Positions 1-41,851 of a stretch of 41,851 nt of DNA are shown in pieces. This DNA is from an uncultured Bacillota bacterium (GTDB taxonomy: Bacteria; Bacillota_I; Bacilli_A; Erysipelotrichales; Coprobacillaceae): contig CASETM010000068.1 of NCBI GenBank assembly GCA_949290865.1, positions 1-41,851 on the forward strand, in the 5' to 3' direction. The notes under the pieces were generated by a model. It saw only the letters and a program-made list of their open reading frames with translations, had not been told where the DNA came from and ran no database searches. The translations under genes and the position numbers were made by a program. How positions within the stretch are numbered: the first letter of the stretch is position 1; the number at the start of each line of letters is the position of its first letter.

Positions 1-139
1 AATCGACCAGGACTGGTCAACCCCCTAGATTACTATCTAAGACAGTTGTAATTTAACATATAAATGTAGCGCCGTATACGAGACCCGTACGTACGGTGCA
101 ACGAGAGGGGCGAAACTTGTTAGTTTCCCTCTACTCTAT
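1..139 (+). mobile_element. 3' end of a group II intron (domains V and VI)
   Basis: Positions 69-99 fold as a domain V-like hairpin: an 8-bp lower stem (69-76 with 92-99), a 2-nt bulge at 90-91 and a short upper stem (77-80 with 86-89). A domain VI-like hairpin follows, with 103-109 pairing to 127-134 and a single bulged adenosine at 133. That A lies 7 nt before a 3' splice site at about 139, the spacing expected of a branch point. A small hairpin near 5-18 may be the end of domain IV. The intron-encoded protein lies outside the window. The intron runs opposite to the yolD-uvrX operon and ends about 9 nt from the yolD stop codon. The lower stem may carry a CGC-type triad, which would hint at class C, but I am unsure of the class. 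Confidence 0.7.
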
Positions 140-148
140 TAGAAAGAT

Positions 149-490
149 TCAAAAGTTTTCAAGTGTATCAATGATTTCATCGGCTTGAATATCAACGATA
201 TCTTGAAAAGCAATATGCGTTTTTACGATTTGTAACGTTTTGTTTTCATAATTGATTTTACTGAGCATACCTTTGATCTGAACATACTGATCATGATCAA
301 AACAGGTAATCTGAATGATCATACCGGTTCTGAGCTGTTTTATTTTTCTATCCAGTTCGTCAAGATCATCTTCAGACAGTATTTTTTTGGGAACGACAAT
401 GCGTTCCTGTTCTTTTAAGCGTTCTCTAAAACCTTTGAGGGCATCAAAAGACAGAAAGATCTGAGTGTGATTTTCGTTGTTATTTAGCAT
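149..490 (-). CDS. YolD-like protein
   Basis: This 113-residue soluble protein matches the YolD-like family in length and character. It has a charged N-terminal helix region (about 15-45), the RTGM segment leading into beta strands, and a strand-rich middle with a QIKGMLSKI stretch. In Bacillota, YolD-like genes almost always sit beside a UvrX/DinP-type Y-family polymerase, and they are thought to be accessory factors in the manner of the UmuD or ImuA partners. Here the start codon overlaps the end of the polymerase gene by 11 nt, and its strong AGGAGG site lies inside that gene, so translation is probably coupled. A group II intron end lies just beyond the stop codon. The biochemical role is not established. 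Confidence 0.8.
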   Translation of the reverse strand: MLNNNENHTQIFLSFDALKGFRERLKEQERIVVPKKILSEDDLDELDRKIKQLRTGMIIQITCFDHDQYVQIKGMLSKINYENKTLQIVKTHIAFQDIVDIQADEIIDTLENF

Positions 491-1736
491 TGTGGCCTCC
501 TATTAATGTATTACGTTTTCTAGCTGTTGCTTTTTCTAAATAATTTATGCCTTTGAGAATTGCGTTTTTACCATATTTGTTTTTGATTTCGACAATGGCC
601 ATCTGCAGTTTTTTATCTTTTTCAACGGCTTCCATATCAGTAAACAGATCATATTGTTCATAGACTTCATCTTTGACATTGCCAAAAGAGATGGCAATCT
701 GCCGGATAGGATAGGCAGGATTAACAATTTTCTGATAGAGCAGCTTAAATTCTTGTAACAGCAGACGATATGAATTGGTCGTGATGCCAATTTTATGACT
801 GCCTCGGGAAGATTTGATGATATTTTTAGAATAGCCAATATAAAGACTGATATGATTGGTGACGAGATGCTGTGCCGTCAGTCTGAGAATATTGCTTTCA
901 ACCATTTCTTTCATGACAAGATAGGCGTCCTGACAGCTGTAGTCTTCAAACAGAATCTGAGAATTGGAAATAGAATTTGATTTTGGCTGATAGGTTTTGA
1001 TATCAGCAATTTCTACAGGTTCCTGGCCCCAGGCATGCAAGATCAGATAGCGGGCATTGATCCCAAATATTTTCGTCAGCTGTTTTTCGGGAGTGTGTGC
1101 AATCTGAGACATGGTCGTGATACCCATTGTCTTTAGTCTTCTGGCCGTTCCTTTGCCAATCATCCAGAAGTCAGTTAATGGCTGGTGATGCCATAAAGAT
1201 AGACGATAGCGTTCTTCATCAAGAAAGCCAATATGATCGGCGGAATGTTTGGCAGTAATATCCAAAGCAACTTTGGCCAGATAAAGATTGGTACCGATAC
1301 CGCAGGTGGCAGTGATGCCAGTTTCATCATAGATGGCTTTCATCAGCATGAGGGCAATGTCTTTAGGACTCATCTGATATAAGGACAAATAAGAGGTAAT
1401 ATCAAAAAATGACTCATCAATAGAATAGACATGAATATCATCGCTAGAAATATACTGCAGATATATTTGATGGATCTTGATAGCATAGTCCATATATAAA
1501 GACATTCTGGGTGTTGCAATGATATATTGTATACTGTCAGGAATTTCAAAAATACGGCCACGGCTTTTGACACCAAGCTTTTTGATGGCAGGGGTTGCTG
1601 CTAATGTAATCGCACCTTTACCTCTTGTTGGATCAGCAACAACGAGGTTGACTTTGAAGGGATCTAAGCCACGTTCAACACATTCCACTGATGCATAAAA
1701 AGATTTGAGATCGATACATAGGTAATATTTCTTCAT
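480..1736 (-). CDS. uvrX: Y-family DNA polymerase, UvrX/DinP type
   Basis: This is a translesion DNA polymerase of 418 residues. The N-terminal motif CIDLKSFYASVE carries the first metal-binding aspartate, and SIDESFFDIT carries the second catalytic Asp-Glu pair. A helix-hairpin-helix/thumb region (IGKGTARRLKTMGI) and a little-finger domain follow. I chose the ATG at 1736 because the family starts with a few residues and then a D-x-x-S/A-F-Y motif. The open frame continues 61 codons upstream, but that part is hydrophobic and low in complexity. An AAGGA site lies about 12 nt before the start. It is followed by yolD with an 11-nt overlap. I see no clear LexA box of the GAAC-N4-GTTC type in the 320 nt upstream, so the usual SOS control cannot be shown here. 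Confidence 0.88.
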   Translation of the reverse strand: MKKYYLCIDLKSFYASVECVERGLDPFKVNLVVADPTRGKGAITLAATPAIKKLGVKSRGRIFEIPDSIQYIIATPRMSLYMDYAIKIHQIYLQYISSDDIHVYSIDESFFDITSYLSLYQMSPKDIALMLMKAIYDETGITATCGIGTNLYLAKVALDITAKHSADHIGFLDEERYRLSLWHHQPLTDFWMIGKGTARRLKTMGITTMSQIAHTPEKQLTKIFGINARYLILHAWGQEPVEIADIKTYQPKSNSISNSQILFEDYSCQDAYLVMKEMVESNILRLTAQHLVTNHISLYIGYSKNIIKSSRGSHKIGITTNSYRLLLQEFKLLYQKIVNPAYPIRQIAISFGNVKDEVYEQYDLFTDMEAVEKDKKLQMAIVEIKNKYGKNAILKGINYLEKATARKRNTLIGGHNAK

Positions 1737-2056
1737 ATCTGTTTCACATCCTTGTCTATGAGATTTTCTCTTTAAAAACAGAATAACAGAAGAGAAAAAG
1801 TATTGTTTAAAAAAACTATCATTGAAAACTAAAATAATGGTGTTAAATAAAAAAAAACAAATCAGCTTATACCTTTTGTAAATACTAGCAATATTCATTA
1901 GTACAAAAACAAATATCACTAAAAAACAGAACTTCTATTTTTATTTGATTAGAGAATATGCCCAAAAATAATCGTTATTACTTTTATGTAATAACGATTG
2001 ATTCATGATGCTGCTTTTTTTCTAATAAAATAGAAAGAGTTGTATTTTTATATGAT
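1737..2056. other. 320-nt intergenic region, AT-rich
   Basis: This gap separates uvrX from the RSH-like gene, both on the minus strand. It holds the terminator at 1965-1999 and very AT-rich DNA that should contain the uvrX promoter. No convincing -35/-10 pair, LexA box or small gene was found. The hydrophobic open frame between 1737 and 1919 has no ribosome binding site and is treated as non-coding. Confidence 0.5.
1965..1999 (-). terminator. intrinsic terminator of the RSH-like operon
   Basis: Two perfect 12-nt inverted arms (1970-1981 and 1988-1999) are separated by 6 nt. Read on the minus strand, the hairpin is followed by ATTTTT. It lies about 60 nt after the RSH-like stop codon and in the same direction. 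Confidence 0.75.
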
Positions 2057-3565
2057 TCAGGCATGATTATATTTTTCTTTAAAATATTTAATAATATAGC
2101 GTTTTGCTCTTTTTGTTTTGACATGTTCAAGCCAATCCAGTTTGGCATGATAGATCGATTTGCCTAAAGGAGATGTATCTGAATAAATTTCAATCTTATC
2201 TCCATGATTAAGTGTTTTATATAATGGATCTTGTTCTTCATCATTTTCATTATCTTGTTTTAAAAGAATATTATTGATTTTTACAGCATATGCACATAAA
2301 CCGATATCTTTTTGAATATGGAAGGCAAAATCAAGAGCCGTCGCACCTTCCTGGATTTCCATTTTACTGCCGTCTCTTCTATAGACGGTCATTTTTTTGT
2401 TCAGCAGTTCTTCGATGTCTTCTTTATTGTTGTTTGCCAGATTGATTTTGTCAACTGATCCCAGATTGTATTTGATTGTATCTTCATTATTTAATAAATA
2501 AATTCTGAATGTGTTTTTTCTGTTGTCTTGCAGCAATACATAATGTCTAATGTCATTATTTTCGATACCATGACCAATCCAAAGATAGCCCTGATGACAA
2601 ATGTATTCTTTATAAATATGATAAAAATGTTTGATTGGATGATAGTGATCATCAAATGAAGTTTTTAAAATGTAGTTTTTTAAAGGGATTTCATCATTTG
2701 TATAGGAAATATTGATATAGTAAATATTGTTTAATGTTTGAGTTGCTGAATAATAGATATTCTTGATACTGCGTTTATAATCCGTGTATGATAGATAATA
2801 TTTATTTAATTGTGCAAATTGATTATTTAAAGAACCGTTAGTCATTTGTTTCAGTAGAGATTCAAATTTTTTGATATCATTAGCTCTTTGTTTTAACTGA
2901 TAAAGATAATCCCGATGTAATTGATCATAGATTTCTCTATTTTCATATTTAAAGCATAAATCTTCAATTTTGGTTACAAAGTAATTGGCACCAAGTTGTC
3001 TGGCAATAGGTAACAGTAATTTTTTTGTTTCCATAACCTTGTTGAGTTGTTTGTTTTGAGGCATGGCATCAAGCGTACGCAAATTGTGCAATCTGTCAGC
3101 TAGTTTAATATAGTAAGCAAATTTGTGTTTATGAGACTGTTCAATGAATTTTCGCATACTTAATTCATCAAGATCTTTTTTTGATAAATAAAGATGATCA
3201 GCATCTCTTTTGATAGCCGTTACGGCATTGACCAGATCAGCAACTTCAACATTCGTGATTTGTTTAAGATCGTCATATGTAATTTTATTTTCTCCTTCGC
3301 TGTCTTCCAAAACATCATGACATAGAGCAGCTGCAATAATATTTGTTTCAAAGCCAAATTGGGCCAGAATTTTTGCTACTGCAACGGGATGCATAATATA
3401 TGGCTCACCAGTTTGTCTTCGTTGCTGCTGATGACATTTTTTAGCTAAATGATAACATCGGTCTAAAAGTTCCTCATTAATGATCCTATCATTTTTTTTC
3501 ATGCTTTTTTTAAGGCTTTCGTAATCTTTATCTACATCATTAAGGTACATTTTATTTGCTATCAT
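2057..3565 (-). CDS. RelA/SpoT-family HD hydrolase with TGS domain, synthetase motifs absent
   Basis: This 502-residue protein resembles long RSH (ppGpp) enzymes at both ends. Residues 45-165 form the HD hydrolase domain with R50, H59, the HDVLED motif (H83, D84, E87, D88) and ADRLHN (D157, N161), so all expected catalytic residues are visible. Residues about 388-458 form a TGS domain (TVYRRDGSKMEIQ to HGDKIEIY), and the tail has the VKTKRAKRYI segment typical of the region after TGS. The middle part (about 215-385) shows neither the R-x-K-S synthetase motif nor a D-x-x-A/G-x-R strand, and no CC/ACT domains follow. It is probably a (p)ppGpp hydrolase or a hydrolase of another nucleotide. The start is supported by AGGAGG 8 nt upstream, and the gene follows the XRE gene by 12 nt. 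Confidence 0.75.
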   Translation of the reverse strand: MIANKMYLNDVDKDYESLKKSMKKNDRIINEELLDRCYHLAKKCHQQQRRQTGEPYIMHPVAVAKILAQFGFETNIIAAALCHDVLEDSEGENKITYDDLKQITNVEVADLVNAVTAIKRDADHLYLSKKDLDELSMRKFIEQSHKHKFAYYIKLADRLHNLRTLDAMPQNKQLNKVMETKKLLLPIARQLGANYFVTKIEDLCFKYENREIYDQLHRDYLYQLKQRANDIKKFESLLKQMTNGSLNNQFAQLNKYYLSYTDYKRSIKNIYYSATQTLNNIYYINISYTNDEIPLKNYILKTSFDDHYHPIKHFYHIYKEYICHQGYLWIGHGIENNDIRHYVLLQDNRKNTFRIYLLNNEDTIKYNLGSVDKINLANNNKEDIEELLNKKMTVYRRDGSKMEIQEGATALDFAFHIQKDIGLCAYAVKINNILLKQDNENDEEQDPLYKTLNHGDKIEIYSDTSPLGKSIYHAKLDWLEHVKTKRAKRYIIKYFKEKYNHA

Positions 3566-3577
3566 GATTATTACCTC

Positions 3578-4591
3578 CTATATAAATTTTTTTATAAACT
3601 GATACCAGTTGTAATCTTTTTTATGACTGGCTTTTTCATATTTAAAAGCATGATTTTCTATGATATCTTTGATTAAATGTTCTAAATTAAATCTTACCAG
3701 GAATTGTTTTTCTTCCCGGTTGAGATCAAAATCATTCTTCGCATAAGGATTAAAATAGTCATCAATGCGTCTTAACAGTTTATCACATTCATGTGATAAA
3801 TGGATTTCATAAGAAGTGAATTTGAGATATTCAGCAATTTCACTGGCGCTGCTGGTAACCAGCCCACGACACGATGCGATAAATTGTGTACATGGATCTT
3901 TTTCTTCTCCTCGTGATATTGAACAGATAATACCGATTCCTCCGATATAACGATGAATACCTTCAGGATTTTTAAATGAGCAGATTACAGAATCTTTCTC
4001 ACCACAAAGCAAAGAAATATTAACAATATTTTTCAAAACATCAATGTGACCATGATATATATAAGAATAATTGCCAAAGTTATAAGATAAAAACAGTTTG
4101 TCATCAAGATGACTGTCTGAAAGATCAGACCATGCTTTTTTTAACTGTTCATATGATAATCCAAAAACAGCGTTAACCTTATATGCAGAAGAATGAAGAA
4201 TATTTTTTTGTTCATAGATATACAATAAGCCATATTTTAATTTGTCTTTATCATTGAAAGATGAATCATGATCAGCAGTATCAAAATAATATAAACTGTA
4301 TAATCCGCAGTATCTGGATACTGAATAAATTGAATTATCATCATGTTTTATTGGATTAGCAATTTGATAGAAATCCTTAGATAAAAAATCATCAATTGAA
4401 AACTGATAATAATTTTGCAGATCTATTAAGAAGTCTAATTTAATCACGGCATTCTGACTAATATAATTACTGATCGTTGAGTCAGGTTTATCCCATTTTT
4501 TAGCAAATTGTTTTTGATTGGAGTTTTCAAAATTAATTAAATATTTTAGATTTTGCGATATATAATACATATAGTCTTTGTCATGTTCCAT
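3578..4591 (-). CDS. XRE-type helix-turn-helix protein with unknown C-terminal domain
   Basis: The protein has 337 residues. Residues about 8-70 look like a Cro/C1-type helix-turn-helix (NQKQFAKKWDKPDSTISNYI, then a third helix and the SIDDFL segment typical of this class). The remaining 260 residues contain no domain I recognise, with a mixed alpha/beta appearance and a GGIGIICSISRGEE segment near the middle. No membrane segments are visible. The gene is first in a two-gene unit with the RSH-like hydrolase, 12 nt apart, so it may regulate that gene or sense a related signal; this is inference. A GGGAGGG site precedes the ATG. Confidence 0.6.
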   Translation of the reverse strand: MEHDKDYMYYISQNLKYLINFENSNQKQFAKKWDKPDSTISNYISQNAVIKLDFLIDLQNYYQFSIDDFLSKDFYQIANPIKHDDNSIYSVSRYCGLYSLYYFDTADHDSSFNDKDKLKYGLLYIYEQKNILHSSAYKVNAVFGLSYEQLKKAWSDLSDSHLDDKLFLSYNFGNYSYIYHGHIDVLKNIVNISLLCGEKDSVICSFKNPEGIHRYIGGIGIICSISRGEEKDPCTQFIASCRGLVTSSASEIAEYLKFTSYEIHLSHECDKLLRRIDDYFNPYAKNDFDLNREEKQFLVRFNLEHLIKDIIENHAFKYEKASHKKDYNWYQFIKKFI

Positions 4592-4624
4592 TATTGTTAC
4601 CCTCCCATTTTAGTTATATGAATT

Positions 4625-4630
4625 ATTATA
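4625..4630 (-). promoter_or_regulatory. -10 element of the XRE/RSH operon
   Basis: The minus strand reads TGTTATAAT, an extended -10 element, about 35 nt before the ATG at 4591. The -35 region is only T-rich. Confidence 0.45.
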
Positions 4631-4733
4631 ACATCTGAAATTTTATGTAAAAAAATAAAAAGATGAATTCTAAAAAAAAAATAGAAAACAAATTAAAAAA
4701 AACAAGATTGCAGGCAGTAAAATGATTTTTTAT

Positions 4734-4785
4734 CAAAAAAAATGAATCAAACTGCTTAAGTGATATAAACAGTAAGATTCATTTT
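4734..4785 (-). terminator. terminator of the bceAB unit
   Basis: GAATC-x2-ACTG at 4744-4754 pairs with CAGT-x2-GATTC at 4770-4780, extended by A/T pairs, with a 2x2 internal loop. On the minus strand the hairpin is followed by a run of nine T. It lies after the permease stop codon at 4811. The rest of the gap 4592-4810 is AT-rich, with no gene seen. Confidence 0.7.
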
Positions 4786-4810
4786 CAAAAAATGTTTAAT
4801 TATTGATAGT

Positions 4811-6829
4811 TCACGATGGTATTTCTTTAACAATGTGATAGTATGTTCTTGAAGTAAAGACATAGACAATGGCATAAATGATGGTCATGATGACGACAGA
4901 AATAACTGTACTGATAATAAATACCTGAATATCAGTAACCAGAAAACTCATCATCATTAATGTGATCATATGGAAGGCAAAAGCCATATGCATGACAGCA
5001 ACAAGCAGTGGTGCAAAGAAGAAAATCAGAATCTGTGAGCGAATCGTCTGTTTGACTTCTTTTTTTGACATACCGACTTTCTGCATGATTTCGAAACGTT
5101 TTTGATCCTCATAGCCTTCAGATAACTGTTTGTAGTACATGATCAGAATTGTTGCCATTAAAAACAGGATTCCTAAAAACATGCCCAGGAAAAACAGACT
5201 GCCGTACAGTTCCATTAGCATCTGTCTGATTTCATACTGTGATGAATGATAAAAGGAAATTTTAGATTTTCCTTTTTTTGTACTGGCGGAAAAATCATCG
5301 AGACATTGATTAAAGATATCTTCTGCTTCTTTTTCATTTGTTGCTTCTTTGTAGACAACAGAAAGGTTTTCTGTTGGCCAAAGATCATCATCATAGAAAG
5401 AAGACATCATTTTCTGAATACTGTTTTCATCTTTCATAACGATAACCAGCTTGTTTTCTGCAGCGGGATCATCACTAACAAGCAGTTCGGGCTGAGTGAT
5501 GATGCTTTGAATGATATAGGTATGATCATCAATTTTAAGCTGATCATCAAATTTATAAAAGTTACTGCAGGCCAGGATTTCATGATCATCAAGCATGATA
5601 TTTTCTTTAAAGGCACGGTTATATTCATCCTGAGTTATACCAATCAGATAGCCAATCGTATATTTTCCTGTCTCTTTTTCAGTCATGATTTTTTGCTGTT
5701 CATTGACACGAATGCTTAATGTATATTGTTTTGTATGAAGAAAACTTTTCAGTTCAATATCATGATTTTTTAGTTTTTCTTGAATCTGAGCATAGAATTC
5801 ATCGAACTGCTGCTGTGATGGCAATGTCATATCATCATAGCCATAGATGCGTAAATGATAGCTGTCCTGTTGATAGGAAACAACTGTATCTTCGATACCA
5901 TAATACAGAGAAACCGTACTTGATAACATGACCAGAATACAGGTAATCAGGATACAGATACTGGCCAGTCCTACAGCATTCTGTTTCATACGGTAGATTA
6001 GCTGTGAAACAGAAGTAAAGTGCTTTGTCTGATAATAGAAACGGTTGTTTTTCTTTAAAAATTTTAAAAGTGTAATCGATCCGGCAATAAATAAAAAATA
6101 TGTGCCTAAAATAACCAGTAAAACAGCAATAAAGAATAAAACAACGGCAGTGACTGGATCATCAATCGTTACGGCAATATAGTAACCGGCTGATAAACTG
6201 GCTACACCAATAAGTGTCATCAGCCACTTGGTTTTTGGTTCTTTTTCACCGCTTTGCGCGCCTTGGATCAGTTCAATCGGATTGGATAAATGAATCTGAA
6301 TGACATGGATCAGATAAGACAGAACATCAATTGGTAGAATGACCAGTAATGTTATCAATAATGAGGACCATGAAATATGGAACGTTAAGGCTGTATTCAT
6401 GCCTGCCAGATTGATCAGTAATAAAGAAACCAGCTGACTGAATACGATACCAAAAAGAAAACCAAGCAGCAATGATGTCAAAGATGTCATCATGGTTTCA
6501 TAAAAAATCATGATCATGATATGTTTTTTTTCTAAGCCTAAGATATTGTACAGGGCAATTTCTTTTTTACGCCGTTTCATTAAAAAACTGTTCATATAGA
6601 AAAGAAATATAATCGAAAACAGGCAGACTACGATGATTCCCAGATTCAATGTGATCTTGATCGTTCTTGTACCTGATGCCATTTTATCAAGACCGGGATG
6701 TGATGATAAATAATTGATCAGATAGAACATCATTACCGTAAATGAACTCATGAGAATATAGGGAATATAGATTTTTGCATTCTTTTTGATATTGGTGAAA
6801 GCCAGACGAGGATAAAAACAGGATTTCAT
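4811..6829 (-). CDS. bceB: BceB-type ABC transporter permease (FtsX family)
   Basis: At 672 residues this is the usual size of BceB/VraG permeases of antimicrobial-peptide detoxification systems. It has an N-terminal membrane segment (about 20-40), three more between 60 and 180 with the FtsX-type signature MKRRKKEIALYNILGL between spans, further spans at about 200-310, one large extracellular region (about 320-525) and three C-terminal spans. The large loop is the known hallmark of BceB and is thought to contact peptide antibiotics such as bacitracin or lantibiotics. The start is fixed by AGGAGG inside the end of the ATPase gene, one base separates the two genes, and BceRS-like genes lie upstream. 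In known systems this permease also acts as the sensor for the kinase. Confidence 0.88.
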   Translation of the reverse strand: MKSCFYPRLAFTNIKKNAKIYIPYILMSSFTVMMFYLINYLSSHPGLDKMASGTRTIKITLNLGIIVVCLFSIIFLFYMNSFLMKRRKKEIALYNILGLEKKHIMIMIFYETMMTSLTSLLLGFLFGIVFSQLVSLLLINLAGMNTALTFHISWSSLLITLLVILPIDVLSYLIHVIQIHLSNPIELIQGAQSGEKEPKTKWLMTLIGVASLSAGYYIAVTIDDPVTAVVLFFIAVLLVILGTYFLFIAGSITLLKFLKKNNRFYYQTKHFTSVSQLIYRMKQNAVGLASICILITCILVMLSSTVSLYYGIEDTVVSYQQDSYHLRIYGYDDMTLPSQQQFDEFYAQIQEKLKNHDIELKSFLHTKQYTLSIRVNEQQKIMTEKETGKYTIGYLIGITQDEYNRAFKENIMLDDHEILACSNFYKFDDQLKIDDHTYIIQSIITQPELLVSDDPAAENKLVIVMKDENSIQKMMSSFYDDDLWPTENLSVVYKEATNEKEAEDIFNQCLDDFSASTKKGKSKISFYHSSQYEIRQMLMELYGSLFFLGMFLGILFLMATILIMYYKQLSEGYEDQKRFEIMQKVGMSKKEVKQTIRSQILIFFFAPLLVAVMHMAFAFHMITLMMMSFLVTDIQVFIISTVISVVIMTIIYAIVYVFTSRTYYHIVKEIPS

Positions 6830-6830
6830 T

Positions 6831-7589
6831 TTACTTTCCTCCTGTCGCCAGCAGTGTTAAGGTATCAGCGATTTTCTGATACATCTGCGTATTTGTCTGG
6901 TTTCCTTTGTATAGCTGATGGAACACCTCACCATCGCGAATGAACAGCACGCGAGAGGCATAACTGGCAGCTTTTGTACTGTGGGTAACCATCACAATGG
7001 TCTGACCGTCTTTATTGATCGTATCAAAAATATCTAACAGCTGATCGGTTGATTTGGAATCTAAGGCACCAGTTGGCTCATCAGCGAGGATCAGTTGAGG
7101 CTCAGTAATCAAAGCTCTGGCAACAGCGACTCTTTGTTTCTGTCCTCCAGATATTTCATAGGGATATTTTTCCAGCAGATTTTCGATTCCCAGTTTGGGC
7201 GCTAAAGTATTGAGTTTCTGCTTCATGATTGGATAAGGTTCTTTAGAAAGCACCAGTGGCAAAAAGATATTATCTTTGACAGAAAAGGTATCTAGCAAAT
7301 TGAAATCCTGAAAGACAAATCCCAGATTCTGACGACGAAACTGTGAGATTTCCTTTTCTTTCAGCCGAGTAATATCTTTTCCCTGCAGGAAAACCTGACC
7401 GCTGGTCGGTTTATCAAGGGAAGCAAGAATATTCAGCAATGTTGTTTTCCCACTTCCTGATTCACCCATAATAGCGACGTATTCTCCTTCTTCAACACGG
7501 AAAGTGACATTCGATAAGGCTTGGACCTGCTGATTGGAAAAGCGGGTCCTGTATATTTTTTTTAGATTTTTAACTTCTAACAGTGACAT
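6831..7589 (-). CDS. bceA: BceA-type ABC transporter ATP-binding protein
   Basis: This 252-residue ATPase belongs to the MacB/LolD/BceA class. Walker A is GESGSGKTT, the Q-loop lies in FVFQDFNLL, the signature is ISGGQKQRVAVARAL, Walker B is LILADEPTGALD, and the switch histidine is in MVTHS. I start at the ATG at 7589 because AGGAGG lies 8 nt before it; an upstream ATG at 7610 would place that ribosome binding site inside the gene. It is followed after one base by the permease. A matching BceR-type inverted repeat lies about 85-100 nt upstream, so expression is probably induced by the adjacent BceRS pair in response to peptide antibiotics. Confidence 0.9.
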   Translation of the reverse strand: MSLLEVKNLKKIYRTRFSNQQVQALSNVTFRVEEGEYVAIMGESGSGKTTLLNILASLDKPTSGQVFLQGKDITRLKEKEISQFRRQNLGFVFQDFNLLDTFSVKDNIFLPLVLSKEPYPIMKQKLNTLAPKLGIENLLEKYPYEISGGQKQRVAVARALITEPQLILADEPTGALDSKSTDQLLDIFDTINKDGQTIVMVTHSTKAASYASRVLFIRDGEVFHQLYKGNQTNTQMYQKIADTLTLLATGGK

Positions 7590-7621
7590 AATCTGTTCCT
7601 CCTTTGTCACTTATAGTTTAT

Positions 7622-7666
7622 AAAAAAGGAGAAATGTCTGCCATCGATTAAGCTTACAGTTTCTCC
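7622..7666 (-). terminator. terminator or attenuator between bceS and bceA
   Basis: On the minus strand GGAGAAA (7660-7666) pairs with TTTCTCC (7628-7634) and is followed by TTTTTTAT. It would end bceRS transcripts and separate them from bceAB. The loop is long (25 nt), so strength is uncertain. Confidence 0.5.
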
Positions 7667-7672
7667 GTTTTA

Positions 7673-7690
7673 TCTTACATTTGTGTAAGA
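7673..7690. promoter_or_regulatory. putative BceR operator upstream of bceA
   Basis: TCTTACATTTGTGTAAGA is an inverted repeat that contains TTACA-N4-TGTAA. This agrees with the TNACA-N4-TGTAA consensus I recall for Bce-like response regulators of Bacillota. It lies right after the bceS stop codon and about 85-100 nt before the bceA start, with a possible -10 (TATAAA) nearer the gene. Confidence 0.6.
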
Positions 7691-7691
7691 A

Positions 7692-8675
7692 TCATTCTAC
7701 CTGCAGATCATCAACATGGAAATTGATCATGACCGTTGTACCCTGATTGGGTTTTGACGTGATCTGGATAGAATGACCCAGATATTTTAAAATGCGGGCG
7801 CATAGATACAGTCCCAGCCCACTGGCTTTTTTATCTTGACGGCCATTATAGCCCGTAAAGCCTTTTTCAAAAATGCGGGGCAGATCTTCTGCCTTGATAC
7901 CGATGCCACTGTCTTCGATATAGAGGGTTTCATCTTGCACATAAATATGAATACCACCAGTGCGCGTATACTTTAAGGCATTGGATAGAATCTGTTCTAA
8001 TACGAAAGAAAGCCATTTGGCATCGCTGAGAATATCAAGATGGAATTCATCCAGCTGCAATGTTAGCTTTTTCTGAATAAAAAAAGTGGCCTGTTTTTTG
8101 ATGACTTCCTGAACAATCGTTTCTAAATTGTCGTGTCTGATCTGTAAATCAGCAGAAATCTGTTCCAGTTTCATATAATGCATTGCCATATCCACATACT
8201 GTTCGATTTTCATGACCTGCAGCAGCATTTCACTGTTTGAAACATCCTGTGCTTGAATCAGCAGTCTTAAGGCAAAGATCGGTGTCTTGATCTGATGGAC
8301 CCACATGGTAAAGTAATCAAGCATTTCCTGACTTTGATGCTGCTGTTTTTGTTTAAGTTCGTTAAGTTCACTTGTAAGAGTTTTGATGATAAGCTGGTAG
8401 TCATTTTCCAGCAAAGATGAACTTTGTGGCAGATCCAGCAAAAGCATATCATTTAACTGTAAATTGGTTTCAAGAATTTTTATTTTTTTACAGTAATAAA
8501 AATAATCAATGCAGAAATAAACAATCAAGATCACCAGACATAAGATGGCTGCATAACTAATGGCGTCGATCAAAGCGTGATACAGATAGAGAATCAGATA
8601 GAAAAGACCGAGCATAGACAAAGTAAAGAGATAGATTGGTCTTCGATCATTGAAATAATGGATAAGCTTATTCAT
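7692..8675 (-). CDS. bceS: BceS-type intramembrane-sensing histidine kinase
   Basis: This 327-residue kinase has two membrane helices (about 14-34 and 38-59) with only a few residues between them, so it has no extracellular sensor domain. It is thus of the intramembrane-sensing BceS type, which in known systems takes its signal from the BceAB transporter. The phosphoacceptor is H127 in WVHQIKTP, a sequence characteristic of this group. The ATPase domain shows NALKY (N box), DSGIG (G1), the FEKGFTG segment and GLGLYL (G2). The gene overlaps the response regulator gene by 8 nt, so the two are translationally coupled. Confidence 0.88.
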   Translation of the reverse strand: MNKLIHYFNDRRPIYLFTLSMLGLFYLILYLYHALIDAISYAAILCLVILIVYFCIDYFYYCKKIKILETNLQLNDMLLLDLPQSSSLLENDYQLIIKTLTSELNELKQKQQHQSQEMLDYFTMWVHQIKTPIFALRLLIQAQDVSNSEMLLQVMKIEQYVDMAMHYMKLEQISADLQIRHDNLETIVQEVIKKQATFFIQKKLTLQLDEFHLDILSDAKWLSFVLEQILSNALKYTRTGGIHIYVQDETLYIEDSGIGIKAEDLPRIFEKGFTGYNGRQDKKASGLGLYLCARILKYLGHSIQITSKPNQGTTVMINFHVDDLQVE

Positions 8676-9345
8676 AGTATAACTGATAACCCAATCCTTT
8701 CTTTGTCTGAATCAGATGTGCAATGCCAAAAACATCCAGTTTTTTTCTCAGTCGGTTCATATTGACGCTCAATGTATTATCATCAATAAAAGCATCACTT
8801 TGCCATAAGTTCATCATCAGCTCATCACGCGAAACAAAATGTTCGGCTTTTTCAAACAGTGTCTGCAGAATCTTGAGTTCATTTTTTGTCAGATCAACGG
8901 TTATATCCTGATAACTGATTGTGGCATCCAGAACATTCAGCCTCAGTTCTTTATATGTGAGAATCTGTATGGATTTAGAAAATGAATAGGTTCTTCGTAA
9001 GAGTGCCTGTATTTTGGCAGTAAGTACATGAAAATCAAAAGGTTTGGTGATGAAATCATCACCGCCCATGGTCATGGCCATCACGATATTCATGTTTTCA
9101 CTGGCAGATGAAATAAAAATAATAGGAACAGAAGAAACTTTGCGAATCTGCTGGCACCAGTGGTAGCCATCATAGAATGGCAAGGAAATATCCAGCAGTA
9201 TCAGTTCTGGCTGATTTTTCAGATAAAATTCGAGAACATGTTCAAAGTCATTAACAATGTCTACTTCATAATGCCATGTTTCCAGATGCTTTTTTATTGC
9301 TGAAGCGATAATATCATCATCCTCTACGATCATTATTTTTTGCAT
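8668..9345 (-). CDS. bceR: BceR-type OmpR-family response regulator
   Basis: A receiver domain (residues 1-115) has acidic residues EDDD near the start, phosphoacceptor D52 in LLDISLP and K101 in FITKPF. It is followed by a winged-helix DNA-binding domain (about 130-222) ending with the QTKKGLGYQLY wing. I use the ATG at 9345 because AAGGTGAT precedes it; a GTG three codons upstream overlaps that site. It lies upstream of bceS with an 8-nt overlap, and its likely target is the inverted repeat at 7673-7690. A TATAAT lies 16 nt before the start, implying a very short leader. Confidence 0.88.
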   Translation of the reverse strand: MQKIMIVEDDDIIASAIKKHLETWHYEVDIVNDFEHVLEFYLKNQPELILLDISLPFYDGYHWCQQIRKVSSVPIIFISSASENMNIVMAMTMGGDDFITKPFDFHVLTAKIQALLRRTYSFSKSIQILTYKELRLNVLDATISYQDITVDLTKNELKILQTLFEKAEHFVSRDELMMNLWQSDAFIDDNTLSVNMNRLRKKLDVFGIAHLIQTKKGLGYQLYYE

Positions 9346-9361
9346 TTTTATCACCTTTTTT

Positions 9362-9367
9362 ATTATA
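9362..9367 (-). promoter_or_regulatory. -10 element of the bceRS unit
   Basis: TATAAT on the minus strand, 16 nt before the ATG at 9345. The -35 candidate (TTATCT at 17 bp) is weak. Confidence 0.4.
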
Positions 9368-9441
9368 GCATATCATCAATGATCAGATAAATCATCATCA
9401 AAATAAAAGAAAAGACGCTGGTAGATAGGACCTACGAGATT

Positions 9442-9450
9442 TGTTATAAT
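9442..9450 (+). promoter_or_regulatory. extended -10 promoter element of the acetyltransferase unit
   Basis: TGTTATAAT is an extended -10, sited 43 nt before the GTG at 9493. It overlaps an imperfect palindrome GTTATA-x6-TATAAC (9443-9460) that could bind a regulator. No good -35 is seen. Confidence 0.45.
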
Positions 9451-9492
9451 ATACTATAACAGAGAAAAACAAAAATAATAAAGGTGATAAAA

Positions 9493-10053
9493 GTGAAATC
9501 AGAAAAAGCAAAAATGATAGCTGGAGAAATATATAATCCTGCTCATCCACAACTGGTCCTGGATAGAGCTAAAGCTAATCGTATTTGTACAAAATATAAT
9601 CAGAAAGCTTTTCATGAAATCAATATGCGTTCAAGACTGTTACAAAAATTGCTGATTACTGATGGCAATTTCTGGATCAAACCACCATTTTATTGTGATT
9701 ATGGCTATAATATCCATCTTGGTAAAAATGTTATGATCAATTATCAGTGTGTGATCCTGGATGTCTGTCCTGTAGAAATCGGTGATCATACGTTGATAGG
9801 GCCTGGTACCCATATTTATACTGCCTGTCATTCTCTTGATCCCGAGGAACGGATCAAAGACAGAGAGTTTGGTAAACCGATAACCATTGGCAAAAATGTG
9901 TGGATCGGCGGTCATTGTACGATCTTGCCAGGAGTGACTATTGGCTGTCATTCAGTTATTGGCGCTGGCAGTGTCGTTACGAAAGATGTTCCCGATCGTG
10001 TCATTGTTGCTGGAAATCCAGCCCAAATTATCAAAGCAATCGATGAATCATAA
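9493..10053 (+). CDS. maltose/galactoside-type O-acetyltransferase (hexapeptide repeat)
   Basis: This 186-residue protein has the layout of the NodL/LacA/Maa family: an N-terminal helical segment starting KAKMIAGEIYNP, then left-handed beta-helix repeats (GYNIHLGKNVMINYQC, the HIYTACHSLDPEER loop with the catalytic histidine, KNVWIGGHCTILPGVTIG, VIGAGSVVTKDVPDRVIVAGNPA). It should transfer an acetyl group from acetyl-CoA to a sugar hydroxyl in the cytosol. I prefer the GTG at 9493, four bases after AGGTGAT, over the GTG at 9484 that lies inside that site. It is the first gene of a run of small metabolic genes. Confidence 0.88.
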   Translation: MKSEKAKMIAGEIYNPAHPQLVLDRAKANRICTKYNQKAFHEINMRSRLLQKLLITDGNFWIKPPFYCDYGYNIHLGKNVMINYQCVILDVCPVEIGDHTLIGPGTHIYTACHSLDPEERIKDREFGKPITIGKNVWIGGHCTILPGVTIGCHSVIGAGSVVTKDVPDRVIVAGNPAQIIKAIDES

Positions 10054-10079
10054 AACATTGATAAAAGGAGAAAATATCG

Positions 10080-10478
10080 ATGGTAAAAACACATATAAAG
10101 GCAATCATTGCCTGTGATATACAAAAAGTCTGGGATACAGTATTGAATATAGAACAATATCCACTGTGGCGCAGTGATCTAAGCAAAACAGAAATTTTAA
10201 GTGATCGACAGTTTATTGAGTATACGAAGGATCATGTTGCAACGACATTTACGGTGACCTTGCTACAGCCCTGTCAAAGATGGGAATTTGATATAGATAA
10301 CAGTCATATCAAAGGTCATTGGACTGGTATCTTTCATAGGACAGGGCAAAGAACAGAAATTCAATTTATTGAAGATGTCACTGCCAAAAAGATATGGATG
10401 AAACCATTCGTGAAATCATATCTGAAAAAACAGCAGGCAAGGTTCGTTGACGATTTAAAGGCATCATTAAAAAAATAA
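10080..10478 (+). CDS. SRPBCC (START-like) family protein
   Basis: This 132-residue protein fits the helix-grip fold of SRPBCC/polyketide cyclase-like proteins: a first strand THIKAIIAC, a helix DIQKVWDTVLNIEQYPLW, several strands (FTVTLLQPCQRWEFDI, GHWTGIFHR, TEIQFIEDV) and a long C-terminal helix from about 100 to 130. Such proteins bind small hydrophobic ligands; no ligand can be named here. AAAGGAG precedes the ATG, and the gene lies 26 nt after the acetyltransferase and 25 nt before a GNAT gene, probably in one transcript. Confidence 0.75.
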   Translation: MVKTHIKAIIACDIQKVWDTVLNIEQYPLWRSDLSKTEILSDRQFIEYTKDHVATTFTVTLLQPCQRWEFDIDNSHIKGHWTGIFHRTGQRTEIQFIEDVTAKKIWMKPFVKSYLKKQQARFVDDLKASLKK

Positions 10479-10503
10479 ATCAAGATACAAAGGAGTGAGC
10501 TTA

Positions 10504-11085
10504 TTGAATACCCCAACTATAAAGACTGAACGACTGATTTTAAGAAAGTTTACTGAAGCTGATCTGGAAGCACTTTTTCTGATTCTTAAAGATGAAAAAG
10601 TCAATCAGTTTCTTCCGTGGTTTCCAGTACAAACACTGGCAGAAACAAAACGTTTTTATGAAGAAAGATATGCGAGGGTCTATCAGCAGACCTGTGGCTA
10701 TGCCTATGCTATCTGTCTAAAAAATGATGATGTTCCTATCGGCTATATCAAAGTTGATATGGATGACAGTCACGATCTGGGTTATGGCTTGCGTCAGGAA
10801 TTCTGGCATCTTGGCATTGTCAGTGAAGCTGCGCAAGCTATTGTAGAACAGGTCAGAAAAGATGGCTTGCCTTATATTACAGCAACACATGATGTCAACA
10901 ATCCTCGCAGTGGTCAGGTGATGAAGAATATTGGAATGTCATACTGTTATTCTTATCAGGAACAGTGGCAACCAAAAAATATTCTGGTAACTTTTAGAAT
11001 GTATCAGCTGAATTTTGATGAACAGGTGAAAACATATAAAAAATACTGGGATATGTATGATCATCATTTTATTGAAAATGTATAG
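10504..11085 (+). CDS. GNAT-family N-acetyltransferase (RimJ/RimL-like)
   Basis: The 193-residue protein starts with the family pattern TPTIKTERLILRKFTEADLEALF. It has the acceptor-side strands PIGYIKVD and DLGYGLRQEFWHLGIVSEAAQ (the acetyl-CoA binding loop region) and the late NNPRSGQVMKNIGM segment typical of RimJ/RimL-type acetyltransferases. The substrate is unknown; relatives acetylate protein N-termini, amino acids or antibiotics. The start is probably the TTG at 10504, 8 nt after AGGAG; a GTG at 10495 would overlap that site. Confidence 0.85.
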   Translation: MNTPTIKTERLILRKFTEADLEALFLILKDEKVNQFLPWFPVQTLAETKRFYEERYARVYQQTCGYAYAICLKNDDVPIGYIKVDMDDSHDLGYGLRQEFWHLGIVSEAAQAIVEQVRKDGLPYITATHDVNNPRSGQVMKNIGMSYCYSYQEQWQPKNILVTFRMYQLNFDEQVKTYKKYWDMYDHHFIENV

Positions 11086-11123
11086 TCGGTTTTTCTTTTT
11101 TAATGACTTTAAGGAAAAATAAA

Positions 11124-11804
11124 ATGACAGATTATGATTTAAATAATATAAATTTAGAATTAAAACAAAATATTATAGTAAAAATCAAGGAAAAACCTGC
11201 TATAGAAGACCTTGCCTTTATTATTGAACAGAATCAGCTTTTTTTTGAACTATTTGATATTGTCAATACGGAAAAATCAGCAGTGAAATATACAGCGACA
11301 AAAACAGTCAAATGGTTCAGTGAATATAAACCAGAGCTGATCTATCCTTTTTATTATGAAATCGTTTCATGGTTGAACAGTGACAATCAGTTTATCAAAT
11401 GGGATGCAATCATGATCCTGTCTTATCTGGCAGCAGTTGATACAGCACATTATTTTGATAAAATCTATGAAGAATATTTTGCCTTGATTCGTTCACACCA
11501 GATGATTACTGCCAGCAATGTCGTCAAAAGCTGCTGGCGCTTTGTATTGGCACAGCCTGAATTGGATCAGGATATGACCTTACGTCTGCTTGAAGTGCCA
11601 CAGTTGACATATATTCACAAAAACAAAGTTTCTGAAGAATGCAACTGTATTGTCTGTGGGAATGTACTGGAAAGTTTTGATCATTATTTTCATGTATCGC
11701 AGTATCAAAGTGAAATGATTGATTTTGCCAAAGAACAACTGAACTCGTCGAGAAGAGCAGTTGTACAAAAAGCAAAGAAGTTTTTAAGAAAGCATGAAGT
11801 TTAA
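11124..11804 (+). CDS. HEAT-like helical repeat protein of unknown function
   Basis: This 226-residue protein looks all-helical, with repeated amphipathic pairs such as SAVKYTATKTVKWFSEY, QFIKWDAIMILSYLAA and SSRRAVVQKAKKFLRK that resemble HEAT/Armadillo repeats. A small cysteine cluster, CNCIVCGN, sits at about residues 171-178 and could bind a metal. No catalytic motif is seen. I start at the ATG at 11124 because AAGGA precedes it; an ATG seven codons upstream has no such site. It sits between a GNAT gene and a tiny membrane protein gene. The function is unknown. Confidence 0.6.
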   Translation: MTDYDLNNINLELKQNIIVKIKEKPAIEDLAFIIEQNQLFFELFDIVNTEKSAVKYTATKTVKWFSEYKPELIYPFYYEIVSWLNSDNQFIKWDAIMILSYLAAVDTAHYFDKIYEEYFALIRSHQMITASNVVKSCWRFVLAQPELDQDMTLRLLEVPQLTYIHKNKVSEECNCIVCGNVLESFDHYFHVSQYQSEMIDFAKEQLNSSRRAVVQKAKKFLRKHEV

Positions 11805-11828
11805 AAGAGAAAAGAAGATGGGCAAACA

Positions 11829-12002
11829 ATGGAACTGTATTTTATTATATTAATCATTATTGGTATCATAGGATGTGTTTTTGCCAACCAGCTTGATGAT
11901 CATTTTCATGGCCAGGGACGTCTGCAAAAAGTGATGACTGTTTTTGGTGGAGGAGTGATCGTGATTTCAATTATTGGTCTTATTGCCAGTATGATACCAT
12001 AA
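11829..12002 (+). CDS. small membrane protein, 57 residues
   Basis: An ATG-started frame encodes 57 residues with two hydrophobic segments: MELYFIILIIIGIIGCVFA near the start and GGGVIVISIIGLIASMIP at the end, joined by a polar stretch (DDHFHGQGRLQK). It would be a two-span hairpin or a lipid-associated peptide. The ribosome binding site (AAGAAGATGGG) is weak. It fills the space between the HEAT-like gene and the alpha/beta hydrolase gene and uses codons like its neighbours. Function unknown. Confidence 0.55.
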   Translation: MELYFIILIIIGIIGCVFANQLDDHFHGQGRLQKVMTVFGGGVIVISIIGLIASMIP

Positions 12003-12044
12003 GGAAAAAAGACATGACGTTATGAATAAAAAACAGGAGGACAT

Positions 12045-12686
12045 ATGAAAACAATATTGATACATGGATTTGGTCAGCAGGAACAAAGCTGGAATGAAAC
12101 CATTTCCTTTATGCAAGAACAAAACAATTTATTATGCCCAAATCTGGCTTCATTGCTTAATGGCCAAGAAACCACATATGAACATCTCTATCAGGCAATG
12201 GCCCAGTATTGCCAACAGATAGATGAACCTGTCAATCTATGTGGTATTTCTTTAGGTGGTATCCTGGCATTGGATTTTGCCCTTGAATTTCCAAATCTGG
12301 TCAATTCTCTGGTTCTTATTGCCACACCACATCAGATACCGAAGATGATGTTTGCTTTACAGAATATGATTTTCCGATTTCTTCCAGCATCTGCTTTTGA
12401 AGATATGGCTTTTTCTAAGAAAGACACATTTGTTTTGTTAAAATCGATGAAAGATTTAGATTTTAAAGAAAAAGTTAAAAATATTTCTTGTCCAGTGCTG
12501 ATCGTTTGTGGAAAAAAGGACAAGACCAATGTCAAATCTGTACAGTATATATATACCCATATCAAAGATGCAAAGCTTATTCTTCTTGAAAATACAGGCC
12601 ATGCTGTTAATGAAGAACAACCACAGCAGTTAGCACAGATCCTGCAGGAGTTTTTAATGAATAGTGATAATATAAAAAATATTTAG
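12045..12686 (+). CDS. alpha/beta hydrolase
   Basis: This 213-residue enzyme has the alpha/beta-hydrolase plan: a first strand ILIHGFGQ (oxyanion loop HGFG), the nucleophile elbow GISLGG with the catalytic serine at about residue 69, an acid in LIVCGKKDKT, and the catalytic histidine in NTGHAVNEEQP near the C-terminus. The cap region is short. No signal peptide is present, so it is cytosolic. The substrate cannot be read from the sequence. AGGAGG precedes the ATG. Confidence 0.85.
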   Translation: MKTILIHGFGQQEQSWNETISFMQEQNNLLCPNLASLLNGQETTYEHLYQAMAQYCQQIDEPVNLCGISLGGILALDFALEFPNLVNSLVLIATPHQIPKMMFALQNMIFRFLPASAFEDMAFSKKDTFVLLKSMKDLDFKEKVKNISCPVLIVCGKKDKTNVKSVQYIYTHIKDAKLILLENTGHAVNEEQPQQLAQILQEFLMNSDNIKNI

Positions 12687-12714
12687 ATAAAATGAAAAAA
12701 GGGAAGTGATCATA

Positions 12715-13359
12715 TTGAAAATAGAAATTGGAACTGAATTTCCACAATTCTTTGAATCAATGTATCCGGAAGAATTTGAGTTGTTTTCTCATTTTGAAGT
12801 GACTGCTGCCATTCCTCATGTCCTATTTGCGATAACGACATGGAAAGAAAATGGACAGCCTAATATCTGTTTACATGCATGGAGCTGTTTTCACGGGGAT
12901 CAAAATGCCTTTTTTGCGGTGATGGGAAATCTTTATCAGCATACGCATACTTTTAAAAATATTCAGCGAGATCAGTGTTTTTGTGTGAATTTTCTCTCTA
13001 TCCGTTACTACGAACAGTTGGTCAATACAATCAAGATGAATGAAACTGATACAGATGAATTTGTGGCTGGTAATTTTACGCTTGAACATGGCAAAACGAT
13101 CCATGCGCCAATCATTCAGGAGGCTTTTATGACCATGGAATGTACTTTAAAAGATATCCAGGATCTGACTCATTCAGGGAATACAGCGATGGTCATTGGA
13201 CAGGTACAGCATATTTCTGTAGAAGAAGGATATGCCCAAGGTTATCAGCGATATGGAAAAGATGGCTTTACGCTGCTGATTCCATCACCTCAGGATCTGG
13301 TTTCAGGGAAAGCAAACCTTTCAGCTATTGGTACTGTTGATATACAGAAATATGACTGA
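12715..13359 (+). CDS. flavin reductase-like (FMN-binding split-barrel) protein
   Basis: This 214-residue protein resembles the flavin reductase-like domain family: TAAIPHVLFAITTW, then the GQPNICLHAWSCFHGD loop, the HTHTFKNIQRDQCFCVNFLS strand-helix typical of FMN contact, and a C-terminal strand region with the SAIGTVDIQKYD end. It would bind FMN and act in redox reactions with an unknown partner. I prefer the TTG at 12715, preceded by GGGAAGTG, over the GTG at 12706. It is the last of the run of small metabolic genes that began at 9493. Confidence 0.75.
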   Translation: MKIEIGTEFPQFFESMYPEEFELFSHFEVTAAIPHVLFAITTWKENGQPNICLHAWSCFHGDQNAFFAVMGNLYQHTHTFKNIQRDQCFCVNFLSIRYYEQLVNTIKMNETDTDEFVAGNFTLEHGKTIHAPIIQEAFMTMECTLKDIQDLTHSGNTAMVIGQVQHISVEEGYAQGYQRYGKDGFTLLIPSPQDLVSGKANLSAIGTVDIQKYD

Positions 13360-13415
13360 CAGTTTCTGTTGATAAAATATGGTAAAAAGTTTATATTTAA
13401 AACAGGTGAAGGAAA

Positions 13416-14084
13416 ATGACAAAAATACTGATTGTTGAAGATCAACAGGATATTAACAATATGATTGTAAAGTACTTAACAGATGCTGGCTATTATTGTG
13501 AACAGGCTTTTTCGGGGACAGAGGCATTAATGTGTTTTCATATGAAAACATATGATCTGATTATTCTGGATCTGATATTGCCGGGAATGGATGGGAAAGC
13601 TTTGTTAAAGCAGATTAGAAAAACTGCTAGTTTACCGATTATTGTGTTAACGGCAAAAGATACGCTTGACAGCAAAGTTGATCTTTTGAATTCAGGAGCT
13701 GATGATTATTTATGTAAGCCTTTTGCTCTTGAGGAACTGCTGGCAAGAATTCAGGTACAACTGCGAAAAATTCATCGTCATGATCCAAAAAAGCAAGTCT
13801 ATAAAAAATTGGTTTTAGATTCTGATATATACGATGGGCTTATTAATGGACATAGGCTTGAATTGACCAAACATGAATATTTTATACTGGCATTACTGAT
13901 AAAAAATCATAAAAGAGTTTTTACAAAACAGGAAATATATGAATATGTATGGAATGAAGAATACTATGGTGATGATAAGACAATCAATGTGCATATCAGT
14001 AATATGAGAAAAAAGATAAAATTATATACAGATGAAGAATATATAAAAACTGTCTGGGGAATTGGTTTTAAAATGGCTGAATAA
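13416..14084 (+). CDS. OmpR-family response regulator
   Basis: The 222-residue protein has a receiver domain with ED near residue 8, phosphoacceptor D52 (LDLILPGMDG) and K101 (YLCKPF), and a winged-helix domain with the KTVWGIGFKMAE ending. The next genes encode an ABC exporter and a kinase, giving the order regulator, ATPase, permease, kinase found in many BcrR/lantibiotic-type resistance loci. A terminator overlaps the stop codon, so the exporter genes probably have their own promoter, which this regulator may control. An AGGTGAAGG site precedes the ATG. Confidence 0.88.
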   Translation: MTKILIVEDQQDINNMIVKYLTDAGYYCEQAFSGTEALMCFHMKTYDLIILDLILPGMDGKALLKQIRKTASLPIIVLTAKDTLDSKVDLLNSGADDYLCKPFALEELLARIQVQLRKIHRHDPKKQVYKKLVLDSDIYDGLINGHRLELTKHEYFILALLIKNHKRVFTKQEIYEYVWNEEYYGDDKTINVHISNMRKKIKLYTDEEYIKTVWGIGFKMAE

Positions 14085-14101
14085 AATTTATTCAGTTTTT
14101 T
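14077..14101 (+). terminator. terminator overlapping the response regulator stop codon
   Basis: CTGAATAA (14077-14084) pairs with TTATTCAG (14088-14095) over a 3-nt loop, then TTTTTT. The stop codon is inside the stem. Confidence 0.75.
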
Positions 14102-14150
14102 CTTTATACTTTTTTTATTATTGTTTAGCACTTTTTTTGATTTTTGTTTC

Positions 14151-14156
14151 TATAAT
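14151..14156 (+). promoter_or_regulatory. -10 element of the ABC exporter/kinase unit
   Basis: TATAAT lies 28 nt before the ATG at 14185, after a T-rich stretch with no good -35. This would suit a promoter that needs an activator such as the upstream regulator. Confidence 0.45.
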
Positions 14157-14184
14157 AAAAGTACATTGAGAAAGGATGAGTGAT

Positions 14185-15108
14185 ATGGAAGAGAATGTTT
14201 TGGAAATTTATGATTTGTGTAAAACTTATAAAGATACAAATGCTGTTTTACATTTATCCATGAAGGTTCAGAAAGGAGATATTTATGGTTTTATCGGGAA
14301 AAATGGTGCAGGCAAATCAACAACTTTAAAAATGATTACTGGTTTGATTTTTCCGACTTCTGGAGAAATCAGACTATTTGGTCAACAACGAAATGTTTTT
14401 ACTGCCAAAAGAATTGGTTCGCTGATAGAACATCCTGGATTATATTCGCATTTATCTGCTTATGATAATATGGAATTAAAAGCGACGGCGCTGGGAATAA
14501 ACAATAAAACTAAAATAACTAAACTGTTAGAACTTGTTCATTTGGATCCGAAATCTAAAAAAATGGTAAAGAAGTTTTCTTTAGGTATGAAACAACGTTT
14601 AGGAATAGCATTAGCATTATTAGGAAATCCTGATCTGCTGATATTGGATGAGCCAATCAATGGATTGGATCCCGAAGGTATCAAGGAAATAAGAGAAGTT
14701 ATTCGTTATCTCAATGAAAGTAAAAAAATGACAGTCATCATCAGCAGTCATATTTTAGGAGAGTTGAGTAAAATTGCAACAAAATACGGAATTATTCGTG
14801 ATGGACAAATAGTAGAAGAAATTACAGCTCAAGAGCTTGATCTGCGATGCCGTAACTATATATCATTAAAAGTTGATTCGGTAGATAAGGCAGTAGCATT
14901 ACTGGAAGAAAAAATGGATATAAATGATTATTTTGTTTATGAAAATAATGAGATTCGTGTTTTTGATCAGATAAAAAGTTCTGATATGATAAAAATACTG
15001 GTAAACAATGATATTTCGGTTCATCAGATGTGTTATCAGAAACAGGATCTGGAATCGTATTTTCTGGAAAAATGTGGGGTGGTGAAAGATGATGATAAAT
15101 ATCATTAA
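14185..15108 (+). CDS. BcrA-like ABC transporter ATP-binding protein
   Basis: This 307-residue ATPase has Walker A GKNGAGKST, a GLYSHLSAYDN segment after the Q-loop, the signature FSLGMKQRLGIA and Walker B LLILDEPINGLD with switch histidine in SSHIL. The LGMKQR signature and the extra 80-residue C-terminal domain are typical of the BcrA/lantibiotic-immunity and NatA group that exports peptides. The ATG at 14185 is preceded by AAAGGA with normal spacing; the ATG at 14176 directly abuts that site. The gene overlaps the permease gene by 20 nt. Confidence 0.87.
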   Translation: MEENVLEIYDLCKTYKDTNAVLHLSMKVQKGDIYGFIGKNGAGKSTTLKMITGLIFPTSGEIRLFGQQRNVFTAKRIGSLIEHPGLYSHLSAYDNMELKATALGINNKTKITKLLELVHLDPKSKKMVKKFSLGMKQRLGIALALLGNPDLLILDEPINGLDPEGIKEIREVIRYLNESKKMTVIISSHILGELSKIATKYGIIRDGQIVEEITAQELDLRCRNYISLKVDSVDKAVALLEEKMDINDYFVYENNEIRVFDQIKSSDMIKILVNNDISVHQMCYQKQDLESYFLEKCGVVKDDDKYH

Positions 15109-15877
15109 AGCAGAAATAAAAAGATTAACAAAAAGCAAAGGATTCTGGTTTTCTTTAGGTTTATTTATTTTTATATATGCGCTATGTATTTTTATGCAGA
15201 ACTCTGCTCAAACAGCGAGCACATATGCGACTTCTCCAAGTGCAGGAGAACCTGGTTTCTATGTTTCGATAGATGCTGTTGTTAAAACATTAAATACTTT
15301 TGCGACAATGTTTGGACATGCTTTTGGAACGCTGATCTTGGGTATCTATCTAGCTATTTTTGTCTGCAATGAATATAGCAGTGGCTATATTAAAAATATC
15401 ATAACCTTATCTCATGGCAGAATTGCCAACATTATTTCTAAAATGATTATTGCTACGATCATCGATCTGATGATCATTGTCATCAGCTATGCTGTTGCCT
15501 TTATCCTGGGAAACTTGATTGTCACAGGATTTACGATTGAACCAGTGAATATTATCGTTAAATATGCATTTATTATGTTTGTTATGACATTGGCTTTATT
15601 GAGTTTGATCATTTTTGTTACGGTATTATTGCGAAACAAGATTGTTGGGATTATAATTATTTTACTTATTTCATCGGGAATGTTACAGTCGTTTCTAATT
15701 TCGTTTTTTGATCTGATTCATATGTCATTTTTATCTCAGTATACGTTATCTTCATTTTTTTTGAATACTGCTCTTGTTTCGGGAAATGATTACATAAAAG
15801 TCATTGGGATATCAGTTTTCTATGCTGTCGTTTATATGACATCGAGTGTGATGATCATGAGTAAAAGAGATATTTGA
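15089..15877 (+). CDS. ABC-2 type exporter permease
   Basis: This 262-residue protein begins with a cytoplasmic amphipathic stretch (IIKAEIKRLTKSKGF), then six hydrophobic segments (about 17-33, 75-95, 120-145, 155-185, 190-215, 230-255). The ICNEYSSGYIKNI-type cytoplasmic segment near residue 92 is typical of BcrB/ABC-2 permeases. It should form the membrane channel with the preceding ATPase, whose gene it overlaps by 20 nt. The kinase gene follows 22 nt later. Confidence 0.85.
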   Translation: MMINIIKAEIKRLTKSKGFWFSLGLFIFIYALCIFMQNSAQTASTYATSPSAGEPGFYVSIDAVVKTLNTFATMFGHAFGTLILGIYLAIFVCNEYSSGYIKNIITLSHGRIANIISKMIIATIIDLMIIVISYAVAFILGNLIVTGFTIEPVNIIVKYAFIMFVMTLALLSLIIFVTVLLRNKIVGIIIILLISSGMLQSFLISFFDLIHMSFLSQYTLSSFFLNTALVSGNDYIKVIGISVFYAVVYMTSSVMIMSKRDI

Positions 15878-15899
15878 TGAGTGGAGGAGGTGTTAAATT

Positions 15900-16796
15900 T
15901 TGCTGATTTTATGTATTGTTTTGGCAGGAGTAACAGCATTGAGTTTAACATCTCTTTTTATTTTGGGTGTTGATATAAAAAAAATTAATGAACAGATCAT
16001 ATATAAAAATGAAAATAACAGTCATTTTGATATTTCTATACAAAGTCATATGCCGATTATGAAAAATCTGCAGAGTGAAATCAATAATTTATATGAAAAG
16101 ATTTATGAAGTGGAAGAACAGGCGTTTAAAAAAGAAAATGAAATGAAAACATTAATATCAGGCATCTCTCATGATATCAGGACTCCTTTAACCAGTATGA
16201 AAGGATATTTACAATTCATTCAAGACAGTAGCAACGAAACAGAAAGAAAAAAGTATGAAGATATTGTTATGTATAGACTTGAAACATTAGAGGGAATGCT
16301 AGAAGATTTATTTCTTTATTCAAAAATGAATGATAATGATTATGAAATGAAAAAGGAAAGTATCAATCTTTATGCTTTGGTTTGTAAAGTGATGGCTGCG
16401 TATTATTATGATTTTGACAAACATCATATTATTCCTGTTATTCTTTTTGCTAATGAACAATTGTGTATTATGGCCAATTATGATATGACTGTTAGACTGA
16501 TTCAGAATCTGATCAATAATGCATTGAAATATGGGAATGATTATTTTGAAATCAGCGAAAAGAATGGAACGGTCTGTTTCATAAATAATGTAATCAGTTC
16601 TGATCAGATAGACATCGATCATTTATTTGATCGTTTCTATCAGGGGGATGAGATGCACAAGAAAAATTCTGCAGGTCTTGGTTTATCTATTGTTAAACAA
16701 ATTGCCGATATTCATGGTTGGTATTTGCATGCACAGATAAAAAATGACAGGTTATGCATTATCCTGCAACTACCGAATTCTGGGAAAATGGTGTAG
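15900..16796 (+). CDS. sensor histidine kinase with a single membrane helix
   Basis: The 298-residue kinase has one N-terminal membrane helix (2-23) and no extracellular domain, then a coiled linker. The phosphoacceptor is H91 in GISHDIRTPLTS; the ATP domain shows NLINNALKYG (N box) and the SAGLGLSIVKQ (G2) motif, while the G1 region is poorly conserved (FINNVISS where DNG-x-G is usual). It probably senses through the adjacent exporter, as in other bacitracin-type loci, and signals to the regulator encoded at 13416. Translation starts at a TTG, supported by GGAGGAGG 8 nt before it. Confidence 0.82.
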   Translation: MLILCIVLAGVTALSLTSLFILGVDIKKINEQIIYKNENNSHFDISIQSHMPIMKNLQSEINNLYEKIYEVEEQAFKKENEMKTLISGISHDIRTPLTSMKGYLQFIQDSSNETERKKYEDIVMYRLETLEGMLEDLFLYSKMNDNDYEMKKESINLYALVCKVMAAYYYDFDKHHIIPVILFANEQLCIMANYDMTVRLIQNLINNALKYGNDYFEISEKNGTVCFINNVISSDQIDIDHLFDRFYQGDEMHKKNSAGLGLSIVKQIADIHGWYLHAQIKNDRLCIILQLPNSGKMV

Positions 16797-16848
16797 AAAA
16801 GCCTATGAATGTGATTTTGTATAATTGTTATGGTGATTAAAAATAGAG

Positions 16849-16878
16849 AACAGTTTATCAGATGATAGACTGTTTTTA
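16849..16878 (+). terminator. terminator after the kinase gene
   Basis: AACAGTTTATC pairs with GATAGACTGTT (one wobble) over a 4-nt loop and is followed by a T-rich tail, 53 nt after the kinase stop codon. Confidence 0.7.
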
Positions 16879-16895
16879 TTATCAATTTTATTTCA

Positions 16896-16924
16896 TTGAC
16901 ATAAAATTTTTATCCTGTTACGTT
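16896..16924 (+). promoter_or_regulatory. possible promoter of the C45 hydrolase gene
   Basis: TTGACA (16896-16901) is followed after 17 bp by TACGTT. The -35 is consensus but the -10 is poor. Confidence 0.35.
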
Positions 16925-16975
16925 ATGAATATGTAAGATCTTGCAAAATAAAAAATAAATAAAGCAGGTGAAAAT

Positions 16976-17995
16976 ATGTATCATAGTCGATTTAAAAATA
17001 CCCACTATCAATCAGGTTATCACTGGGGAAAGCAATTAAAAAATCATGGTGTTTCCATCAGTAATCAGCATACTTTTGTTATTACTGATGAAAGAAAGCT
17101 GTTTGCAAAAAAATGTCTTCCGGTTTATCAGGAATATTTTCCGGAAATTCTGGATGAAATCAAAGGAATTGCAGATGGTCAAGAGATATCATATGAAGAT
17201 TTAAGTACATTTTTATTAAGTATGTACTGTTTTGAATTGGAAAATCACTGTACTTGTTTTGCCTTTTTTGATGATGATCATATCATTTTTGGCAGAAACA
17301 GTGATTTTCTGGTTGAACTTGAAAAACTGTATATGAACTGTTTGTATAAACTTGATGATGTTTATGCATTTCAGGCTAATACGACTGCCTTTGTGCAGAT
17401 GGAAGATGGTGTCAATGAATGTGGTCTGGCAGTTGGCTTGACTTTTGTTTATCCCAGCCAGAAAGGTTATGGCTTTAATGCCGGAATGCTTGTTAGATAT
17501 ATCCTGGAAAAATGCAAAAATACAAAAGAAGCCATTTCTTTTTTACAGCGGATTCCTATGGCTTCCTGCCAGACGTTGACAATAGCGGATGCCAAGAAAA
17601 ACATTGCTGTGGTAGAATGCTGTCCAGAACATTTGAAAGTTATTCTGCCAAAGGAAAAGGAACAGTTTGTTGTTGCAACCAATACTTTTCATGAACTGAA
17701 TATCGATCATTTAAAAAAAGGAAAGAATATTGATGACTGGCGTAGCGAAGAAAGATATCAGGTTGCCTGTCAGGCTTTATTGACACAGCAACGTCATTTT
17801 TCATGGCAATGTGCCAGTGATATTCTTTCTGGAAAATATGGGTTTATGTGTCAGTATGACCGCAAGAAAGGGGCAGATACGGTTTGGTCTGTTATTTATG
17901 ATCTGCAAAACTTGCGAATATGGCGGGTTGAAGGCAATCCCTCAAGAAAAAAATATAAAGAAGATCATAGATTCCATTTTCGTCAGATTGAATAA
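16976..17995 (+). CDS. C45-family autoproteolytic acyltransferase/hydrolase
   Basis: This 339-residue protein resembles the acyl-CoA:6-aminopenicillanate acyltransferase (peptidase C45) and related linear amide hydrolases of the Ntn-hydrolase fold. It has an N-terminal helical part (HYQSGYHWGKQLKNH), a candidate nucleophile cysteine in NHCTCFAF, the FGRNSDF segment that usually follows the nucleophile strand, and GVNECGLAVGLTFVY. In relatives the enzyme cleaves itself before that cysteine and then hydrolyses or transfers acyl-amide groups. No signal peptide is seen. The substrate is unknown; conjugated bile acids, lactams and acyl-homoserine lactones are handled by neighbouring families. A terminator follows. 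Confidence 0.75.
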   Translation: MYHSRFKNTHYQSGYHWGKQLKNHGVSISNQHTFVITDERKLFAKKCLPVYQEYFPEILDEIKGIADGQEISYEDLSTFLLSMYCFELENHCTCFAFFDDDHIIFGRNSDFLVELEKLYMNCLYKLDDVYAFQANTTAFVQMEDGVNECGLAVGLTFVYPSQKGYGFNAGMLVRYILEKCKNTKEAISFLQRIPMASCQTLTIADAKKNIAVVECCPEHLKVILPKEKEQFVVATNTFHELNIDHLKKGKNIDDWRSEERYQVACQALLTQQRHFSWQCASDILSGKYGFMCQYDRKKGADTVWSVIYDLQNLRIWRVEGNPSRKKYKEDHRFHFRQIE

Positions 17996-18008
17996 ATGAT
18001 TTGTTTTC

Positions 18009-18034
18009 AAAGACACGACAAAGCGTGTCTTTTT
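18009..18034 (+). terminator. terminator after the C45 hydrolase gene
   Basis: AAAGACACG pairs with CGTGTCTTT over a 6-nt loop and runs into a T-rich tail, 14 nt after the stop codon. Confidence 0.8.
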
Positions 18035-18178
18035 CTATTTTCGTCAAAATGATGGTGATATAAAGTATTTGATGTATAATATCAAAAGAAACAATGTATA
18101 TTTGTTTAGAAATATTTAAGAATTGATACGGCTTTTTATTATGAAATTATCGCTATACTTTTTTTGAGGTGAAAAAGT

Positions 18179-18760
18179 ATGGCAGTGAAAGCAACAAGAT
18201 GGGCAACGATCATTGGAACGATATTGTTGTGTTTTGGAGTATTTTATCTGGGACAGAATCATTATTTAACAGATCCTGAAAAGATGCAGATACTGCTTAG
18301 GGAGATGGGAATGCTGGCACCAGTTGTTTTTATGATGATACAGATCATCCAGGTTATCATTCCTGTTATTCCTGGTGGTGTCAGCAGTGGTATCGGAGTG
18401 CTGGTATTTGGACCAGTCGCTGGATTTATATATAATTATATTGGACTTTTGATAGGATCTTATCTGGTTTTTCAAATTGTAAAAAGGTATGGTAAAAGTT
18501 TTATTTTGAAAGTAACTGACCAAAAAACATATGATAAATATATTGGCTGGTTAAATAAAGGAAAAAGATTTGAAAGATTATTCGCAATGGCTATTTTATT
18601 GCCTGGTTTTCCTGATGATCTATTATGTATGATTGCTGGATTGACTGATATGGCGACACGCAAATTTATGATGATCAATATTTTATGTAAACCAGCGGGC
18701 TTGATTTTATATTCTTATGGTATTAAAGAACTGTTGCTATTTATCGGTTTATTGTTTTAA
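18179..18760 (+). CDS. TVP38/TMEM64 (VTT domain) membrane protein
   Basis: This 193-residue integral membrane protein belongs to the VTT/DedA-like superfamily. It has an N-terminal span (about 10-26), the IIPVIPGGVSSGIGVLVFGPVAG signature region around residues 60-83, the GSYLVFQIVKRYGKSF segment, and a later LLPGFPDDLLCMIAGLTDM motif. Family members are implicated in lipid scrambling or transport across membranes. It lies 13 nt before a response regulator gene and probably shares its transcript, which may mean that the downstream two-component system responds to membrane state; this is inference. Confidence 0.85.
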   Translation: MAVKATRWATIIGTILLCFGVFYLGQNHYLTDPEKMQILLREMGMLAPVVFMMIQIIQVIIPVIPGGVSSGIGVLVFGPVAGFIYNYIGLLIGSYLVFQIVKRYGKSFILKVTDQKTYDKYIGWLNKGKRFERLFAMAILLPGFPDDLLCMIAGLTDMATRKFMMINILCKPAGLILYSYGIKELLLFIGLLF

Positions 18761-18773
18761 AAAAGGTGAGGAG

Positions 18774-19487
18774 ATGGAAATGATGAAATATAATATTCTG
18801 GTTGTCGAAGATGAAGAAGGTATACAGGAAACGGTCAAGATATTTCTGGAAAATCAGGGATATACCGTTTTTCAGGCATTTCATGGCTTGGAAGGTTTAG
18901 AGATTCTTCAAAAAAATGATATTCATCTGGCGATAGTTGATGTAATGATGCCAGTGATGGATGGGATTACTATGACCATGAAATTAAGGCAGAAATATGA
19001 TATTCCAGTTATTTTTTTAAGTGCTAAATCAGAAGATATTGATAAGATCACGGGTTTGAATATTGGTGGAGATGATTATGTGACCAAGCCATTTGAGCCT
19101 ATGGAACTGATTGCTCGTGTCAATTCTCATTTGCGTAGATATGAACAGATTCTTAATCTCAAACACCAGCAGGTTAAGAGTGATGATGCGATCATCACTG
19201 TTGGTGATTTAAAACTGGATACCAATACTAAAGAAGTCATTGTTCATGATGAAAGAAAGCATCTAACACTTAAAGAATACGAGATTCTCAAATTGCTGAT
19301 GAGTCAGCCTGGTCGTATTTTTTCTTCTGAACAGATTTATGAAAACGTCTGGGGCGAAGATGCCGTGAATACTGAAACCATTATGGTACATATCAGAAAA
19401 TTGAGAAAAAAAATAGAAGCTGATCCTAAAAACCCTGCTTATCTCAAGGTTGTCTGGGGTATAGGCTATAAGATAGAAAAGATGTAG
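18774..19487 (+). CDS. OmpR-family response regulator
   Basis: The 237-residue regulator has acidic residues EDEE near residue 13, phosphoacceptor D56 (VDVMMPVMDG), K105 (YVTKPFEP) and a winged-helix domain ending VVWGIGYKIEK. I start at the ATG at 18774 after AAAGGTGAGGAG; a second ATG two codons later is equally possible. The kinase gene begins 9 nt after the stop codon, so the two proteins form a pair. The size and kinase architecture recall VanR/CssR-like regulators, but the target is unknown. Confidence 0.86.
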   Translation: MEMMKYNILVVEDEEGIQETVKIFLENQGYTVFQAFHGLEGLEILQKNDIHLAIVDVMMPVMDGITMTMKLRQKYDIPVIFLSAKSEDIDKITGLNIGGDDYVTKPFEPMELIARVNSHLRRYEQILNLKHQQVKSDDAIITVGDLKLDTNTKEVIVHDERKHLTLKEYEILKLLMSQPGRIFSSEQIYENVWGEDAVNTETIMVHIRKLRKKIEADPKNPAYLKVVWGIGYKIEKM

Positions 19488-19495
19488 GTGATTAT

Positions 19496-21553
19496 ATGAA
19501 AAAAAATGGAAAAAAGATATTTGTCTTCATATTTGCAGTGATTTTACTTTTTATAAGTCTATTTACTGTTTCAATGTATGACCAGGCTGTGGAGATGAAC
19601 AAGAAAAAATATAGCGATGTTGTTTCTTCTTTCCAGGATGATTTTCGATATTATACGTTATCTCTGGCACAGCAGCTTGATCCATCGTTTGAAATATTCA
19701 GTTTTGGGAATGATGTTCCTGAAACGGTGAAAACAAAAATCAGTAATTCGTTTGCTGAGGGAGCAGCTTCTTCACAAGCTTTTTTGTTAGCGGATGATGG
19801 TTTCTTTTATACAGCGAGAAATCTGTCTGCTGGAAATATCATGTCCAATGTATCAAAAGATAATGAGCAAAATGATACAGAGCAGTATGCCTGCTATATT
19901 GAGATTAGCTATGATGAAAATGGTAACTGCAATGTTAGTGATGATTATTATCAACAGATTTTTGCTGATTTTACGCTGAATGAATTGCTGGGTGATGAGT
20001 ATGCTCAATATGATGTGACCGTCAATAAGCCACGACAGATTGCAATTCAGTTTATGCTGACAGCTATGCCTAGTTCATATAATGGTATCTCAGGATATGT
20101 TCATTCCTGGCAGCGTTTTGCTTCATTCACTATTTTGACATTGTGTGTTGGAACAGTCATTCTGGCGTTGTTTTTTCTGCTCTATCCAGTACGTTACGTA
20201 GCAGAAGTTAATCCTTTTAAAACAATCAGAAACTGGTGTTTTGAAATGAATTTCTGTTTTTTAGTTACTGTCATTTCTTTGAGTTTTTTAAGTTGTCTGT
20301 TTGTTTCAGGCTATACGATGAATGGATATTTTTTACAGCTTTTCCAGAATTTTGGTATTGATTGCAGTCAGCAGATTCTGCTGGTGATCAATGTACTTGT
20401 TTGGCTGATTGGTTTTTTAATGATTTCACTGGGATTGTTTGAATGCAAGTATATCCTTGCTTATGGACCATGGTCTTTTTTCAAAGATCATACTTTGATT
20501 GCTTCCTTTTTTCGTATGATCAAACATCAGTCAAATGCCTTATTGGATGTACAGATCAATACACCATTACAGAAAACGATATTGAAATATGTTGTTATTA
20601 ATGGCTGTGTAGCTGTTTTTATCGGTATTTTTGATTTTTATCTAGGAATTATTTTTACGATTATCTATTCTTTTTTGATATTTCGCAGCATTTCAAAACA
20701 AAGTAACAAAATACAGAATGATTATCAGAAAATGATGAATTCAATTCATCATCTGATATCAGAAGATTTTTCACAGAATATTCAGGAAGATCTTGGTGTT
20801 TTTGAAGTCAGTCGACGTGAACTGGAACAGTTAAGTACCCAGTTTGAAAATGCTCTGCAAGAAAAAGTGAAATCAGAAAAACTGAAAACAGAACTGATTT
20901 CCAATGTATCTCATGATTTGAAGACACCACTGACCTGTATCAGAAACTACATTGAAGTGTTAAATGATGATCAGTTAACCATTGAAAAAAGACATGAATA
21001 TTTAAATAAAGTCAAAATATATGCCAACAGACTTAAAACATTAATTGAAGATCTGCTGGAAATCAGCAAGGTAGAAAGTGGCAATATTCAATTAGAGCTG
21101 GCGGATTTGAATATTGGTGATCTGATAGAACAGGTTTATATGCAAAGTGAAGAATTCTTTGCAGAAAAAGATCTGACAGTTATTAGAAAATATCCAGAAA
21201 ACAAAATTGTTTTGCAATTGGACAGCCAGAAAACATATCGAATTTTTGAAAATCTGCTGATGAATATCAGCAAGTATGCTTTGCCGCATAGCCGTGCCTA
21301 TGTTACGGTCAAAGACGAAGAACATGATGTTAAGATTATTATAACCAACATCTCAGAAGTGGCGATGGACTTTACATCAGAAGAAATCATGGAACGATTT
21401 GTCCGTGGCGATAAATCACGTTCTAAGCAGGGAAGCGGCTTGGGATTGGCAATTGCCAGAAGTTTTACCGAAGTACAGGGGGGAGAATTCTCACTGGATA
21501 TTGACTGTGATGTGTTTAAAGTCATCATTAACTTTCCTAAAATAACAGAATGA
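19496..21553 (+). CDS. multi-span sensor histidine kinase
   Basis: At 685 residues this kinase is unusually large. It has one membrane helix at 8-27, an extracytoplasmic domain of about 180 residues (28-207) and then four to five more spans (208-230, 252-272, 293-317, 365-397). The phosphoacceptor is H473 in SNVSHDLKTPLTC; the ATP domain has NLLMNISKYA (N box, with S in place of the usual N-A/S-x-K-Y alanine) and GSGLGLAIARS (G2). The G1 motif is weak (ITNISEVAMDF). A short helical linker (400-465) stands where a HAMP domain would be. The start has AGGTG 6 nt upstream. A terminator overlaps the stop codon. Confidence 0.84.
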   Translation: MKKNGKKIFVFIFAVILLFISLFTVSMYDQAVEMNKKKYSDVVSSFQDDFRYYTLSLAQQLDPSFEIFSFGNDVPETVKTKISNSFAEGAASSQAFLLADDGFFYTARNLSAGNIMSNVSKDNEQNDTEQYACYIEISYDENGNCNVSDDYYQQIFADFTLNELLGDEYAQYDVTVNKPRQIAIQFMLTAMPSSYNGISGYVHSWQRFASFTILTLCVGTVILALFFLLYPVRYVAEVNPFKTIRNWCFEMNFCFLVTVISLSFLSCLFVSGYTMNGYFLQLFQNFGIDCSQQILLVINVLVWLIGFLMISLGLFECKYILAYGPWSFFKDHTLIASFFRMIKHQSNALLDVQINTPLQKTILKYVVINGCVAVFIGIFDFYLGIIFTIIYSFLIFRSISKQSNKIQNDYQKMMNSIHHLISEDFSQNIQEDLGVFEVSRRELEQLSTQFENALQEKVKSEKLKTELISNVSHDLKTPLTCIRNYIEVLNDDQLTIEKRHEYLNKVKIYANRLKTLIEDLLEISKVESGNIQLELADLNIGDLIEQVYMQSEEFFAEKDLTVIRKYPENKIVLQLDSQKTYRIFENLLMNISKYALPHSRAYVTVKDEEHDVKIIITNISEVAMDFTSEEIMERFVRGDKSRSKQGSGLGLAIARSFTEVQGGEFSLDIDCDVFKVIINFPKITE

Positions 21554-21582
21554 TCCATTATGGATGATTCTGTTTTTTTTTA
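21545..21582 (+). terminator. terminator overlapping the kinase stop codon
   Basis: ACAGAATGATCC pairs with GGATGATTCTGT with one mismatch, followed by nine T. The kinase stop codon lies in the upstream arm. Confidence 0.8.
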
Positions 21583-21652
21583 GATTTTGTTTAGTTTTTC
21601 TACCTCTTTTTATTTTATCTTTCTTTTTAAGATAAATAAAGAGGTGATGGAA

Positions 21653-22708
21653 ATGCTGGAAATCGGAGCATCGTTTAGTTTATTTATTTTATATTTTGTT
21701 TTTTATCATTGGATCTTAAAAAGAATTATTGATCATAAAGTTATTTGTCTTTTGGTGAGTCTGGTTTTTGCCTTGCCAGTAAGTAATATGGAAAGTGCCA
21801 TGTTTATTTTTGAAATTTATTTTGCTGGCATTTATCTGCTTTTTTATCTAATCAGTCACCAGTTGTCTTTTTTAGCTGTATCGAGAAAGCTGATGTCAGT
21901 AATGATTGTTTTGTCATTGCTGATTTCCAGTTTAGCAGTTATATATGGTGAAAAGAATATGAAAAATATTCAACAAACAGTTTATGATGTCTATACCGAT
22001 AAGGCATTATCGAAAGATTATTCGCTGGTAATGATATCAGATCTGCATTATCCAGCAACGATGAATGCATCTAAACTTAAACAGCTGGTTAAAAGAATCA
22101 GTCATGATGCTCCTGATTTGATTGTTTTATGTGGAGATATCGTTGATGAACATACAGATAAAAAAGAAATAAAAGAGGTCTTCGCTATTTTGGGTTCTTT
22201 GTCAAAACAAAGTCAGCTTTACTATGTTTTTGGCAATCATGACACTGGAAACTATGCCTGTCATCACGAGATCACTTTTGACTGGCTGAAAACAGTTATT
22301 GAAAAGCAACATATCACTGTACTGGCAGATGAAAGTATCTGCTTTCATCAGGAAATCATGTTGACCGGACGTTTGGATGTCAGCTTTGCACAAAGAAAAT
22401 CCCTTGAGCAGGTTCTTTTATCAGAGGATAACAATCATTATCAGATCGTTCTTGATCATCGACCTGAAGAACTGTCAGAAAATGCTTTATATGATGTTGA
22501 TCTGCATCTATCAGGACATACGCATGCTGGTCAGATTTTCCCGCTTTACTTCTTTTATGAATGGCTGCATGTTAATGAACTGAATTATGGAAAAAAGCTT
22601 TATCAGCAAATGACAGCGATCAATTCATCAGGTGCAGGAGGCTGGGGCTTTCCGGTTAGGACGGAACATCACAGTGAATATGTCCTGGTTCGTATTCATA
22701 AAAAATAA
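21653..22708 (+). CDS. membrane-anchored metallophosphoesterase (YkuE/YaeI-like)
   Basis: The 351-residue protein has about four N-terminal hydrophobic segments (4-20, 28-45, 50-68, 80-97) followed by a calcineurin-like phosphoesterase domain. The metal ligands are visible: D130 and H132 (ISDLHYP), D162 (GDIVDE), N195-H196 (FGNHDTG), a conserved H in LDHRPEEL, and the SGHTHAGQ motif. Related proteins hydrolyse phosphodiesters or phospholipid headgroups at the membrane surface. I start at the ATG at 21653 because AGAGGTG precedes it by 6 nt. The gene stands alone between a terminator and the ytrA-like promoter. Confidence 0.85.
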   Translation: MLEIGASFSLFILYFVFYHWILKRIIDHKVICLLVSLVFALPVSNMESAMFIFEIYFAGIYLLFYLISHQLSFLAVSRKLMSVMIVLSLLISSLAVIYGEKNMKNIQQTVYDVYTDKALSKDYSLVMISDLHYPATMNASKLKQLVKRISHDAPDLIVLCGDIVDEHTDKKEIKEVFAILGSLSKQSQLYYVFGNHDTGNYACHHEITFDWLKTVIEKQHITVLADESICFHQEIMLTGRLDVSFAQRKSLEQVLLSEDNNHYQIVLDHRPEELSENALYDVDLHLSGHTHAGQIFPLYFFYEWLHVNELNYGKKLYQQMTAINSSGAGGWGFPVRTEHHSEYVLVRIHKK

Positions 22709-22725
22709 ACTGTATATATTATATA

Positions 22726-22779
22726 TTGACAGTATAGACAGAAATAAGTTATACTGTATATGTAAGATATATACAGTAT
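22726..22779 (+). promoter_or_regulatory. ytrA-like promoter with overlapping operator palindrome
   Basis: TTGACA (22726-22731), 18 bp, then TATACT (22750-22755). The -10 runs into a perfect 11-nt inverted repeat, ATACTGTATAT (22751-22761) and ATATACAGTAT (22769-22779), with a 7-nt spacer. This is well placed for autorepression by the GntR-family protein encoded just downstream. Confidence 0.75.
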
Positions 22780-22799
22780 ATATGATGAGGTGAATTTTC

Positions 22800-23174
22800 A
22801 TGGAAATTATATTAAGCCAAACGAGTTCCCAGCCAATCTATGAACAGATTGTGATGCAAATCAAAGAAATGATCATGAAGGGAACACTGAAAGCAGACGA
22901 TCCTTTGCCATCAATGCGCAAACTGGCAAAAGATCTTCATGTCAGTATTATTACGACGCAAAGAGCGTATGAAGAACTGGCTAAAGACGGATTTATTACG
23001 ATTATTCCCGCTAAAGGGGCCTATGTTGCCAGAGCGAATCAGGATTTTATCAAAGAGGAAAACTTAAGAAGGATTGAGAAAATGTTGAGCGATGTCTGTA
23101 TTCTGGCAAGACAGAATGGTATTGCTATAGAGGAACTGAAAACCTTGCTGCAATACCTGTATCAGGAGGAATGA
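22800..23174 (+). CDS. GntR-family regulator, YtrA subfamily
   Basis: This short 124-residue GntR protein has the winged-helix domain (ILSQTSSQPIYEQIVMQIKE, then PLPSMRKLAKDLHVSIITTQRAYEEL and the GFI-x-x-IPAKGAYVA wing) and only a short helical tail (about 80-124) for dimerisation. That layout is the YtrA subfamily, whose genes head ABC transporter operons responding to cell-wall antibiotics. The promoter carries a strong palindrome overlapping the -10, so it probably represses its own operon. The downstream ATPase gene starts 2 nt after the stop codon. Confidence 0.88.
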   Translation: MEIILSQTSSQPIYEQIVMQIKEMIMKGTLKADDPLPSMRKLAKDLHVSIITTQRAYEELAKDGFITIIPAKGAYVARANQDFIKEENLRRIEKMLSDVCILARQNGIAIEELKTLLQYLYQEE

Positions 23175-23176
23175 TG

Positions 23177-24034
23177 ATGAAAAATGCAATTGAAATAAAA
23201 AATCTTTCTAAAAAATATGATGATTTTTTATTAGACAAAGTGACATTGAAGGTACCTATGGGTACGATAGTCGGTTTAATTGGAGAAAATGGAGCAGGAA
23301 AGTCAACACTGATCAATACAATCGTTGGAATCTTGGCTTCTGATCATGACCAGCTGGAGGTACTAGGAGAAAAACTGGACGAACATGAAAAAGATATTAA
23401 AGAACAGATTGCAGTTATTTTTGATTCTCTTCATTACAATCTGGAATTCACACCAAAGTTTATCGGTCATCTGTTAAGTCAGACATACCATAACTGGAAT
23501 CAGGATACCTATCAGTATTATCTGGAATATTTTGGTCTGCCCGAAAAGAAAAAACTCAAAACCTTTTCTCGAGGAATGAAAATGAAATTGGAATTTGCGA
23601 TAGCGTTCAGTCATGAAGCTAGGCTGCTTATTTTAGATGAAGCAACTAGTGGCCTTGATCCTGTTGTCAGGGATGATATTTTGTCAATCATTCGTGACTT
23701 TACGCAACAGGAGGATCATACGGTGCTGCTTTCATCACATATCACCAGTGATCTTGACAAGATTGCAGATTATATTGCCTATCTGCATCAGGGCAAGCTG
23801 CTGTTTATGAAATCTTATGAAGAACTTCATGAAGAATTTGGCATTATTCATGCAAGACAAGAATTGCTGGATACATTAGATCCAGATGATGTAGTGGCTT
23901 ATATTAAAGAACCATACAGTTATTCTATTCTGGTCAGCAATCGTCTGGCAATTCAAAAAACATTTCAGGACCTGGAAATAAAGCGACCAACGATCGAGGA
24001 AATCATGATTTTCTATGCTAAAGGAGTGAATTAG
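23177..24034 (+). CDS. YtrB-like ABC transporter ATP-binding protein
   Basis: The 285-residue ATPase has Walker A GENGAGKST, the signature FSRGMKMKLEFAIA, which has the SRGM form seen in YtrB-type proteins in place of SGGQ, Walker B LLILDEATSGLD and the switch histidine in LSSHI. A C-terminal extension of about 70 residues is typical. Three ATGs occur in a row; the one at 23177 has the best spacing (7 nt) from AGGAGG. It works with the permease encoded 1 nt downstream and is controlled by the YtrA-like repressor. Confidence 0.86.
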   Translation: MKNAIEIKNLSKKYDDFLLDKVTLKVPMGTIVGLIGENGAGKSTLINTIVGILASDHDQLEVLGEKLDEHEKDIKEQIAVIFDSLHYNLEFTPKFIGHLLSQTYHNWNQDTYQYYLEYFGLPEKKKLKTFSRGMKMKLEFAIAFSHEARLLILDEATSGLDPVVRDDILSIIRDFTQQEDHTVLLSSHITSDLDKIADYIAYLHQGKLLFMKSYEELHEEFGIIHARQELLDTLDPDDVVAYIKEPYSYSILVSNRLAIQKTFQDLEIKRPTIEEIMIFYAKGVN

Positions 24035-24035
24035 T

Positions 24036-24686
24036 ATGAAAGGGATTATTATCAAGGATTTTTATGAAAGTTTTTGTTTAAGAAAAAATATGATAGGTAT
24101 GATTTTTGCATTTATCTGTTTGATTGTGATGGTCTTTGCCTGGAAAAATCTTTATAGTTTGGTATTAACGGTTGTAATCGTTATACCGATGATTGGCTGT
24201 TGTACATTACAGTATTCTCTTGAGCAGGATGAAATATGTAAATATGATCAGCGTTTACTGTCTTTTCCAATCACAAGAAAAGAAATTGTTCAGGCCAAGA
24301 TCATGAGCACAGTTATTTTATCACTTTTAGCGAATATGCTGTTTTCTTTACCGGTAACTCTTGTGTATTCTTTACTTTTTCAGCTCATAGATTTAAAGAC
24401 AGCACTAGGCATCTGGGTTGCTGGTCTGGTTATTTCTTTTATTATGACGCCCATTAACAATATAGGATTTTTTCTGTTGGGTAATAAAAGAGGAACGATA
24501 TTTTATATGATTTTTCTTATCATTGTTGCTTTATCTTATGTTTTTGTTCATCTTGCGATTGGCATTAATGAACTTTTGCTGATTTCCAAGAATATCTGGC
24601 TGATCATTGGTATTATGACAGCATTCTTATTGAATATCATCGGTTATCTGGCTTGTGTGAAAATTTATACAGTCAAACATTCTTGA
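24036..24686 (+). CDS. ABC-2 type transporter permease
   Basis: The 216-residue protein has a cytoplasmic start (GIIIKDFYESFCLRKN) and six hydrophobic segments (about 20-36, 40-62, 95-118, 125-145, 150-172, 180-205). It carries the cytoplasmic YSLEQDEICKYDQRLLSFPITRKEIVQ segment between spans 2 and 3 that is common in bacitracin-type ABC-2 permeases. It is the last gene of the ytrA-like operon and a strong terminator follows. Confidence 0.83.
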   Translation: MKGIIIKDFYESFCLRKNMIGMIFAFICLIVMVFAWKNLYSLVLTVVIVIPMIGCCTLQYSLEQDEICKYDQRLLSFPITRKEIVQAKIMSTVILSLLANMLFSLPVTLVYSLLFQLIDLKTALGIWVAGLVISFIMTPINNIGFFLLGNKRGTIFYMIFLIIVALSYVFVHLAIGINELLLISKNIWLIIGIMTAFLLNIIGYLACVKIYTVKHS

Positions 24687-24715
24687 TTTTTTGTGATCAA
24701 TAAGATTAGTCAGCT

Positions 24716-24750
24716 ACCTCCGGTTGTTTAAAACAACGGGAGGTTTTTTT
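24716..24750 (+). terminator. terminator of the first YtrA-type operon
   Basis: ACCTCC-x2-TTGTTT pairs with AAACAA-x2-GGGAGGT over a short loop, then TTTTTTT. Confidence 0.85.
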
Positions 24751-24774
24751 GTAAGAAAAAGATATGATGATTTA

Positions 24775-24808
24775 TTGACAGAAAATTGACAGTTTTTTGA
24801 TATATAAT
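24775..24808 (+). promoter_or_regulatory. promoter region with repeated TTGACAG boxes
   Basis: ATTGACAG occurs twice with 11-bp spacing (TTGACA at 24775-24780 and 24786-24791), followed by TATAAT at 24803-24808. Neither TTGACA is 16-18 bp from that TATAAT, though the first lies 17 bp from TGATAT (24798-24803). The 11-bp repeat suits tandem binding by an OmpR-family regulator, such as the one encoded next. Confidence 0.45.
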
Positions 24809-24829
24809 AACAAAAAGGAAGTGGATATA

Positions 24830-25510
24830 ATGAAATCAATGTACAGGATACTAATCATTGATGATGATCAGGCAATTTTGGATATGCTGAAACTGCAGCT
24901 GGAATGGGAAAATTATCTTGTCGATACAGCAGTAAACGGTAAAGAGGCCTTGAACAAACTTACCAGTACCCCTGATCTGATTTTACTGGATATTCAGATG
25001 GAAGGGATGAGTGGTCTGGAACTATGTCAAAAAATTCGGCAGTATGTTTCTGTTCCTATCATATTTTTAACTGCTAAAGTGACGCAGGAAGATAAAATCA
25101 ATGGTTTTATTGCTGGTGGTGATGACTATATAACAAAACCGTTTGCCATCGACGAACTTCTGATAAGAATTTCGGCTCATTTACGTCGAGAAGAAAGAAG
25201 TCGTACTAAAATGAAAATAAGATTTTCTAAAGAAATGATCATTGATTATCTGGAACGCAGTGTTTACATAAATGAACAGCGTCTAGACTTTTCCCAAAAA
25301 GAATTTGAAATTATCCAGTTATTATCGATGAATGCAGGACAGGTTTTTGATAGAGAGAAGATTTATCAGCAGATTTGGGGTATTGATGGTCAGGGAGATA
25401 ACACTGTTGTCAAAGAACATATCAGAAAGATCAGAGCGAAAATTGCTGTCTGGAGTGATGAGCCATATATTACAACAGTTTGGGGGATCGGCTATAAATG
25501 GGAAAAATAA
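24830..25510 (+). CDS. OmpR-family response regulator of the decaying locus
   Basis: The 226-residue regulator is intact: DDDQ near residue 12, phosphoacceptor D54 (LLDIQMEGMSG), a YITKPFAI lysine and a winged-helix domain ending TVWGIGYKWEK. I start at the ATG at 24830, preceded by AAGGAAGTGG. The following kinase, ATPase and permease genes all carry disabling lesions, so this regulator may no longer have its cognate kinase or exporter. Confidence 0.86.
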   Translation: MKSMYRILIIDDDQAILDMLKLQLEWENYLVDTAVNGKEALNKLTSTPDLILLDIQMEGMSGLELCQKIRQYVSVPIIFLTAKVTQEDKINGFIAGGDDYITKPFAIDELLIRISAHLRREERSRTKMKIRFSKEMIIDYLERSVYINEQRLDFSQKEFEIIQLLSMNAGQVFDREKIYQQIWGIDGQGDNTVVKEHIRKIRAKIAVWSDEPYITTVWGIGYKWEK

Positions 25511-25516
25511 GGACAT

Positions 25517-26705
25517 ATGTAAAAAATATTTCATTAAAAAATCGTTGATTCTTTTTGCGATAGTTTATATTGGTATCGTTTTGATGATGACCATAGTGAC
25601 CGTTTTGCCACTCAATGCCTGGAAAGAACATATTCTCGAACAGCGATCGATCCATATCTATGATTATGCTATACAAAATGAAGGAATAGATTATGGGGTG
25701 ACATTGGTCGATCCGCAGGGATATGAATTTGAAGCATTAAGCGGTCGTGATCTTTACCTATACTGGATGGCAAATATTTTTATCATCATGCTGCCTTTTC
25801 TGTATATTATCATTGGTTCGATTTTGATGGCGAAACTTTATTATAAACTCAAAATCAAAATGCCGTTACTTCATCTGTATGAAGGTGTTAAGCATATTGC
25901 CAATGAAGATCTGGATTTTTCGCTGACATATCAAAGTGAAGATGAACTGGGGAAATTGTGTGCGGCTTTTGAAAGCATGAAAAATGAATTACAGAAAAGT
26001 TATTTGCAGCTATGGCAGATGCTGGCAGAGCGTAAAGCTTTAACAGCATCGATTGCACATGATCTAAGGACCCCTTTAACCGTTATCATGGGATATCTTG
26101 ATTATCTGGAAAAAGTCGGGCAACAGCAAAAATTAAATGATGATATATTGATTTCTACAGTTCAAAATATCAAAGCGGCGACCCAACGTTTGGAAAGATA
26201 TGCGACAAGTATTAGAAATATAGAAAAAATCGATGATGTTAAACTCAATGATCGGTCATTTGATCTAAAAAAATATCTCAATGAACTCCAGCGTGAATTT
26301 ACTTTAATTGCATCAAAGCACCACTGTATTTTTCAACTGCAGGATCTAAGTGTTTCATCGATGATATGTACTGATCAAGAAATGTTTACAAAAATACTGG
26401 AAAATATCTTTGATAATGCTTTACGCTACTGTCAGATCATGATCAAAATGACAGTTTATGAAGATCATGATGATTTCTTTGTGATCATTGAAGATGATGG
26501 TAATGGGTTTTCATCACAGGATCTGAAAAATGCAACGTCATTTTTTTACAGCACATCAGCAAGCCATGGTGGTTTTGGTATTAGCTTATCGATCTGTCAG
26601 ATCTTATGTAAATAGATGGGTGGTCAACTGCTTTTGGAAAATAACAGTGATCGTGGTGCCAAGGTCACTGTCCAGATAAAAAATAAACACTTGGCTGAAA
26701 ATTGA
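25517..26705 (+). pseudogene. sensor histidine kinase, start damaged and C-terminus cut by an amber codon
   Basis: The reading frame encodes two membrane helices (first about IKKSLILFAIVYIGIVLMM, second about MANIFIIMLPFLYIIIGS), a HAMP-like linker, the phosphoacceptor motif SIAHDLRTPLTVI, the N box ENIFDNALRYC, G1 EDDGNG and G2 GGFGISLSIC. Two faults are visible. The only ATG near the ribosome binding site (25517) is followed at once by TAA, and removing one T would give ATG-AAA-AAA in the kinase frame. An in-frame TAG at 26613-26615 precedes 29 more in-frame codons (MGGQLLLENNSDRGAK...) that form the normal end of the kinase. A CAG-to-TAG change would explain it. A shortened kinase from the TTG at 25545 cannot be excluded. 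Confidence 0.75.
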
Positions 26706-26752
26706 CATTTATATGAAATAATCTCCTTAAGGTGAAAAAAGGAGATTTTTTT

Positions 26753-27630
26753 ATGGAGATTCAAATCGAACATTTAAGCAAAAAATATGGCAACAAAAAA
26801 ATACTGGATGATATCTGTCTACATATTCCGACAGGTATGTATGGTCTGTTAGGTGAAAATGGTGCTGGTAAAACCACTTTGATGCGTATTCTGGCAACGA
26901 CGTTACCATTAACGGAAGGATATGTCAAAATGGATGGGATCGACCTTCAAGACAGCCAGCGGATCCGTCAGATCATTGGCTATCTGCCGCAGGAGTTTTC
27001 CGTATATCCGCATATGAGCGTTTATGAAGTCCTGGATTATCTGGGAATTCTGGCTCAGATTCCCCGTAAAACAAGAAAAACCCGTATCAATAGTCTTTAA
27101 AAATGGTTCATTCAGAAGGCCAAAAGCATAAACGTTTTAAAAATCTTTCTGGAGGAATGAAACGACGTTTAGGAATTGCTCAGGCACTGTTGAATAATCC
27201 TCTTATCCTGATCATTGATGAACCGACTGCGGGACTGGATACTGAAGAAAGACTGCATTTTTACAATCTGTTGGTCGAACTGGCCATGCAACGCATTGTG
27301 ATCTTATCAACGCATATTGCTAGTGATATTGAAGCAACCTGCAGTGATGTGGCGATATTATGTCATGGCCAGATCATTTTTAACGGAGATATCGATATTT
27401 TGATTCAAAAGGCAGCAGGAAAGATATATACTGTCACCATTTTTGCGGATGAACTAGATGATTTTAAAAAGCAACATACTATCATCAGTATTCATCAGCA
27501 TCAAAAAGCCATTTCCTGTCGCTTTATTTGTGAAAAGCAGCCTGAGTCTCACTGGCTGGCCTGTCAGCCAACTTTAGAAGACAGCTATATGTATATCATG
27601 TCTAAACACAAAGCAAGGGAGGTTGAGTAA
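26753..27630 (+). pseudogene. ABC transporter ATP-binding protein split by a frameshift
   Basis: The first part (26753-27100) has Walker A GENGAGKTT, the Q-loop LPQEFSVYP and stops at a TAA just after RKTRINSL. The second part (27103-27630) lies in another frame and has the signature NLSGGMKRRLGIA, Walker B LILIIDEPTAGLD and the switch histidine STHIA. Adding one T in the CTTTAAAAA tract at 27095-27103 joins them as NSLLKMVHSEG, matching the continuous family sequence. Neither half can hydrolyse ATP alone. AAAGGAG precedes the ATG. The whole would be about 292 residues. Confidence 0.88.
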
Positions 27631-29598
27631 ATGCTGTATTTGAAAGAACTGAAAAAAGTGTGTTTTAGTATTGTTTATCTTTTATTTCTGGGAATTCTGC
27701 TTTTTAACTGGTATGAAAATTATTATGGCATAACAGCCAGTCAGATTGAAGGCGCACAAGGGAAACAGTCATTTTCAGATGTTGTTTCACAAACCTCAAT
27801 TCTGACAAAACCAGAAAAAGGTGATGATCATTATGGCTGGAAACAAAAAGAAGTACCAGAGAAAATTATGTGTGGTGCCACCGATAAACTGATCATGGAA
27901 TACTTAAATAATTCTTATGCAACATATCCATTTCACTATTATAAAGAAGTTGTTTTAGATGAGAATGAACAGAAAGAAATTCTGGCAATCATCGAAGAGG
28001 TGACCGGACTATCAGAAAATCAGATTGAAAACCTGCCCGATGGTTATTTTCCAGCTGTCAATGGCAATATCATTCATATCAATGAAGAATTAACCGAAAG
28101 CAGTGATGGTGGCTATCGCATTCAGTCAGAAAGTCAGGAAAGTCATACAAGCCAGTTTGTCAGTCAGGTTTCTTATCAGCGCTTTAAAGAACTGATGAAA
28201 AAGGCAGAAAAGATCATTGGCAGGGGTTCTTATTATTCGCAGGATATGCTGCTGACTTATTATGGTCAGGCGGAAATGACTTATGAAGAGGCGATGGCTG
28301 AATATCAGCAGACGATCAGTGAGGACAGGGTCAGTATTGCTTTTGCCAGACTGTATTGTGACTATATGACAAGGATCATTGGTTTTTATCCAGTGTTTCT
28401 TGTGGTGATGCTTTATCTTAAAGATCGAAGATTTAGAATGAATGAAATAATCTATGTCAAACAGACAAAACCTGTAAAACTGATAACGATGCGAACTTTA
28501 GCGCTTCTAACTGCGGTCACGGTACCAGTCATCCTTTTAAGCTTTGAATCACTGTTTTTGCTGATAAAATACAGTGTTGAAACAGGAGTAGCTATTGATG
28601 TTCTGGCATTTGTTAAATATATTTTGTGATGGCTGCTGCCAACAGCTTTGGTCGTTATAGGGCTAGCCACATTTGTTACCGTTTTGACCGGTACGCATCT
28701 GGCTATTGTTGGACAGTTTGTCCGGTGGTTTATTGATACATCGCTAACCGGATTGTCCGGTGATACAAAGGTGTATACATTAATGATTCGCCATAATATG
28801 TTAAATGGTGCTCAGATCATTCGCCAGGATTGGGAAATTATCTGGCTTAACAGGGGAATCATGCTGCTGTTAGCTATTGTATTCATGCTATTGGCGGTTT
28901 ATTTTTATCAAAAAAATGCAAAGGATATTTCAATAATGATGACAGGTATCAGAAATGGTATGGATTTTTTAAAAAAAGATTTTTGGCTCACTTTTCGCTA
29001 TAGTCTGTTTCTGGCTGCTGGCTATCTTTTGGTGATACCAGTGATCAGAGGAATTGCTCATCTTGATGCGATTCAGTCAGCACAGTGTCTGTCGCAGACT
29101 TTTTCGTTAATGGCAATGATCCTTTTTGTCCCGGTGGTCGCACCAGAAATGAATCCAGATATCGGGGAAATTATTTATTCTAAAAGCTGGTCATATGCAC
29201 ATACAGTTATGATTCGTCTGTGCTTGGCGCTGGTCATGCTTATATGTATGATCATTGGATTTGCATATGTGATGAAATATCATGGCTGTCAGTTTCCTTA
29301 TGGAATATATGTTAGCTGTACAATCATATATACAGCAACATTAGGGATCATGAGCCTGTTTATAACAATGTTGACACGTCATGTTCTTGCTGGCTATCTC
29401 TTTGTTATCAGTTACTGGTCATGCTGTCAAAGTCAGATTATCTCTCAAGACAGTATTTATTATCTTTTTGCGATTGCTGATGGTCGTTTTGTGGTGACAA
29501 AAGTAATTGTTACACTGTTGCTTTTGTTTTTGATGGGAATAGGAATGATTGTTTTTTTTAAAAAAGATGAAAACTCATGGAGAATATTTTCTCTATGA
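27631..29598 (+). pseudogene. large ABC transporter permease interrupted by an in-frame TGA
   Basis: One frame runs for 655 residues but contains a TGA at 28627-28629, between FVKYIL and WLLPTALVVIGLATF. A TGG-to-TGA change would account for it. The first part has one N-terminal span (about 8-24), a long extracytoplasmic region (about 25-245) rich in charged residues, and spans near 255-272 and 290-315. The second part has at least eight hydrophobic segments. The layout suits a two-segment ABC-2-like permease that works with the preceding ATPase. Many other genes here end at TGA, so read-through as tryptophan is unlikely. Confidence 0.82.
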
Positions 29599-29605
29599 GT
29601 TTTTT
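29570..29605 (+). terminator. terminator of the decaying operon
   Basis: AAAACTCAT (29570-29578) pairs with ATGAGTTTT (29595-29603), with further GAGAA/TTCTC pairing in the loop, then TTTTTT. The permease stop codon lies in the downstream arm. Confidence 0.85.
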
Positions 29606-29652
29606 GGTTTCCTGATAGTTGATTTTATTTCGTAAAGTCGCGTTTCGTTCCA

Positions 29653-29681
29653 TTGAATGCGAAATATGCGCATTCTATAAT
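29653..29681 (+). promoter_or_regulatory. promoter with operator in the spacer, XRE gene
   Basis: TTGAAT (29653-29658), 17 bp, TATAAT (29676-29681). An inverted repeat GAATGCG (29655-29661) and CGCATTC (29669-29675) with a 7-nt spacer occupies almost the whole spacer. Binding there would block RNA polymerase, so autorepression by the XRE protein encoded next is likely. Confidence 0.7.
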
Positions 29682-29701
29682 GATGATAAGGAGGATAGTT
29701 T

Positions 29702-30817
29702 ATGAATACATTGAAAATTGCTGATAATCTGGTACGACTGAGACATGAAAAGAAAATCACTCAGCAGCAGTTGGCTGATTTTGTGGGAGTGACCAAAGCA
29801 TCAGTTTCAAAATGGGAAAAAGATGTCAGTAAACCTGATATAACAATCTTGCCGGTAATCGCTGCCTATTTTGATGTAACCATTGATGAACTTATTGGTT
29901 ATGTTCCTGAACTGTCTAAAGAACAGATACAAAGAATATATGTTAGATTTTCTAATGATTTTGCGACAAAAGAATATAAGGAGGTTGAAATTGAACTGAA
30001 GCTGCTAATTAAGAAGTATTATGCCTGTTATCCTTTTATTCTTCAGATGTGTATTCTTCTTTTCAATCATTACCAGTTGGCAAAAGATCAGGCCATGACA
30101 GTGCTCGATGATATTGATCATTTGTGTCAGCATATTATCGATGACTGTGATGATATCAAGATCTGTCATGATGCCAGGATTTTTCAGACGATGATTCAAT
30201 TGCAGATGGGAAATTATGAAACTGCCATTAAAACCTTGGAATATGAAACAAATCCCAGTCGACTGTCAAATCAAAGTGATATTTTAATGATCATGGCATA
30301 TCTAATGAAAGATGACATGACAAAAGCCTGCAGTTTTGCCCAAATTGCCATGTATCAGCATCTGGTATCTTTCATTGGCATTGCTGCACAGTATGTTTTT
30401 ATGCAAAAAAATGATATTTCTGCTTTTGAAAAAACGGTTTCTCGCATTGAAAGTGTTATTGATACTTATCACATTGATCGTTTAAATGCCAATATTGTCT
30501 GTTCATTTGAATATCAGACAGCACTTGTTTATCTGCATTTTGATAATAAAGGATGTGCTTTGGATCATTTAGAAAAATATGTCAGTACGCTAAAACTTTT
30601 ATTAAGCGAAGATATGATCTGTCTTCATGGTGATGATTATTTCCATAAAATCGATGAATGGATAGATAGCCTGGATTTAGGGGCACATCCACCACGTGAT
30701 AGAAAAAGTGTACTGAAAGATGTTGAAATATCATTGGAAAATCCTGTTTTTGACTGTTTAAGAGAAAGTGACAGATTTCAAATGCTGAAATTACAGATAA
30801 AGGAGCTGATCGTATGA
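29702..30817 (+). CDS. XRE-family regulator with TPR-like C-terminal domain
   Basis: The 371-residue protein has a clear Cro/C1-type helix-turn-helix at residues 6-62 (LVRLRHEKKITQQQLADFVG, then TKASVSKWEKDVSKPDI and FDVTIDELIGY). The rest is helical, with paired helices such as FILQMCILLFNHYQLAKDQA and ETAIKTLEYE that look like TPR repeats, as in Rgg/PlcR-like peptide-sensing regulators. An intracellular peptide ligand is therefore possible but unproven. The gene overlaps the next one by 4 nt (ATGA) and heads an operon with a small membrane protein and an ABC exporter. Confidence 0.82.
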   Translation: MNTLKIADNLVRLRHEKKITQQQLADFVGVTKASVSKWEKDVSKPDITILPVIAAYFDVTIDELIGYVPELSKEQIQRIYVRFSNDFATKEYKEVEIELKLLIKKYYACYPFILQMCILLFNHYQLAKDQAMTVLDDIDHLCQHIIDDCDDIKICHDARIFQTMIQLQMGNYETAIKTLEYETNPSRLSNQSDILMIMAYLMKDDMTKACSFAQIAMYQHLVSFIGIAAQYVFMQKNDISAFEKTVSRIESVIDTYHIDRLNANIVCSFEYQTALVYLHFDNKGCALDHLEKYVSTLKLLLSEDMICLHGDDYFHKIDEWIDSLDLGAHPPRDRKSVLKDVEISLENPVFDCLRESDRFQMLKLQIKELIV

Positions 30818-31023
30818 GTCATTTTCATATAGAAGAATTTCTGGTTTTTCTGATTCCTTTGATCATCGTTGAAATGATTTTGCTTGGTTATACGTTGTGG
30901 CATATTTTTACGCATGACAGTTATAAACATGGAACAAGATGGATATGGTGTATCATTGTCATTATTGGAATACAGTTTATTGGACCAGTTCTTTATTTTA
31001 TTTTTGGAAAAGAGGATGAGTGA
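30814..31023 (+). CDS. small two-span membrane protein, PLDc_N-like
   Basis: A 69-residue protein with two hydrophobic helices (about 8-27 and 43-63). The pattern (FLVFLIPLIIVEMILLGYTLWHI, then a WIWCIIVIIGIQFIGPVLYFIFG ending) matches the phospholipase-D nuclease N-terminal-like domain, often encoded alone next to ABC exporter genes in Bacillota. It probably sits in the membrane beside the exporter; its role is unknown. It overlaps both neighbours (ATGA upstream; its TGA overlaps the ATPase ATG). Confidence 0.8.
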   Translation: MSHFHIEEFLVFLIPLIIVEMILLGYTLWHIFTHDSYKHGTRWIWCIIVIIGIQFIGPVLYFIFGKEDE

Positions 31024-31922
31024 TGGATATTTTACAAATAAGAGATTTGACAGTTCAATTTGGGAATCATCATGTTATTGATCATTTAAATCTATCGGTT
31101 CCTGAACATTCTGTTTTTGGCTTTATTGGTGAAAATGGTGCAGGAAAAACAACAACGATGAAAGTGATTGCTGGCTTGCTGCCAGCATGGCAGGGGACGG
31201 TCATGGTCAATGGAAACCAGGTTTGTTATGGTGAGAATACGACCAGCCAGTACATTGGCTATCTTCCAGATGTTCCTGAATTTTATGGCTTTATGACGGC
31301 ATATCAGTATCTTCAATTTTGTGGAGAACTGACAGGAATGGAAAAAGTCAAGATCAAAGCAAAAGCTGAAGAATTGTTGAATCTGGTGGGCTTGAAAAAC
31401 AATCGCAAAAGTATCAGAACTTTTTCGCGAGGAATGAAACAAAGATTAGGAATAGCTCAGGCATTGTTGAATTCACCACGACTGCTGATCTGTGATGAGC
31501 CAACCTCAGCTTTGGATCCAACGGGAAGAAAAGATATCCTGGATATTCTTTACAGTGTCAAAGAAACAACAACAGTCCTGTTTTCAACGCATATTTTATC
31601 GGATGTTGAGCGCATATGTGATCGTGTTGCATTGCTTGATAAAGGCAAAATTGTATGGCAGGGAACATTGCCGGATATCAGAAATTTTCGAAGAGGCAAT
31701 AAAATATGTATTGAATTTGACAACAGGGAAGATATGAATCGAATCTGTCAATATTTTCCTGATGCTGTATCATCAGGAATGATGATATATTTTATAGAAA
31801 ATGAGTATACCCATATGCTTTCAATCATGAGATTTTTAGCTGAACAAGAGATAAGTGTGAAAAAAATAGAACGGCTTGAATCGTCTTTAGAAGAGCTGTT
31901 TTTGGAGGTGACAGGAAAGTGA
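31023..31922 (+). CDS. ABC transporter ATP-binding protein
   Basis: The 299-residue ATPase has Walker A GENGAGKTT, Q-loop LPDVPEFYGF, signature FSRGMKQRLGIAQAL, Walker B LLICDEPTSALD and a switch histidine in STHIL. A C-terminal domain of about 85 residues (KICIEFDNREDM onward) is typical of BcrA/NatA-type exporters. I take the ATG at 31023, 6 nt after GAGGA, over the GTG just before it. The gene is coupled to the small membrane protein upstream and the permease downstream (4-nt overlap). Confidence 0.86.
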   Translation: MDILQIRDLTVQFGNHHVIDHLNLSVPEHSVFGFIGENGAGKTTTMKVIAGLLPAWQGTVMVNGNQVCYGENTTSQYIGYLPDVPEFYGFMTAYQYLQFCGELTGMEKVKIKAKAEELLNLVGLKNNRKSIRTFSRGMKQRLGIAQALLNSPRLLICDEPTSALDPTGRKDILDILYSVKETTTVLFSTHILSDVERICDRVALLDKGKIVWQGTLPDIRNFRRGNKICIEFDNREDMNRICQYFPDAVSSGMMIYFIENEYTHMLSIMRFLAEQEISVKKIERLESSLEELFLEVTGK

Positions 31923-32689
31923 AACAGTATAAAGTGTTTTTAAGCAAAGATATTCTAGAACAGATAAAAAGTCATAAAGGAATTGTAATCATCATTTTAT
32001 TTTGTATGGTGGGCATTATTTCTCCTGCCCTGGCGAAGCTGACACCGTGGTTTATTGAAATGTTTTCGCACGATCTTGCTGAAACAGGAATCAATATCGG
32101 CCAGATACAGGTTGATGCTGTAATGTCATGGACACAGTATTTTAAAAATATGACGATGATGCTGATTGTTTTTGTGGTCATGTTTAGTAATATTCTGGTT
32201 TCAGAATATGAAAGAGGGACATTGGTCATTCTGGTATCTAAAGGCTTGAAAAGAAAAAATATTCTTCTTTCTAAAATGAGTGTTTTAGTTTTGTTTTGGA
32301 CTATTGGATGTCTGTTAAGTTTTTTGATTACCTATATTTATACTGATTATTTTTGGGATAATGCGTTAATTGCTCAGTTGTTTTTTACCATGTTCTGTTT
32401 TTATCTTTTAGGACTGTATCTTTGTTCTTTGATCCTTCTGGCTTCTGTTATGACTAGATCACTTTCAATGGTTATCTTATTTACGGGTCTATGTTTTTTT
32501 TGGTTTTATTTACTGGGGCTGTTTCCTCAATTGACGATGTATGTTCCTGCTTCATTGTTAAACTATTCCACTTTATTGATGATGCCTCAAATTGAAATAA
32601 GTTATTACTATCCTGTGATCATAACTTTCATGCTTATTGTTGTTCATTTGATCGTATCATTGTTTTTATTTAGAAAAACCAGACTTTAA
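31919..32689 (+). CDS. ABC-2 type transporter permease
   Basis: The 256-residue protein has a short cytoplasmic start and six spans (about 20-40, 78-98, 120-140, 155-178, 185-205, 230-250), with the MFSNILVSEYERGTLVILVSKGLKRKNILLSK type segment after span 2 that is diagnostic of NatB/BcrB-like permeases. A GTG start overlaps the ATPase gene by 4 nt. It is the last gene of the XRE-controlled operon and faces the following minus-strand operon across a shared terminator. Confidence 0.85.
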   Translation: MKQYKVFLSKDILEQIKSHKGIVIIILFCMVGIISPALAKLTPWFIEMFSHDLAETGINIGQIQVDAVMSWTQYFKNMTMMLIVFVVMFSNILVSEYERGTLVILVSKGLKRKNILLSKMSVLVLFWTIGCLLSFLITYIYTDYFWDNALIAQLFFTMFCFYLLGLYLCSLILLASVMTRSLSMVILFTGLCFFWFYLLGLFPQLTMYVPASLLNYSTLLMMPQIEISYYYPVIITFMLIVVHLIVSLFLFRKTRL

Positions 32690-32697
32690 GAATAAAA

Positions 32698-32737
32698 ACA
32701 AGTTATTCGCTCTATGGCAGATAACTTGTTTTTTTTA
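32698..32737. terminator. bidirectional terminator between convergent exporter operons
   Basis: ACAAGTTAT (32698-32706) pairs with ATAACTTGT (32721-32729), extended by A/T pairs. A T run follows on both strands, so it can serve the plus-strand permease gene and the minus-strand permease gene at 32745. Confidence 0.8.
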
Positions 32738-32744
32738 AATGATA

Positions 32745-33467
32745 TTATTTTAATTCAGTTTGACGGATAATACGATAGCATCCTGATGCCAGTAGAATAA
32801 TAAGGATCAGAAAAGTAAAACCTGGCAACATATGATTGATCGTGCCATTGCCCATAAATCCCATCGTTTTCATCAAAAACTGAATAACTTCTGTGATCAT
32901 ATCTCTGGTAAGAACATAGCGGAATAAAGCAATGATCAGCAATATTAGACCACCAATAATAATACCCAGATAAATAGAAAGAAGCCTGCCCAGTTTATTG
33001 AGTGTCAGAATGATACAGAAGAATAAGCAGCACACAGTACTATATAGCAGAAATAACCATATCCAGTTCATAAGAATGTGATTATAGCCATAGATGGCAC
33101 CATAGACAGAAGAATAATTGGGATTGAACATATGAATCAGATTGCCAACGGCTGTATCAACCAGTGCCATGACTGCTGAAATGAAGCAGAACATCGAGGT
33201 CGTAGCGATAAAAATATAGCGACGGGAAAAGCCGTTTTGTATCAGCATTTTAAAATCATCATGGAAACCAAGAATACCAATAATACCAACATAGACCAAG
33301 GTATTGATTTCCAAACCGTTGGTACCAACATCTTCAAAAGATCCTAATACCAAACCAATAGTGAGTGTAATAAATGCAACGATCATATACTGGATCGCAT
33401 AGAAAATCCAGACATAACGCAATGATGTAGAACATTCATACTGAATGATAGATTTTAAGTTTTTCAT
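32745..33467 (-). CDS. ABC transporter permease of the second YtrA-type operon
   Basis: The 240-residue protein has about six hydrophobic segments (28-48, 55-65, 90-112, 128-158, 165-187, 218-236). A cytoplasmic DDFKMLIQNGFSRRYIF segment follows the second, resembling the cytoplasmic motif of ABC-2 permeases that handle cell-wall antibiotics. The ATPase gene ends one base upstream, so the two make an exporter. Confidence 0.82.
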   Translation of the reverse strand: MKNLKSIIQYECSTSLRYVWIFYAIQYMIVAFITLTIGLVLGSFEDVGTNGLEINTLVYVGIIGILGFHDDFKMLIQNGFSRRYIFIATTSMFCFISAVMALVDTAVGNLIHMFNPNYSSVYGAIYGYNHILMNWIWLFLLYSTVCCLFFCIILTLNKLGRLLSIYLGIIIGGLILLIIALFRYVLTRDMITEVIQFLMKTMGFMGNGTINHMLPGFTFLILIILLASGCYRIIRQTELK

Positions 33468-33468
33468 A

Positions 33469-34329
33469 TTAGTGATTTCCTTTCTCTGTCAGTTTTACAA
33501 ACAGTTTCTGTAGATTCATTGTTGAAAATGATAAGTTGCTTTCTGGAGAAAGCGGTGTCTTTTCACCGAGAATATAGGCAATTTTGAGATTTCCTAATTC
33601 ATCATCGCCGATAACATTTTTATCTTGGCAGTAAGCATCAACAGCTTCTTTTTGACCAGAAACTGAATATCCCATATCCATTAATGTATCGATATTTTCC
33701 TGCAGTAAAATCTTTCCTTCATCAATGAGAACGACTTCTTCAATAATATTGGCAATTTCTTCAATCAAATGCGTGGCGATGATGATCGTCTGTTCACTGT
33801 TTTCATATTTTTTTAAAAGCAGTTCGTAAAATAGTTCACGATGATTGGCATCCAGACCTAAGACCGGTTCATCAAAAATAATGTAAGGAACGTCTAAAGC
33901 CAGTGCAACTGTCAGTTTGAAAATTGACTGATAGCCTTTTGACAGTTCTTTCAGTTTTTTTTCAGTATTGAGTTTAAACATATCAGCAATCGCAAATGCT
34001 TTTTCTTTGTCAAAACATTCATAAAAGCGATCGATCCATTGAAAATGCTCTTTGACTTTAAGATGACGGTCATACAGATCTGCTTCACTCATGCAGAAAA
34101 TCTTTTCATGAACGAGCATATTATCATTGACAGGAATGCCATCAATCTGTATTTCTCCTTTATCAGCAAAAATACGATTGGCGATGATATTGATCAAAGT
34201 GGATTTTCCAGCACCGTTTCTTCCTAAAAAACCATAGATTTTGCCATATTCAAAAGAGAAGGATATATTGTCTAGAGCAGTAATATTTTTATATTGTTTT
34301 GTGATGTTTTTAATTTGTATTGCGTTCAT
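33469..34329 (-). CDS. ABC transporter ATP-binding protein of the second YtrA-type operon
   Basis: The 286-residue ATPase has Walker A GRNGAGKST, a divergent signature LSKGYQSIFKLTVALA in which the usual SGG(Q/M) is SKGY, Walker B YIIFDEPVLGLD and the switch histidine in ATHLI. The SKGY signature is common in YtrB-like ATPases. I use the ATG at 34329, preceded by AAAGGGG; an upstream GTG/ATG has no such site. The gene overlaps the regulator gene by 20 nt, which suggests coupling. Confidence 0.86.
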   Translation of the reverse strand: MNAIQIKNITKQYKNITALDNISFSFEYGKIYGFLGRNGAGKSTLINIIANRIFADKGEIQIDGIPVNDNMLVHEKIFCMSEADLYDRHLKVKEHFQWIDRFYECFDKEKAFAIADMFKLNTEKKLKELSKGYQSIFKLTVALALDVPYIIFDEPVLGLDANHRELFYELLLKKYENSEQTIIIATHLIEEIANIIEEVVLIDEGKILLQENIDTLMDMGYSVSGQKEAVDAYCQDKNVIGDDELGNLKIAYILGEKTPLSPESNLSFSTMNLQKLFVKLTEKGNH

Positions 34330-34693
34330 GATGATAACCCCTTTCAATTAACGAAATAACTTCTTCTTTGGTCATATTGAGTTTGTTTGCTTCTTCGATC
34401 AGTGTGGCAATAAACTGATCATAAAACTGTCCCTGTCTTTTTAAAAGTATTTTTTTGACTGCACCTTCTTTAACAAACATACCTAAACCTCTTTTCTTGT
34501 ATATGATTTCTTCACCAACCAGGATATTCATTCCTTTCAAAACAGTATGAGGATTGATGTTGAGCAAAGCAGCTATTTCATTGGTAGAAGGAATTTTTGT
34601 TTCTTCCTGATATATACCAGTGAAAATAGCATCCTCAAGCTGTTCGGCAATTTGAATAAATATGGGTTTGTCTAAACGAGAATCAATGTTCAA
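34310..34693 (-). CDS. GntR-family regulator, YtrA subfamily
   Basis: This 127-residue regulator begins LNIDSRLDKPIFIQIAEQLE and has the winged-helix core KIPSTNEIAALLNINPHTVLKGMNIL with the KKRGLGMFV wing, then a short helical tail. The layout is YtrA-like, and the ATPase gene overlaps its end. The start is probably the TTG at 34693, 5-6 nt after AGAGGTGAT. The region just upstream holds a promoter and TTAGT repeats that are likely its operator. Confidence 0.86.
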   Translation of the reverse strand: MNIDSRLDKPIFIQIAEQLEDAIFTGIYQEETKIPSTNEIAALLNINPHTVLKGMNILVGEEIIYKKRGLGMFVKEGAVKKILLKRQGQFYDQFIATLIEEANKLNMTKEEVISLIERGYHHERNTN

Positions 34694-34701
34694 TGAAATC
34701 A

Positions 34702-34781
34702 CCTCTTTATTAGTTAGTTTGTTAGTCAAGTAACTAACCACCTTACAATATCAATATAACTTATCATCGTATCATTGTCAA
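34702..34781 (-). promoter_or_regulatory. promoter and repeated TTAGT operator of the second YtrA operon
   Basis: On the minus strand TTGACA (34776-34781), 17 bp, then TATATT (34753-34758). Downstream lie GTTAGT and ACTAAC half-sites (34720-34739 region) plus a further TTAGTTAG copy. These inverted and direct repeats just after the start site suit repression by the encoded GntR protein. Confidence 0.65.
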
Positions 34782-34809
34782 CTGATAAAAAGAGTAATTT
34801 TCAATTTTG

Positions 34810-34818
34810 TGTTATAAT
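34810..34818 (+). promoter_or_regulatory. extended -10 of the nucleotidyltransferase-fold gene
   Basis: TGTTATAAT, an extended -10, lies 80 nt before the ATG at 34898. It is divergent from the YtrA operon promoter. Confidence 0.45.
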
Positions 34819-34897
34819 GATATTAGAAACAGGAAACTCGTTTTATACTTTTTTTGAAAAAATGCTTAATAAAATAAAACTGTCAGGAGTAAAGCAT

Positions 34898-35539
34898 ATG
34901 GCAAGTCATTATCAGGAAGTGAAAAGTTTAATTCTCAAATTGAATCAGCAGGAACTGCTAAAGAACAGAATAATTCTAGCAGGTGGAACTGTACCATATA
35001 TTGTGAGTCAAACAACATCAAAAAGAGAACACTTGGATATCGATATGATCGTGTATCAGGAAGATATGATATTTGTAAGAGAATTTTTAAATAAATATAA
35101 AATTCCTTACGTAGATTCAAAGGATCTAAGTTATAATCGAACGTATACAGATTATGGGATCGATGCTTTTATCGATGGTATCACCGTTAATTTTGCACCT
35201 TATCAGTTTTATGATCAGATCATGATACAAAGAAATTTTCTAACCAGAAAAGGTAGTGGAATGGATGCCTTGGTTTCTGTGCAAATGAAAATTTTGGATA
35301 TTGACAGAATCTTGACAAAGACATATGTTGAAGGTATCCATATATGTTCTTATTCTCTGGAAATGGTTAAGATCATGAAGGAAAAATCAAAAAAGAAAAA
35401 AGATAAGATTGATATCAGGGTCATTGATGATTTTGGCTATGATGAAAATATGTATCTGGTTTTAAAAGAACAGTTAAAAGATATGAAGTTTGAAGTTATA
35501 CCTAAAAATAGATTACTGAGATTTCTCTTTCATCGATAA
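34898..35539 (+). CDS. putative nucleotidyltransferase-fold protein
   Basis: This 213-residue protein has the start of a nucleotidyltransferase fold: a helix (HYQEVKSLILKLNQ), the strand and loop LAGGTVPYIV, then HLDIDMIVYQED, which resembles the GG/GS-x(9-15)-D-x-D metal site. A later IDAFIDGITVNFAPY may carry the third acidic residue. The C-terminal half is basic (KEKSKKKKDK) and helical. I start at the ATG at 34898 with CAGGAG upstream. Relatives include minimal nucleotidyltransferases and AbiEii-type toxins, but the assignment to any one is uncertain. No antitoxin-like partner is adjacent. Confidence 0.5.
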   Translation: MASHYQEVKSLILKLNQQELLKNRIILAGGTVPYIVSQTTSKREHLDIDMIVYQEDMIFVREFLNKYKIPYVDSKDLSYNRTYTDYGIDAFIDGITVNFAPYQFYDQIMIQRNFLTRKGSGMDALVSVQMKILDIDRILTKTYVEGIHICSYSLEMVKIMKEKSKKKKDKIDIRVIDDFGYDENMYLVLKEQLKDMKFEVIPKNRLLRFLFHR

Positions 35540-35563
35540 TGATCTGGCAGGAGGAGTATTTTT

Positions 35564-35798
35564 ATGAACAGTAAAGATGAAAATATGATAGTTTTTGATG
35601 GGAAAAATGCGGTGTGGTTTATTCTGATTTTCATATTATACAATGCTTTACCGCTTTTGTGTTTTTTTTTATGAAGTGAATGTATCGATGCAATGGCTAT
35701 GGATGATGTTGATTATTTATTATAGTGGTGATCTTATTTTTATACCGATCATGATTCGTAATAGGATTGAATTATATGGTGATTATTTTGTTTTTTAG
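35564..35798 (+). pseudogene. remnant of a small membrane protein gene, frameshifted and truncated
   Basis: A strong site (GGAGGAG) precedes ATG-AAC-AGT. The frame encodes 36 residues ending in a hydrophobic helix (AVWFILIFILYNALPLLCFFL) and stops at TGA after a run of nine T (35662-35670). With one T fewer, the frame goes on through a second helix (MQWLWMMLIIYYSGDLIFIP) to NRIELYGDYFVF and a TAG at 35796. The two-helix start followed by an R-N-x-x-x-L-x-x-D-Y-strand is how small bacterial PH-domain membrane proteins begin, so the 3' part appears lost. The sequence changes character right after, which fits truncation by the ICE insertion. Confidence 0.6.
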
Positions 35799-35974
35799 TG
35801 TGCCGGAGCCGGAAAATGAGGTATATCTGGTGTGTTTTCGTGCTGTTCCGTCCAGATTTTGTGGACAGAACGATACTAAACGGACTGGATGATACCAGGC
35901 GGACAAAATGATTTTGTGACTTTTTGCAGGAAAAATTCGTAATGGAAATTACATTAGTGTGATGGGAGAATAAA
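35799..35974. other. probable left end of an integrative conjugative element
   Basis: Base composition jumps from about one quarter to nearly one half GC at 35800. The segment holds an inverted repeat, GTTCCGTCC (35845-35853) with GGACAGAAC (35863-35871), with one mismatch in each arm, and a smaller one, GTAAT/ATTAC (about 35939-35952). It is followed by a defence-type cassette and ICE-type parA/parB genes. The T-rich sequence at 35786-35796 resembles the AT-rich targets used by Tn916/Tn1549-type elements. The exact end is not proven. Confidence 0.4.
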
Positions 35975-36694
35975 ATGGCAATATCAATAAAATTAAATAA
36001 AAGTGGTATCAAAAAGATCCAAAACGAATTGGAACATAGTTTAAAACGTCAAATTATTGAGAGGGGGAGTACAGAATTGCGTAAAGATAGCGAAGTATTT
36101 TTGAAAATAGTATTAGATAAGCGCAATGAAACAGGTAAGGATACAATTGTAGGTTCTGTTGATATGTTTAATAGCATTCCAAACATTAGAATGAACATTT
36201 ATAATATCATGGATGATTTGAAATTACATAATTGTATTAGTACACAAAGCAATATTTGCGTGAGTGGAGAAGTGGAAGTTATTTTAACAATGGATGGAAT
36301 AGATTATTTTAAGGAGAAAGGTAGTATGCTAGAAAGGGAGGTGCAGAAAAATATGAATAATACAAACAATTTTTATGGAAATGTAACCGGGATTCAAATT
36401 CAACAAGGCACTGTAAATTCGAATCAAAAGCAAAATGTTTCAGAAGAATTTGATTATGAGAAAATCTTTCAAATTATAAGAAAAATAAAAAAGTATGATC
36501 CAATGTTTGATGAAGAATATGGACAATTGGCTAGTGAAATGAGGGACAAACTTTCCGAAATCGAAAGATTACTGAAAGAAAAAGAGAACCCATCAAAAAT
36601 CAAAGTATTGTTAGGAGATATTAAGAATTTGTCTTTAGGTGTAGCAGGCAGCGTTATTGCTTCGGGTATTGCCAGTTTATTGCCAATGGTATAG
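35975..36694 (+). CDS. winged-helix protein with NNFYG motif and hydrophobic C-terminus
   Basis: The 239-residue protein has three parts. Residues about 12-118 are alpha/beta and end in a winged-helix-like pattern (DLKLHNCIS, then VEVILTMDGIDYFKEKG). Residues 128-150 form a polar, Asn/Gly-rich linker, NNTNNFYGNVTGIQIQQG. The C-terminal part (158-239) has charged helices (EIERLLKEKENPSKIKVLL) and a glycine-rich hydrophobic end, GVAGSVIASGIASLL, that could insert in a membrane or pack as a helix. This helical C-terminal part is like the one found at the end of many AbiTii-type proteins. The next gene, 12 nt away, encodes an AbiTii-type protein with the same NNFYG motif. I cannot name a function. 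Confidence 0.6.
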   Translation: MAISIKLNKSGIKKIQNELEHSLKRQIIERGSTELRKDSEVFLKIVLDKRNETGKDTIVGSVDMFNSIPNIRMNIYNIMDDLKLHNCISTQSNICVSGEVEVILTMDGIDYFKEKGSMLEREVQKNMNNTNNFYGNVTGIQIQQGTVNSNQKQNVSEEFDYEKIFQIIRKIKKYDPMFDEEYGQLASEMRDKLSEIERLLKEKENPSKIKVLLGDIKNLSLGVAGSVIASGIASLLPMV

Positions 36695-36706
36695 GTGGGA
36701 TTAGAT

Positions 36707-37318
36707 ATGGGAATAATAATTGAACTTCAAAGAGAGGCACTGGATGAAAGTATTTCTATTGAATCTTTAATGAGAAAAGCATATTTAGTAGCCAAAAAGC
36801 TCAACTTAAAAGAATTTGAAGAGTGGTTAAGACAAGAGCAAAATGGATATGACGAAAAAGTTCCTAAATATCGTTATATGGTTGGAGAAGTACGAGCATG
36901 GAATCCTTATCATGGCTGGATACCTGTGGTAGTGTCAGCAGAAATAGCAGATTTTATTTCTAAAATGCCAATACCAACACCTATTTCTGCTATACAAGAT
37001 TTATATACTTCATGTAAAGGTGCAACTATAAGTTCATCCGTTAATGGAAAAATAGCAGATTGGTTAAATGAAAATTCTGATAATTTGCCGACAAAGTTTG
37101 AGTTTTTTTCTTCTAAAAGTGAATTATATAGGATACTGAGCACAGTAAGAAATAAAATATTAGATTGGGCATTACTGTTGGAAGAAAATGGAATAGTAGG
37201 GGACGGCATGACTTTTACTGAAGTTGAAAAACAAACTGCACAAAGTACACAGGTAATTAATAATTATACAAATAATTTCTATGGAACAATAACAGATATA
37301 GATGTGGAGCAGGGATAG
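36707..37318 (+). CDS. AbiTii-domain protein
   Basis: The 203-residue protein begins IIELQREALDESISIESLMRKA and has the EFEEWLRQEQNGY, the YRYMVGEVRAWNPYHGWIPV strand and the RNKILDWALLLEENGI segment that mark the AbiTii family, named after part of the lactococcal AbiT abortive-infection system. The ATG at 36707 fits the family start and has AGGTGG 8 nt upstream; a GTG four codons earlier overlaps that site. It ends within the shared motif NNYTNNFYGTITDIDVEQG, whereas relatives often continue with a helical tail like that of the upstream gene product. So the two adjacent proteins together carry the parts of one longer protein. Confidence 0.75.
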   Translation: MGIIIELQREALDESISIESLMRKAYLVAKKLNLKEFEEWLRQEQNGYDEKVPKYRYMVGEVRAWNPYHGWIPVVVSAEIADFISKMPIPTPISAIQDLYTSCKGATISSSVNGKIADWLNENSDNLPTKFEFFSSKSELYRILSTVRNKILDWALLLEENGIVGDGMTFTEVEKQTAQSTQVINNYTNNFYGTITDIDVEQG

Positions 37319-37411
37319 GATTTTAATACATAGTAGATTGGGGTGTAAATGCTAAACCTATCGGCTATCCAATTTTCTTGAAAACTTAAAGATTAAAAAG
37401 GGGAAAATAAT

Positions 37412-38797
37412 ATGTCTCAACAGTTAAGCGGAACTACGGAAATATGTGGATATGATTTTCCATTTTGTTATGATGCGGATACTGAGAATATTAATATATA
37501 TATAAGGAATAGAATCATTACGGTTCCAGAAGATATGGATATAATTTTTGGAAAAAAATTAGGGATGATGACAGGGGGAAATATTTTATTTAAATTAAGT
37601 GTCCCTCTTACAAACAGTATTATGGAGATTGAAAATGGAATTCCTAAATATGTATCGTGTTTTAATCAGATAAGATCCGTTGATTTCTTTATTGAAAACT
37701 TTCAAGAGCACAGTGAATATACAGAAATGCGACTACAATTTCCGGAGTTGGACTATTTTATACCATCCATAGGCAGAGCAACAGTTACAAAGCAAGAAGT
37801 CGTTTTTTCAAGGCTCAAAGAGTCTTTGTATAGTTTTGATGTAAAATATGCTGATACAGAAGTCTATGTTTCTTTTGATACCAAAATGGAAGGAACTACA
37901 AATGTTAGAAATACTGCTAAGACTATATCAGAGATTTCTTTGAAATTTCCTAAAACAGCAAATTTAGATTATCTGAAAGGGTTGTATGAAGGAGTAAGGT
38001 CGTTTTTTGTCTTCGTTTGCAACAGACAGAATATCGGATTAAGGAGTGCGATACTTATTGGAGAATATCCGAGAAAACGAAACAAAAATGGAAAAATAGT
38101 TGAAGTGGTTGGCTATACACAACAAGAAATTATTTTTTCACAGAAATATCTTGAGCCATTGGAAGATGAAAAGAAAATTAAAAAAGTGCTAAATAGCAGA
38201 CTGTTTTCAACTAATCTTAAAGAATTATTTCAGATGTTTTTGGAGCAATCAGCTGAGGGGACTGCTATTGTTAACGGAAGTAGTATACATCCTTCTTTTA
38301 AATATAGAAATCTTATTGATTTAGAACAAAGCTTACATATAACAGCAGCTTTTGAATATTATGTAAGAACTTTACTACCTGAAATATCGTCAAATGAAAC
38401 GATTGAATTTTTAAATGATATGCAAGTCCTTGTTGAGGAATATATCAAAACTGTTACGGGGAAAAAGAAGAAAAAAGCAAAAGATTTCAAAAAATCATTA
38501 AGACCACAAATATCGCTTGAAGAAAAAATTATGAAAGTATATGAAGGATATTTAAATTGGCCGCCTCTAAAATCGGTTCTTTCAGAATGGTTCGGAGAGG
38601 ATATTTCTGATTTGGCAAAAGCAGCTAATTTATGGCGTAATGAATTGGCACATGAAAAGAGAGAGTATCAACCAGATATAAAAACAATTGATGCAGTTCG
38701 CTTTGTAGAACATGTTAATTATTGCATTATATTACGCTATGCTGGGTATGCTGATGAACAAATAAAGGAGATAGTATCGGATGTCCTTATAAGATAA
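37412..38797 (+). CDS. ApeA-like HEPN domain protein, probable anti-phage factor
   Basis: The 461-residue protein has a beta-rich N-terminal part (about 1-245) and a helical C-terminal part with a HEPN ribonuclease-type motif R-x4-H (R409 to H414 in LWRNELAHEKRE). This arrangement fits the ApeA (anti-phage HEPN) group, in which the HEPN domain is thought to cut RNA on infection. Lysine-rich sequence (TGKKKKKAKDFKK, about 350) may contact nucleic acid. The ATG has AAAGGGG upstream. A 93-nt gap separates it from the AbiTii-type gene, so it may belong to the same cassette without being tightly coupled. No signal peptide or membrane span is visible. Confidence 0.68.
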   Translation: MSQQLSGTTEICGYDFPFCYDADTENINIYIRNRIITVPEDMDIIFGKKLGMMTGGNILFKLSVPLTNSIMEIENGIPKYVSCFNQIRSVDFFIENFQEHSEYTEMRLQFPELDYFIPSIGRATVTKQEVVFSRLKESLYSFDVKYADTEVYVSFDTKMEGTTNVRNTAKTISEISLKFPKTANLDYLKGLYEGVRSFFVFVCNRQNIGLRSAILIGEYPRKRNKNGKIVEVVGYTQQEIIFSQKYLEPLEDEKKIKKVLNSRLFSTNLKELFQMFLEQSAEGTAIVNGSSIHPSFKYRNLIDLEQSLHITAAFEYYVRTLLPEISSNETIEFLNDMQVLVEEYIKTVTGKKKKKAKDFKKSLRPQISLEEKIMKVYEGYLNWPPLKSVLSEWFGEDISDLAKAANLWRNELAHEKREYQPDIKTIDAVRFVEHVNYCIILRYAGYADEQIKEIVSDVLIR

Positions 38798-38847
38798 CTT
38801 TTGATCAATTACTCTTTTTATACTAATAATTGAATACAGAAATACAT

Positions 38848-38890
38848 AGCCGGAAGGTTTTCAATTTACGAAAATCATCCGGCTTTTTTC
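38848..38890 (+). terminator. terminator of the defence cassette
   Basis: AGCCGGA pairs with TCCGGCT, continuing through GGTTTTC/GAAAATC with one mismatch, then TTTTTT. It lies 51 nt after the HEPN gene stop codon and before parA. Confidence 0.85.
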
Positions 38891-38906
38891 ATACCCATTT
38901 TTATAC

Positions 38907-38938
38907 ATAGCCATTTCCCTACACGGGAAGATGGCTAT
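38907..38938 (+). promoter_or_regulatory. hairpin in the parA leader
   Basis: ATAGCCAT (38907-38914) pairs with ATGGCTAT (38931-38938), and TCCC with GGGA inside. There is no T run after it, so it is less likely a terminator; it could be a leader structure or a binding site near the parA start. A good parA promoter was not recognised. Confidence 0.45.
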
Positions 38939-38965
38939 TAAATTTTAGGAAAGGAGGGAACCGTT

Positions 38966-39793
38966 ATGGCGAATTGCAAAGTAATTGCGATTGCCAACCA
39001 GAAAGGCGGAACGGGGAAAACCACTACAACCGTCAACTTAGGAATCGGGCTTGCCAGAGAAGGGAAGAAGGTTCTTCTGGTGGACGCTGATCCACAGGGC
39101 GATCTGACAACCTCACTAGGATGGCCAGAGCAGGATAACCTTTCTGTGACACTTGCCACACAGTTAGAGGGGATTGTGGCTGACCGGGAAATGGATAGCC
39201 ACGCCGGAATTTTACACCATGAGGAAGGCGTTGATCTGATCCCGTCCAATATTGAACTGGCAGGATTGGAAGTTATGCTTGTCAATGCCATGAGCCGGGA
39301 ACTTACTTTGAAAAATTATTTGAATGAAGTGAAAAGCGGGTATGACTATGTGTTGATTGACTGTATGCCAAGTTTAGGTATGCTTACGATCAATGCACTT
39401 GCGGCGTCTGATAGTGTGATTGTTCCGGTGCAGGCCCAGTATCTTCCGGCAAAGGGAATGACACAGCTAATGAAAACAATCGGGAAGGTGCAAAGGCAGA
39501 TTAATCCGGCGCTGAAGGTGGACGGTGTACTTTTGACACTTGCAGATATGCGGACAAATCTGGCCCGTGTGACCGCAGAAAGTATCCGTCAGAATTATGG
39601 GAGAATGGTTAAGGTTTACCAGACTGTCATTCCAGTTGGCGTGAAAGCAGCGGAAACAAGTGCCGCAGGACAGAGCATTTACCGCTATGACAAAAACGGT
39701 ACGGTGGCAAAAGCCTATGCGTCATTTACAAAGGAGGTGATACGGGATGGCGAAAGGCAGAGAAATAAAATTGCCCCTTCCCGCAGCCGCTGA
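38966..39793 (+). CDS. parA: ParA/Soj-family ATPase of the ICE
   Basis: The 275-residue ATPase has the deviant Walker A KGGTGKTTTTVNLG at residues 13-26, the VDADPQGDLTTSLG motif and YDYVLIDCMPSLGML (Walker B), with SVIVPVQAQYLPAKGM later. This is a ParA/Soj/MinD-type partition protein like those encoded near one end of Tn1549-type integrative elements and on plasmids. Its codon choice and GC content differ strongly from the chromosomal genes to the left. AGGAGG precedes the ATG. The parB gene overlaps its end by 47 nt. Confidence 0.9.
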   Translation: MANCKVIAIANQKGGTGKTTTTVNLGIGLAREGKKVLLVDADPQGDLTTSLGWPEQDNLSVTLATQLEGIVADREMDSHAGILHHEEGVDLIPSNIELAGLEVMLVNAMSRELTLKNYLNEVKSGYDYVLIDCMPSLGMLTINALAASDSVIVPVQAQYLPAKGMTQLMKTIGKVQRQINPALKVDGVLLTLADMRTNLARVTAESIRQNYGRMVKVYQTVIPVGVKAAETSAAGQSIYRYDKNGTVAKAYASFTKEVIRDGERQRNKIAPSRSR

Positions 39794-40682
39794 TCTGTTT
39801 AGCACACAGGAGGAACGTGACGAGGCAAAGCGGGAGTTTATAGCAGACATTCCTCTGGAAGAGATCAGCGACTTTCCCGATCATCCGTACAAAGTAAAGC
39901 AAGATGAAAGTATGTTGGAACTGGCAGCAAGTATCCGGGAGAAAGGTGTGGTCAATCCTGCTCTGGTGCGCCCGAAACCGGAAGGCGGTTATGAAATGGT
40001 GGCAGGACACCGTAGAAAATTCGCTAGTGAGCTTGCCGGGAAAACGGTCATGCCCTGTATTGTGCGAAATCTGACAGATGATGAAGCCACAATTATCATG
40101 GTGGACTCTAACCTGCAAAGGGAGAAAGTCTTACCGTCAGAAAAAGCCTTTGCTTATAAAATGAAGTTGGAGGCCATGAACAGACAAGCAGGACGCCCTA
40201 GTAAAAATATGACACCAGTGGTGTCAAATTCTTTAGGTATAAGAACAAATGAGGTTCTGGCAAAAGAAGTGGGCGAAAGCAGAGAGACAATCCGTCGCTA
40301 TATCCGCCTTACTGAACTCATCACACCTATTCTGGATATGGTGGATGAGGGGAAGATTGCCATGCGTCCGGCGGTAGAACTGTCTTACCTGCCGAAAGAA
40401 CAACAGCAGGTGCTTTTTGACACAATGGAACAGGAGGATTGTACTCCAAGTCACGCACAGGCCATTAAAATGCGGAAGTTTGCAGAGGCGGGAAAGTTGA
40501 ATGAGGATGTGATCCTGTCGATTATGATAGAGGAAAAGCCGAACCAAGTGGAGCAGTTTAAAATCCCGAAAAAGAGGATTGACAAATATTTCTCTCCGGG
40601 AACCACGCCAAAGCAGATGGAGGACACAATCATTAAGGCACTGGAACTGTATCGCAGACGGGAGAGAGGACGGGAGAGATAA
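39747..40682 (+). CDS. parB: ParB/Spo0J-family partition protein of the ICE
   Basis: The 311-residue protein has a ParB N-terminal domain (about 35-130) with LEEISDFPDHPYKV, LAASIREKGVVNPALVRP and the GHRR box (MVAGHRRKFAS), then a helix-turn-helix region (about 160-215, GIRTNEVLAKEVGESRETIRRYIRL). It binds a centromere-like site and works with ParA; the GHRR box belongs to the CTP-binding part of the family. AGGAGGTGAT precedes the ATG, which lies inside the parA gene, so translation is probably coupled. The basic tail (RRRERGRER) may add DNA affinity. Confidence 0.88.
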   Translation: MAKGREIKLPLPAAADLFSTQEERDEAKREFIADIPLEEISDFPDHPYKVKQDESMLELAASIREKGVVNPALVRPKPEGGYEMVAGHRRKFASELAGKTVMPCIVRNLTDDEATIIMVDSNLQREKVLPSEKAFAYKMKLEAMNRQAGRPSKNMTPVVSNSLGIRTNEVLAKEVGESRETIRRYIRLTELITPILDMVDEGKIAMRPAVELSYLPKEQQQVLFDTMEQEDCTPSHAQAIKMRKFAEAGKLNEDVILSIMIEEKPNQVEQFKIPKKRIDKYFSPGTTPKQMEDTIIKALELYRRRERGRER

Positions 40683-40847
40683 GAGGACGCCAGGGGGAAA
40701 GTGGGTTCCTATGTGGCTTTCCAGTTTTCCCGATTTTCTGGTTCCCCCTTCCCACACCCTACCCCTTCCGGATTACCAGCAGTTTACCAGCCGAAAAGAA
40801 GAATAAGGAGCCGGTGGCTATCCACATTCCACTGGATCAGTACCCAA

Positions 40848-40873
40848 CCCTGCCAGTCAGCAGGGCTTTTTTT
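40848..40873 (+). terminator. terminator between parB and the adhesin gene
   Basis: CCCTGC pairs with GCAGGG over 6 nt, then CTTTTTTT. The rest of the gap 40683-40910 holds no gene I can support. Confidence 0.8.
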
Positions 40874-40910
40874 ATGCGAACCGAAAGGTTTAGAAATGGA
40901 GGAGAATGAA

Positions 40911-41851
40911 GTGAAGAAAATCAAGCAGTTATTCAAGAAAGGAATCGCACTGGCGTTGGCAGCGGTCACGACACTGTCCGTCCTTCCGGCGGCAACAGTA
41001 TCGGCTGCGTCCGAGCGGGCAACGATCACATTTGCTTACTGCTATGACGGAAATGGGAATACCATCCGTTATCAGCAGACCTTTTCCCATAACGGAATTA
41101 CCTGTGGACATGCAGGAGAGGCCCGGACACGGATCTATGCGGATGGGGAGAACGCCTACTGTATTGAACCGGGAATTACCCTGCATACAGGAAACACATT
41201 GGAGCGGGACGCTTCTGTGGTGTGGAACAACTTAGGGAAAGAAAAGCAGGACGCTGTGAACCTTGCCCTTCTGTATGGCGCACAGGGCAGCATGGGAAGT
41301 TTGTCCGGTACGGAAGATGAGAAAATCCTTGCGACACAGATGGTCATATGGGAAATTGTGACCGGGTGCAGGAATGCCACCGCTCCATACACTCAGACGG
41401 ACGCTAAATTTTATAATGGTCTTTGTGTAAACGGAGCAAACAGCGGTGTGGCAGCGGCTTATAACCAGATTATCTCCGGTATGGTCAGCCATGGAACCAT
41501 TCCCAGTTTTGCGTCCGGCAGTACAGATAGCGCCCCGCAGGAACTGAAATGGGACGGAAATCAGTATGTGCTGAAACTGACAGATACCAATGGAGTCCTG
41601 TCGAAATTCAATTTCACATCGTCTAACAGTGATGTGAAAGTCAGCACATCTGGAAATACACTGACCATCACATCCAATAAAGCGATTGCCGGGAACGTGC
41701 AGTTATCTGCAACCAAGAAAATTCCCACAGTGAGCAGCAGCGCCAAGTTGATTGCTTATGGAGATCCGTCTTTACAGGACGTGGTTACAGGTGTGGAGAA
41801 TACAGCAGCAGTACAGGCGTATCTGAATGTGAAAATCCCTTATGGACACGT
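40911..41851 (+). CDS. thioester-domain (TQXA) surface adhesin, 3' end outside the window
   Basis: The visible 313 residues start with a signal peptide (basic VKKIKQLFKK, hydrophobic core, cleavage near VSAA-SE). A thioester (TQXA) domain follows: C84 in AYCIEPG and Q143 in ATQMVIWEI are the Cys-Gln pair that forms the internal thioester in these adhesins. It should be secreted and, if the missing end has an LPxTG motif, anchored to the cell wall by sortase, where the thioester can bind covalently to host surfaces. The GTG at 40911 is 7 nt after GGAGGA. Such proteins are common cargo of Tn1549-type elements. The composition matches parA/parB. Confidence 0.85.
   Translation, partial: MKKIKQLFKKGIALALAAVTTLSVLPAATVSAASERATITFAYCYDGNGNTIRYQQTFSHNGITCGHAGEARTRIYADGENAYCIEPGITLHTGNTLERDASVVWNNLGKEKQDAVNLALLYGAQGSMGSLSGTEDEKILATQMVIWEIVTGCRNATAPYTQTDAKFYNGLCVNGANSGVAAAYNQIISGMVSHGTIPSFASGSTDSAPQELKWDGNQYVLKLTDTNGVLSKFNFTSSNSDVKVSTSGNTLTITSNKAIAGNVQLSATKKIPTVSSSAKLIAYGDPSLQDVVTGVENTAAVQAYLNVKIPYGH

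What the first reader, a model, noticed from the sequence alone, without database searches (positions are those of the whole stretch)
36365..37318. Two adjacent genes share an NNFYG-type motif that resembles RHIM/amyloid-signalling motifs
The winged-helix protein (residues about 128-150) and the AbiTii-type protein (residues about 185-203) both carry a short Asn-rich motif ending in a Gly: NNFYGNVTGIQIQQG and NNFYGTITDIDVEQG. The G-I-Q-I core with flanking Asn/Gly recalls the RHIM core and the bacterial amyloid-signalling motifs that pair a receptor with an effector encoded next door. In the AbiTii protein the motif is C-terminal; in the other it joins a winged-helix head to a helical tail with a hydrophobic end. 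The two may be sensor and effector of one defence system, joined by homotypic contact.
Basis: partly seen in the sequence, partly recalled or inferred. Interest (0 to 1): 0.78.

Follow-up and report, generated by a model that had tools for sequence, protein, structure and literature searches.

The report
AbiT defence pair sharing a motif
Two neighbouring genes turn out to be the known but unexplained phage-defence system AbiT, and both proteins carry the same short, strongly conserved, probably unfolded motif that looks like the coupling piece by which one part calls the other into action.

Summary
The two proteins at 35975-36691 and 36707-37315 share the motif at the stated places (at most 2 of 20,000 shuffled pairs match as well). 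The pair is therefore the two-gene Lactococcus abortive-infection system AbiT, whose mechanism a 2023 review calls unknown; here AbiTi also has a winged-helix head. In relatives, AbiTii without a C-terminal tail has AbiTi next door in 16 of 17 loci. AbiTii with its own tail never does (0 of 20): there AbiTii domain, motif and AbiTi-like tail form one protein, with the motif at the joint. The motif core QxQQ....SxQ is the most conserved stretch of AbiTi's core, yet AlphaFold leaves the motif unfolded in both proteins. This fits a coupling or assembly motif linking AbiTii (probable sensor or scaffold) to AbiTi (probable effector; one AbiTi is toxic in E. coli). It is not a RHIM: the (V/I)Q(V/I/L)G tetrad occurs in none of 38 motifs, there is no NLR, and no motif-motif contact was predicted. 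Amyloid or other homotypic beta contact remains possible but untested.

The parts
35975..36691 (+). AbiTi homologue P0001 (239 aa): winged-helix head, motif, four-helix tail
   Evidence: PADLOC AbiTi PDLC02333 2.2e-49 over residues 128-238; profile of relatives built without the window 1.9e-53
36071..36310 (+). winged-helix head of AbiTi (residues 33-112), not part of the AbiTi core; variable in relatives
   Evidence: AF2 model; fold match to CRP/MarR-type winged helices; the N-terminal part differs or is absent in relatives
36356..36427 (+). shared motif in AbiTi, NNTNNFYGNVTGIQIQQGTVNSNQ (residues 128-151)
   Evidence: pLDDT under 50 at residues 116-157; most conserved stretch of the AbiTi core
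36455..36691 (+). four-helix tail of AbiTi (residues 161-239) with a hydrophobic C-terminal segment
   Evidence: AF2 helices 161-172, 175-202, 206-221, 227-239; hydropathy 1.85 over residues 221-239; fold matches are only generic four-helix bundles
36336..36355 (+). possible internal ribosome-binding site (GGGAGGTG) and ATG (Met127) that would give a short AbiTi of motif plus tail only
   Evidence: sequence; L018 lacks the head through a deletion and starts at the same ATG; not conserved in L019 or L020
36707..37315 (+). AbiTii homologue P0002 (203 aa), tail-less form
   Evidence: Pfam AbiTii PF18864 6.6e-44; PADLOC AbiTii 2.5e-49
37259..37315 (+). shared motif at the C-terminus of AbiTii, NNYTNNFYGTITDIDVEQG (residues 185-203)
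   Evidence: pLDDT under 50 at fusion residues 426-447 = P0002 182-203

Best explanation
This is a two-gene AbiT abortive-infection system carried at the left end of a mobile element. AbiTii (alpha+beta domain, probable sensor or scaffold) and AbiTi (four-helix bundle with a hydrophobic end, probable effector) are coupled through a shared, intrinsically unfolded Asn/Gln-rich motif. In the one-gene relatives the motif joins the AbiTii domain to the same tail in cis. In the two-gene form the tail has moved to a separate protein and each part kept a copy of the motif, so the two probably assemble in trans through it. On infection AbiTii would bring AbiTi molecules together through the motif, and the clustered helical tails would stop or kill the cell. 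The variable N-terminal part of AbiTi (here a winged helix) would add regulation or a second input. Shown: identity of the genes, conserved neighbourhood, complementary presence of the tail, natural fusion, motif conservation, predicted disorder. Inferred: direct motif contact, the order of events, and the way the tail acts.
For: Family hits. The two genes are adjacent, from overlapping to 24 bases apart. Tail-less AbiTii has AbiTi next door in 16 of 17 loci and tailed AbiTii in 0 of 20. One-gene proteins match both families end to end: L035 has AbiTii at 3-183 (4e-49) and AbiTi at 188-297 (2e-17), and a Brevibacillus plasmid protein likewise. Motif core identity is 0.75 against 0.35 for the AbiTi tail, and no 11-aa tail window reaches it. 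AbiTii's motif first half is 0.67 against 0.47 for its domain and 0.32 for the preceding linker. The motif is the main long unfolded stretch (pLDDT under 50) in both models. Coprococcus catus AbiTi inhibits growth in E. coli and its AbiTii does not neutralise it (PMC3985639), which fits an effector better than a toxin-antitoxin pair. [quoted passage not shown]
Against: The single-chain AF2 model shows no contact between the two motifs, though one copy of each, a shallow alignment and a monomer method make this a weak test. The window's AbiTii motif is shortened and degenerate in its second half. Over the whole motif, copies from the same locus are not clearly more alike than copies from different loci once related loci are merged (29 of 120 permutations; 1 of 120 for columns 13-18 alone, chosen after the fact). 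The 37 loci are not independent: the tree needs only two changes between forms. Lactococcal AbiTi was not toxic in E. coli. No membrane or killing activity was tested here.
Confidence: 0.57

Rival explanations
1. Shared descent without present function in AbiTii: the two-gene form arose from a one-gene AbiTii-motif-tail protein, AbiTi kept motif and tail, AbiTii kept its domain and a remnant of the motif, and the two proteins now work together by other surfaces.
For: The motifs are homologous to the single motif of one-gene proteins. The window AbiTii copy ends right after the QG and has lost the QIQQ core. In the window clade the second half is poorly kept.
Against: The AbiTii motif persists in every intact two-gene AbiTii although the AbiTii proteins are only 33-72% identical to the window's outside its near-copy L017. 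Tyr, Asn and Gln of the motif are invariant in 14 of 14, and the first half is more conserved than the domain.
Confidence: 0.2
2. The motif is a genuine amyloid-signalling motif (functionally RHIM/PP/BASS-like but of a new sequence family): activated AbiTii templates a cross-beta assembly that AbiTi joins.
For: Adjacent genes share a short N/Q/G-rich motif, predicted disordered, between a probable sensor and a four-helix effector, the logic described for BASS/BELL and PP/HELL systems. Asn/Gln and Gly conservation is a named feature of such motifs.
Against: No RHIM tetrad in any of 38 motifs; no Pfam hit of P0001 to any amyloid-motif family at E of 1 or less; no NLR; the motif lies N-terminal to the helical bundle in AbiTi, not C-terminal as in BELL or HELL; no biophysical data.
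Confidence: 0.28
3. The motif is a short linear docking peptide, or folds only in a small defined oligomer (for example a beta-strand pairing or trimer), without open-ended assembly.
For: Different positions are invariant in the two proteins (Y..N...Q in AbiTii, Q.QQ....S.Q in AbiTi), as expected if they play different roles in one complex.
Against: One-gene proteins keep both halves in one copy; no such complex was predicted.
Confidence: 0.27
4. AbiTi and AbiTii are a classical toxin-antitoxin pair and the winged helix is an autoregulator.
For: Small adjacent genes; C. catus AbiTi is toxic; winged-helix head here.
Against: C. catus AbiTii gave no antitoxicity; the head is absent or unrelated in most AbiTi relatives; one-gene fusions without a separate antitoxin are common.
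Confidence: 0.07

Closest known systems
AbiT of Lactococcus lactis (abiTi/abiTii)
   Same: Both proteins match the AbiTi and AbiTii families at E around 1e-49; two adjacent genes in the same order
   Different: AbiTi here has an extra winged-helix head in front of the motif and tail; activity in this host is untested; the shared motif and the split/fused architecture are not described in the papers that could be read
One-gene AbiTii proteins (about 300 aa, e.g. Paenibacillus L035, Brevibacillus plasmid L007)
   Same: Same AbiTii domain, same motif position, homologous tail
   Different: All in one chain with one motif and no AbiTi neighbour
BASS/BELL-NLR amyloid signalosomes (bacteria)
   Same: Short motif shared by two adjacent genes, one with a small helical effector-like domain carrying a hydrophobic segment
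   Different: No NLR, reversed order of motif and helical domain in AbiTi, no sequence match shown to BASS families
RHIM (RIPK1/RIPK3) and fungal PP motifs
   Same: Asn/Gln/Gly-rich short motif, unfolded in the free protein
   Different: Core tetrad (V/I)Q(V/I/L)G absent from all copies
PDC-M14B (PADLOC phage-defence candidate)
   Same: C-terminal part of its profiles matches the motif-plus-tail module (down to 3e-12 in L069)
   Different: Different N-terminal part; not followed further

Membership tests
AbiT (two-gene abortive infection system) | AbiTii domain protein | tested here: met
   PF18864 6.6e-44, PDLC02334 2.5e-49
AbiT (two-gene abortive infection system) | AbiTi protein encoded directly upstream | tested here: met
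   PDLC02333 2.2e-49 over residues 128-238; genes adjacent, AbiTii start 12 bases after the AbiTi stop
AbiT (two-gene abortive infection system) | Phage resistance and abortive phenotype | not testable with these tools
   needs an experiment in a laboratory strain
RHIM | core tetrad (V/I)-Q-(V/I/L/C)-G (definition: PMC9444067) | tested here: not met
   0 of 38 motif sequences match [IVL]Q[IVLM]G; the window motifs read IQIQ and IDVE at the place
RHIM | profile match to a curated amyloid-motif family | tested here: inconclusive
   no Pfam hit for P0001 at E of 1 or less, but HMMER filters often lose such short motifs
RHIM | amyloid assembly | not testable with these tools
   needs peptide biophysics
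BASS/BELL-NLR amyloid signalosome | same short motif in two adjacent genes | tested here: met
BASS/BELL-NLR amyloid signalosome | one partner is an NLR (NB-ARC/NACHT) | tested here: not met
   partners are AbiTii, AbiTi and an ApeA-like HEPN protein; no NTPase domain found in them
BASS/BELL-NLR amyloid signalosome | BELL helical effector domain with the motif C-terminal to it | tested here: not met
   in AbiTi the motif is N-terminal to the four-helix tail; no BELL profile was at hand for homology
BASS/BELL-NLR amyloid signalosome | sequence match to BASS1-10 | not tested
   BASS profiles are not in the libraries offered
type II-like toxin-antitoxin pair | second protein neutralises the first | not tested
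   published for C. catus: no antitoxicity seen (PMC3985639)

The most novel reading that the evidence does not exclude
AbiT is an NLR-free amyloid-type signalling pair: AbiTii senses infection and its C-terminal QxQQ-type motif templates stacking of the same motif in AbiTi, whose helical tails then damage the cell. The motif would be a new amyloid-signalling family, and the same motif-plus-tail module would serve as a general adaptor in several bacterial defence proteins (one-gene AbiTii, PDC-M14B, HNH/GmrSD-linked loci).
Probability: 0.27. Interest if true: 0.82.

Novelty: new variant of a known kind. Interest (0 to 1): 0.58.

Why it matters
AbiT was described in 2002 and its mechanism is still listed as unknown. 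A conserved motif that replaces the covalent link of the one-gene form gives a concrete, testable coupling hypothesis with exact residues (QxQQ and S.Q in AbiTi; Y, N and Q in AbiTii). If the contact is homotypic, it would bring amyloid-like or other motif-driven assembly into classical abortive infection in ordinary non-filamentous Firmicutes without any NLR, a question raised as open in the amyloid-signalling literature (PMC7889193).

Tried and rejected
Scans of viral contigs with P0001 and with the AbiTi module alone found nothing; phage records had no relative of either protein. A search of 392 genomes of the window's own phylum with the AbiTi family gave only the window itself and two marginal hits (E 3e-5 and 8e-5) that show no motif. 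Same-locus against different-locus motif similarity was tested as a sign of co-evolution and is not convincing after merging related loci. Fold searches gave no informative relative: the tail matches only generic four-helix bundles (pannexin rows have rmsd 3-6 and 1-4% identity) and the AbiTii domain was barely tested. Alignments for a joint model that misplaced AbiTi rows on the AbiTii motif were discarded. The original AbiT papers (2002, 2012) are not in the library. A recent gene-conversion origin of the shared motif is unlikely, because the two DNA copies differ by many synonymous changes.

Full report
WHAT IS THERE. P0001 (35975-36691 +, 239 aa) and P0002 (36707-37315 +, 203 aa) are adjacent and on the same strand. 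P0002 is AbiTii (Pfam 6.6e-44, PADLOC 2.5e-49). P0001 has no Pfam hit, but its residues 128-238 match PADLOC AbiTi at 2.2e-49. The best local alignment of the two proteins covers this region (score 71) and is reached by 2 of 20,000 full shuffles and 1 of 20,000 window shuffles.

CONSERVATION AND NEIGHBOURHOOD. A scan of one genome per species with an AbiTii alignment gave 37 loci. They fall into two kinds. In 17 the AbiTii protein is short and tail-less (typically about 200-235 aa, ending just after the motif; two are truncated or frameshifted before it). In 16 of these 17 the gene next to it is an AbiTi with motif plus tail; the exception, L031, is an N-terminally truncated copy. In the other 20 the AbiTii protein is longer (266-340 aa) and continues after the motif into a helical tail, and none has an AbiTi gene nearby (Fisher p 1.3e-9). 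In 12 of these 20 the tail is itself recognised by an AbiTi profile built without the window, in the best cases at 1e-14 to 1e-15. Single natural proteins match AbiTii and AbiTi one after the other (L035: 3-183 and 188-297; Brevibacillus plasmid: 3-183 and 190-295). The loci are related: a tree of the AbiTii domain needs only two changes between the forms, so the p-value overstates the evidence, but the split is old and the motif has been kept on both sides. In an AbiTi-first search of other genomes, three of the five newly found AbiTi cores have AbiTii next door (L064-L066). The other two sit beside HNH-type or GmrSD-like genes (identified by eye; L067, L069).

THE MOTIF. In 14 two-gene loci the AbiTi copy keeps QxQQ and S.Q almost without change, and the AbiTii copy keeps Y, N and one Q without change. 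The motif core is the most conserved stretch of the AbiTi core: mean pairwise identity 0.75 against 0.35 for the tail, with no tail window as high. In AbiTii the first half of the motif (0.67) exceeds the domain (0.47) and the linker before it (0.32). The window's AbiTii copy is one of the more worn in its second half (DVEQ).

STRUCTURE. AlphaFold2 on the one-gene protein L035 (mean pLDDT 90) gives a confident AbiTii domain, an unfolded stretch at 193-213 that holds the motif, and four tail helices. A second model used the read-through of the single TAG between the two window genes, which lie in one frame, so that both proteins are in one chain. It gives a winged helix (33-112; 3dv8 Z 8.7, rmsd 2.3, 68 residues; Foldseek probability 0.97-0.98 to SarA and MepR), an unfolded stretch at 116-157, four helices at 161-239, the AbiTii domain, and an unfolded C-terminus at 426-447. 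No motif-motif pairing was predicted either; with one copy each and a shallow alignment this says little.

PARTS OF AbiTi. What precedes the motif is variable: the same type of head in the window, L017, L020 and L025; unrelated N-terminal parts in others; almost nothing in L018, L026 and L027. The constant unit is motif plus tail, about 115 aa. In the window a strong ribosome-binding site (GGGAGGTG, 36336-36343) stands 9 bases before an in-frame ATG at 36353, exactly where the short form would start. L018 has lost the head by deletion and begins at that ATG. The site is not kept in L019 or L020, so a short second product is only a possibility.

CONTEXT. Similarity to L017, L018 and L019 starts at the same base, 35781, which marks the left end of a mobile element. 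AbiT and an ApeA-like HEPN gene (37412-38797) are its first cargo, followed by ParA/ParB-type genes of much higher G+C. L017 is from another bacterial lineage and is 94% identical over 5.5 kb, so the element moves.

MECHANISM. Published facts: C. catus AbiTi inhibits growth in E. coli, its AbiTii does not neutralise it, and L. lactis AbiTi was not toxic there (PMC3985639). [quoted passage not shown] From the anatomy I infer that AbiTii is the sensing or scaffolding part and AbiTi the effector, and that the motif replaces in trans the covalent link of the one-gene form. Shown here: identity, linkage, complementarity, fusion, conservation, predicted disorder. Inferred: contact through the motif, the order of events, and that the helical tail acts on the membrane or otherwise stops the cell. 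I put coupling through the motif at roughly two in three, and open-ended homotypic beta or amyloid assembly at a little over one in four.

WORKS LIKE VERSUS IS. The layout (two adjacent genes, shared short unfolded N/Q/G-rich motif, four-helix effector) works like the BASS/BELL and PP/HELL systems. It is not a member of RHIM (tetrad not met) nor of the NLR-based BASS systems (no NLR; motif on the other side of the bundle). It is a member of AbiT by sequence. No paper in the held library links AbiT with amyloid or a shared motif; the original AbiT papers could not be read.

Noticed in passing
window 35781: Left end of a mobile element: similarity to L017, L018 and L019 all begins at this base, while the cargo behind it differs between them.
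   Followed up: partly
window 37412-38797: ApeA-like HEPN protein (Pfam HEPN_Apea 3e-7) right after AbiT; also present in L017 but not beside AbiT in the other loci. Probably a second defence gene of the same element.
   Followed up: partly
window 38966-40682: ParA/ParB-type genes with G+C near 0.48 directly after defence genes at 0.31-0.32, i.e. element backbone and cargo of different origin.
   Followed up: no
window 36336-36355: Strong ribosome-binding site and ATG inside the AbiTi gene, exactly in front of the motif; may give a short AbiTi without the winged helix. L018 uses the same start after losing the head.
   Followed up: partly
L047 3338-5487: Fibrobacter locus with three AbiTii-like genes in a row, the first tail-less and ending in a motif-like stretch, the second with a tail: a second kind of split pair.
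   Followed up: no
L006 1-1840: Two one-gene AbiTii proteins in tandem on a viral contig.
   Followed up: no
L067 1489-3333 and L069 1462-2944: The motif-plus-tail module occurs without AbiTii next to a gene that looks like a GmrSD/DUF1524-type enzyme (L067) and next to one that looks like an HNH endonuclease (L069); L069 also matches PDC-M14B (3e-12). The module may be a general C-terminal adaptor in defence proteins.
   Followed up: no
L008 2660-2983: Alteromonas plasmid: a 107-aa protein with a possible winged-helix head and a C-terminal transmembrane-like segment directly before a one-gene AbiTii protein.
   Followed up: no
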